40,416 nt of DNA from an uncultured Desulfosporosinus sp. Lineage in GTDB: Bacteria > Bacillota > Desulfitobacteriia > Desulfitobacteriales > Desulfitobacteriaceae. Below are positions 1 through 40,416 of this stretch, piece by piece (position 1 is the stretch's first letter; each line of letters begins with the position of its first letter). The position numbers and the translations under genes were made by a program. The DNA lies in the NCBI GenBank assembly GCA_927405585.1, contig CAKMJS010000133.1:1-40416 (forward strand), written 5' to 3'. A model generated the notes under the pieces. It saw nothing but the letters and a program-made list of their open reading frames with translations, ran no database searches and had not been told where the DNA came from.

Positions 1-619
1 TCCTGTTCAGAACATCCACAATGCTTTGAATCCCGCCTGAGGCCGTATAATCCGTAGGTGCTAAACTAGAAATTTTACGCTCTAAGACTTTTTCAATTTC
101 TTTGAGCACTTCTGGGCTCGTTCTTCCCATCGTCGCTACCCGTTTCGCCACATCAGCCTGTCGATCCTGAGGGAGGCTGGAGAGCAGGGTCGCTGCTTTG
201 TCAACGGGAAGGTGAGTCATGATCAGCGCAATCGTCTGAGGATGTTCACCTTGAATAAAGGAAAAAAGCTGCTTAGGATCAGTCCGGCGCACGAGGTCAA
301 AGGGTCTCATCTTCAAGGAGGTGGCTAGGCGACTGATAATCTCGAACGCCCTTGATTCCCCGAGAGCCCTTTCCAACACTTCACGGGCGTATTCGATCCC
401 CCCTTGAGAAATATAATCACTGGCAATACACATTTGATGAAATTCTTCGACGACATAATCCCGCTGATCCGGGGAAACTTTACGAACATTGGCCATCTCA
501 AGAGTCAATTGCTCAATTTCTCCATCACCGAGGTGCTTAACCACCTCGGCGGACCTCTCAGAACCCAAGGCAATCATTAAAATCGCTGCTTTTTGAATTC
601 CTGTTAACGCTTGGGCCAT
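1..619 (-). CDS. fliG: Flagellar motor switch protein FliG (partial; C-terminus beyond window)
   Basis: FliG is the C-ring protein that docks on the FliF MS-ring and takes torque from MotA. The visible part starts at ATG 619 (MAQALTGIQKAAILMIALG) and gives about 206 residues of a protein usually near 335. It covers the N-terminal FliF-binding domain and the middle domain with the family EHPQTIALIM motif. The C-terminal torque-generating domain lies off the left edge. The start codon abuts the fliF stop, so translation is probably coupled. Reading frame and motif are seen; function follows from the family. Confidence 0.96.
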   Translation of the reverse strand, partial: MAQALTGIQKAAILMIALGSERSAEVVKHLGDGEIEQLTLEMANVRKVSPDQRDYVVEEFHQMCIASDYISQGGIEYAREVLERALGESRAFEIISRLATSLKMRPFDLVRRTDPKQLFSFIQGEHPQTIALIMTHLPVDKAATLLSSLPQDRQADVAKRVATMGRTSPEVLKEIEKVLERKISSLAPTDYTASGGIQSIVDVLNR

Positions 620-2212
620 CTATCTCTCCTCCGATAGCCAAGTTTTCATCAGACGGGCAACTTCATCTGGGTTGTTGCGAGAATAAAGTTCGACAGACTC
701 TTTAGTCTTTTGCTTCTGGAGCTCTTCCACCGTTTTTGTTTTCTTCTGAGCAATTTTTAACTTTGCCTCTTCCTCAGCGATCTGTTGGTTCATCAGTAGT
801 TCTGCCGCTGCAAGCGATACCGGTTGTGAACCGTTCATACCCAGCATTTTCTCAGCACGACCTTTCTTTGACCGAGACCTCAGAAGCATCATTATTAAGA
901 GCAAACCGAACAATACTGCCGCTCCAATTTCGATATACGTGACGAATTGTTGCTTTTCCTGAGCCTTCTCCATGGCCAGTGTTTCTTGCTGCAAAGCTGT
1001 TTTATTAAACGGCATGGCGGCCACTTGGATTTGATCTCCACGGGTTTCGTCAACGCCTGCCGCGGAAGCCACGATGGTTTTGATTTGATCAAGTTGATTT
1101 TGGTTGATGGTATCCTCATCTGCTAGGACGGACACTGAAAGACGTTTCACCGCACCAGGACTCACCACTTGTTCTTCTTGCGTCGTGTCAACCTGATAGT
1201 TTGTGGTGGCACTGGTCTTCGTGGAGGTCGAATTCACCCCTGTTGATGTCGTTGGGTAAGTCGGTACTCCATTAGGGTCTAAGCCTGGTGTTCCACCGGT
1301 GGTTGTCCCATTGGTAGAGGTTTCAGTCGACGTCTGCTCGCTCAATACCGCACCGGGTCCATTGGTCTGGATCACTCGTTTTACTTGATTGAAATCCAGC
1401 GCTGCGCTGATGCGAACCACAGTAGTACCTGTACCCAGTACCCGATCCAGCATACTCTGCACGGATTTCCGAGTATCCTCTTCGACCGTTTGTTGAAGTT
1501 GATATTGAGTTCCTGTGAGACTGTTGGGGTCGCCGCTTTTGCCTAAGACATCAGATAAGACATTTCCGCCAGTATCCACAATCGTCACATTCTCCGGTTG
1601 CAGTCCTTCGACCGATCCCGATAGCAGATTAGCGATCGCTCGCACTTGGTCATTACTGAGTTTTGTTCCTGGAACCAGCTTCAACGTCACCGCTGAAGTC
1701 GCTGGTTGTTGACTATCGACGAAGAGGGACTTTTCAGGCATGACTATGTGAACACGTGCATCTTGCACACCATTCAAGGTTTTCATGGTATTTTCTAATT
1801 CGTTCTGCAACCCGAGAACATAACGCAACTTCCGATCCGCATCCGTCTCCCCTAGACGCATTGTATCCAAGCTGTCAAAGCTAAATTTACTTTGTGCCGG
1901 AAGCCCAGCGCTAGCCAGCTGAATGCGGAGATCAGCGGCTAATTGTTGGGGGACCATGATCGTTGACCCATTGTCTGCCAACTGATAATCTGCTTTGAGA
2001 TCTTTGAGCTTGGTGGTGATCTCTCCTGCCTCCGTGTCACTAAGCTTCGTCAAGATGGCTACATACTGTGGTCTACCCGCCCAGGTGATCAAGCTTATCA
2101 GAGCGACTGCTACCATAAGAGGAGCAAACACCGTTATCACTTTCTGTGGGCTAGAAAGCCTGTTCCAAAAGGTCTTTACCGATTGCTGGATTCCGGCCCA
2201 AGAAAAATCCAT
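620..2212 (-). CDS. fliF: Flagellar MS-ring protein FliF
   Basis: FliF forms the membrane ring on which the flagellar base and export gate assemble. The 530-residue product has an N-terminal membrane segment (about residues 24-44, VITVFAPLMVAVALISLITW), two periplasmic ring-building YscJ/FliF-type domains, a Thr/Ser/Gly-rich linker around 290-340 and a second membrane segment near 430-447 (IEIGAAVLFGLLLIMMLL). The acidic C-terminal tail (NNPDEVARLMKTWLSE) is the FliG-binding region. Length is normal for the family. An AAAGGAGGAGC ribosome site sits just before ATG 2212. It follows fliE after a 298-bp repeat-filled spacer. Confidence 0.97.
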   Translation of the reverse strand: MDFSWAGIQQSVKTFWNRLSSPQKVITVFAPLMVAVALISLITWAGRPQYVAILTKLSDTEAGEITTKLKDLKADYQLADNGSTIMVPQQLAADLRIQLASAGLPAQSKFSFDSLDTMRLGETDADRKLRYVLGLQNELENTMKTLNGVQDARVHIVMPEKSLFVDSQQPATSAVTLKLVPGTKLSNDQVRAIANLLSGSVEGLQPENVTIVDTGGNVLSDVLGKSGDPNSLTGTQYQLQQTVEEDTRKSVQSMLDRVLGTGTTVVRISAALDFNQVKRVIQTNGPGAVLSEQTSTETSTNGTTTGGTPGLDPNGVPTYPTTSTGVNSTSTKTSATTNYQVDTTQEEQVVSPGAVKRLSVSVLADEDTINQNQLDQIKTIVASAAGVDETRGDQIQVAAMPFNKTALQQETLAMEKAQEKQQFVTYIEIGAAVLFGLLLIMMLLRSRSKKGRAEKMLGMNGSQPVSLAAAELLMNQQIAEEEAKLKIAQKKTKTVEELQKQKTKESVELYSRNNPDEVARLMKTWLSEER

Positions 2213-2243
2213 CCTTTGCTCCTCCTTTCATGCGATGCGCGAG

Positions 2244-2400
2244 GTTCGATGCTCGAGGCTCGAATAGAGACGTTCGTCTCGAACGTTTCAAATGTCCATG
2301 AATTACCAGAATTAATACCCCCAAAAAAGTAAAACTCCAAGCGTATGTACTATTAAGACCAAACTCTATTTTTTCGAGTCGAGGTTCGAAGTTCGACACG
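2244..2400. repeat. TTCGANN heptamer clusters in the fliE-fliF spacer
   Basis: Two short clusters of 7-bp units occupy the spacer: 2244-2264 (TTCGATG, CTCGAGG, CTCGAAT) and about 2377-2400 (GTCGAGG, TTCGAAG, TTCGACA). Related units recur at 4926-4957 and 5093-5118. I see no gene between them. Confidence 0.7.
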
Positions 2401-2444
2401 CTTAGGAAGTCGTTCATTTCCTACGTCGCAGGTTTCATCGCTCC

Positions 2445-2510
2445 TCGTGCATCGTGCTTCGTGTATCGTGCCTCGTGTATCGTGCATCGTGCATCGCGCC
2501 TCGCGCCTCG
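2445..2510. repeat. Tandem heptanucleotide repeat (TCGTGYN)x9
   Basis: Nine consecutive 7-bp units read TCGTGCA, TCGTGCT, TCGTGTA, TCGTGCC, TCGTGTA, TCGTGCA, TCGTGCA, TCGCGCC, TCGCGCC, then TCG. The array ends one base short of the fliE stop codon. The first three bases of each unit are invariant except for C/T at the fourth. It resembles short tandemly repeated repetitive (STRR) heptamers. Confidence 0.85.
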
Positions 2511-2511
2511 A

Positions 2512-2808
2512 TTATATCTGCATACGCATGATCTGGTTGTAGGCATCTAACACTTTATCGCGCGTTACCACCGTCAAAGATAACGATAAGTTTGCTTTTT
2601 CCAAGGCGATCATCACTGTCGACAGATCATCCACTTGACCCGTTGCTAACTGCAGACTGGCCTCATCGGCATTTTTTTGGAGAGCATCGACTTGACCTAA
2701 GGCATCCGTTAAAAACTTCGAAAAATCCGGCCCTTCCTTTGGGCCTTGGTCTCCGATACTGATGTTCGGACTAAGGGGTATGATCGGGGCAATTGCTGAA
2801 ATACTCAT
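2512..2808 (-). CDS. fliE: Flagellar hook-basal body protein FliE
   Basis: FliE joins the MS-ring to the proximal rod. The 98-residue product has the FliE signature: a disordered N-terminus, then a helical C-terminal half (FLTDALGQVDALQKNADEAS ... VDDLSTVMIALEKANLSLSLT ... VLDAYNQIMRMQI). The typical LDAYNQIMRMQI ending is intact, so the adjacent repeat array has not disrupted the gene. It lies 6 bp downstream of flgC, as in most Firmicutes. Confidence 0.96.
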   Translation of the reverse strand: MSISAIAPIIPLSPNISIGDQGPKEGPDFSKFLTDALGQVDALQKNADEASLQLATGQVDDLSTVMIALEKANLSLSLTVVTRDKVLDAYNQIMRMQI

Positions 2809-2814
2809 TTATCC

Positions 2815-3309
2815 TTACCCCTTTCCGATCTCTAGCGCTTTTGCTGCCATTGATTTACTAGCATTGAGGGCGGTTACATTCGCCTCATACGCCCTTGAAG
2901 CGGAAATCATATCGACCATTTCCGTCACGATATTCACGTTGGGCTGCCGCACATACCCCACGGGTAAACCGGGTTCAGCCACGGTTGCAGCATCCGGCGA
3001 GGTTGGATTGAATTCTAAGCGAAAAGGGTCCTCAGCGTCCGAAACTTGCTTAATGCTAGCCACCTGTACCCCATTACCGAGGTTTTCTCCCCCTAATGTT
3101 TTCCCTAAGACACTAGAAAATGGGGTTTCTGCACTACGTGGAACGAACGAAGCAACCTGCCGACTGTAGGGTATGGGATTCCCTGCTGGAGTCAGTTCTC
3201 CTGTCCGCGTTGTATTAATATTGGCAACGTTATTGGCAATCAGATCCATTCTGAGACGCTGGGCGGTTAACCCTGAGGCACTAATATCAATCGCTCCAAA
3301 AAGACTCAC
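2815..3309 (-). CDS. flgC: Flagellar proximal rod protein FlgC
   Basis: FlgC is a proximal rod subunit. The 164-residue product begins with the rod/hook N-terminal motif (MSLFGAIDISASGLTAQRLRMDLIANNVANINTT) and ends with the matching C-terminal helix (NVNIVTEMVDMISASRAYEANVTALNASKSMAAKALEIG). The start is GTG at 3309 behind an AAGGAGGGG ribosome site. It is preceded directly by cheB, not by its usual partner flgB. Confidence 0.97.
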   Translation of the reverse strand: MSLFGAIDISASGLTAQRLRMDLIANNVANINTTRTGELTPAGNPIPYSRQVASFVPRSAETPFSSVLGKTLGGENLGNGVQVASIKQVSDAEDPFRLEFNPTSPDAATVAEPGLPVGYVRQPNVNIVTEMVDMISASRAYEANVTALNASKSMAAKALEIGKG

Positions 3310-3312
3310 GTT

Positions 3313-4476
3313 TTATCCCCTCCTTATAACGCATTCAACAATCGTTCGCCCGATCTCTCCTAGTGGTACCACTCGATCAGCTAGACCAGCCTCCACTAAG
3401 GACCTCGGCATTCCATAGACCACGCAGGTCTCCTCTGACTCGGCAATCGCGAAGCCTTCTAACGCTTTAAGTTCCTTCATGCCCTTCGTCCCATCACTGC
3501 CCATCCCCGTCATCACCACGCCTAGCGTTCCCTTGCCAACCGCTTTTGCCAACGAAAGAAACATGACATCTACGGACGGATGGTACAGCGTGTGTATGGG
3601 GGAATCCTCTCCAATCTGCAGTGTCAGCTGTCCAGACTTACGCTGAACCTGCATCTGCTTACCCGCAGGCGCCACGTACACAGTTCCTGCTTTCAATGCT
3701 TCTCCGTGTATCCCTTCCCGCACCTTCAATGCGCATAGTCCATTTAAACGCTGAGCAAGAGGTCCGGTAAACCCTGGAGGCATGTGTTGAGCAACCAGCA
3801 CCGGAACCGGAAAATCCCCAGGCAGGATGGGTAGGACAGCTTGTAACGCAGAAGGTCCTCCTGTCGACGTACCGATGGCCACAATTTCTATCGGATACTT
3901 AGGTATTAAGCCCGTCTTTCCTGTGACGGAAAGTCGCGTGGCTTGTCTGGTAGACGTCCCTGGCACCTCTTTGGTTGCCAGCGTTTGAATAACCGCACCT
4001 ACGGGTCCAGAAGCACTCTTTGCAAAGGGGTTTACTCCCTTACTACCCAAGCGAGCCGGATTTACCCCAGCCGCTGCTTTAATCTTCTCGACTAAATCCC
4101 GAGAAAGTGCATTTAGATCGGCTCCCGGACTGCCGGAGGGTTTTGCTACGACGTCACATGCACCTAGGTCAAAGGCCTTTAACGTAGCTTCAGTCCCTGC
4201 TGTCGTCACCGCACTCAAGACGATGACCGGGGTTGGTTGCCAACGCATAATTTCTTCCAACGCCTGAAGTCCGTTCATGACTGGCATCTCGACATCCATC
4301 GTCACGACCTGAGGGCGAAGGGCTTGAAGCTTTAAAATTCCTTCCCGCCCATCCCGCGCGGTATCCAGTACCTTAATATCGGGGTCTTGATTAAGGATTT
4401 TTTGCAGGGTCAAACGCATAAAGGGCGAATCATCGACTATTAGAACCCCGATTGGCATTTTAGGCGTTAGACTCAT
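3313..4476 (-). CDS. cheB: Chemotaxis response regulator protein-glutamate methylesterase CheB
   Basis: CheB demethylates (and deamidates) chemoreceptor glutamates when phosphorylated by CheA. The 387-residue product has an N-terminal receiver domain (acidic pair D16-D17, phosphoacceptor D61 in VTMDVEMPVMNG), a linker around 135-190 and a C-terminal methylesterase domain with catalytic Ser204 (IGTSTGG), His231 (VAQHMPPGF) and the Asp of MTGMGSDGTKG. It starts 3 bp after cheW and runs 3 bp ahead of flgC, so it is embedded in the flagellar operon. Confidence 0.97.
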   Translation of the reverse strand: MSLTPKMPIGVLIVDDSPFMRLTLQKILNQDPDIKVLDTARDGREGILKLQALRPQVVTMDVEMPVMNGLQALEEIMRWQPTPVIVLSAVTTAGTEATLKAFDLGACDVVAKPSGSPGADLNALSRDLVEKIKAAAGVNPARLGSKGVNPFAKSASGPVGAVIQTLATKEVPGTSTRQATRLSVTGKTGLIPKYPIEIVAIGTSTGGPSALQAVLPILPGDFPVPVLVAQHMPPGFTGPLAQRLNGLCALKVREGIHGEALKAGTVYVAPAGKQMQVQRKSGQLTLQIGEDSPIHTLYHPSVDVMFLSLAKAVGKGTLGVVMTGMGSDGTKGMKELKALEGFAIAESEETCVVYGMPRSLVEAGLADRVVPLGEIGRTIVECVIRRG

Positions 4477-4479
4477 AGC

Positions 4480-4914
4480 TTACTCTCCGCCCATAATTTG
4501 ATCGAGTGCCAAAAGAATCAGTAAGCGTTCGCCGATTTTCCCTACTCCACGGATAAACTGAGAGTCCATCCCTAAAGCAATCGAAGGCGGTGGCTCGATC
4601 GCTTCACTATCTATGCGCAGCACTTCCGTTACTGCATCCACCCGTATCCCGAAAACCTTCGTTTGAACTTGTAAGACGATGATTCGACTGAGGTCAGTTT
4701 CTTCCACCCGAGTCATGCCAAAACGGGTACGCAGGCTGATCACCGGGATCACATTCCCCCGTAAATTAATGACACCCTCTACATAATCTGGCGCTTTAGG
4801 CACACGCGTAATTGGAGGAATACGGATAATTTCCTGGACACTCATAATATCGACGCCAAATTCTTCAGACCCTAAGCTAAAGGTTACTAATTGTTCTTCC
4901 GCCAATGGTTTCAT
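4480..4914 (-). CDS. cheW: Chemotaxis coupling protein CheW
   Basis: CheW links chemoreceptors to the CheA kinase. The 144-residue product is a single CheW domain with the conserved core VEGVINLRGNVIPVISLRTRFGM and the C-terminal FIRGVGKIGERLLILLALDQIM. The start ATG 4914 has a GGGAGG ribosome site 8 bp upstream. It is separated from cheA by a 204-bp repeat-containing spacer. Confidence 0.96.
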   Translation of the reverse strand: MKPLAEEQLVTFSLGSEEFGVDIMSVQEIIRIPPITRVPKAPDYVEGVINLRGNVIPVISLRTRFGMTRVEETDLSRIIVLQVQTKVFGIRVDAVTEVLRIDSEAIEPPPSIALGMDSQFIRGVGKIGERLLILLALDQIMGGE

Positions 4915-4925
4915 CCTCCCATTTT

Positions 4926-4957
4926 TCGATGTACGAAGTTCGATGCTCGATGTTCGA
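4926..4957. repeat. TTCGANN heptamer cluster
   Basis: Five 7-bp units (TTCGATG, TACGAAG, TTCGATG, CTCGATG, TTCGAAT) lie directly upstream of the cheW ribosome site. A complementary-orientation cluster is at 5093-5118 (ACTTCGA, GCATCGA, ACCTCGG, CCTCGCT) at the cheA 3' end. Confidence 0.75.
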
Positions 4958-5118
4958 ATTGAATAAAAACTTGCAAGTATTTAGGTTATTAAAATAATTT
5001 TAATTAGAATGAAGGTTTGAAGCGCGAAAGGAATAAATCGAGGAATGAATTCAAATCTTTTTACAAACTATAAGTTTTTATTCTTACTTGAACTTCGAGC
5101 ATCGAACCTCGGCCTCGC

Positions 5119-7353
5119 TCAGCGTTTAACTAAGATGTCTTGGATTAGGGATCCGATGTCCAGAATCAAGGTGACTTTGCCATCACCGAGAATGGTTGCT
5201 CCGGCAATTCCGGGTAAATTATTGAGGAAATCACCCAACGATTTAATGACCACTTCTTGTTGTCCACGCAACTCATCCACGATCAGACCAAGTGCTTTAT
5301 CTCCAAAGCCTACAACGACGACATAAACCTCCTCATTCGCGGTTTCTGGAACGGGAAGATCAAACTTTTCTTGCAAAGAAATGAGCGGTAAGGTGTTGCC
5401 GCGCAGTTGAACCATCGGCAATCCACCTACGGTCTTGATATCCGTGCGCTCGACCAGCAGGGTTTCTAACACAGAGGAGAGCGGAACAGCATAGATCTCA
5501 TCCCCGACCTCAACGAGAAGGGCCTGAATGATGGCCAAGGTCAATGGCAACCGAATCGTAAAGGTAGTACCCTTTCCTTTGCGGGTCGCGATATCGACCA
5601 TTCCCCCAAGGTTATTGAGAGCCTTTTTCACAACATCCATCCCCACACCTCGACCAGAAATATCTGTCACCTTCTCTGCCGTGCTGAAGCCCGGCAAGAA
5701 GATAAGGTTAGAGATATCATTTTCTGTGAGTTCCTCTCTCTCACCGACCAGCCCTTTAGATACCGCAATGCTCCTGATTTTTTCTAGGTCTAACCCCGCT
5801 CCATCATCCGAGATGACAATTGCAATATGGTTTCCTTCATGATAAGCATCTAAGGTAATCGTTCCGAGCTGGGGTTTACCTGATGCCAGGCGCTCTTCCG
5901 GAGATTCGATCCCATGATCGACGGAATTCCGAATCAAGTGCATTAAAGGATCCCCAATCAGTTCAACAACCGTCTTATCTAGTTCAGTGTCTTCCCCTTT
6001 TAAGACCAGCTCAATCTCTTTACCTGTTTTCTTAGCGAGATCACGCACCAAACGTGGAAAACGATTAAAGACCGTCCCAATGGCCACCATCCGAAGACGC
6101 ATGACGCTCTCTTGCAGGTCATTCATTAATCGGCCCAAGTATACGTTCGCTTCATTTAAGCTATTGACCATATTATCTGTACTGTACTGGATCTTCAGAT
6201 CCAACCCTATTTGCACCAAACGGGTCCGAGTAATGACCATTTCTCCGACCAGGTTAATAAGGTTATCCATCCTTACCGTATCCACACGAATCGTATGTAC
6301 TTGTGCGTTGCTCTCTCCACTCACCGCTTCAGTTGCCGGTGCAGTAGAAACTGGAACGACCACTTTTGGCACGACAGCGATTTTCTGAATGGGGAGTGGC
6401 TTAAATATTTTCGACTCCGTTAAGACATCTGCGATTTCTTCCGACGTTATTTCTGATTTGACACCCGTTGTCTCAATAAATCTTTCTGAATCTGTAACTG
6501 ATTCTCCCTTAACCTCTACTTCTCTTTCGTTTGCTTCAGTTTCTTCGACCCCTTCGCCCACTGGATAGGGGTGAATATCAACCTCCACTAGCTCAGAGAT
6601 CTCCAATAATTCCCTGCGAATTTCTTCGTTGGGTTCATCACTAAGTACTAATAGGGAAAAGCCCTCCGCATCTCCGACCTCCAGATCTTCAAGACTCGGA
6701 AGAATTTTGATCACCGACCCCATTCCCTCAAGCCGCTGGGTCGCCATCACAGCACGAACCGCCTTCATAAGGGTACCTGACGCAAATTTCACGTCCACTT
6801 GATAAATACCATGTCCCATCATATGAGCATTGTTCAGTTTTTCTCCTTCATCCTGGGATAAAGAGAAGTTCAGCGGGACAAATTTCGCCATCGCCCCCTC
6901 TTGTCCCTGAGAAAATTGAGGAGTTGCCAGAATAACTGGTTTTTCTCCATTAATTAACCCCTTCAACGAAATGACTAAATCTTCATATCCTACCGAGATC
7001 TCCTGACGTTGCTCTACTTTAACTAGCATCGCTTTGACCCGGTCGGTCACGGCTAGTAAAATGTCAATCATTTCGAGAGAAACCTCTATTTTTCCCTGAC
7101 GCAAACGATCCAATAAGTCTTCAGCCGCGTGGGTCATCGCCACAATCGGTGTGAACCCCATGGTTCCCGAAGCGCCCTTTAAACTGTGCGCGGAGCGGAA
7201 AAGATCGTTGATCAGCCCAATATTTCCTCCCTCTTTCTCCAGTTGCAAAAGCCCTGCTCCGAGCCTTTCGATCTGTTCTGAGGAATCTAATAGGTAAAAC
7301 TCTAGAAATTCGCCCAGATCGACACCCATATTATTGTCGTTACTCTGGTTCAT
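5119..7353 (-). CDS. cheA: Chemotaxis histidine kinase CheA
   Basis: CheA autophosphorylates and passes phosphate to CheY and CheB. The 744-residue product has an N-terminal HPt domain with phosphorylated His56 (RSAHSLKGASGTMGF), a second HPt-linked regulatory segment with a P2-like CheY/CheB-docking region near residues 170-260, a dimerisation domain (TIRVDTVRMDNLINLVGEMV), an HATPase domain with the N box (HLIRNSVDHGIESPEER) and G boxes (ISDDGAGLDLEKI; STAEKVTDISGRGVGMDVV), and a C-terminal CheW-like domain. GGGGTGG precedes ATG 7353. It is the first gene of the cheA-to-fliG run. Confidence 0.97.
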   Translation of the reverse strand: MNQSNDNNMGVDLGEFLEFYLLDSSEQIERLGAGLLQLEKEGGNIGLINDLFRSAHSLKGASGTMGFTPIVAMTHAAEDLLDRLRQGKIEVSLEMIDILLAVTDRVKAMLVKVEQRQEISVGYEDLVISLKGLINGEKPVILATPQFSQGQEGAMAKFVPLNFSLSQDEGEKLNNAHMMGHGIYQVDVKFASGTLMKAVRAVMATQRLEGMGSVIKILPSLEDLEVGDAEGFSLLVLSDEPNEEIRRELLEISELVEVDIHPYPVGEGVEETEANEREVEVKGESVTDSERFIETTGVKSEITSEEIADVLTESKIFKPLPIQKIAVVPKVVVPVSTAPATEAVSGESNAQVHTIRVDTVRMDNLINLVGEMVITRTRLVQIGLDLKIQYSTDNMVNSLNEANVYLGRLMNDLQESVMRLRMVAIGTVFNRFPRLVRDLAKKTGKEIELVLKGEDTELDKTVVELIGDPLMHLIRNSVDHGIESPEERLASGKPQLGTITLDAYHEGNHIAIVISDDGAGLDLEKIRSIAVSKGLVGEREELTENDISNLIFLPGFSTAEKVTDISGRGVGMDVVKKALNNLGGMVDIATRKGKGTTFTIRLPLTLAIIQALLVEVGDEIYAVPLSSVLETLLVERTDIKTVGGLPMVQLRGNTLPLISLQEKFDLPVPETANEEVYVVVVGFGDKALGLIVDELRGQQEVVIKSLGDFLNNLPGIAGATILGDGKVTLILDIGSLIQDILVKR

Positions 7354-7586
7354 GCTTTACCACCCCTATCTTAATGCATACTCCTTCTGGAGGACTCTTC
7401 GACTATTCTCCACTTAACGACATGAATCGCGCAAATAGAATAACTTTATTTATTCGCCATTATTATTGGGATTCCTCCAAATAAAACAGATAAAACTTCT
7501 TTAATCTTTTGTTTCTTATCGAAACATCTATTAATAAACCTTAAACAATTTATTCGACAAATTATATAGGACCTTTGGGCAAAAAT
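7354..7586. other. cheA upstream region, no gene seen
   Basis: This AT-rich spacer holds the cheA leader and must contain its promoter, but I could not pick a convincing sigma-28 or sigma-A match. No coding frame with a ribosome site is visible. Confidence 0.5.
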
Positions 7587-7615
7587 AAAACAGGGTGCCA
7601 AGCCAGCATCCTGTT
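7587..7615 (-). terminator. Rho-independent terminator after flaG
   Basis: On the minus strand a 10-bp stem (AACAGGATGC / GCACCCTGTT, one G-T pair) is followed by TTTATTTTT. It lies 80-100 bp past the flaG stop and separates the fliD-flaG unit from cheA. Confidence 0.85.
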
Positions 7616-7691
7616 GTGTATTAAGGAGAGAATTTAGTTTATTTTATTTTATTTTTATGCACTAGCCCCTGCTGACTAGCTTTTATTAGAA

Positions 7692-8060
7692 TTAGACTTG
7701 CTTATCGAAAAACAATCCAGCGATCTGGCTAAAAGAATCTAGAATCTCCAAAGCACGTTTGGAAGGAATTTCATCCAGTACTTCTCCATTTTGCTGGTCA
7801 ACAATTCTAACCGTAAGCACATTAGTATTATCATGGATACTAAACTCGTAGCGTTTATCAATAATTCCCATGAGCCGATTGAGCTTTTCTACAGTCTTTT
7901 CTACCTTCTCGCGTGGAATTTCTTCACGGGCCGACGGAACTTCTTGCTTGCGGTCAATAACGGGCCGAGGATTTTCTTGTGGCTTTTCTAGCTTTTGTCC
8001 TGAAAAAGCATTCATCGGAATACTGGTGGTCTGGGTATTTGGTTGAATAGGATTAATCAT
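7692..8060 (-). CDS. flaG: FlaG family flagellar protein
   Basis: A FlaG-family protein of about 122 residues. The C-terminal half carries the family signature (FSIHDNTNVLTVRIVDQQNGEVLDEIPS ... ILDSFSQIAGLFFDKQV); the N-terminal half is low-complexity and charged. FlaG is usually found next to fliD and affects filament length or cap function, though its role is poorly defined. ATG 8060 is preferred over GTG 8063 because of AAGGAGGGG spacing. It is last in fliD-fliS-fliT-flaG. Confidence 0.9.
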   Translation of the reverse strand: MINPIQPNTQTTSIPMNAFSGQKLEKPQENPRPVIDRKQEVPSAREEIPREKVEKTVEKLNRLMGIIDKRYEFSIHDNTNVLTVRIVDQQNGEVLDEIPSKRALEILDSFSQIAGLFFDKQV

Positions 8061-8084
8061 CACAAACCCCTCCTTATTAACAAA

Positions 8085-8417
8085 TTATCGCTTCCAATTC
8101 ATTTGACTAACGGTCGTGGTGCTGGTAGCCCCATAGGCTTCTGAAACCTGATGATGTCGTTTGCTGCTACTGTGTAGAAGTTGCATATTATTGGTAATTT
8201 CTCGGTTGACTTGCTGAATTTCGTTGAGTAAATTTCTTCCTTTCTTTGAGACTTTGAAGCCATCATCGGCAGTCTGGTCAATGATGATCTGCAACCGTTC
8301 CCTCTGATTCATCAGGTCATTGAAGAGTTCCATATCTTGCTGGATTAAAAACTTCATCATTTCCTTTGTAAGAAACCGGTAATCCTGCCACAAAGCTTCT
8401 GCTGTCTTGCCTTCCAT
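8085..8417 (-). CDS. FliT-like flagellar export chaperone (putative)
   Basis: A 110-residue, almost entirely helical, charged protein. Its ATG overlaps the fliS stop in a TAATG arrangement, so translation is probably coupled. Position between fliS and flaG, size and helical composition match FliT-type chaperones that bind FliD. The sequence itself is not distinctive, so the assignment rests mainly on context. Confidence 0.6.
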   Translation of the reverse strand: MEGKTAEALWQDYRFLTKEMMKFLIQQDMELFNDLMNQRERLQIIIDQTADDGFKVSKKGRNLLNEIQQVNREITNNMQLLHSSSKRHHQVSEAYGATSTTTVSQMNWKR

Positions 8418-8809
8418 TACTTACCTACCGCCCGTGCTACATGAGTTTGTTGCATAGCACCGATCCATCCCTCACGCATATCTTCTAACATAGTCTTAGC
8501 TTCATTCAACTGTTTGACATCTTTTTTGATATTGCCTTGAATGAGACAGTATTCAGTGTATTCGTAAAGTCGTGCCCAAGTTTCTGTGAGTTCATAGCTC
8601 ATATCCAAGGTGCGTACAAATTCACGTACGATAGCCTGCACCCGCATATTGGCGTTGTGGGATTTTGGGATATCGCCTTGTTCCAATGCTTGGATGCTTT
8701 CCGTTAGGAAGCGCAGGGCCCCGTTGTAGAGGAGTAAGGTTAGTTGTTCTGGTGAGGACGTCATTATTTGTTGATTTTTGTAGGCGTTGGCCATTTGTAG
8801 ATTTGTCAT
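8417..8809 (-). CDS. fliS: Flagellin export chaperone FliS
   Basis: FliS binds the C-terminus of flagellin and stops it polymerising before export. The frame is open from 8848, but ATG 8809 is the likely start: GGGAGG sits 8 bp upstream, the earlier start would overlap fliD, and MTNLQMANAYKNQQIMTSSPEQLTLLLYNG is the family N-terminus. The resulting 130 residues fit the family. The C-terminal tail (VARAVGK) ends at the TAATG overlap with the FliT-like gene. Confidence 0.95.
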   Translation of the reverse strand: MTNLQMANAYKNQQIMTSSPEQLTLLLYNGALRFLTESIQALEQGDIPKSHNANMRVQAIVREFVRTLDMSYELTETWARLYEYTEYCLIQGNIKKDVKQLNEAKTMLEDMREGWIGAMQQTHVARAVGK

Positions 8810-8840
8810 GATATATTCCCTCCCAATTAAACTTGAAATC

Positions 8841-10475
8841 TTAACCACTACCTGAACTTAATGCCGATGATAACCAACTGCTCTGGGAATATAGTTGCTG
8901 TAAAGCTACTTCCATTGCACTAAACTGCTTATAATAGGCCTTTTCCATCGTTTCAAACCTGTCGGCAACGTTGCTGATTTGAGTATTGTAAGCGGTAATT
9001 CTTTTAGCATAACTACTATTAATATCATATTGCGCCCCAGCTGTTGTACCAGCTATTTGGGCAACTTGATCCAATTTAGTCTTGATCCCATCATACAATC
9101 GCCCAGCGATCCCTTGCCGACTGGTATCGATTGTGCCGTCCGTTCTTTCCCCACTAGCACCAAACAACTGATTCAGTACATCAGGATTAGCATTCAATGC
9201 TGTCCTTAATTTGTCGGTATTCAAAGTTAATTTACCACCCTCAGTATAGTTGCCAGAGGTAATTCCAATTGATGACCCGCTATTATAAGGACCCGTAATG
9301 CCCGCAATAGGGTTGGAGAAAGCATTTCGCATCGTGTTCACAAGACTGGATAAGGTTTGATCATTACGAAGCATCCCACTCTTCGCTTTGGTCTCCCAGG
9401 CAGTAATATCTGCTTCCTTCATCACCGACTTTTGAGCATCCGTCAGTGGTGGAAAATCCTTATACCTAGTTTCCTTCAGCTTACCATTGATGTCAGCTAG
9501 GATTTTGTTATAGGAGTCAACTAGGGATTGGATACTGGCTACGGCAGTGTCGGTATCGTTGGATACGGTTACGTTGCTTGCTTGTCCAACAGTGGTATCC
9601 ATAACCCCAGGTGACAGCATCGCTGCGCCTGCTGAGACGCCGGTGAGACCGTACGTCACACCAGAGATACTGAACGTATTGCTTGCTTGGGTTAGAGACA
9701 CTCCATCTAATTTAAAAACAGCATCTTGACCTGGTGCACTTGAATACGAAGTGGTTGTGGTTGTGTCCGTTCCATTACTAGTACTAGAACTGCTGGGAGC
9801 ATCAGAGTATAGATGCAACCCTTCAATAAAAAGACGACCATCGTCCCTGACCGATGCATCGGGGCTAATACTAGTCGTGGTAATGTTAATCCCCGTTGCA
9901 GATCCCATATTGGTCGTCGATATAAAAAACCGATCTAGCATACTATCATAACTGGCTTTCACATTGACACCAGCCTTATTGATAGCACTTACAACAGTAT
10001 TAATACTGTCCGTTGGGTTAACGGTAATAGATTTGCTAGTCGAACCATTTTCAATGTTGAGTGTAAAGGAATTTAAAACACCCATTTGAGTCGCAAGAGT
10101 ACTCTTATCTCCAATACTAATATTGTCAGTACTCAATAAATTAACACCGCTGGCTAACTGTGCAACCACTAGAGAATGACTCACATCCGCTGCATCTGCA
10201 TTAGCCGTTGCAGTCGCCACTGACGTATTACTGGAGGAGACCTTATGTGGGTTTAAAGTCCCTTGGAGTTTGTAATTAAACACCGAATTACGGAAACTAT
10301 TGATATCATCATAGGTTTTATTGTACGCATCTTTTTGCCATTGTAAAACCGTTTTCTTTTGTAGCAGCGCATCCGCTTTTGCTTGTTGCCTTGTCATTAA
10401 CGATTTAACAATCGAGTCAATATCCATGCCCGAACCAGACAGACCATAGGTTCCTCCTACCGATCCAAGTGCCAT
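8841..10475 (-). CDS. fliD: Flagellar filament cap protein FliD
   Basis: FliD caps the filament and folds arriving flagellin. The 544-residue product has the FliD N-terminal motif (SGMDIDSIVKSLMTRQQAKADALLQKKTVLQWQKDAYN), a Ser/Thr-rich central region and a C-terminal helical region with the leaf-forming heptads (ITAYNTQISNVADRFETMEKAYYKQFSAMEVALQQLYSQSSWL). An AGGAGGG site precedes ATG 10475. A sigma-28-like promoter is visible 60-90 bp upstream. Confidence 0.96.
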   Translation of the reverse strand: MALGSVGGTYGLSGSGMDIDSIVKSLMTRQQAKADALLQKKTVLQWQKDAYNKTYDDINSFRNSVFNYKLQGTLNPHKVSSSNTSVATATANADAADVSHSLVVAQLASGVNLLSTDNISIGDKSTLATQMGVLNSFTLNIENGSTSKSITVNPTDSINTVVSAINKAGVNVKASYDSMLDRFFISTTNMGSATGINITTTSISPDASVRDDGRLFIEGLHLYSDAPSSSSTSNGTDTTTTTSYSSAPGQDAVFKLDGVSLTQASNTFSISGVTYGLTGVSAGAAMLSPGVMDTTVGQASNVTVSNDTDTAVASIQSLVDSYNKILADINGKLKETRYKDFPPLTDAQKSVMKEADITAWETKAKSGMLRNDQTLSSLVNTMRNAFSNPIAGITGPYNSGSSIGITSGNYTEGGKLTLNTDKLRTALNANPDVLNQLFGASGERTDGTIDTSRQGIAGRLYDGIKTKLDQVAQIAGTTAGAQYDINSSYAKRITAYNTQISNVADRFETMEKAYYKQFSAMEVALQQLYSQSSWLSSALSSGSG

Positions 10476-10537
10476 ATCAAAACCCTCCTATCCAAACAAT
10501 AATTCAAACAGCAGCACTAATTGATCTACTACTATAC

Positions 10538-10565
10538 ATATCGTAAGAAGTACCACAAACCGTTA
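10538..10565 (-). promoter_or_regulatory. Sigma-28 (SigD)-like promoter of fliD
   Basis: Minus strand: TAAC, 16 bp, TACGATAT, compared with TAAA-15-GCCGATAA for SigD. The same -10 core followed by a TATAGTAG block occurs upstream of the flagellin gene, which supports a shared sigma factor. Inferred from pattern and context. Confidence 0.6.
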
Positions 10566-10653
10566 GGGTTAAACAAGGATCGAACCTAACCTCCGAGGCA
10601 ATTTCCACTTTGCCTACTACAGTAGAAATTTCGTCTATAATAAAAAGGCTATT

Positions 10654-11673
10654 CTATTTCTTACATTTCGACAATTGTATACTTAAATTATCAATCGTAA
10701 TCAATAGACTATTTTGAAATAACTCAATAGCATTATTATATGTTTTATTTTCATACATATTTATTATCAAATTAAGATTTTTATTTAGGGTGATAAAACT
10801 TTCCTTTAAAAATTCCAAATCTTGGTCTTCTAATATATTCTTTATTGATTTTTGAATTGTATCTAAATTTGATGTTAAGTCTATTAAGCAAAGTTTGCTA
10901 TCATCATATTTTTCTTCCAGCAACAAATTTATTATACTTTTTATAACTTTATTTATTTTAATTAACACAATAACTATCTTATCTATTCTTTCATTTATAA
11001 TTTCAGGCACATCAGTAAACGCACTTAAACCTTTTTCCTTTTTTTCAATTAAATCAAAATCATATCCTTTAAATATTCCTCGACTAATTAGTACTTTTCG
11101 TAGCAACTTCGAATTATCTTTTACATTTACCCATGTACCTTTACTATAATCAAATATCTTAATGACTCTTGCAGGAACACCTACAGCAACTGAATGGTCT
11201 GGTATATCCTTTGTAACTACAGCATTTGTTCCGATTACTGCACCATAGCCAACTGTAAGATTACCAATTACTTTGGCTCCAGCTCCAATCCAAGCGCCAT
11301 CCTTTATTATCACTTTATTTTCATTTACATTAATGAATCCTTGTAACTTCACTGGCAACTGTGGCAATTTATATTCATGACAAAGGTCAGAAATGAAAGC
11401 CTCTGGTCCAACAGTAACATATCTTCCAATTTCAACATAATTTGCTGCTTCTATCTTAACTCTACTATTAAAGAAGAAATTATCATTTATCTTCAAATTA
11501 ATATCATTTTTAATATTACACCAATTTTCACTTACACTAAGTTCAACTGACTCTGCTATAATACCTGAATCTCCAATATATATTCTTTCAGGAGAAGCAG
11601 TATAAAAATTGCCATTAATTTTAATATCTTTACCAAAGTAATAGAATCCAAAATCATTTGTTCCTTTTTCCAT
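10654..11673 (-). CDS. Hexapeptide-repeat (left-handed beta-helix) acyltransferase with helical C-terminal extension
   Basis: A 339-residue protein. Residues ~1-180 show imperfect hexapeptide repeats of a left-handed beta-helix O-/N-acyltransferase ([52 protein letters not shown]), with a likely catalytic His in the DLCHEY segment. Residues ~200-339 are Lys/Ile/Asn-rich helix with no domain I recognise. The gene is much more AT-rich than its neighbours, suggesting transfer. Its position between fliD and hag, downstream of hag, suggests acylation of a flagellin glycan or its nucleotide-sugar precursor; that role is inference. Confidence 0.8.
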
Positions 11674-11714
11674 ACTTACGCCTCTTTTATCATCTGTTTA
11701 TTTTTCTTTTCTTT

Positions 11715-11750
11715 ACCAAAAAGAGCCAGAGCTTTCACCCTGACTCCTTA
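11715..11750 (-). terminator. Flagellin (hag) terminator
   Basis: Minus strand stem GAGTCAGGG/GCTCTGGCTC (with G-T pairs) and loop TGAAA, followed by TTTTT, 25-60 bp past the hag stop. It should isolate the abundant hag message from the acyltransferase gene, which starts at 11673. Confidence 0.8.
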
Positions 11751-11773
11751 AAAATCTTTTATTGGTTTATCAC

Positions 11774-13192
11774 TTATCTTAATAACTGAAGAACTTGTTG
11801 TGGTTGTTGATTAGCTTGAGCAAGCATAGCTTGAGCAGCCTGGGAAAGAATGTTGTTCTTTGAGAAAGTAGACATTTCTTTTGCCATATCAACATCTCTA
11901 ATTCTTGATTCTGCTGCTGTCATGTTTTCCGCAGCAGTCCCTAAGTTAGCTATTGTATGTTCTAATCTGTTTGTGAAAGCACCCAGTTTTGATCTCTCAG
12001 ATGAGACTGTATCAATAGCAGTTTGGATGGTAGTAATAGCATTACCTGCAGTAGTAGAATTTGATACACTTATTGCATTAACCCCAAGTGCAGCTGCCCT
12101 CATATCATTAATTGTTAATCCCATGGTTTGATTTTCGTTGGCGCCTATTTGCATATTTAAGGTACCATTTGCTTCAATAGTAAAGTTTGTATCATTGTTA
12201 GCTGCTGTTGAACTCATTACATCACTGTTTAATTTTATTTCCATACCTTTAAAATTACCACTAACAACTGTGATAAGATTTCCACTAGCAACCATATCTG
12301 TTGATGCTATTGCCGTAGCGCCGCCAGTTGTATCGGTAGTAATAGTTGCATCTGAACCATTAGTAGTAGTACTCGCTACTATTGCAGCTGTTAATCCCTG
12401 CGCTCCTGCGGCAACGGTAAGTGTTGACGCAGAACCAACATCTTTTGAATTAAAGGTTAGAGTTGTGCCTGTACCACTGACAGTTATACCTAATTGATCA
12501 GCTACTTCAGTAACTGCAGCTCTAATAGCATCTGCATTATTAAGAGCCGTAGTAGCAGTAGAAGTATAATTAATTGTAGTTCCATTTATTGTTAATGACT
12601 TTGCACCTGAAGTAGTACTATCTGCCGTGAAGGTTTGCGATGTGTTTGCTGCAGCTGTAGCTTGGATAACATTTACTGTTCCAATTTTTGTATCTGCGCT
12701 TCCGCCAGTAATATTAATCCAATCAGCATTTGCTCCACCAACGGTTTCAGCATTAGTTGTAATATCTAATCCTGCTCCTCCATTTAATAGGTTCTTAGTA
12801 TTGAACTCTGTATTGTTACCAATTCTATCAATTTCTGCTGTTAGAGCATCCATTTCTTTTTGCACTTGGCCTCTGTCATTAGAATTTAAGGTATCGTTCG
12901 AGCCTTGAACTGCCAGTTCTCTCATTCTTTGAAGAATGGAATGCGTTTCATTTAGCGCGCCTTCACCAGTTTGTAATAATGATATTGCACTTTGTGAATT
13001 AGCTGAAGCTTGATCAAGTCCCCTAATTTGGCCTCTCATTTTTTCTGATATAGCAAGACCTGCTGCATCGTCTCCAGCCTTGTTAATTCTAAGACCTGAA
13101 GAAAGTTTTTCCATGGATTTACTTGCATTTGCTGCATTAATGCCCATTTGTCTGTTAGCGTTCATTGAACCTAGGTTGTGATTGATAATCAT
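11774..13192 (-). CDS. hag: Flagellin
   Basis: Filament subunit. From ATG 13192 (AAGGAGG site 8 bp upstream; the longer frame to 13225 lacks support) it gives 472 residues. The conserved N-terminal D0/D1 (MIINHNLGSMNANRQMG ... SSGLRINKAGDDAAGLAISEKMRGQI) and C-terminal D1/D0 (NLGTAAENMTAAESRIRDVDMAKEMSTFSKNNILSQAAQAMLAQANQQPQQVLQLLR) flank a Thr/Ala/Ser-rich variable region, about residues 140-360, about 200 residues longer than in the minimal B. subtilis Hag. The long leader carries a SigD-like promoter and CsrA-type GGA hairpins. Confidence 0.97.
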   Translation of the reverse strand: MIINHNLGSMNANRQMGINAANASKSMEKLSSGLRINKAGDDAAGLAISEKMRGQIRGLDQASANSQSAISLLQTGEGALNETHSILQRMRELAVQGSNDTLNSNDRGQVQKEMDALTAEIDRIGNNTEFNTKNLLNGGAGLDITTNAETVGGANADWINITGGSADTKIGTVNVIQATAAANTSQTFTADSTTSGAKSLTINGTTINYTSTATTALNNADAIRAAVTEVADQLGITVSGTGTTLTFNSKDVGSASTLTVAAGAQGLTAAIVASTTTNGSDATITTDTTGGATAIASTDMVASGNLITVVSGNFKGMEIKLNSDVMSSTAANNDTNFTIEANGTLNMQIGANENQTMGLTINDMRAAALGVNAISVSNSTTAGNAITTIQTAIDTVSSERSKLGAFTNRLEHTIANLGTAAENMTAAESRIRDVDMAKEMSTFSKNNILSQAAQAMLAQANQQPQQVLQLLR

Positions 13193-13198
13193 AATTAA

Positions 13199-13250
13199 TT
13201 CCTCCTTGATTTTTATGCCAGGCATCCTTGCCCGTGCATCTCCTTTTGCT
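13199..13250 (-). promoter_or_regulatory. Candidate CsrA-binding elements in the hag leader
   Basis: Three GGA motifs precede the start codon. Two sit in hairpin loops: GCA-AAAGGAGA-TGC at 13236-13249 and GGC-AAGGAT-GCC at 13221-13232. The third is the ribosome site itself, AAGGAGGA at 13200-13207. B. subtilis CsrA represses hag by binding a loop site and the ribosome site, and csrA-fliW are present in this window. Confidence 0.65.
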
Positions 13251-13316
13251 GGAAGTAGAGCACTTCGCCCTCCGGCCGGTTGGGCTGAAGGTTTTCTACT
13301 ATACCTGCTAATTAAT

Positions 13317-13344
13317 ATATCGTAGGGTTGAGACCTTAACCTTA
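13317..13344 (-). promoter_or_regulatory. Sigma-28 (SigD)-like promoter of hag
   Basis: Minus strand: TAAG, 16 bp, TACGATAT. It matches 6 of 8 bases of the SigD -10 element and resembles the fliD promoter in this window. It predicts a leader of roughly 115 nt covering the CsrA-type elements. Confidence 0.65.
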
Positions 13345-13349
13345 GGGCT

Positions 13350-13690
13350 TATTATTGATTTATTAGCTTATTTATAGCGTATTGCTCGTTCCTCCTTCTA
13401 TTTACTGTATCTTTCACCTCATCTTATCTAAATTCAATAATACTCAACGGCGGAATAGATCACTACTGCTCATCGTTTCGCGCCTGTTCGAGGAATCTTC
13501 TATCACTTAGTATGTGAGGACCCCGGTGCCTGAGAAACCTCCGAAAAAGTAGCCAAAAATGTATAAATATTCATTAAACACATCAAGTTTTTAAAAATTT
13601 ATTCGATTTTGGATAATTATTCAATAACTTTAGTCTATATTAGAACTGAATTATCTAATTGAGCTCATGTTATTGGAGCTTTCTTCCAAT
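13350..13690. other. Spacer upstream of hag promoter, no gene seen
   Basis: About 340 bp of AT-rich sequence with a GC-richer core (13445-13550). No coding frame or RNA gene is recognised. The core contains a fragment loosely like the 3' end of a glycine riboswitch, but the rest of that fold is absent. Confidence 0.4.
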
Positions 13691-13936
13691 TTATGACATA
13701 GGGAAGCTAGATGGTGTGAGCAAGTTTACGACAATATTGCATGCCATATTTGCTAAGGTAATATGAATTTTTGCGCCAGCAAGTTTTATGAATCTACATC
13801 TTCTAAGACCATGATTTCTTACCATGGTCGCAAAACGTCTCTCTACCTTGTATCTTTTATTTGAAGCTTCTTGAAATGCCACTGTCTGGTTCCTTTTTAA
13901 ACCGTCTAGTACAACATCGTGCTCGGGTCGGAAAAG
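13691..13936 (-). pseudogene. Transposase 3' remnant (IS1182-like)
   Basis: Reading without a start codon from about 13936, the frame gives a DDE-transposase C-terminus (LKRNQTVAFQEASNKRYKVE, then RRFATMVRNHGLRRCRFIKLAG, then AKIHITLANMACNIVVNLL). The tail resembles IS1182-type elements. The rest of the gene is missing: a stop lies just upstream, and the sequence then runs into an unrelated repeat. It is a dead fragment of a former insertion. Confidence 0.65.
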
Positions 13937-13970
13937 GTCTTGGGATTAACCCGAGGGCTTCCTTTTCCTC

Positions 13971-14090
13971 CCAACGGGGTCGTACCCTAACACAATTCAC
14001 CCTAACACAATTCACCCTAACACAATTTACACACAATTCACTAGGACCATGAAACAACCTTCAGCACTGCTTCCTAGAACCTTACGTTAC
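13971..14090. repeat. Dispersed repeat, copy 1, with 15-bp CCCTAACACAATTCA tandem units
   Basis: 120 bp. It opens with CCAACGGGGTCGTA, continues with two CCCTAACACAATTCA units and one variant, then TTACACACAATTCACTAGGA, and ends CCTTACGTTAC. Copy 2 is at 14792-14893. Together they bracket the lipoprotein gene in direct orientation. Confidence 0.85.
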
Positions 14091-14148
14091 TTAAATATCT
14101 CGTCACTCTCGCTCGATGGCTTGGATCGAGGAATACTATTCAATATAA

Positions 14149-14180
14149 AAAAAACGCCTCCTTCGAAAAGAGGGCGCAAG
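14149..14180 (-). terminator. Terminator after the 14246-14713 lipoprotein gene
   Basis: Minus strand 9-bp stem (CGCCCTCTT / AAGGAGGCG, one mismatch) closed by a TTCG tetraloop and followed by eight T residues. It lies 66-97 bp past the lipoprotein stop codon. Confidence 0.85.
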
Positions 14181-14245
14181 ATACATTTCTCAGAATGAAT
14201 TAGTTAACCTCGAAAGAAGATCCGCTCTTATTACTCATCATAGGT

Positions 14246-14713
14246 TTACGGTATAGCGTTATATGCCTTCCCTTTATCATCAACAACGTAGAAGTTAGGA
14301 GAAATATTTTTAGCGATTTTAATAGCTGTCTTAGGATACGTTATCGCTTGAGTGGTAATTTGATCTTTTTCTGGGGCTGTTACCTTGGTGATAATAGTAG
14401 TTATACCTTCATTATCTACCACATTTAAGACTTCGATAGAGTAACCCCCTGTATTTTTTTCTCCCATACTAATTAGAATCAGATAACCATCTTCTTTTTC
14501 GATAGCTCTAAAGCCTCTATCATGAGGCATTTCGTTTAACTCGGGCACTTCATTTACGACTTCAAAGTCAATGTTGTTGATTGTGATACTTTGAGGAGGA
14601 TTTGATTTGGCTCGGTCTTCTTTGATATTACCTTTATCCGGTGTTGGGCTGTTTGATGCACAACCTGTTAACGAAAATGCCAAAATAAGAATTAAAATAA
14701 CACTTCTAAACAT
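14246..14713 (-). CDS. Lipoprotein of unknown function
   Basis: A 155-residue protein with a lipoprotein signal peptide (MFRSVILILILAFSLTGCAS, lipobox LTGC, lipidated Cys18) and a Ser/Pro/Asp-rich linker. The remaining ~120 residues are probably beta-rich (ITINNIDFEVVNEVPELNEMP ... FYVVDDKGKAYNAIP); I do not recognise a family. AAAGGAG precedes ATG 14713. The terminator at 14149 indicates a single-gene unit. It sits between two copies of a ~110-bp repeat, in the island between hag and csrA. Confidence 0.75.
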   Translation of the reverse strand: MFRSVILILILAFSLTGCASNSPTPDKGNIKEDRAKSNPPQSITINNIDFEVVNEVPELNEMPHDRGFRAIEKEDGYLILISMGEKNTGGYSIEVLNVVDNEGITTIITKVTAPEKDQITTQAITYPKTAIKIAKNISPNFYVVDDKGKAYNAIP

Positions 14714-14791
14714 TCTATGTCACTCCTTTCAATCTCTATATTATATAGACGTAAATACAGCATGAATCTAACGTTTCAGTAAAAATTATTC

Positions 14792-14893
14792 CCAACGGGG
14801 TCGTACCCTAATACATACCCTAACACAATTTACACACAATTCACTAGGACCATGAAACGACCTGCAGCACAGCTTCCTGGAACCTTACGTTAC
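14792..14893. repeat. Dispersed repeat, copy 2
   Basis: 102 bp, the same block as 13971-14090 but with one fewer 15-bp unit and a degenerate CCCTAATACATA unit. The right parts (ACACACAATTCACTAGGACC to CCTTACGTTAC) differ from copy 1 at only a few positions. Confidence 0.85.
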
Positions 14894-14927
14894 CATAGGG
14901 AACCGATGGAGAACCGGTGCTGTTAAG

Positions 14928-14982
14928 CTATACATCCTCCCCGACCCACAAAACCAGGGATGTTTTGCTTAAGCAAAGATCC
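14928..14982. repeat. Palindromic repeat, copy A
   Basis: CTGTTAAGCTATACATCC, a ~20-bp spacer and GGGATGTTTTGCTTAAGC form an imperfect hairpin. It is related to copies B (17117), C (17357) and D (18794). Confidence 0.75.
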
Positions 14983-15049
14983 CGGTACCTAAATCAATCG
15001 GTTTCCTGTCCTGTTTTTTATCCATATGCTCCATATTACCTTATTCTAA

Positions 15050-15092
15050 TAACAAAAAGAGCAGATCTTAGAGAGAAATCTCTCTAAGATCT
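15050..15092 (-). terminator. Terminator of the predicted antitoxin RNA
   Basis: A perfect 15-bp inverted repeat (CAGATCTTAGAGAGA / TCTCTCTAAGATCTG) is followed on the minus strand by CTCTTTTTGTTATTA. It can end the transcript that starts near 15371 and crosses the toxin gene. Confidence 0.8.
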
Positions 15093-15100
15093 GTAAATTA

Positions 15101-15109
15101 TGGTATAAT
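15101..15109 (+). promoter_or_regulatory. Extended -10 promoter of the small toxin
   Basis: TGGTATAAT is a perfect extended -10 element. No good -35 is visible; the expected position falls inside the terminator palindrome. It predicts a start near 15116, about 58 nt before the toxin ATG. Confidence 0.7.
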
Positions 15110-15173
15110 AAGTATGTACAACTATAAGGGCTAGGGTGGGTGGCCGATCCTCCGATGAAAGGGGGTGAGGCTT

Positions 15174-15260
15174 ATGACTGTATATGAAGCGTTGATAGTG
15201 GCAATTTCTTTAGCTACTTTAGCTGTAATAATAGTCAAAGGAATGGGTAAGAGCAAGTAG
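15174..15260 (+). CDS. Hol-Tox-like small membrane peptide (type I toxin candidate)
   Basis: A 28-residue peptide (MTVYEALIVAISLATLAVII, then VKGMGKSK) consisting of one membrane helix and a basic tail. It resembles the putative holin-like toxin family, whose members start M-[ST]-[VA]-YE-[AS]-L and end in lysines. An unusually strong GGGGGTGAGG ribosome site precedes ATG 15174. The gene has its own promoter and terminator and is overlapped by a predicted antisense RNA. Its size and opposing RNA fit type I toxin-antitoxin systems; toxicity is inferred from the family. Confidence 0.8.
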   Translation: MTVYEALIVAISLATLAVIIVKGMGKSK

Positions 15261-15327
15261 CCCCACCCTTTTCCTACGGGAGCTTCTTGCTCTTCTTAAA
15301 GGCCGCTCACTGCGGTCAGTTGTACTG

Positions 15328-15356
15328 TCGGGATGTTTGCGCATCCCGACTTTTAA
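15328..15356 (+). terminator. Terminator of the toxin message
   Basis: GTCGGGATG / CATCCCGAC with loop TTTGCG, followed by TTTT. A second hairpin upstream (AAGAGCAAG / CTTGCTCTT, about 15248-15299) overlaps the toxin stop codon and may shape message stability. Confidence 0.85.
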
Positions 15357-15377
15357 TAATACGCATTAACTAAAGTA

Positions 15378-15406
15378 ATTATACGATATTCGATAATCAA
15401 TTTCAA
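15378..15406 (-). promoter_or_regulatory. Sigma-A promoter of the antisense RNA
   Basis: TTGAAA, exactly 17 bp, TATAAT on the minus strand, a near-consensus vegetative promoter. No gene with a ribosome site follows before the terminator at 15050, so an RNA product is the simplest reading. Confidence 0.75.
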
Positions 15407-15476
15407 GTTCCCGCAAAGGTTTCAACTTATCAACCATCATTCTGGAAAGACATCGACAGGAACATGGTGGGAAAAG

Positions 15477-15902
15477 TTATTCTGCACATTGTAAATACAC
15501 GTTAATCAAATCCATATATTCCAAATAGTATTCTAAACACGTACCAATAGATTGATAAACGATTTCATCATTAATATCTTCGTATTCGTGCACCAATATA
15601 TTTCTAAGCCCGGTGGAAGGCGCGATCTTGAGTGCGAAATTCGTAGGAATAATGTTTAATTCAGCGATATCAATGAAAGAGTTAAAATAGTCAGTGGATC
15701 CCTTTTGTCCATGCATCTTGAGCAACATATTGTTCATGTCCGTAGCGCATTCTACGATTAGTTGCATCGTTCTTTCGATTGCCCGACGGTAAAGTATATT
15801 ATGATTGTATTCTTCTAGGGAAATAGTAGAGATGTTTTTTAACTCTTCATAATAAGCATATAGTTTGTCTAGCTTAGCACAAATTCTATCACTGTCGGAC
15901 AT
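15477..15902 (-). CDS. hepT: HepT-like toxin (HEPN ribonuclease, DUF86)
   Basis: A 141-residue HEPN-domain protein of the HepT/DUF86 family. The active-site motif RX4HXY is intact (R100, H105, Y107 in GLRNILVHEYEDI). HepT toxins are RNA-cleaving or otherwise growth-inhibiting proteins neutralised by the cognate MntA nucleotidyltransferase, which AMPylates the Tyr of this motif. The start lies inside the mntA 3' end (14-bp overlap). It is third in the Uma2-mntA-hepT operon. Motif is seen; activity follows from the family. Confidence 0.9.
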   Translation of the reverse strand: MSDSDRICAKLDKLYAYYEELKNISTISLEEYNHNILYRRAIERTMQLIVECATDMNNMLLKMHGQKGSTDYFNSFIDIAELNIIPTNFALKIAPSTGLRNILVHEYEDINDEIVYQSIGTCLEYYLEYMDLINVYLQCAE

Positions 15903-16314
15903 TTTTCAATTCCTCCGCTAATTTTTTCTGGAAGATGGCTTGTTTGACCTGCCGAAATTTTCGTGTTTCATAGTAGCTTTTGTAGAGATAGGGGCAAAGT
16001 TTATTAAAATACCCCTCTTCATCCTCATAAAGAACCCTTCCATCATTGGCAATGGCCTCTTTGAGTAGGCCAGAAGCGGTTGATAGATTCACCATATCAA
16101 TGGCACTCTTGCTATGCAGAACAATTAAATCCGTCATCAAATCAAATAGTTGCTGTACGTCAAGTGGACTTTTGGAGACAAAGGCGATATCGATGTCGCT
16201 TTTAGAGGGGTCATAATCTTCCTTGCGCGCATAGCTTCCATAATAGACTAAAAGACGTAACTGATAGCGATTCGCCAATTGCTGCAGTTTATCTTGATCG
16301 ATTCTAATCATCAT
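15889..16314 (-). CDS. mntA: MntA-like antitoxin (minimal nucleotidyltransferase)
   Basis: A 141-residue minimal nucleotidyltransferase. The pol-beta motif is G26-S27 ... D40-I41-D42 (YYGSYARKEDYDPSKSDIDIA), with a spacing two residues longer than the common GSX10DXD. MntA proteins transfer AMP to the HepT active-site Tyr and so detoxify it. Its start overlaps the Uma2 stop by 4 bp (ATATGATG) and its end overlaps hepT, indicating one coupled operon. The helical C-terminus (YKSYYETRKFRQVKQAIFQ) is typical for the family. Confidence 0.9.
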   Translation of the reverse strand: MMIRIDQDKLQQLANRYQLRLLVYYGSYARKEDYDPSKSDIDIAFVSKSPLDVQQLFDLMTDLIVLHSKSAIDMVNLSTASGLLKEAIANDGRVLYEDEEGYFNKLCPYLYKSYYETRKFRQVKQAIFQKKLAEELKNVRQ

Positions 16315-16913
16315 ATGGGGTCTTCCTCACCCTCTATATCAGCAAATACTTCTGCTAGATTTACTGTCAGATCAGCAAAAATAGACGTTTTCATTCCCTC
16401 TTCGTCGCTGTATATATTAGGGCGGCCATACTGACCTTCTTTTAAGATAAACGCAGTGATCAGTTTAGAATCAGGTTCAACGAGCCAATATTCTTTAACA
16501 CCGTGCTTCTCGTAAAGGAGAAACTTTTCCCTACGGTCTTTTCTGACGGTTGCGGGAGAGAGTACTTCGATAATCAGGTCCGGCGCACCTTTGCAGCGTC
16601 GTTTATCTAGCTTAGATTTGTCACAGACAACAAACACATCAGGTTGGACCACGGTTTGAATCTGTTCATCCGACTCTTGCCCCATAGTCAATAATACATC
16701 TAATGGCGAAATGAAGACTCGACAAGCCTTTCCTTGCATGTAATTAGCAAAAATTCTATACAAAGCTCCGACAACTTCCTGATGTCGGATAGTGGGTGCT
16801 GGTGACATAGAGTAGGGTACGCCTTCGAGGATTTCCCATCGTTCATGCTCTGACCAAGCTAGAACATCAGCATAGGTATAAATGGAGTCTGAGGAAAACG
16901 CTAGAATACTCAT
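16311..16913 (-). CDS. Uma2 family endonuclease-like protein (DUF820)
   Basis: A 200-residue Uma2-family protein with a PD-(D/E)XK-type fold. Motifs seen: EGVPYSMSPAPTIRHQ, PD at 91-92 (VVQPDVFVV), and APDLIIEVLSPATVRKDRREK with D112 and E116 as likely metal ligands, then YWLVEPDSK. Uma2 proteins are widespread, often in many copies, and their role is unclear. It is the first gene of the operon with mntA and hepT, overlapping mntA by 4 bp. Operon organisation suggests a link with the toxin-antitoxin pair, but this is inference. Confidence 0.9.
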   Translation of the reverse strand: MSILAFSSDSIYTYADVLAWSEHERWEILEGVPYSMSPAPTIRHQEVVGALYRIFANYMQGKACRVFISPLDVLLTMGQESDEQIQTVVQPDVFVVCDKSKLDKRRCKGAPDLIIEVLSPATVRKDRREKFLLYEKHGVKEYWLVEPDSKLITAFILKEGQYGRPNIYSDEEGMKTSIFADLTVNLAEVFADIEGEEDPI

Positions 16914-16942
16914 AACATCTCTCCATATGTTTATTTACTTTT

Positions 16943-16991
16943 AGTATACCATGAAAAATCTATTTTTTTCACCTGTTATAACCATATTATA
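16943..16991 (-). promoter_or_regulatory. Promoter region of the Uma2-mntA-hepT operon
   Basis: The minus strand holds two extended -10 elements, TGGTATAAT (16986-16994) and TGGTATACT (16943-16951). Between them an inverted repeat, TGAAAAA ... TTTTTCA (about 16951-16970), overlaps the likely RNA polymerase site. It could be an operator for autoregulation by the operon products. Confidence 0.5.
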
Positions 16992-17027
16992 CCATAAATC
17001 AAAGTATCAAACACTTCTGATTACGCT

Positions 17028-17327
17028 TTATATGAGATCTCTTCAAGACTTGCTCCAGGGAGCTTCCAGCCGCTCCACTAGGGTACTTAGCTTAAAAAAC
17101 AAATTCGAGAACCTGACCGACTGTTTAGCTAAACATCCTCTCCAACCCCCAAAGCCAGGGATGTTTGGCTTAACAAGGAGTGAAGCCTTAGAATGAAGCA
17201 GCCACCAAACTTAACGAAGACAAGCACCCTATACTAAGGGCTGAGCACAGGACGTGCGAAGCCGCCAACTGAGTCAAGGATGGCGAATTTGGCGGGCACC
17301 CTCAACCCCAAACCGAAGTCTGAGTCT
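17028..17327. repeat. Repeat-rich spacer with palindromic repeat, copy B
   Basis: No gene is seen. 17117-17176 holds CTGTTTAGCTAAACATCC, a ~20-bp spacer and GGGATGTTTGGCTTAAC, the clearest hairpin copy. 17252-17300 (GCCGCCAACTGAGTCAAGGA ... GCGAATTTGGCGGGC) is matched in reverse complement by modules near the right edge of the window (40331-40416). Confidence 0.7.
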
Positions 17328-17381
17328 TAGTTTGGTCTGTGAGTTCTGGCTGAGCGACTGTTAAGCTAAACATCCCTCCTC
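17328..17381. repeat. Repeat copy C (TAGTTTGGTCTGTGAGTTCT block plus half palindrome)
   Basis: 44 bp at 17328-17371 match 18764-18807 (copy D) at 42 of 44 positions and run into GTTAAGCTAAACATCCCTCC, the left half of the palindromic repeat. The two copies bracket csrA, fliW and the DUF6470 gene. Confidence 0.85.
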
Positions 17382-17384
17382 GAC

Positions 17385-17423
17385 CTAAAAAAGAAGCAAG
17401 ATGCACAGAGCACCTTACTTCTT
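17385..17423 (-). terminator. csrA terminator overlapping the csrA stop
   Basis: A 14-bp stem (AAGAAGTAAGGTGC / GCATCTTGCTTCTT, all Watson-Crick or G-T pairs) with a 5-nt loop, followed by six T residues. The 5' arm contains the csrA stop codon. It ends the flgM-to-csrA unit. Confidence 0.9.
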
Positions 17424-17648
17424 ATGTTTTAATCCTTTAAGTATATCCAACTCCGCTAAATCCATGGGAACTGCCGCTTGTTGGTTTTCGGCCACGATAG
17501 CATCGAAAATCTCACCACGGTAGATCTTAACCTCTTTGGGTGCCTCAATGGCCAGGCGGATGTTATCGCCTTTGATACTGACCACCGTCACCACAATACT
17601 GTCACCGATGACGATTCTCTCGCCAACTTTGCGGGTAAGTGCCAACAT
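17415..17648 (-). CDS. csrA: Carbon storage regulator CsrA
   Basis: A 77-residue RNA-binding translational repressor. The family signature is intact (MLALTRKVGERIVIGDSIVVTVVSIKGDNIRLAIEAPKEVKIYRGEI), with the C-terminal tail longer than in enteric CsrA, as usual in Gram-positives. AAAGGAGG precedes ATG 17648. It is cotranscribed with fliW, its protein antagonist, and its expected target is the hag leader in this window. Confidence 0.97.
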   Translation of the reverse strand: MLALTRKVGERIVIGDSIVVTVVSIKGDNIRLAIEAPKEVKIYRGEIFDAIVAENQQAAVPMDLAELDILKGLKHKK

Positions 17649-17649
17649 A

Positions 17650-18108
17650 TTACGTTCCTCCTTTAACAGCTTCTTTCGGCAAGCCGTCAGGAAACAGTTT
17701 GTGTCGGATAGAATACTCTGGCTTGTCCAGAATAACTTGCCTGCCCGTTCGATTGATTCCGTTCATAACTATAGGCGCCAACAGATTCACTGTCATATCC
17801 GCCAGTCTTTCTTTCGCATTAGCAATCAAAAATACTTGGGGCGGGTTTTCTTGCGAAAGCTCTAATTCCTTGGCTATTTCATCATCCAGATCAAATTCGT
17901 AATCCTTGAAAAAAGCAAACGGATCTACCAATACAAAGGTTAAATTGGCTTCTATTGTCGATTGCAGAAAAATGAAAGGACTTTCCTCTCCATGTAGTAT
18001 ATATGCAAAGCTCTTCTCGTCGGGAAATCCCGGAATTCCGTTTGGAAATTTAAATAATTGTTCTTCTGCTACTTCCACTTCACCGAACCTAGTTGACTCT
18101 ATTATCAT
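17650..18108 (-). CDS. fliW: Flagellar assembly factor FliW
   Basis: FliW binds CsrA and flagellin competitively: when flagellin is exported, freed FliW sequesters CsrA and lifts repression of hag. The 152-residue product shows the family sequence (TRFGEVEVAEEQLFKFPNGIPGFPDEKSFAYI ... FLQSTIEANLTFVLVDPF ... NAKERLADMTVNLLAPIVMN). The stop is one base from the csrA start. Upstream are DUF6470, flgL and flgK, the standard Firmicutes order. Confidence 0.96.
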   Translation of the reverse strand: MIIESTRFGEVEVAEEQLFKFPNGIPGFPDEKSFAYILHGEESPFIFLQSTIEANLTFVLVDPFAFFKDYEFDLDDEIAKELELSQENPPQVFLIANAKERLADMTVNLLAPIVMNGINRTGRQVILDKPEYSIRHKLFPDGLPKEAVKGGT

Positions 18109-18157
18109 AAGTATAGCCTCCTCTTTAGGAACTCATTCTCATACCTCATAGCAACTT

Positions 18158-18706
18158 TCAAATCTTGACATCCACTGTTGAGTACTGAATACTCGGGTAT
18201 TGAGTGACTCTAATATCGACTCTCCCAGGCTGATAATCACCTTCAATGGTACCAGGTTGCACAGTAAAGTTTACTTTACCGGCAGTAGGGTTAAACCGAA
18301 CCGGATTCGCCTGATAACGAATGTTTGGTGCCTCAATATGACCCAAAGTAATTCCAGGGGCTTCCGAAAAGCTATAGTTGGCAGCTATATCTGCAATAGC
18401 ATTTGAGTTACTCTCAATCCGGGCCATCTGGTTACCTTCATCAACAATTCGGGCGATAGCGTTCCTGGCGCTTTGCCTACCCAGTTCAGCATTATCCCGG
18501 GCAAAATCAGCGTTATTCTTTAGCCCTAAAGAGTAACGACAAGGCGTCTGATCAATCGTCAGGTCCCCACGAGGCTGATGAATCTCCAACGTCGCCGCCA
18601 TCGTCTCCATTTGCACCTTAGCCGGAGTTGATTGCAGATTTAGCTTAGCATTTTGAATCGAATAATCCAGACGAATCGGCTGAGTTGAAATGTTGAGTTG
18701 GATCAC
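18158..18706 (-). CDS. yviE: DUF6470 (YviE-like) flagellar-locus protein
   Basis: A ~182-residue soluble protein of the DUF6470 family, found between flgL and fliW in Bacillus and Clostridia. It shows the beta-rich N-terminal half (IQLNISTQPIRLDYSIQNAKLNLQSTPAKVQMETMAATLEIHQPRGDLTIDQT) and the helix AELGRQSARNAIARIVDEGNQMARI. GTG 18706 is preferred over GTG 18715 because AAGGGAG lies 8 bp before it. Function is unknown; a flagellar role is inferred from constant position. The symbol is by synteny with B. subtilis. Confidence 0.8.
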   Translation of the reverse strand: MIQLNISTQPIRLDYSIQNAKLNLQSTPAKVQMETMAATLEIHQPRGDLTIDQTPCRYSLGLKNNADFARDNAELGRQSARNAIARIVDEGNQMARIESNSNAIADIAANYSFSEAPGITLGHIEAPNIRYQANPVRFNPTAGKVNFTVQPGTIEGDYQPGRVDIRVTQYPSIQYSTVDVKI

Positions 18707-18763
18707 AGAAGCCACTCCCTTCGATGGAAAACCCCTTGACTGACGAGTTGAAGGCTTGAGTTC

Positions 18764-18807
18764 TAGTTTGGTCTGTGAGTTCTGGCTGACCGACTGTTAA
18801 GCAAAAC
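18764..18807. repeat. Repeat copy D
   Basis: A 44-bp block that matches 17328-17371 at 42 positions. It ends at the base before the flgL stop codon (TTA on the plus strand), so the repeat abuts the gene without entering it. Confidence 0.85.
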
Positions 18808-19695
18808 TTACCTCATAAAATCCACCAAACTCGGCTGAATAATCTTAGCCCCAACACTCAAAGCCGCCTTATAAACATTTTGTGAATTCGTAAACTCCGT
18901 AATCGTCCTCGCAATATCCACATCTTGAATACTGGAAAGGTTTGTCTGCAAATTAATTGATGTAGTATCCAATTGTTCTCGAAGGGCCGTCATCCGGTTC
19001 GTGCGCGCTCCTAAGTCCGCTCTTAAAGCAATGACATTATCAATATTTTTATCAATATTCCCTAAGGCATCATTGATACCCGTCGAGTCATTGTTCTTCA
19101 AGGCATCACTTAAGGCACTCAGTGTCGTGAATATTCCCGAAGGAATATCCGTAGAATCCCCAAACAATTTATGCCCATTGACAGAAATAGGGAGACTCAA
19201 GTTATTCCCAACTTCAAACATTACTTCCTGATTATTCCCCTGCATCGTTCCGCCCGAAGAGACTAATTTCTGATTCGTAGCGGTACCCGAGAAAATATAT
19301 TTTGAACCAATTTGAGTGTTGGCTATCATCTGCAGATGTTTTGAAAGCTCATCCACTTCAACCTCAATGTTTTTTCTATCATTCCCCGATAACGTCCCAT
19401 TGGCCCCTTGAACCGTAAGTTCCCTCACCCGTTGCAGCATCGAGGTGACATCCCCTAGAGTACTGTCTGTCGAATTCATATAGGACAAAGCCTCATCGGC
19501 ATTGTTCTTCCATTGCTCGACGTTAGAAATATTGCTCCTCAAACGCATAGCATTTTGAATCCCTGCTGGATCATCTGAAGGGCGGCTTATTCGATACCCT
19601 GAAGACAACTGATTTTGCAACTGATCCATCCTTCCCTGGGCAGTCTCAAGGTTGCGTAATAAGTTTTGACTCAGCATATTATTCGTTATCCTCAT
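18808..19695 (-). CDS. flgL: Flagellar hook-filament junction protein FlgL
   Basis: FlgL (HAP3) joins hook and filament. The 295-residue product has the flagellin-like N-terminus (MRITNNMLSQNLLRNLETAQGRMDQLQNQLSSGYRISRPSDDPAG) and C-terminus (NLSSIQDVDIARTITEFTNSQNVYKAALSVGAKIIQPSLVDFM). It follows flgK by 14 bp in the same operon. Length is normal. Confidence 0.97.
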   Translation of the reverse strand: MRITNNMLSQNLLRNLETAQGRMDQLQNQLSSGYRISRPSDDPAGIQNAMRLRSNISNVEQWKNNADEALSYMNSTDSTLGDVTSMLQRVRELTVQGANGTLSGNDRKNIEVEVDELSKHLQMIANTQIGSKYIFSGTATNQKLVSSGGTMQGNNQEVMFEVGNNLSLPISVNGHKLFGDSTDIPSGIFTTLSALSDALKNNDSTGINDALGNIDKNIDNVIALRADLGARTNRMTALREQLDTTSINLQTNLSSIQDVDIARTITEFTNSQNVYKAALSVGAKIIQPSLVDFMR

Positions 19696-19709
19696 GGATC
19701 AATCAACCC

Positions 19710-21266
19710 CTATCTCGTCATTCCCATTCTATTAACAATCGTATCCAACATATCGTCCATCATGGTGACCATCCGAGCAGCTGCCGAATAGCTTTTCTGG
19801 AACTTTACAAGATTAGCCATTTCCTCATCCAGCGATACGCCGATAGAAGACTCTCTTTGGTTCATTAAATTTGTGACTAAGATATCTTCTCCTGCTTTCA
19901 TCCGATTGGCCTGCTGCACATCGACACCGATCTGAGCAACATTTGCCCCATAAAAATCCCCAAGTGACGACGCTGATAAGGGATTTAGACCAGTTGCGCC
20001 AAATCTACCCTCCGCAATGAGACTCGTCAAGGCATTCCACCCGCTCGACAAAGAGGAGATAGCTTGGGCGATACTCCCATCTCCCTCAGTTACCAAAGAC
20101 GTACCATCCAACGGGATTGCTCCCGTCGCAATTCTATTGGCATCTTCCAAAATATCAAGGTTGATGGAAATTGTTGAGGCCGTGATCGAAGGAAGTGCCG
20201 GCGGAGTCGATGCTGGAGGGTTCGAACCATCCGTGAAAAAGTTAATACCAATAATACCCTCAGCAGTTAACCCTTGCCCTGTCTGATGCAACGCATTGAC
20301 CGCATGAGCAATTCCTTGCGCCAACGTGTCAAATTGCGCTCCAAACTTGACCAGATCCTGATCTCGCACCTGGATGTTGGCAGATAGCGATCCAAGCTTA
20401 GTACCTAATTCAATTTCCTTACTTGGATCATCACTCCAGACCACCCGGGCAAAACCTTCAGCGTTTTGTGGAGGAGGGTCCTCTAAGAAGCGTACCGTGC
20501 TGTCATTCACCAAGGTGTTGCCTGAAGTCTCATCACCGATGATCACCTTATAGTTACCCACACTGCGATCCGTAAAGTTGGGGTCCTTGGTTTCAACGAT
20601 CCTGACGCTCACTATCTTTGAAAGGTCATCCACTAAGGAGTCCCTTAGATCACGCAAATCGTTAGGGTTATCCCCAGAGACTTCTGCCCGCTTAATTTGA
20701 TCATTCAGATCCTTAATTTGTTGACCATAAATATTGATTTGGCGCACCTGTACTTTTATCGATGAATCCATATTTTCTCTCATATCACTGACCTGTTGAG
20801 CAATACTATGGAAACTGTCCGTTAACGTTTGAGCTCGCGCACGAACGACTGAGCGTGCCCCCATATTCCCTGGATTTTTTGATAGCTCACTCCATGAGCT
20901 CCAAAACTTGTTCAAGTCATTACTCAAACTATTGTCTGAAGGTTCGTTAAGCATTCCTTCTACTTTTGACAGACTATCCTGCCTTCCCGCCCAATACTGT
21001 TGCTTAGACGTCTCCCCTCGAAACTGTCGATCCACAAAGGCATCTCGAGCCCGAGAGATCGTATCTAGAGTTACCCCCGAACCTAAGCTCATATTTCCTC
21101 CACCCGTGGAGATCGTATAGGGCGTGGTTGCCGTAAAATTCCCAATCTGCCGCGTATACCCTTGAGTATTGGCATTGGAAATATTATGTCCCGTAATATT
21201 TAAAGCGGCTTGCTGGGAGGCCAGCGCTCTTCGCGAAACTTCTAAGCCAAAAAAGGTAGAACTCAT
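19710..21266 (-). CDS. flgK: Flagellar hook-associated protein FlgK
   Basis: FlgK (HAP1) is the first hook-filament junction protein. The 518-residue product has the rod/hook N-terminal motif (LEVSRRALASQQAALNITGHNISNANTQGYTRQ), the FlgK core (SLSNDLNKFWSSWSELSKNPGN) and the C-terminal motif (GVSLDEEMANLVKFQKSYSAAARMVTMMDDMLDTIVNRMG). The gene sits 6 bp downstream of flgN, its chaperone. Confidence 0.97.
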   Translation of the reverse strand: MSSTFFGLEVSRRALASQQAALNITGHNISNANTQGYTRQIGNFTATTPYTISTGGGNMSLGSGVTLDTISRARDAFVDRQFRGETSKQQYWAGRQDSLSKVEGMLNEPSDNSLSNDLNKFWSSWSELSKNPGNMGARSVVRARAQTLTDSFHSIAQQVSDMRENMDSSIKVQVRQINIYGQQIKDLNDQIKRAEVSGDNPNDLRDLRDSLVDDLSKIVSVRIVETKDPNFTDRSVGNYKVIIGDETSGNTLVNDSTVRFLEDPPPQNAEGFARVVWSDDPSKEIELGTKLGSLSANIQVRDQDLVKFGAQFDTLAQGIAHAVNALHQTGQGLTAEGIIGINFFTDGSNPPASTPPALPSITASTISINLDILEDANRIATGAIPLDGTSLVTEGDGSIAQAISSLSSGWNALTSLIAEGRFGATGLNPLSASSLGDFYGANVAQIGVDVQQANRMKAGEDILVTNLMNQRESSIGVSLDEEMANLVKFQKSYSAAARMVTMMDDMLDTIVNRMGMTR

Positions 21267-21272
21267 AGTGTG

Positions 21273-21755
21273 TTAAGCCCTCCGATCCAAGAGATGAAGT
21301 TTTCGGGTTCCTTCATTCTCTTTAACACTGGGATTCTGGTATGTATTTTTTTCCTGATGAGTCAACATGCCCACAGTAAAGTCTACAACTCTCATAGCTT
21401 GTTGCAGCAGTTGGGTGTTAATCTCATGGATCTCTTGTAATTGTCCTACAACTTGGTCGAGATCAAGGCGTACTTTCTCTAAGACAGGGAAATGCTCCGC
21501 AAGTTCTGCTAATGTCAGATCTTCCGGTACTTTTCCAAGGTCACGCCCGATATGTTCAGCCCACAAAAGACGTTCTTTCTCCAAGTGGCTTGCACCCAGC
21601 ATAAGGGGTTCTTGCCGAGCAGTGATTTGCTCGATCTCTTGGAGATCATTCTTAATGAGGGCAGTTTGTTTTTCTCGTTCCAGAACATGTAATTCCTCAT
21701 AGAGTGTGACTTGTCGCTTTAAGTTTTCATTCAAATTCTGAAGTACTTCAGACAC
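21273..21755 (-). CDS. flgN: FlgN family flagellar export chaperone
   Basis: A 160-residue, largely helical protein placed between flgM and flgK, the standard position of FlgN, which escorts FlgK and FlgL to export. The N-terminal helices (LNENLKRQVTLYEELHVLEREKQTALIKNDLQEIEQITARQEPL) match the family pattern. The start is GTG 21755 behind GAGGGGG. The assignment rests on context plus this pattern. Confidence 0.88.
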   Translation of the reverse strand: MSEVLQNLNENLKRQVTLYEELHVLEREKQTALIKNDLQEIEQITARQEPLMLGASHLEKERLLWAEHIGRDLGKVPEDLTLAELAEHFPVLEKVRLDLDQVVGQLQEIHEINTQLLQQAMRVVDFTVGMLTHQEKNTYQNPSVKENEGTRKLHLLDRRA

Positions 21756-21791
21756 GGAAGTTACCCCCTCTGAGTAAATAATCCAACTAAA

Positions 21792-22061
21792 TCATTCAGT
21801 GCCCAATAACTTATCGGCAATCTTTTGTCCATCAACCTTAAATTCTCCCCGTTCAATCTGTTCAGAAAGAGCCCGTACACGTTCCTCACGCACGGAAGGA
21901 ATCTCTTTAACTTTCTGTAGTAAAGCCTGATACACTTGTGCTTTATCCGAAACGGCTACTTTGTCTGCTTCAGAAACCAGCGTTTTCTTTTCGACTTGAC
22001 TCAAGCGATTGGATGCTTGAACGCTCCCCAGCGGAGACATGGATGTTCCGTCAATTTTCAT
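21792..22061 (-). CDS. flgM: Anti-sigma-28 factor FlgM
   Basis: FlgM holds SigD inactive until the hook is complete. The product is about 89 residues from ATG 22061, chosen because GGAG lies 8 bp before it (the frame opens at GTG 22070). It shows the family C-terminus (DKAQVYQALLQKVKEIPSVREERVRALSEQIERGEFKVDGQKIADKLL), including the sigma-binding helices. It is first in the flgM-N-K-L-DUF6470-fliW-csrA run and has a perfect SigD -10 element upstream, so it is probably under feedback control. Confidence 0.95.
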   Translation of the reverse strand: MKIDGTSMSPLGSVQASNRLSQVEKKTLVSEADKVAVSDKAQVYQALLQKVKEIPSVREERVRALSEQIERGEFKVDGQKIADKLLGTE

Positions 22062-22094
22062 TTCGCTCACTCCAGATACATATTCTTACTCTCT

Positions 22095-22121
22095 ATATCG
22101 GCGATGCCCTAGCAAAACTGA
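22095..22121 (-). promoter_or_regulatory. Sigma-28 (SigD)-like promoter of flgM
   Basis: Minus strand -10 GCCGATAT is a perfect SigD element. The -35 position 15 bp upstream reads TCAG, a weak match to TAAA. The site lies about 35-60 bp before the flgM start. Confidence 0.65.
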
Positions 22122-22241
22122 AGAAGAATTTTTCTTTTATTCTTCAATAGCCATAGTTTTCTCATAGTTTTCTTATTATTTTTGATATGATTTCCCTACT
22201 TATGTGCCCGATGAATATTTTTCTTATCAAAAACCAAAAAT

Positions 22242-22272
22242 TTGCGTTCCTTCTCTTCTTTTCCTGTATAAT
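22242..22272 (+). promoter_or_regulatory. Putative motA promoter with long leader
   Basis: TATAAT at 22267-22272 with TTGCGT about 19 bp upstream. Transcription would start near 22279, giving a ~140-nt leader to motA. The leader (22280-22421) contains an unexplained AAGGGAGG ... CCCCTT hairpin around 22349-22377. No known riboswitch was recognised. Confidence 0.5.
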
Positions 22273-22421
22273 AAGTTATAAAAAACTTAGCTCGCGACCT
22301 AACGCTTTGAGCTTAATATGTCGATATCATTATAGGAGATCTTATTAGCAAGGGAGGTACGTCGCAACCCCTTATCAGCATTTTTCTCTAATCATAAAAT
22401 TTGGGGCGCGGCAATTACAAC

Positions 22422-23237
22422 ATGGATTTATCGACTATCATAGGTATTATCGTAGGGTTCGGTTTTATTATCACTGGCTTTATTTTAGAAGGGGGAACGG
22501 TCGGTTCACTTTGGGGGGCATCCGCAGCACTGATCGTTTTCGGGGGGACTGCCGGAGCAGTTTTAATCAGTTTTCCACTCTCCGACCTCAAAAACCTTCC
22601 TAAATGGTTTAAACTTGCCTTTACTTCTCAATCCTTCGGATCCGCCGAAGCTTACGAGACACTCGTCAGATTTGCAGAAAAAGCACGGCGCGAAGGCTTA
22701 CTCAGTCTGGAACAAGAACTTGAAACCGTGACCGATCGTTTTACTCGCCAAGGCATGCAACTCGTCATTGACGGCACAGATCCAGAAATAACCCGCGAGA
22801 TCCTAGAGTCAAATATCGCCGTCCTGGAGAAACGCCATAAGGTTGGAGCCTCCGTCTTCGAAGCGGCCGGTGGTTATGGCCCCACCATGGGAATTATCGG
22901 TACGGTCATGGGCCTTGTCATGGTCTTAGGTAATCTTTCCGATCCCGAAGCGCTCTCCCATTCCATTGCTGCTGCGTTCATCGCTACTCTATATGGGGTC
23001 GGCTCTGCAAACCTTCTCTGGCTTCCCATTGCCACCAAGTTAAAAATGAAGGATAAAGCCGAAGTATCCGCCATGGAGATGGTTTTAGACGGAATCCTCT
23101 CGATTCAAGCAGGAGAAAATCCCTCGATTCTAAAAGAGAAATTGAAAACCCACGTTGGTTCTATGCTCCCCACCCAACAAAAAAATCAAGAAGGTTCAGC
23201 CGCACCCGGTAATGCTGCTGTCAATGATAGCCGATGA
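22422..23237 (+). CDS. motA: Flagellar motor stator protein MotA
   Basis: MotA is the cytoplasmic-facing stator subunit that couples ion flow to rotor torque. The frame opens at TTG 22401, but ATG 22422 gives the family start MDLSTIIGIIVGFGFIITGF. The 271-residue product has four membrane segments (about 4-22, 30-50, and two near 150-172 and 185-205), the cytoplasmic loop with charged residues, and the conserved GGYGPTMGIIGTVMGL motif. It overlaps motB by 4 bp. Confidence 0.96.
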   Translation: MDLSTIIGIIVGFGFIITGFILEGGTVGSLWGASAALIVFGGTAGAVLISFPLSDLKNLPKWFKLAFTSQSFGSAEAYETLVRFAEKARREGLLSLEQELETVTDRFTRQGMQLVIDGTDPEITREILESNIAVLEKRHKVGASVFEAAGGYGPTMGIIGTVMGLVMVLGNLSDPEALSHSIAAAFIATLYGVGSANLLWLPIATKLKMKDKAEVSAMEMVLDGILSIQAGENPSILKEKLKTHVGSMLPTQQKNQEGSAAPGNAAVNDSR

Positions 23238-24124
23238 GTAGAAAACGCGAACATGAAGCAGAAAAAGAAAATAACGAACGTTGGCTGCTCACTTACGCTG
23301 ACTTGATTACCCTACTCATGATTTTCTTTGTCGTCCTTTATTCCATGAGTAAAGTCGATGCCGAGCGATTTGCCGCTGTTGCCGAATCTCTCAATAAGGC
23401 CCTCGGCGGAGGAACACCTGCCAAAATTGAGTTAGCTACAAGCCCTGTCGGGCCGTCTCTCTTTACGACCGGGACCCCTTCCTCGCAGACCACCGTCCCA
23501 GGCAATGGCATGGATCCCAACAATACAGCCTATACCAAGCCTGACACCAGTGAAAATCCAAACGACAGTTCGGCTAATGGCGACATAGAGAAGATGAGTC
23601 TTGACGCGATCAAAGCCAAACTCGATAAGTTTGCAGCGGACAACGGTATCCAAGCGACCTTGGTCACTTCCATCGAAGAGCGCGGTCTCGTGGTCAGCAT
23701 CCAGGAAACGTTGCTCTTTGAAAGTGGCTCAGCCGTCATAACAGCCCGGGCCCGCGACATCCTTGAGAAAATCTCCACAGTCCTTGGCGTAGCACCTAAC
23801 CAAATTAAAGTAGAGGGCCATACGGATAATTTACCAATCAGTACACCTCAATTCCCCAGTAACTGGGAATTATCCGTGATTCGGTCTACCAATGTTGTGC
23901 AGATCTTACAGCGTGATGGGATCTCCCCGGATCGACTCTCTGCCACAGGGTACGGAGAATATCGGCCCATCACTTCCAACGAGACCGACGCCGGTCGAGG
24001 TAAAAATCGCCGGATCGATTTAATCATCCTTCGCACCAAATATGACTTAACTGAGGCCAGCAACCAAACTCCTATTTCCGTCCCAATTGTTCCTGTTAGT
24101 CCATTGTTAACGGTCATTCCTTAG
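23234..24124 (+). CDS. motB: Flagellar motor stator protein MotB
   Basis: MotB anchors the stator to peptidoglycan and carries the ion-binding Asp. The 296-residue product shows the plug/ion-channel segment with Asp23 (WLLTYADLITLLMIFFVVLYSMSK), a Gly/Pro/Asn-rich linker (about 55-120) and a C-terminal OmpA-like domain (VEGHTDNLPISTPQFPSNWELSVIRSTNVVQIL ... GRGKNRRIDLIIL). Ion specificity cannot be set from sequence alone. The 3' end overlaps the convergent M28 peptidase gene by 4 bp. Confidence 0.96.
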   Translation: MSRKREHEAEKENNERWLLTYADLITLLMIFFVVLYSMSKVDAERFAAVAESLNKALGGGTPAKIELATSPVGPSLFTTGTPSSQTTVPGNGMDPNNTAYTKPDTSENPNDSSANGDIEKMSLDAIKAKLDKFAADNGIQATLVTSIEERGLVVSIQETLLFESGSAVITARARDILEKISTVLGVAPNQIKVEGHTDNLPISTPQFPSNWELSVIRSTNVVQILQRDGISPDRLSATGYGEYRPITSNETDAGRGKNRRIDLIILRTKYDLTEASNQTPISVPIVPVSPLLTVIP

Positions 24125-25155
24125 AAGGCTAAACTGCGAACGGCACGGTATATAATCTCACTGGCCAATTGAATCTGTTCGGGCTTCAACAGCGAGAAAT
24201 TATCCTCTGGCGTATGGTTTTTATAGAGCCAATCTCGCGCCATGAGGGTCGCCGCCGGTATACCCGCTGAGGCAAAACTGATGGAATCACTGTTGTGGGC
24301 TGCTTGGGATGTTTTTTGGGCACTGGCACCCGCTTCGGCTGCCGCTTGACGGATCGCCTTGAAGGCTGGATTATCCCCGTCCGCCCAGAGTGCAAAATCC
24401 CCGATCATCCCATTTCCAACAGTATCGGCGTTCAGTACAGCCAGGATCTGGGCAAGAGGAAACGTGGAAGCCCGTACAAAGGCTTGAGATCCCACAAACC
24501 CCATCTCTTCCGCACTCCAGAAGGCTATTACAATCGTGCGTTTCGGGGTAATTCCTTCACGCAGGATTCGTCGCATGACATCGAGAACACACCCTACGCC
24601 TGAAGCATTATCATTGGCCCCAGGGTACACCTCTCCTTCAAAGATCCCTAAGTGATCATAATGGGCGGAGAGCATGATAATTTCCTCCGTTTTTTCCCCT
24701 ATCAGAGCACCAAGCAAATTGACACTCGGGGTCCTTAATAGATGAGTTTCCCCAGCCCTAAAGGTTAATCGTCCGTTAACCCTACTTTCAATCACCGGGG
24801 GAATCGTAAACACCTGTTTAAACCCGATTTCATGGTCTCCCATTGGCTTTAAGCCGAGCATGCTTAATTGAGACGACAGATACTCTGCCGCCCTGATTTC
24901 TCCAATCGATCCCGCCTTACGGCCTTGCATCTCAGAACTGGTTAAGGTGAAGATATCATCCATGGCGGTACGACTAAGGCTTTCTGCCTTATAGTCAATA
25001 GTCAGTTTAGCCTTTGGCGGGAGCAACAATTTTACGGGTGGAAGCCCCAACCTCGTTTTTACAGCTTCTCCGAAACGAGTCGGTAGTAAGCTCCAAGGTA
25101 AGGCAATTGCACCAAGACCCATCATTACTTTTAAAAATACTCTGCGCGTCTGCAT
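24121..25155 (-). CDS. M28 family metallopeptidase with Tat signal
   Basis: A 344-residue zinc aminopeptidase-type protein. The N-terminus MQTRRVFLKVMMGLGAIALP is a twin-arginine signal (TRRVFLK), so export should occur folded through Tat. All M28 zinc ligands are visible: SAHYDHLG, GANDNASG, WSAEEMG, NADTVGN and NHTPEDN. Substrate is unknown. The gene faces motB and overlaps it by 4 bp, and is read away from yaaR, so it is its own unit. The function (extracellular peptide or amino-terminal trimming) follows from the family. Confidence 0.9.
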   Translation of the reverse strand: MQTRRVFLKVMMGLGAIALPWSLLPTRFGEAVKTRLGLPPVKLLLPPKAKLTIDYKAESLSRTAMDDIFTLTSSEMQGRKAGSIGEIRAAEYLSSQLSMLGLKPMGDHEIGFKQVFTIPPVIESRVNGRLTFRAGETHLLRTPSVNLLGALIGEKTEEIIMLSAHYDHLGIFEGEVYPGANDNASGVGCVLDVMRRILREGITPKRTIVIAFWSAEEMGFVGSQAFVRASTFPLAQILAVLNADTVGNGMIGDFALWADGDNPAFKAIRQAAAEAGASAQKTSQAAHNSDSISFASAGIPAATLMARDWLYKNHTPEDNFSLLKPEQIQLASEIIYRAVRSLAF

Positions 25156-25183
25156 AATAATCCTTTCTAAGAGGAGAATGACT

Positions 25184-25621
25184 ATGTCTATACGGATCGA
25201 TTCCCCACATCAAATCCCAGCTCCCAATCTTGATTCTCAAAACTCTCCCGATCGAAGCAGTGAGTTTAGTGGAATCTTATCGAAGACCCAAAAAATCCAG
25301 CGAATTGAACTCCAGTCCTTCCTCAAACGCCTTTCAGCACAGGGCACGAAGTTGTCTGAAACTCTCTCGCTCCGTGATCTTAAAGATTTTCGCGATATGG
25401 TTAAATCATTTCTTCGTTCAACCTTTGGACAGAGCCGAAAAATGCAAGAGGAATCGTCCTATGATTCGCACGGTCGGCCTAAAATCATGGCCAGAATCGA
25501 CAAAATCGATCACGTATTAGATGAACTAGGGAAACAACTCCTTGATCAGCAAGCCAAGCCCCTTGAAGTCCTAACCAAGATCGATGAGATTCGAGGTCTG
25601 ATTGTTGACCTCTTCGCGTGA
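25184..25621 (+). CDS. yaaR: YaaR family protein (DUF327)
   Basis: A 145-residue helical protein matching the YaaR/DUF327 family (LQSFLKRLSAQGTKLSETLSLRDLKDFRDMVKSFLRS ... DSHGRPKIMARIDKIDHVLDELGKQLL). ATG 25184 has GAGGAG 8 bp upstream; the first ATG, 25178, is too close. Molecular function is unknown. It sits upstream of cheR and downstream of motAB on the same strand. Confidence 0.85.
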   Translation: MSIRIDSPHQIPAPNLDSQNSPDRSSEFSGILSKTQKIQRIELQSFLKRLSAQGTKLSETLSLRDLKDFRDMVKSFLRSTFGQSRKMQEESSYDSHGRPKIMARIDKIDHVLDELGKQLLDQQAKPLEVLTKIDEIRGLIVDLFA

Positions 25622-25718
25622 GGGATTTTCATTTAGAACCTATTCGCTAAGGAACCCTAAATATCTTCTATTTTCTACCTATACAAATATTTTATCAACA
25701 GAAAGAGGTGTAGCCCCT

Positions 25719-26510
25719 TTGTCCTCCACATCCTCCTTACTTAATACCTACGAAGACTTTGTTAAGGCTTTCCACCCCAAGAGTGGACTTGATCTTAAGT
25801 TTTATAAGCAAAACCAAATGCAACGGCGGATACTGAGCTTTATGAACACTCACGGTCATTCATCCTATCAGCCTTTCCTGAACGCCCTGAACGCTGACTC
25901 CGTCTTATATGATGCCTTCTTTAAGCATTTAACCATTAATGTCTCTCAGTTCTTTCGAGATGCTAACCAGTGGAAAACGCTTCGAGAAACAATTTTCCCC
26001 CTACTCCTTCAGAACAAAGGTCCTCTGAAACTCTGGAGCGCCGGTTGTTCAAGCGGCCAGGAGCCCTACTCTTTAGCCATGACAATGATGGACCATTTCC
26101 CAACGACCAAGTTTACCGTCTTGGGTTCAGATATTGATGTCAATGTCCTTAAACAAGCCCATGACGGTGTTTATAAACAAAATGATTTTGCGAGCACTCC
26201 ACCCGAAATTTTACTCAAGTATTTTACCCCTTTAGACAATGGTTATAAACTGAAAGATACAGTTAAACAGCAGGTTACATTCAAACACCAAAACTTGCTT
26301 ACCGATTCCTTCCAGTCGGGCTACGATTTTATCGCGTGCCGTAATGTCGTGATTTATTTTACAGATGAGGCCAAAGAGATCCTCTATAAAAAATTTACGA
26401 ACTCCTTACGCCCCGGGGGTATCCTCTTTACCGGCAGCACAGAACATCTCTTCGGAATGAACCAACTAGGCCTAAAATCCATCTCCTCTTTCTTCTACCA
26501 AAAACAATAA
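25719..26510 (+). CDS. cheR: Chemotaxis protein methyltransferase CheR
   Basis: CheR methylates chemoreceptor glutamates, opposing CheB. The open frame reaches back to 25602, but TTG 25719 is likely the start: AGAGGTG lies 8 bp before it, and 263 residues is the family length. The N-terminal CheR helical domain is followed by the SAM-binding motif (KLWSAGCSSGQEPYSLAM) and the FIACRNVVIYFTDEAK and NSLRPGGILFTGSTEHL motifs. It is the last gene before a strong hairpin. Confidence 0.95.
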   Translation: MSSTSSLLNTYEDFVKAFHPKSGLDLKFYKQNQMQRRILSFMNTHGHSSYQPFLNALNADSVLYDAFFKHLTINVSQFFRDANQWKTLRETIFPLLLQNKGPLKLWSAGCSSGQEPYSLAMTMMDHFPTTKFTVLGSDIDVNVLKQAHDGVYKQNDFASTPPEILLKYFTPLDNGYKLKDTVKQQVTFKHQNLLTDSFQSGYDFIACRNVVIYFTDEAKEILYKKFTNSLRPGGILFTGSTEHLFGMNQLGLKSISSFFYQKQ

Positions 26511-26600
26511 TGCAAAGAGAATGCAAAGGGGGACGGTTCTTACTTGAATGTACTCGCATGTTTGGACTTGCATAAGTGGAAGTTTGGGTAAGTCGTTAGA
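26511..26600. repeat. Dispersed GGGGACGG/AATGCAA repeat fragment
   Basis: AATGCAAAGAGAATGCAAAG, then GGGGGACGGTTCTTACTTG and ACTTGCATAAG. The module order (AATGCAA, GGGGACGGTT, TTGCAT) recurs at 39821-39906. It looks like REP-type debris; no transposase is present. Confidence 0.6.
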
Positions 26601-26654
26601 ACAGATCTTCTACTTGCGATTATACTTGCTCTTATTACATACATATTCTAACAA

Positions 26655-26727
26655 CAGATGGCTAATTTTTAGCCATCTGTTGTTATTTAGAGCAGAAAAG
26701 GCCTCTCACACTGGAGAGGCCTTTACA
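26655..26727. terminator. Two adjacent hairpin terminators between cheR and the 26773 ORF
   Basis: 26655-26688 is AACAACAGATGGCT / AGCCATCTGTTGTT, a perfect 14-bp stem followed by ATTT (plus strand, cheR end). 26697-26727 is AAAGGCCTCTC / GAGAGGCCTTT, a perfect 11-bp stem with T runs on both strands, so it can serve both converging units. Confidence 0.85.
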
Positions 26728-26772
26728 CCCTATTCGAACTTTAGTTATGTTTCAAGTTCATCTTATCTGAGT

Positions 26773-26961
26773 TTAAGCTGTCGGACATACACTTTCATAC
26801 TTTTGAATGAATTCTTCCAAGGGATATGTAACCCCTTTACCTTCCAGTTCCAACGATACCTGTTGAGCATTAGGATTATAACCGATAAACTTCATTCCGA
26901 GTAATTTGGCCATCTTAGATAATTCAATCCTTGCGCCTCGTCCGAAGTCTTTCAATTGCAT
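26773..26961 (-). CDS. Small protein of unknown function
   Basis: 62 residues from ATG 26961 (MQLKDFGRGARIELSKMAKL ...). The GTG at 26970 is too near the AAAAGGGG site. It is soluble, with the alternating helix and strand GYNPNAQQVSLELEGKGVTY, and no motif I recognise. Good ribosome site and a terminator after it support a real gene. Confidence 0.65.
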   Translation of the reverse strand: MQLKDFGRGARIELSKMAKLLGMKFIGYNPNAQQVSLELEGKGVTYPLEEFIQKYESVCPTA

Positions 26962-27173
26962 CCAACACACGCCCCTTTTTCTTTTCTTTATGATGACAAA
27001 AAGGATATTGAGTGGCTCATTTGAAATGATATTCAGTTGTACCTATGCCTGTATAAATCAGTAAGAATGACTTTTCGATTCTTAACTTTAGATTATCATA
27101 TCTTATTCAAGGAAGCGTTGCAACTCTCTATGCGGAATATAATTTTTGGATCTTTTTTTATCCAGACCCCATC

Positions 27174-27560
27174 TCAAGACTGACCCCATAAGCCCAAAAC
27201 ACTTATTCCAGCTAAGATGAGGACACTGCCCACGATCTTTGGTAACGTGAGAGTTTCATCAAGGAGCACTGTTCCATAGAGTATAGCCATCACATATCCC
27301 AGAGCAACTAGGGGATACGCATAACTAAGCTCCCAGCGTGAAATTACAACCAGCCAAAGGATGGAACTAACTCCAAAGCACGAAAAACCAAGGAAAATTG
27401 CTGGGGTGGAAATAATCGATCCGAGTTGTCCCCAAATCCCAGTTACTGTGACTTTGCCATAATGAAGCATTCCCAGGCGGAACAAAAATTGCCCAGTAGC
27501 ACCTAAGACTATCGAACATAGAGCAACCACGAAGGGGCGCATTTCCGAAATTAATGTCAT
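27174..27560 (-). CDS. EamA/SMR-like small four-TM membrane protein
   Basis: About 128 residues with four membrane segments: PFVVALCSIVLGATGQFLF, PAIFLGFSCFGVSSILWLVV, SYAYPLVALGYVMAILYGTV and IVGSVLILAGISVLGLW. The pattern and the WELSYAYPL motif match the half-size EamA/small multidrug resistance group, including ArnE/ArnF-like flippase subunits. ATG 27560 has GAGGAG about 10 bp before; the frame opens at 27602. Substrate is unknown. It is a single gene downstream of rnpB on the same strand. Confidence 0.75.
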   Translation of the reverse strand: MTLISEMRPFVVALCSIVLGATGQFLFRLGMLHYGKVTVTGIWGQLGSIISTPAIFLGFSCFGVSSILWLVVISRWELSYAYPLVALGYVMAILYGTVLLDETLTLPKIVGSVLILAGISVLGLWGQS

Positions 27561-27710
27561 AGAATCAGAACTCCTCGAATTAAACTCGTCCATCAATATC
27601 ACATTTGCTCTAATGATAACACTTTAGTTTTCTCTCGGGACTGATTAATTATACTGTCGCATCCATTTGCTAAACCTAAGGGATCTAGCATTTCTAATTC
27701 ACTGTACAAC

Positions 27711-27748
27711 AACAAGAACCGACAGAATTAATCCTGCCAGTTCTTGTT
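27711..27748 (-). terminator. rnpB terminator
   Basis: AACAAGAACTGGCAG / CTGTCGGTTCTTGTT (G-T pairs at two positions) on the minus strand, followed by GTTGTTG, 27-64 bp past the 3' end of rnpB. The T run is weak. Confidence 0.65.
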
Positions 27749-27774
27749 AATTTTACACAGTTTTCGTTAAGTAA

Positions 27775-28214
27775 GCGAAGTCAATCTATAAGCCGAGTTC
27801 TGTCCCTCCATATGGAGGTGATGATCATCTATCTCGAACCGCCGTTACCGACGGCCTCTAGCGACCTTACCCGGGAACAAAAACGGGCCGTTCATAGTTC
27901 CCCTATTCAGTCTTGCTCCAAGTGGGGTTTACATGGCCAGCCAGTCACCTGGCTGCCGGTGAGCTCTTACCTCGCCTTTCCACCCTTACCTACTCGGAAG
28001 TCAGTCGTCGGAAGCCAGAAGTCGGATTAGTACCAACTTATTCTGACCTCAGGCCTCTGACAACTGACCTCCGTTATCGGCGGTATCTCTCTGTTGCACT
28101 TTCCTTAGGGTTTCCCCTACTGGGTGTTACCCAGCACCTTGCCCTGTGGAGCTCGGACTTTCCTCAGAGGCGACCTTTCGGTCCTTACCCCCGCGATCAT
28201 CTGATTGGCTTCGC
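27775..28214 (-). ncRNA. rnpB: RNase P RNA, bacterial type A (rnpB)
   Basis: The catalytic RNA that trims tRNA 5' ends. The minus strand shows GCGAAGCCAATC at the 5' end pairing with GATTGACTTCGC at the 3' end (P1), GAGGAAAGTCCGAGCTCC, TAGGGGAAACCCTAAGGAAAG, GGTAAGGGTGGAAAGGCGAG and GACAGAACTCGGCTTATAGA, the universal core blocks. It is about 440 nt, longer than usual. The excess lies in P12, which is about 88 nt and built from 7-bp repeat units. A promoter is visible directly upstream. Confidence 0.96.
27991..28078 (-). repeat. Heptamer-built P12 extension inside rnpB
   Basis: On the plus strand the units GTCGGAA, GTCAGTC, GTCGGAA, GCCAGAA, GTCGGAT are followed by the complementary half TTCTGACCTCAGGCCTCTGA, then CAACTGACCTCCG. 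In RNA the halves pair (CGGAGGTCAGTTGTC with GACGACTGACTTCCG), so the repeat extends helix P12 without breaking the core. Confidence 0.85.
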
Positions 28215-28220
28215 TCAATT

Positions 28221-28249
28221 ATCTTACTAGAAAAACAACTATTGGTCAA
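28221..28249 (-). promoter_or_regulatory. rnpB promoter
   Basis: TTGACC, 17 bp, TAAGAT on the minus strand. Predicted start near 28214 agrees with the first base of P1. Confidence 0.75.
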
Positions 28250-28264
28250 ATGGAGAGTTTTACC

Positions 28265-28423
28265 TTAATGAGTTTTGTGCTTATTTTCCGCCATTTCTTC
28301 CATCTCATCATCAATGTCCATCAGTGCAGTTAACCATTTAGCACGATTACCGTTTTTTTCTGCTAAATTTGTTAGAACTTTTTCACGTTCTTTTCGTAAA
28401 ACTTCCGATCGGTTCATCATCAT
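28265..28423 (-). CDS. Small 52-residue charged protein of unknown function
   Basis: From ATG 28423 (three consecutive ATGs; AAAGGAGC upstream): MMMNRSEVLRKEREKVLTNL, then AEKNGNRAKWLTALMDIDDE, then MEEMAENKHKTH. It is predicted to be a basic-then-acidic helix. A promoter lies about 110-140 bp upstream. I recognise no family. It ends 15 bp before the rnpB -35 element. Confidence 0.6.
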   Translation of the reverse strand: MMMNRSEVLRKEREKVLTNLAEKNGNRAKWLTALMDIDDEMEEMAENKHKTH

Positions 28424-28535
28424 AATACTCAGCGCTCCTTTCTTAAATTGTTATACTATCTAAGGATTACATTCTTCTAAATAGCTTTAACACTTCCGTG
28501 AATAGAATCTATTTTCAGACTATTCCTTGAACATA

Positions 28536-28564
28536 ATAGTACAATATCCATTTACCAATGTCAA
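28536..28564 (-). promoter_or_regulatory. Sigma-A promoter upstream of the 52-residue ORF
   Basis: TTGACA (28559-28564), 17 bp, TACTAT (28536-28541) on the minus strand. It predicts a leader of roughly 100 nt before the small ORF. Confidence 0.65.
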
Positions 28565-28661
28565 GTGGTAATATTTACTTTCACAAGCTGTTTTTTTGAT
28601 TCGGTTTCATCCCTCACTCAAATAGAGACCATAATCTAATAGCCTTAGCCTTTATACATTC

Positions 28662-29510
28662 CTACCATACCCAAGGCGAACGATTGATGGAACTCACTTG
28701 AATCTCAATTCCCTGTAGCGATTTCTCGGTCGATAGATAATGATACATCGCTTGAAGCATAGGGGCCTCACTCAGGAAATGTCCGAGATCTCCGACGGCC
28801 ATACCTCCTTCGAGGGCGTCCAAAGCGGCATGATGGTCAACATCACCGGTAATCAGAAGATCGGCTCCTTTAAACAACGCTTTCTGTACAAAGCGAGCTC
28901 CGCTCCCATTCACGATTGCCACCTTTCGCACAACCTTCTCTAAGGACCCTGCCAAGCGAACTCCGGTTAAATCATAGGGTTGTGCATAGACTTCTGGTTG
29001 CCTTAAAGAATCTAAAAAGCGGGTCCAAACATCTCCTAACTTCTCAGGCTTCGATAGATACCCAATCATCCCATATCCACGCTTTTCTCCACGATTGAGA
29101 GGGAACGTGGGATCATAGAATGGCTCTTCTAAAATCTTCATTTCCTTCAATCCGAGGACCTCACCTAGTACTTGGCTTGAAGAAAGCATAGACTGGTCTA
29201 AATTCGTGTGGGCGGTGTAATAGCCGATCTGATGTTGCAAGAGTCGTAGCGGAACCTGAGCTGCAGCATTATCTGCTCTCAAATTTTTTAGAGGGCGAAA
29301 GATTATCGGGTGATGAGCCACGATGAGCTGTGCACCATAAGCTTTAGCTTCTTCGATGACCTCTAAAGTTCCATCTAGGGTGATTAAGATCCGCTCAACA
29401 GGGGTGGATCCGCATCCGACGAGCAACCCGACATTGTCCCATTCCTCTGCCCATGATTTGGGGGCAATTTTTTCTATGATCTGCGCCACCAATTCGGTTG
29501 TTACTGCCAT
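28662..29510 (-). CDS. nif3: Nif3-like dinuclear metal centre protein
   Basis: A 282-residue member of the Nif3/YqfO family, a ring-forming dinuclear metal protein sometimes annotated as GTP cyclohydrolase 1 type 2. Metal-site motifs: VAHHPIIF near residue 65 and, at the C-terminus, DVDHHAALDALEGGMAVGDLGHFLSE. N-terminal WAEEWDNVGLLVG is typical. The ~120-residue insert domain of Bacillus YqfO is absent or short. Its start overlaps trmK by 10 bp. The cellular role is not established. Confidence 0.93.
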   Translation of the reverse strand: MAVTTELVAQIIEKIAPKSWAEEWDNVGLLVGCGSTPVERILITLDGTLEVIEEAKAYGAQLIVAHHPIIFRPLKNLRADNAAAQVPLRLLQHQIGYYTAHTNLDQSMLSSSQVLGEVLGLKEMKILEEPFYDPTFPLNRGEKRGYGMIGYLSKPEKLGDVWTRFLDSLRQPEVYAQPYDLTGVRLAGSLEKVVRKVAIVNGSGARFVQKALFKGADLLITGDVDHHAALDALEGGMAVGDLGHFLSEAPMLQAMYHYLSTEKSLQGIEIQVSSINRSPWVW

Positions 29511-30298
29511 ACTCTCAATCCCTCCACCAACGCTAATTCCTCAGTAACTTCTTTAATTTTGGCCATAATTTCCACATTATTAGACTTTTTCATTTGCTCC
29601 CTGCGCTTTTCCAGCATAGTCTTGTATTCATTCATATATTCTGTCAGAAGGTCCGTCCGCTCTTCTAAGATCAGTGGACCAAAATGCCAAACAAGTTTTT
29701 GGACAAGTCGTTCAAACTCTGCCTCTAAGATGTTCCGGCTTTCAAGGAGGGGGTATAACCGTTGAATCCACTTGGCAACAAGTGTTCGAAGCTCTTCCTC
29801 ATCCCAGCCAACGTCCTTAGAATAGGCCATCACGACATAGATGCGGTCATCTTCTTCAACTAACTGTTCTGCCTTAAGACGCCAGCCGTCCTCTAATAAT
29901 GTTAACCGTACCGCACTCTCTGTACCTTGAGGTTGCACGATAAGATCCCGCACTGACTCTAAAACGTCCGGTCGAGCAGAGAGGATATCTAGCATAGTTC
30001 TTCCACCCATGCCCGCAAGCGTTAAGACATTGACTTCCCCGGAATCAAGCGGCATTAGCCCATCACCAAACCGCACATCAATCACAGCTTCTAAATGTCG
30101 AACTCTAACGGCAGTCAAGGCTGATTGATAGGGACCTTCATGAACGTCTATCGCAACGGCTTTTGAGATTCGTTGAGTCTCATAGAGGGCTATGGGTAAA
30201 TAAGCATGATCTGTCCCAATGTCTCCAAGCTTTGCACCCTTTGGTACAAACGCTGCAACCATTTGCAGACGTGGGCCGATTGTAACGAATAACGACAT
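29501..30298 (-). CDS. trmK: tRNA (adenine(22)-N1)-methyltransferase TrmK
   Basis: A SAM-dependent enzyme that methylates N1 of A22 in tRNA. The 265-residue product shows the family start RLQMVAAFVPKGAKLGDIGTDHAYLPIALYE (SAM motif) and ITLAGMGGRTMLDIL-like NVLTLAGMGGRTMLDILS, with the helical C-terminal domain after residue ~165. It is translationally coupled to nif3, as in Bacillus (yqfN-yqfO). Confidence 0.95.
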   Translation of the reverse strand: MSLFVTIGPRLQMVAAFVPKGAKLGDIGTDHAYLPIALYETQRISKAVAIDVHEGPYQSALTAVRVRHLEAVIDVRFGDGLMPLDSGEVNVLTLAGMGGRTMLDILSARPDVLESVRDLIVQPQGTESAVRLTLLEDGWRLKAEQLVEEDDRIYVVMAYSKDVGWDEEELRTLVAKWIQRLYPLLESRNILEAEFERLVQKLVWHFGPLILEERTDLLTEYMNEYKTMLEKRREQMKKSNNVEIMAKIKEVTEELALVEGLRVWQ

Positions 30299-30499
30299 AG
30301 TTCACCTCATTATAAAATATAATTAAGCATAACAAGAAGATTTCTCTTTTAAAACTAGTATGTCCACAAGGCCCAGAGAAGGAACCATAGACTCAAGTTG
30401 CTCCCCTTACCCTGATTCCTCAGTTAGTTCAAAGAATAGAAAATGTGCTCTATATAATAACATTATACCGCACAAAGTGCTTGTCACCAACGTTTGAAA

Positions 30500-30543
30500 C
30501 GCATGAAAGACCGTGGCTCAGCCTCGGTCTTTCATGCGTTCGT
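30500..30543. terminator. Hairpin terminator after the glyoxylate operon
   Basis: AACGCATGAAAGACCG / CGGTCTTTCATGCGTT is a perfect 16-bp stem between the garR stop and trmK. The T run is poor, so it may also protect the transcript end. Confidence 0.75.
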
Positions 30544-30552
30544 GACAACTCC

Positions 30553-31449
30553 TCAATTGAGTTCCTTTTGGGCCAGTTTCTCATAATACTGAACGAGTGC
30601 CCCATGATCCGCTTGGTCTAAACCCTGAGCCTTGAGCACTTGCATCATCTCCATGACAGATGCGGTCAAGGGCAAAGGGGAACCGATTTCATGGCCCGTT
30701 TCTAGGACATTATTTAAATCCTTAATATGCAATCCGATACGGAATCCAGGATCAAATCGACGCTCTATCATCAACGGTGCTTTGGCATCCAGAACTGTAC
30801 TTCCCGCTAAGCCACCTCGAATGGCTTTATAAACCGTTTCAGGATTAACCCCTGCTTTACTGACTAACATTAACGCTTCGGAAACTGCCGCGATGTTGAT
30901 CGCAACAATAATTTGATTGGCCAATTTCGTTAAATTTCCAGCACCAACATCCCCACAAAGCAATGCGGACGAGCCCATCGCCTGAAAGATTGGAGAGCAT
31001 TCTTCAAAATCTGCGGGATCCCCTCCCACCATAATGGAAAGTGAACCCTCAATAGCCTTGGGCTCCCCCCCACTCACCGGGGCATCCAGAAATCGAACCG
31101 ATTTATGGACAAGGACTTGCGCCACCTCACGGCTCGTGATGGGAGCAATTGAACTCATGTCGATCACGATAGAACCTGGGCGAACCCCTTCCAGCACACC
31201 GTTGGGACCTAAGATTACTTCTTGAACATTCGGTGAGTTAGGAAGCATCGTAATGATTATTTCACAGCGCTCAGCGACATCCTTCGGCGACTCCCCTGCT
31301 TCAGCTCCCGCTTGAACGAGTTCTTGAATCGCTTTAGGACTTCGATTATAGACAACTAACTCATACCCTGCTTTTAAAAGATTTCGACACATAGGCTTCC
31401 CCATAATTCCTAAACCAATAAATCCAATTTTACTCAATGTAATTTCCAT
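30553..31449 (-). CDS. garR: 2-hydroxy-3-oxopropionate (tartronate semialdehyde) reductase
   Basis: A beta-hydroxyacid dehydrogenase that reduces tartronate semialdehyde to glycerate with NAD(P)H. About 298 residues: Rossmann motif IGFIGLGIMGKPMCRNLLKAGYELVVYNRS, substrate loop FLDAPVSGGEPKAIEGSLSIMVGG, and catalytic Lys in GNLTKLANQIIVAINIAAVSEAL. The start is uncertain: ATG 31449 is assumed, TTG 31467 and TTG 31437 (aligning with the usual M-K-IGFIGLG) are alternatives. It is last of gcl-hyi-garR. Context raises confidence over other hydroxyacid dehydrogenases. Confidence 0.88.
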   Translation of the reverse strand: MEITLSKIGFIGLGIMGKPMCRNLLKAGYELVVYNRSPKAIQELVQAGAEAGESPKDVAERCEIIITMLPNSPNVQEVILGPNGVLEGVRPGSIVIDMSSIAPITSREVAQVLVHKSVRFLDAPVSGGEPKAIEGSLSIMVGGDPADFEECSPIFQAMGSSALLCGDVGAGNLTKLANQIIVAINIAAVSEALMLVSKAGVNPETVYKAIRGGLAGSTVLDAKAPLMIERRFDPGFRIGLHIKDLNNVLETGHEIGSPLPLTASVMEMMQVLKAQGLDQADHGALVQYYEKLAQKELN

Positions 31450-31503
31450 TCCTTTCGCAGTGCTCAAGGCACAAAATTAATCCCAGACTCCCGCTCTAAG
31501 TGC

Positions 31504-31560
31504 GTACTCGATGTTAACTCAATATTCAACTCGAAGTTCAAACTACGGTTGAACGAGTTC
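31504..31560. repeat. TACTCGATGTT...ACGAGTT repeat, copy 1
   Basis: TACTCGATGTTAACTCAATA followed by CGAAGTTCAAACTACGGTTGAACGAGTT lies between garR and hyi. A shorter copy is at 32447-32482. The ends TACTCG/CGAGTT are partly inverted. It is related to the TTCGANN heptamer family. Confidence 0.6.
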
Positions 31561-31569
31561 ACTCTTTGC

Positions 31570-32361
31570 TTATAGGCTATAGTTTTTAACCCATTCTAAT
31601 GAAGTTTCGGTATCAGGCTCTGGAACATATTCTAAAGAAATTGCTTTAGAGTATCCAGCTTTTTTCAGTTCTGTCAACAAGGTCTGAAAATCAATCGCTC
31701 CCGTTCCCGGCTGGTGTCTGCCTGGCTGATCTGCAATCTGAACGTGCCCTATATGAGCGATCGAATCGCTCAGGATCTTCAAGAGATCTTCGTTTTCTCG
31801 ACTCGCATGATAGATATCCCACTGTAAGAAGACATTGGGTCGATTGACATCTTTGATGAGTCGTATTACCTGCTCGGTCGTATTAAGAAAAAAACCAGGC
31901 ATATCATAGTGATTAATCGGCTCAATCATCAACCGTATACCGTGCTCCTGAAGTTGATCAGCCGCATAAGAAATGTTCTCCACCAAGGTCTTCCATAGTT
32001 CGGCTTCTTCCATTCCAGGACTTCTAATGCCCACCAAACAATTGACTTGCTTCACGTCAAGCTTCTGAGCAACCTCAATCGCTTTCCTAACTCCTGACCT
32101 AAACTCGCTCTTGCGTTCTGGATTGGTAGCGATCCCTCTTTCCCCTTTCCCCCAATCACCCGCTGGGAGATTGAATAAAACCAGCTCTAGACCTAAGCTT
32201 TTAAGCTGTAATTTTATCTCCTCTAAGTCATAATCGTAGGGAAACATAAACTCGACTTTATCAAAGCCTACTGCTTTCGCTGCAGCAAATCGCTCCATGA
32301 ACGGTTTCTCGGTAAAAAGAAATGAGAGATTTGCCACAAAACTGTTGATAGATGTACTCAT
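31570..32361 (-). CDS. hyi: Hydroxypyruvate isomerase
   Basis: A TIM-barrel isomerase (AP endonuclease 2/xylose isomerase-like fold) interconverting hydroxypyruvate and tartronate semialdehyde. The 263-residue product shows the family start SFVANLSFLFTEKPFMERFAAAKAVGFDKVEFMFPYDYD, and the metal ligands MIEPINHYDMPGFFLN, LQWDIYHASR and HVQIADQPGRHQPGTGAIDF, SLEYVPEPDTE. It lies between gcl-like and garR genes. Confidence 0.94.
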   Translation of the reverse strand: MSTSINSFVANLSFLFTEKPFMERFAAAKAVGFDKVEFMFPYDYDLEEIKLQLKSLGLELVLFNLPAGDWGKGERGIATNPERKSEFRSGVRKAIEVAQKLDVKQVNCLVGIRSPGMEEAELWKTLVENISYAADQLQEHGIRLMIEPINHYDMPGFFLNTTEQVIRLIKDVNRPNVFLQWDIYHASRENEDLLKILSDSIAHIGHVQIADQPGRHQPGTGAIDFQTLLTELKKAGYSKAISLEYVPEPDTETSLEWVKNYSL

Positions 32362-32446
32362 TAATGATCTTCCTTTCTGTTCCAGCTATTCTTCGTTTTT
32401 TATCTTTGTATGTGGGTCCTACTTCTACAAGTGGGAGTGGTACCAA

Positions 32447-32482
32447 GTACTCGATGTTCACTATAGTTGAATAAACGAGTTA
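32447..32482. repeat. TACTCGATGTT...ACGAGTT repeat, copy 2
   Basis: TACTCGATGTTCACTATAGT, then TGAATAAACGAGTT, in the gcl-hyi spacer. It flanks hyi together with copy 1. Confidence 0.6.
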
Positions 32483-32487
32483 CCGAC

Positions 32488-34266
32488 CTATGATAATTCT
32501 AAGACTCCGCTAATAGTCCCATCCAAAGAAACAGAACATTGAGCGTTTGGGTCGACCAAGATTTCAATTAAGTAAGGACGATAAGCACTAAATGCACGTG
32601 TTAATGCTTCAGTAATCTGCTCTGGCTTTTCAATTAACTCAGCTTGCACTCCCATTCCTTTTGCAGTAGCTACAAAGTCTAGTCCCCTTCGATGCCCTTG
32701 GATTTCGTTTTCATAGTCCAATTCTGTTGAAATCCAGCGGCGTTCGAAAAGTAGGTTTTGTTGCTGCCGAATCAAACCAAATAGTGAGTTGTTTAGGACA
32801 ACGACAACCACCGGAATATTATGTTTTGCCGCCGTCGCAAGTTCCTGAAGCGACATACCCAGACTTGCGTCCCCTAATAAATTTACAACTTGCCGCTGGG
32901 GATATGCAAGCTGCGCCCCCATAGCCGCCCCTAACCCCCACCCCATTGTGCCTGCGCGTCCCGTAATTAAAAACGTTCGGGGCTCACGCGCCTCAAATAA
33001 CTGAGTGGCCCAAATTTGGCTTAATCCGCAATCTAAGGTTACAATAGCGTCCGATCGAAGACCTTTTCTAACCTCTACGATAGCCTGCTGAGGTTTCATC
33101 GGTAACGTCCCAAAGTCTGTCTGGCGAGCAAGCTTTACCCTCTCTAATTGAAGTGTTTGAACTCTTTCTAAAGCCTTAGCTTGAGGTTTATACTGACGGC
33201 TGCGGATAAGCTCATTCAACTGCATTATAAAATCTTTCACATCAGCGACGATCGCCAATTCTGTCGGAACATGGCGAGAGAGTTCCTTTTCATCTAGATT
33301 AACGTGAATCACCTTACGACCGTTTTTAAAGACCTTCATGTCGCCAGTACTCCGACTGTCGAACCGCCCACCTAAATTCACGATAAGGTCCGAGCCAAGC
33401 ACCGTTTTATTTCCTAACGGAGTTTGACACATGGTCCCAACCATTCCAGCATAGAGTCGATGATAATTCGGGAAACTATCCTTTCCCATCAGAGAGGAAA
33501 CCACAGAAATCTCAAGGAGCTGCGCTAAGTCCAAAAGTTCTTCGGCCGCATTCCCTAGAGCAACTCCTCCCCCGATCAAAAGAATGGGTTTTTCGGCCTC
33601 TTGTATCATCGTTAAGGCTTGCTCCAGTTGGCTCTGGCTAACTTTTACTACCTCGTCTTCAATATCCTCAGTCATAACCTCTTCGTGATTAATGCTTAAA
33701 ATCCCTTTTTGTACATCCACAGGAATATCAATTAAGACGGGCCCCTTCCTTCCATGTGTTGCTAATTTCCACGCTTCACACATCACCCCAGGTAGGTCAG
33801 CTGTCTTCGTAACAAGATAGGCTGCCTTGGTGACTGGTCGGGCCATTTCAACGATTGGGGCTTCCTGAAAAGCATCGGTTCCAAGTAAACTGGTCGGAAC
33901 TTGACCCGTAATTGCAATTAACGGGACCGAATCCCCATAAGCACTATACAGACCTGTGAGAAAATTTGTTGCCCCCGGACCAGACGTAGCGGCACAAACC
34001 CCTACATTACCTGTAGACCTTGCATACCCATCGGCCATAAAAATTGCGGTTTGCTCATGTCGAACATTATAAGAGATAATCTGTTCTCGTTGAAGTACGG
34101 CATCGTAAAAAGGAAGAATCGCAGCTCCTGGTATGCCATAGATCTGCTTCACACCCTTTTTTTCTAAAAACATCGCGAGGAATTGGGATCCTGTCATTCT
34201 CTCCTCTTTTCCTTGTCGCACTACCAAAATCGATTCCTGTTGTGTATCTACTCCCCAAAGAGCCAT
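32488..34266 (-). CDS. gcl: Glyoxylate carboligase-like ThDP enzyme
   Basis: A thiamine-diphosphate enzyme expected to join two glyoxylates into tartronate semialdehyde. ATG 34266 (AAGGAGGAG before it) gives 592 residues, the length of E. coli Gcl; the frame opens at 34326. Gcl-like features are GIPGAAILPFYDA, LYSAYGDSVPLIAITGQ, the C-terminal VVVLNNSLFGLIRQQQ and CSVSLDGTISGVLEL. The ThDP motif is GDASLGMSLQEL. Oddly, the position that is Val in Gcl is Glu here (VRHEQTAIFMADG), as in acetolactate synthase. Neighbours hyi and garR argue for Gcl; an AHAS-like activity remains possible. Confidence 0.85.
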   Translation of the reverse strand: MALWGVDTQQESILVVRQGKEERMTGSQFLAMFLEKKGVKQIYGIPGAAILPFYDAVLQREQIISYNVRHEQTAIFMADGYARSTGNVGVCAATSGPGATNFLTGLYSAYGDSVPLIAITGQVPTSLLGTDAFQEAPIVEMARPVTKAAYLVTKTADLPGVMCEAWKLATHGRKGPVLIDIPVDVQKGILSINHEEVMTEDIEDEVVKVSQSQLEQALTMIQEAEKPILLIGGGVALGNAAEELLDLAQLLEISVVSSLMGKDSFPNYHRLYAGMVGTMCQTPLGNKTVLGSDLIVNLGGRFDSRSTGDMKVFKNGRKVIHVNLDEKELSRHVPTELAIVADVKDFIMQLNELIRSRQYKPQAKALERVQTLQLERVKLARQTDFGTLPMKPQQAIVEVRKGLRSDAIVTLDCGLSQIWATQLFEAREPRTFLITGRAGTMGWGLGAAMGAQLAYPQRQVVNLLGDASLGMSLQELATAAKHNIPVVVVVLNNSLFGLIRQQQNLLFERRWISTELDYENEIQGHRRGLDFVATAKGMGVQAELIEKPEQITEALTRAFSAYRPYLIEILVDPNAQCSVSLDGTISGVLELS

Positions 34267-34319
34267 ACTTATCTCCTCCTTATTATTTTCACCTATTAAC
34301 AGTGTAAATCCAATGTTTT

Positions 34320-34345
34320 GTTTCACATAGCAAAACTGCGTTTCA
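34320..34345. promoter_or_regulatory. 26-bp operator-like site 1 upstream of gcl
   Basis: GTTTCACATAGCAAAACTGC then GTTTCA, identical to site 2 (34465) at 21 of 26 positions, including both GTTTC halves and the AAAACT core. It lies in the predicted gcl leader. Confidence 0.65.
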
Positions 34346-34464
34346 CGTTTGTTACATATTATTAATTCAAATACTTTTACCCTCCCCCTTTCTCAAAATC
34401 GTGACGTGCTCACCACTTCATGTGGAATCTCATGGGAAGGTTAAGGCATTGAGTTATGAATGGT

Positions 34465-34495
34465 GTTTCGCATGTTAAAACTACGTTTCATTATA
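34465..34495 (-). promoter_or_regulatory. 26-bp operator-like site 2 abutting the gcl -10 element
   Basis: GTTTCGCATGTTAAAACTAC then GTTTCA (34465-34490). On the minus strand TATAAT (34490-34495) directly adjoins it, so a bound regulator would cover the transcription start. The -35 element is weak. The regulator is not in this window. Confidence 0.6.
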
Positions 34496-34695
34496 TCTGT
34501 ACTAGTATAGTAGCATAATTCTCCTGGTATTTGCAAGAGTTTTATTAAATATTTAAAATACCCATCACGGTACTTAATTGGAATGTCATAACTGTTGACA
34601 GATGTAATAATATTTAAAAGTTTTCTATTAATAACAGGAACTATAAATGGTTTTGTAGCACAAGGTTATATCTATTATTGGAGGAGGGGAAATGA
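34496..34695. other. AT-rich divergent spacer, no gene seen
   Basis: The spacer between gcl and the CWB2 pseudogene holds the remaining upstream region of both genes. No other coding frame is convincing. Confidence 0.4.
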
Positions 34696-35123
34696 TTGAG
34701 GATAAATGTAAAAAGATGTTTATCTATTCTACTTGCTGGATTACTTCTTATTTCCAGTTTACCCGCTTTAAGTAATCCGGTTTATGCAACAGAAAACACT
34801 ATACAGCGTTATTTCGGGCTTGAACGTTATAAAACTGCGAAGAGAATTGCTGAGGAGGTAAATAACGGACAGACCGAAAATAAATCCTAGCATCGGGTAA
34901 TAATTTCCCTGATGCACTTTCATCGAGTGTACTGGCTTTTCAATTAAAAGCCCCGATATTACTTGTCGATCACTCTGCTGCTTCAACAGTAGAAGCATTT
35001 GACTACATTAAAGAGCATTTATCTTCTTCAGGATCCATCTATATGACTGGGGGAACAGGGGTAATTGGACAGGACTTTCGCGCACGATTAAAGCAATATC
35101 CCTTGGGTAATATAACCTGGTAA
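34696..35123 (+). pseudogene. Frameshifted cell-wall-binding repeat 2 (CWB2) surface protein remnant
   Basis: TTG 34696 with GAGGAGGGG upstream starts a signal peptide (CLSILLAGLLLISSLPALSN) followed by the start of a CWB2 domain (RYFGLERYKTAKRIAEEVNNGQTEN). The frame then stops at 34890. The rest continues in another frame: ILASGNNFPDALSSSVLAFQ, then LKAPILLVDH and SGSIYMTGGTGVIGQDFRARL, to TAA 35123. One missing base near 34880-34887 explains it. Full CWB2 proteins have three repeats plus an enzyme domain; here only one repeat remains, so the gene is also truncated. Confidence 0.88.
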
Positions 35124-35151
35124 CTTACGAAAGAAAAAAATTATAAAAATA

Positions 35152-35186
35152 AAAAATACTCCCCTACTTAAAAGGTGAGTATTTTT
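35152..35186 (+). terminator. Terminator after the CWB2 pseudogene
   Basis: AAAAATACTCCCC / GGTGAGTATTTTT forms a 13-bp stem with one mismatch and a T tail, 29 bp past the pseudogene end. Confidence 0.8.
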
Positions 35187-35284
35187 CATAACTAAATACT
35201 TAAAGTAATCTTTTAAGACCCACAACTTTACACTATCCACGAATCCGTCTGTACCAGTCTCCAAAATAATATCTAGTTTAATTT

Positions 35285-35358
35285 GGTGGGCGATACTGGT
35301 CTCGAACCAGTGGCCTCATCCGTGTGAAGGATGCGCTCTACCGCTGAGCTAATCGCCC
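35285..35358 (-). tRNA. tRNA-Val (anticodon CAC)
   Basis: Cloverleaf on the minus strand: acceptor GGGCGAT/ATCGCCC, D arm GCTCAGCGGTAGAGC, anticodon stem CATCC/GGATG with loop TTCACAC, T arm ACTGG-TTCGAGA-CCAGT, encoded CCA. The CAC anticodon reads GUG. It is downstream of the CAU tRNA. Confidence 0.95.
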
Positions 35359-35493
35359 CTGTTTCGATTTACAAGATTTATGTTCACGAGAAGTAAATGC
35401 TTTAGACTTTGACCACTAACTTCAGACCCGTAATATTCCCTTAGAAATACTAACGTTTTCTGGCCTCTGGCTTCTGACAGCCTACATCTGAAG

Positions 35494-35568
35494 TGGTGGG
35501 CCCACTTGGATTCGAACCAAGGACCAACCCGTTATGAGCGGGGGGCTCTACCGCTGAGCTATGGGCCC
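35494..35568 (-). tRNA. tRNA with CAU anticodon (Met or Ile2)
   Basis: Cloverleaf on the minus strand: acceptor GGGCCCA/TGGGCCC, D arm GCTCAGCGGTAGAGC, loop CTCATAA, T arm CTTGG-TTCGAAT-CCAAG, encoded CCA. The loop CTCATAA is like tRNA-Ile2 (lysidine at C34) and unlike the elongator Met TTCATAC of B. subtilis. Initiator features (C1-A72 mismatch) are absent. Identity between Ile2 and elongator Met is unresolved. Confidence 0.88.
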
Positions 35569-35589
35569 GATTTGAGGTACAAGCACAAA

Positions 35590-35664
35590 TGGCTCCCCGA
35601 GTAGGACTCGAACCTACAACCTACCGGTTAACAGCCGGTTGCTCCACCATTGAGCTATCGAGGA
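35590..35664 (-). tRNA. tRNA-Asn (anticodon GUU)
   Basis: Cloverleaf on the minus strand: acceptor TCCTCGA/TCGGGGA, loop CTGTTAA with anticodon GTT, T arm GTAGG-TTCGAGT-CCTAC, discriminator G, encoded CCA. It is the first of the three-tRNA cluster. Confidence 0.95.
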
Positions 35665-35769
35665 ATGTCCTGTGCACGGGTTATTATACGGTAATTCAGC
35701 CCCTCTAGTCAAGTCAAATTTAAAAATATATTATTACTTGCACTTCGACTTGGGGTTTTTATCCAATTT

Positions 35770-35804
35770 AATCGCCCCCACTTTATAAGTGAGGGCGATT
35801 TTAC
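35770..35804. terminator. Hairpin between sigA and the tRNA cluster
   Basis: AATCGCCCCCACTT / AAGTGAGGGCGATT forms a stem of about 14 bp with a short loop and TTTT on the plus strand. It lies 65-100 bp past the sigA stop and probably ends the dnaG-sigA message despite the weak T run on that strand. Confidence 0.6.
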
Positions 35805-35868
35805 GTGAACTTCAGGTGGGTAGAGTCCTCCTTCTGAGGCCCTGATGTTTAGCTTTAGTCGAAAGAGT

Positions 35869-36996
35869 TTACTCCAAGTAATCCTTGAGCTTTTTACTAC
35901 GGCTTGGATGGCGCAATTTCCGTAACGCCTTGGCTTCAATCTGCCGAATTCGTTCTCGGGTAACCCCAAATTCTTGCCCGACCTCTTCTAAGGTTCGGGT
36001 ACGCCCATCATCCAGTCCAAAACGCAACCGAAGCACTTTCTCTTCACGCGGAGTTAATGTCTCTAGGACTTCTTCCAATTGCTCTTTTAAGAGGATAAAT
36101 GAAGCAGCCTCGGCAGGCGCAGGAGCGTCCTCATCTGGGATAAAGTCTCCTAAATGTGAGTCTTCCTCTTCCCCGATCGGCGTCTCGAGCGAAACCGGTT
36201 CTTGGGCAATTTTCATAATTTCACGGACACGTTCTACCGGGATGTCCATTACCTTGGCGATTTCCTCAGGCGCTGGTTCTCTTCCCAATTCTTGCAAGAG
36301 TTGCCGTGAAACGCGGATTAACTTGTTAATCGTTTCGACCATATGCACGGGAATACGGATCGTCCGAGCCTGGTCAGCAATGGCACGGGTAATGGCTTGA
36401 CGGATCCACCAGGTGGCATACGTACTAAATTTGAACCCTTTAATATAATCGAACTTCTCGACCGCTTTAATCAGCCCAAGATTACCTTCCTGAATCAAAT
36501 CAAGGAAGAGCATTCCCCGTCCAACATAGCGTTTCGCAATACTGACCACAAGCCGCAAATTGGCTTCAGCAAGACGACGCTTAGCTTCCTCGTCGCCTTC
36601 CTCCATCCGTTTGGCCAACTGAATTTCTTCTTCGGCCGAAAGCAGAGGGACTCGACCAATCTCTTTCAGATACATGCGGACCGGATCATCAATTCCAACG
36701 CCTTCAGGGACACTTAGATCCACTTCCGCCTCTTCTTCAGCTTCGTCTTCCGCCTCCTCAGCCAATTCTTCCTCATCTTCCTTGGCTTTTTTCAGGATCT
36801 CCAGATCAACTTCGCCAGGCTCAGGCACCACATCTATCCCCATACGGCCAAATTGTTGGTAGACATCGTCAATTTGATCCGCGGAAAGCTCAATTCCTTG
36901 GAGAGCATCCATAATTTCTCGGTAGGTTATGGACCCTTTCTTTTTGCCTTTCTGAATGAGGGCTTGGACGCTATCCATTTTTTGCTCTTCGTTCAT
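35869..36996 (-). CDS. sigA: Primary sigma factor SigA (RpoD)
   Basis: The housekeeping sigma factor. ATG 36996 (AAAGGTGGGGG before it) gives 375 residues, near B. subtilis SigA; a GTG at 37056, inside the dnaG end, is an alternative. Regions visible: 1.1 ([36 protein letters not shown]), an acidic stretch ([21 protein letters not shown]), region 2 ([59 protein letters not shown]), region 3 and region 4 ([32 protein letters not shown]). It is cotranscribed with dnaG. Confidence 0.97.
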
Positions 36997-37045
36997 CTGT
37001 CCCCCACCTTTCCCCAGATCATTCGTTTGAGAGTCTTTAACCTTA

Positions 37046-38899
37046 CTATTCGCCACGTTTTAACCGCTCTCCTATCTCTTTCAACAGAGCCATGGCACCA
37101 GCCATGTCACCGGATTTTTCTAAAGTCGCCATGCGAGCTTGAAGATCCTCCACTCTTTCCTCAGCTTGAGTAGATAGAATACCCTTGATACAATCTTCTA
37201 ATAGTCGCTCAGTTTGAGAAATATCTAACTCTTCTAGGAGCAAGCTTGCCAACTGGCTATGAACTGTTTCATCACAGTGCGCTGGCAATACGCCATCCTG
37301 TTCGAGATAATTAAAAATCTGTTGATGCACCGGAACCTTCCAAAAAGCTTTTCCCAGCCTTGCCTTAATTTTAGGGAGATGCGAGATATCCTCTAAAAGC
37401 ATGCGCAGAAGCAAGCGCTCTGCTCGATAAAACCCTAAATAAACTGTCGGCAGAGGGGGGGCACTATTGTCTTTACATATAATGGCATCAGTAATATTAT
37501 CTCTGTTTTTTATAGAACTAACCTGTTTTTCTTGAGAATATTCCTGAAAACGTTCTTTTTTAGCTTTTTTCGGTTCCTGGCTTGCAATCTCGCGTTGTAC
37601 CGCCTCTAACGTAAGGCCAAGTTCCAAACTCAAAAAGCGTTCATACCCTTCTCTTTCAATGGGACTCGTAACTTTTTGAATGTCCTGAGCAAGTTTAATT
37701 ACTAATTCCGCCTTTTCTGGGATGCTCTGTGGCGGCTTTTCACGAACCATGGTCCGGTATTTGAACTCCACAAAAGTCAAAACCTTGCTCAGAGCTTTTT
37801 TAAACTCCTCCACACCGTAACTTTTCAAGAACTCATCCGGATCCTTGGCACCCGTCAAGGTTAAAACGTCCACCCGAATCCCAGCATCTCGGAGGATTTC
37901 TCCCCCTCGAAAGGCAGCCTGTATTCCTGCCTCATCGGAATCAAAGAGCAAAACAACACGTAAGGTATACCGTCTTAAAAGCTTTGCCTGATCTTTAGTC
38001 AGCGCTGTACCCAAGGACGCTACCGCATTCGGAAATCCAGCATTTTGCAGGGCAATGACATCCATATACCCCTCGACCAAGAGTGCATATCCTTCTTCAC
38101 GAATACCTTGATGTGCGCGATGCATTCCATAGAGATGATGCCCCTTATTAAAGAAAGCACTCTCCGGAGAATTCAGATACTTAGGGATAGTATCATCCAG
38201 CACCCTACCACCAAAGGCAATGGGTTGTTTACGTCGGTCGAGTATACTAAACAGAACCCGATTTCGGAAACGATCATAATAATGTTGCCCATCTTTACTC
38301 GGCGTTTCCTTTTCAACGGCAAGACCTGCTTCCGCTAATTCATGCGCCCGAACGCCCCGTTCCTGCATGTAACCCAGTAATCCATCCCAACGCTCCGGAG
38401 CATAACCTAAACGAAAGCTTTTAATCGTATCAAGATCAACCCCGCGCTTGGTAAAGTAGACTCTTCCTGGTTCTCCTTCGGGCAATCTCAAGAGCATGTC
38501 ATGAAAGTAGCTTGCAGCCCACTCGTGAATTTCTTCAAAACGTCGGCGAAGTCTGTTCTCTTCCCGTTCAAGGGGAGATTGCTCCTTCTCAGGAAGAGAC
38601 ACGCCGTATCGGCGCGCCAAGTTGTGAACGCTCTCTACAAAAGTCCAATTTTCCCTCTTCATGACAAAAGAAAAAATGTTCCCTCCAACATTGCATCCAA
38701 AACAATAAAACATTTGTTTCTCAGGGGTCACAGTAAAACTAGGTGTCTTTTCGGAATGAAAAGGACACAGCCCCCAATAATTTTTCCCCTTACGTTGCAG
38801 ACTGACGTATTCAGATATAACTTCAACGATATCCGTGCGCAACCGCACTTCGTCAATAGTCTCTTCCGGAATTAATTCGTCATAAGTCCTATTTTCCAC
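37046..38899 (-). CDS. dnaG: DNA primase DnaG
   Basis: The primase makes RNA primers for replication. The 617-residue product has the CHC2 zinc finger ([18 protein letters not shown] ... YCFGC), the Toprim domain ([41 protein letters not shown] ... LLFDSDEAG) and the C-terminal DnaB-binding region. Start is GTG 38899. It is immediately upstream of sigA, the classical macromolecular-synthesis pair. rpsU is not present upstream. Confidence 0.97.
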
Positions 38900-39231
38900 G
38901 TTCTTACGCCCTTACATGTTTACCCACATTTTATTTAGTTTGTCAACCCTTCTCATATACAATTCTTCGCCGAAAATTCACGGAATCCTCTTTTTTAGTC
39001 TACTTATCCAGAATTACTTTTAGAAAGAATTCAAATACATTTCCAGAAACTATTTTATTCTCCTTTTTGCTTCGAAATACCTCCTTTCTTCGACATTTAT
39101 TTATGTCAAAGCTGTTGCTTCGTTTCAAACCCTTTCCCCTTCTTGGAAAGCATGTTAGTATAGACATAACAATCTGTCTAACTAAGATAGATTAGAACAA
39201 TAAAGAAATTTATGAGGAAGGTGGATATATT
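38900..39231. other. dnaG-GerMN lipoprotein divergent spacer
   Basis: No gene is seen. On the minus strand TTGACA (38941-38946) with TAAACA 18 bp downstream could be the dnaG promoter. No confident promoter was found for the plus-strand lipoprotein. Confidence 0.4.
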
Positions 39232-39819
39232 ATGTCCAGATACCCAAATAAAAATCTATTCTTAACAATGGTTACTCTACTAATTGTCGGAATTTTTCTA
39301 ACAGGATGTACATCATCAAAAACACCAACAGTAAAAGCTTCCGTTGAAACGACTACCAAAGCCCCCGAACCTGCTCCCATAGTACCAGTTACCCCTCCTG
39401 AGGCGACTCAGTCCGTAAAACTAACTCTCTACTTCCCCAATGCGGATGCTAGTGGATTAATTGCCTCGGAGCGCACAGTGGTCGTCAAGGATAAAGCAGT
39501 GATCCAAGCGATGTTTCTAGAACTGGCAACTCCCCCTACCGGTATGGAAAAACCACTTCCTCTAGGAACGAAATTACTCGGGGCGACTGTCAACGCAGAC
39601 GGCGTGGCAACCATTGATCTCTCCACAGAATTCCAAAAGAACTTTGGCGGAGGCTCTGCTGGTGAACAAATGACAATGTATAGTATCGTGAACACCTTAA
39701 CCACTCTCCCAGAAGTTAAAAGTGTGCAGTTTCTCTTGAACGGAGAAAAATTTGGCGGGCTTGGGCACTTAGATATGAGTACACCCCTAACCCGTAATGA
39801 AAGCTTAATTATTAAATAA
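39232..39819 (+). CDS. GerMN-domain lipoprotein
   Basis: A 195-residue lipoprotein: signal peptide MSRYPNKNLFLTMVTLLIVG, then IFLTGC (lipidated Cys26), a Thr/Pro linker to ~60, then one GerMN domain (VKLTLYFPNADASGLIASERTVVVKDKAVIQAMFLELATPP ... GVATIDLSTEFQKNFGGGSAGEQMTMYSIVNTLTTLPEVKSVQFLLNG). GerM has two such domains and acts in sporulation; single-domain proteins of this type are common in sporeformers but their role is less clear. GGAAGGTGG precedes ATG 39232. It is monocistronic and divergent from dnaG. Confidence 0.9.
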   Translation: MSRYPNKNLFLTMVTLLIVGIFLTGCTSSKTPTVKASVETTTKAPEPAPIVPVTPPEATQSVKLTLYFPNADASGLIASERTVVVKDKAVIQAMFLELATPPTGMEKPLPLGTKLLGATVNADGVATIDLSTEFQKNFGGGSAGEQMTMYSIVNTLTTLPEVKSVQFLLNGEKFGGLGHLDMSTPLTRNESLIIK

Positions 39820-39820
39820 T

Positions 39821-39910
39821 GCAAGTATTTGGGAACGTCTTCGATCTCGCATACATCACTTGAATGATCTGTACAAGATTTGGGGACGGTTTTTTACCTT
39901 GCATACCCAT
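39821..39910. repeat. Dispersed GGGGACGG/AATGCAA repeat fragment
   Basis: AATGCAAGTATTTGGGAACG ... TTTGGGGACGGTTTTTTACC, then TTGCAT. It shares modules with 26511-26600, including CTTGAATG. Confidence 0.6.
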
Positions 39911-39976
39911 ACCAAGCTAAAAGCAGCTTGATTTCTTGGGTCTATGGCAAGAGGAATTACTTCAAAATAACATGAG

Positions 39977-40015
39977 ACAAAGGTGGTTGAGAGCTAGACT
40001 CTCAACCACCTTTGT
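39977..40015. terminator. Perfect 17-bp hairpin
   Basis: ACAAAGGTGGTTGAGAG / CTCTCAACCACCTTTGT with a 5-nt loop. No strong T run follows on either strand. It may end the lipoprotein message or belong to the repeat tract to its right. Confidence 0.55.
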
Positions 40016-40416
40016 AGTAAGCACCCAAAGCATCTCTGCGTCAACAAACTCAGGGCCTTGTGTGACACAGCGCTCGGTGCTTACGACGGTCCCTTCTCGC
40101 CATCCTTGGCTACAGGGACACTTGTCCATCCTTGGACATCGCTCTAATTCTGAGTCGTGACATGCCGTGTAAGCTCCTAAAGTGGGAGCGGGGTACATCC
40201 TTCGGCGATTAGTATTGTTTTAAAGAACACGCCTACAGCGATAATCTATCCTCCGCCGGTAAGTTTTTCTTATAGGATCACGGCTTCGGCGATACTCTCC
40301 ACCGGAGACTATCGTACTGGAGACTATCGTGCCAAATTCGCCACGACGGTCATGGATGACCTAGTGTCTCCGGAGCCAAGGATGGCGGGAGGAGACGCCT
40401 TGGCTCAGTTGGCGGC
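40016..40416. repeat. Repeat tract at the right edge, no gene seen
   Basis: GTAAGCACC/GGTGCTTAC (about 40017/40076), CCATCCTTGG repeated twice, GGAGACTATCGT twice, CTTCGGCGAT twice, and a 9-bp hairpin GAGCCAAGG/CCTTGGCTC at 40373-40405. The modules GCCAAATTCGCCA and CTCAGTTGGCGGC match the reverse complement of 17252-17300. The tract runs off the window. Confidence 0.6.

Follow-up and report, generated by a model that had tools for sequence, protein, structure and literature searches.

A heptamer-repeat array in the P12 helix of Desulfosporosinus RNase P RNA

Results

An intact class A RNase P RNA gene carries an enlarged P12

The window analyzed here is a 40,416-nt stretch of DNA from an uncultured Desulfosporosinus sp. 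(contig CAKMJS010000133.1). Its minus strand holds a complete rnpB gene of 440 nt (27773..28212, read from 28212 to 27773) that specifies a class A RNase P RNA. The gene matches the class A covariance model RF00010 from position 1 to 367 with a score of 295.2 bits (E 9.8e-96; the gathering score is 100), and a genome search identified it as the only rnpB copy. The class B RNase P RNA model reached only 53 bits, below its cut-off. The RF00010 alignment opens a 72-nt insertion at P12, while the remainder of the RNA, including the conserved core, aligns.

The P12 body occupies exactly 88 nt (27991..28078, minus strand) between the motifs ACCGCC and GGTAAGG. It consists of two inverted arrays of heptamers of the form RGYCRGA, four to five per arm, with the same unit present in both arms in inverted order. 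The 5' arm (28042..28073, minus strand) reads GGAGGTC AGTTGTC AGAGGCC TGAGGTC AGAATAA on the rnpB strand from 28072 to 28038, its last unit entering the loop. The 3' arm (27995..28026, minus strand) appears on the plus strand as GGAAGTC AGTCGTC GGAAGCC AGAAGTC GGATTAG (27996-28030), the last of these units belonging to the arm only in part (GGAT...). Between the arms lies the apical loop region (28027..28041, minus strand), and the 5' side of a basal internal loop (GATAA; 28074..28078, minus strand) is common to truncated members of the genus, to genus g12 of the same family and to G037 from another family. The arms are predicted to form an imperfect helix of ~32 bp in which single A·C mismatches recur at a spacing of 7 nt.

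Folded as a single sequence, P12 forms one long hairpin of -53.9 kcal/mol (z = -6.06) that none of 200 shuffles equaled. We then measured self-similarity against a null of paired-column shuffles, which keep the base pairs of the hairpin. P12 matched itself at 14 of 21 positions at lag 7 (p = 0.0014) and at 16 of 21 at lag 14 (p < 0.0001), and lags 5, 6, 8, 9 and 10 were not significant in the same test. The unit is degenerate: TRF detects just 2.4 copies of a 14-mer with a modest score. Within rnpB, the heptameric tandem units are confined to P12, as judged by their period of 7 and the RF00010 alignment. A preliminary description of this DNA had placed an enlarged P12 at 27991-28078 in an otherwise intact RNase P RNA and had proposed that two halves made of heptamers pair into a long helix. 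The boundaries and the core agree with the coordinates and the model match given above. The enlargement is evident from the ACAGA-to-GGGU segment, which measures 115 nt here versus the 35-47 nt common in relatives of the same order, and the long helix from the fold and lag-7 statistics.

The heptamer belongs to a dispersed repeat family

Exact matches to the degenerate pattern GYCRGARGYCRGARGYCRG occur 7 times in the genome that contains the window (rnpB counted) and 19 times in G013. The reversed pattern, used as a control, had 0 matches throughout the genus. The P12 heptamer thus belongs to a genome-dispersed repeat family. A second array of the same unit (GTCAGAA GCCAGAG GCCAG; 35460..35478, minus strand) lies within the window in the spacer that separates two tRNA genes. 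Some dispersed copies form hairpins whose arms are inverted heptamers (L113, L116, L124, L129) and others are single arrays; a nearby inverted partner array was present at only 9 of 48 array sites, and these 9 include two that are rnpB and two that are both arms of one site. Several copies adjoin stable RNA genes, such as the tRNA spacer of the window and the 3' side of apparent 23S rRNA in G015. In that complete genome a heptamer array directly follows the apparent 23S rRNA 3' end in four places (L118 570-620, L119 532-580, L120 620-670 and L122 598-640), and these arrays may be part of an rRNA processing stem.

A survey of 7-nt periodicity covered 285 kb of the window's own genome and 400 kb of G006. 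Period 7 is the commonest short period in the noncoding DNA of the former, with 9 clusters after removal of two N runs, compared to 0-2 at lags not divisible by 7. Most of this signal comes from a second degenerate heptamer family, TCGNNNN (for example TCGTGCATCGTGCTTCGTG and TTCGATGCTCGATGTTCGA), which occupies spacers of a flagellar/chemotaxis cluster (window positions 2233-2263, 2436-2510, 4925-4957 and 5092-5118) and recurs elsewhere in the genome. We ruled this family out as the origin of the P12 unit, since the P12 units fit GYCRGAR and not TCGANNC. Separately, spacers near the flagellin gene (13984-14027 and 14804-14827) contain 2.9 copies of a perfect 15-mer, ACCCTAACACAATTC, and a related TACCCTAACACA pair.

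P12 varies among close relatives that have near-identical cores

Among the 25 members of the genus with a readable rnpB, we scored P12 as an array in 15, as truncated at the tip in 3 (G005, G006 and G021) and as an unrelated short hairpin in 7. Single-unit steps were found in G447, which has gained exactly 7 nt, and G448, which lacks exactly 7 nt, equivalent in each case to one heptamer in one arm. Larger changes separate other species: in G005 a single clean deletion has removed 59 nt of the P12 hairpin tip relative to G010, the deletion is found in G006 as well, and P12 of G021 is also truncated. The cores on either side of such differences are nearly identical. Core identity is 99.4% between G007 (short P12) and G014 (array), 97.9% between G011 (short P12) and G447 (array), and 99.7% between G010 (array) and each of the stubs G005 and G006. 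Judged from these sequences, the P12 changes between sister pairs are recent. Mapped on trees, changes between array and no array number at least 8 with DnaG and at least 9 with the rnpB core. Within the family, Paradesulfitobacterium ferrireducens (G455) has the array and its congener G456 does not.

Full-length members mostly agree in the order and number of their heptamers, which vary less than free slippage predicts. Because of this conservation, the array appears to be homologous within the genus and repeatedly lost, rather than freely slipping. A single heptamer-like unit is present in the corresponding stem of the short P12s of genus g12 and of G037 (CGGARGTYRGTC...GACTGACTTYCG), and it is plausible that the unit CGGARGTYRGTC is the seed of the array.

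The preliminary description had read the locus as a Firmicute rnpB whose P12 is expanded by STRR-type heptamers, had suggested aligning rnpB from relatives, and had named an identical P12 in all of them as a finding that would speak against it. The alignment revealed a constant core and a variable P12, including the one-heptamer steps in G447 and G448, with arrays, truncated forms and short hairpins side by side in the genus. Together with the period of 7 and the dispersed unit, these findings bear the reading out: as in an STRR family, the unit number differs between relatives whose core is constant.

Two of the 15 array members depart from the rest. G003 is slightly shorter, and rnpB of G001 (L035) carries a further 137 nt in the P12 apical loop, with a core 99.7% identical to that of G012. 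This insertion ends in a dispersed motif, CCAGCVAAGTTTTCTTT, that is also present in L069, L125, L308 and L320, and an Rfam search of the insertion returned rnpB and no other family. In the same order, G026, G028, G453 and G454 have long P12 helices without any heptamer, indicating that P12 also lengthens by other routes.

P12 and core identities disagree between some lineages

G017 and G018 share 98.5% of the core and 80% of P12. The reverse holds for G455 and G445, which belong to different genera: their P12 identity (94.2%) exceeds their core identity (91.3%). The DnaG of G455 is only ~60% identical to that of the window. Since P12 and core identities disagree in both pairs, P12 modules may have been swapped, and exchange between lineages by homologous recombination via the conserved flanks would be the simplest account.

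P12 pairing extends across species, with weak covariation

An alignment of P12 from 14 species contains 33 aligned pairs, in which 87.4% of cells are paired, compared to 25-47% after the 3' partners are shifted. Covariation was weak: both sides changed in 5 pairs, against a shuffle mean of 4.1, and the score was reached by 2 of 500 shuffles. We had expected a strong strand-specific excess of G·U as proof of RNA-level selection, and it was seen only weakly; G·U occupies 54 cells versus 37 for A·C, a moderate excess, and the recurrent A·C mismatches fall on degenerate positions of the unit. Pairing, covariation and G·U excess hint weakly at RNA-level selection on the distal P12 helix and do not prove it.

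Heptameric P12s recur in other Clostridia

We gathered P12s from other Clostridia by pattern scans of genomes and by group searches. Other Clostridia were not matched by a unit pattern that requires a pyrimidine at position 4, and the unit scan described below used a wider one. In a first set of 36 long P12s from outside Desulfosporosinus and Paradesulfitobacterium, tested at lags 4-12 with p <= 0.01, lag 7 was significant in 7 and no other lag in any. A second set of 35, which overlaps the first and was held to p < 0.005, had 10 significant at lag 7 and again none at the other lags from 4 to 12. These P12s come from Herbivorax, Fervidicella, Acetivibrionales and Clostridiales genomes and metagenome bins, among others. 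The heptameric P12 of Desulfosporosinus is thus not isolated and recurs in several orders of Clostridia. Those of Acetivibrionales may share one origin.

The units in these genomes are related (RGANRTY), and in most cases the purine-rich RGANRTY strand forms the 5' arm. A pattern scan of seven of the genomes located RGANRTY-type units outside rnpB in four, namely Herbivorax (G040), Fervidicella (G042), G043 and G045, and none outside rnpB in G041, G044 and G229.

Discussion

We consider it highly probable that P12 was lengthened by an inverted pair of heptamer arrays (RGYCRGA) of a dispersed family that grew by slippage, was tolerated as a nearly neutral change and is probably retained as an inert long P12. 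Growth would have started from a short ancestral stem containing a heptamer-like sequence, as in the short P12s described above, and proceeded as replication slipped and switched templates at a hairpin in the DNA, leaving the same unit in both arms in inverted order. With 7-nt redundancy, one arm could gain or lose a unit and then re-pair in a shifted register. Because the distal end of P12 lies away from the catalytic core, its length would be nearly neutral. Arrays would be trimmed through deletion of the hairpin tip and could be exchanged between lineages by homologous recombination via the nearly identical core on either side. The lengthened helix is probably kept in the mature RNA, unneeded for catalysis; the existence of sister species with a short P12 makes it likely that the array is dispensable. 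Counting against this reading are the weak covariation and modest G·U excess in P12, a heptamer order steadier than free slippage would leave, and the small share of array sites (9 of 48) with an inverted partner close by.

Vioque is said to have described, in 1997, STRR sequences at P12 of cyanobacterial rnpB that were dispensable in vitro and differed between strains. By analogy, we regard the Desulfosporosinus array as the same kind of extension: in both, P12 is lengthened by short tandem repeats from a dispersed family, related strains differ and the core is unchanged. Unlike the cyanobacterial case, the one described here belongs to another phylum and has another unit (RGYCRGA), from which we take it that the two are presumably independent. 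A further difference is that the sequences here show traces of a short seed, of tip deletions and of what looks like module swapping, and that such P12s recur in several orders of Clostridia. A passage of PMC2858038 calls P12 sometimes dispensable and cites for it the paper on STRR sequences in RNase P RNA of heterocyst-forming cyanobacteria (Vioque 1997, Nucleic Acids Res 25:3471, PMID 9254706). We found no report of a heptameric P12 in Clostridia among the open-licence papers searched.

A broader reading is that the class A P12 is a recurrent acceptor for heptamers across Bacillota, and in cyanobacteria, whose shared grammar (RGANRTY, on the 5' arm) stems from one common mechanism of amplification, as yet undescribed, or from a shared property under selection, and not from independent neutral slippage. 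We hold this to be unlikely.

An alternative at the RNA level, in our judgment quite improbable, is that the array acts as an intervening sequence. RNase III would then cleave the extended P12, leaving a mature RNase P RNA that works in two pieces, like fragmented 23S rRNAs. A long uninterrupted RNA helix is a plausible RNase III substrate. Pairing is very long and uninterrupted in some members (~29 consecutive pairs in G012), and G001 tolerates its 137 additional nt in the loop. Mismatches, however, break the helix into stretches of ~6-15 bp in most members, the present one among them.

We similarly doubt that a mobile palindromic element jumped into P12, as opposed to the local growth of a repeat. 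REP/REPIN and Rickettsia palindromic elements (RPE) are small, dispersed hairpins that can occur inside functional genes, and the P12 heptamer is likewise dispersed, with some copies forming hairpins with inverted arms; furthermore, P12 of G001 contains a true insertion that ends in another dispersed motif. Unlike such elements, the P12 insert lacks fixed boundaries and a second full copy. The dispersed copies have the heptamer in common but no fixed flanks or length, a 101-bp query with the insert matched only itself in the genome (best other matches 14-24 nt, E 4.8), and the short P12s of relatives already contain one heptamer-like unit.

Selection for a function, with the array acting as a protein-binding platform, a stabilizer of the S-domain or a regulator of RNase P, would fit the conserved order and number of heptamers in most full-length members, the 91-94% identity of P12 arrays between two genera and the purine-rich 5' arm in most of the Clostridia cases. 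We nevertheless think it very unlikely, given sister species with cores 97.9-99.7% identical in which the array is absent or a stub, the at least 8-9 state changes on the trees, the tolerated A·C mismatches, the weak covariation and the presence of the heptamer in unrelated spacers. Finally, that the array is chance or an ordinary long P12 without a real repeat, as the low TRF copy number, the repeat-free long P12s of G026, G028 and G454 and the subthreshold lag-7 value of D. acididurans (G014; p 0.079) might suggest, is scarcely conceivable in view of the lag-7 and lag-14 significance of this P12, of lag 7 as the best lag (p < 0.003) in 10 of 11 relatives tested and of a dispersed degenerate heptamer whose control had no match.

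The invasion of an essential ribozyme by repeats is no cyanobacterial oddity, since heptamers lengthen P12 in several orders of Clostridia. The genus offers a natural experiment in the tolerance of an essential RNA to growing repeats, lost hairpin tips and exchanged domains, with long, stub and unrelated P12s on cores that are 98-99.7% identical. It also provides a setting for asking why a 7-nt period is favored in bacterial noncoding DNA. Heptamers are over-represented in bacteria, and slippage has been proposed as the cause (PMC4692102). The heptamers of Nostoc (GGGGATT) and Xanthomonas (GGGAATC; PMC4692102) and of Beggiatoaceae (TAACTGA; PMC4679880) resemble the present family as degenerate 7-nt units in many, mostly intergenic copies, with unit numbers that vary between relatives and some inverted arrangements. 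They differ in the unit, and in Desulfosporosinus one copy lies inside an essential ribozyme; a term search of both texts found no mention of rnpB, Firmicutes or Clostridia. In IMG/VR viral contigs (from L177 on), (GYCRGAR)n arrays of at least 3 units are common among the matches listed, with a GC content of 41-69% where inspected, and the GYCRGAR grammar thus appears to be widespread in prokaryotic DNA.
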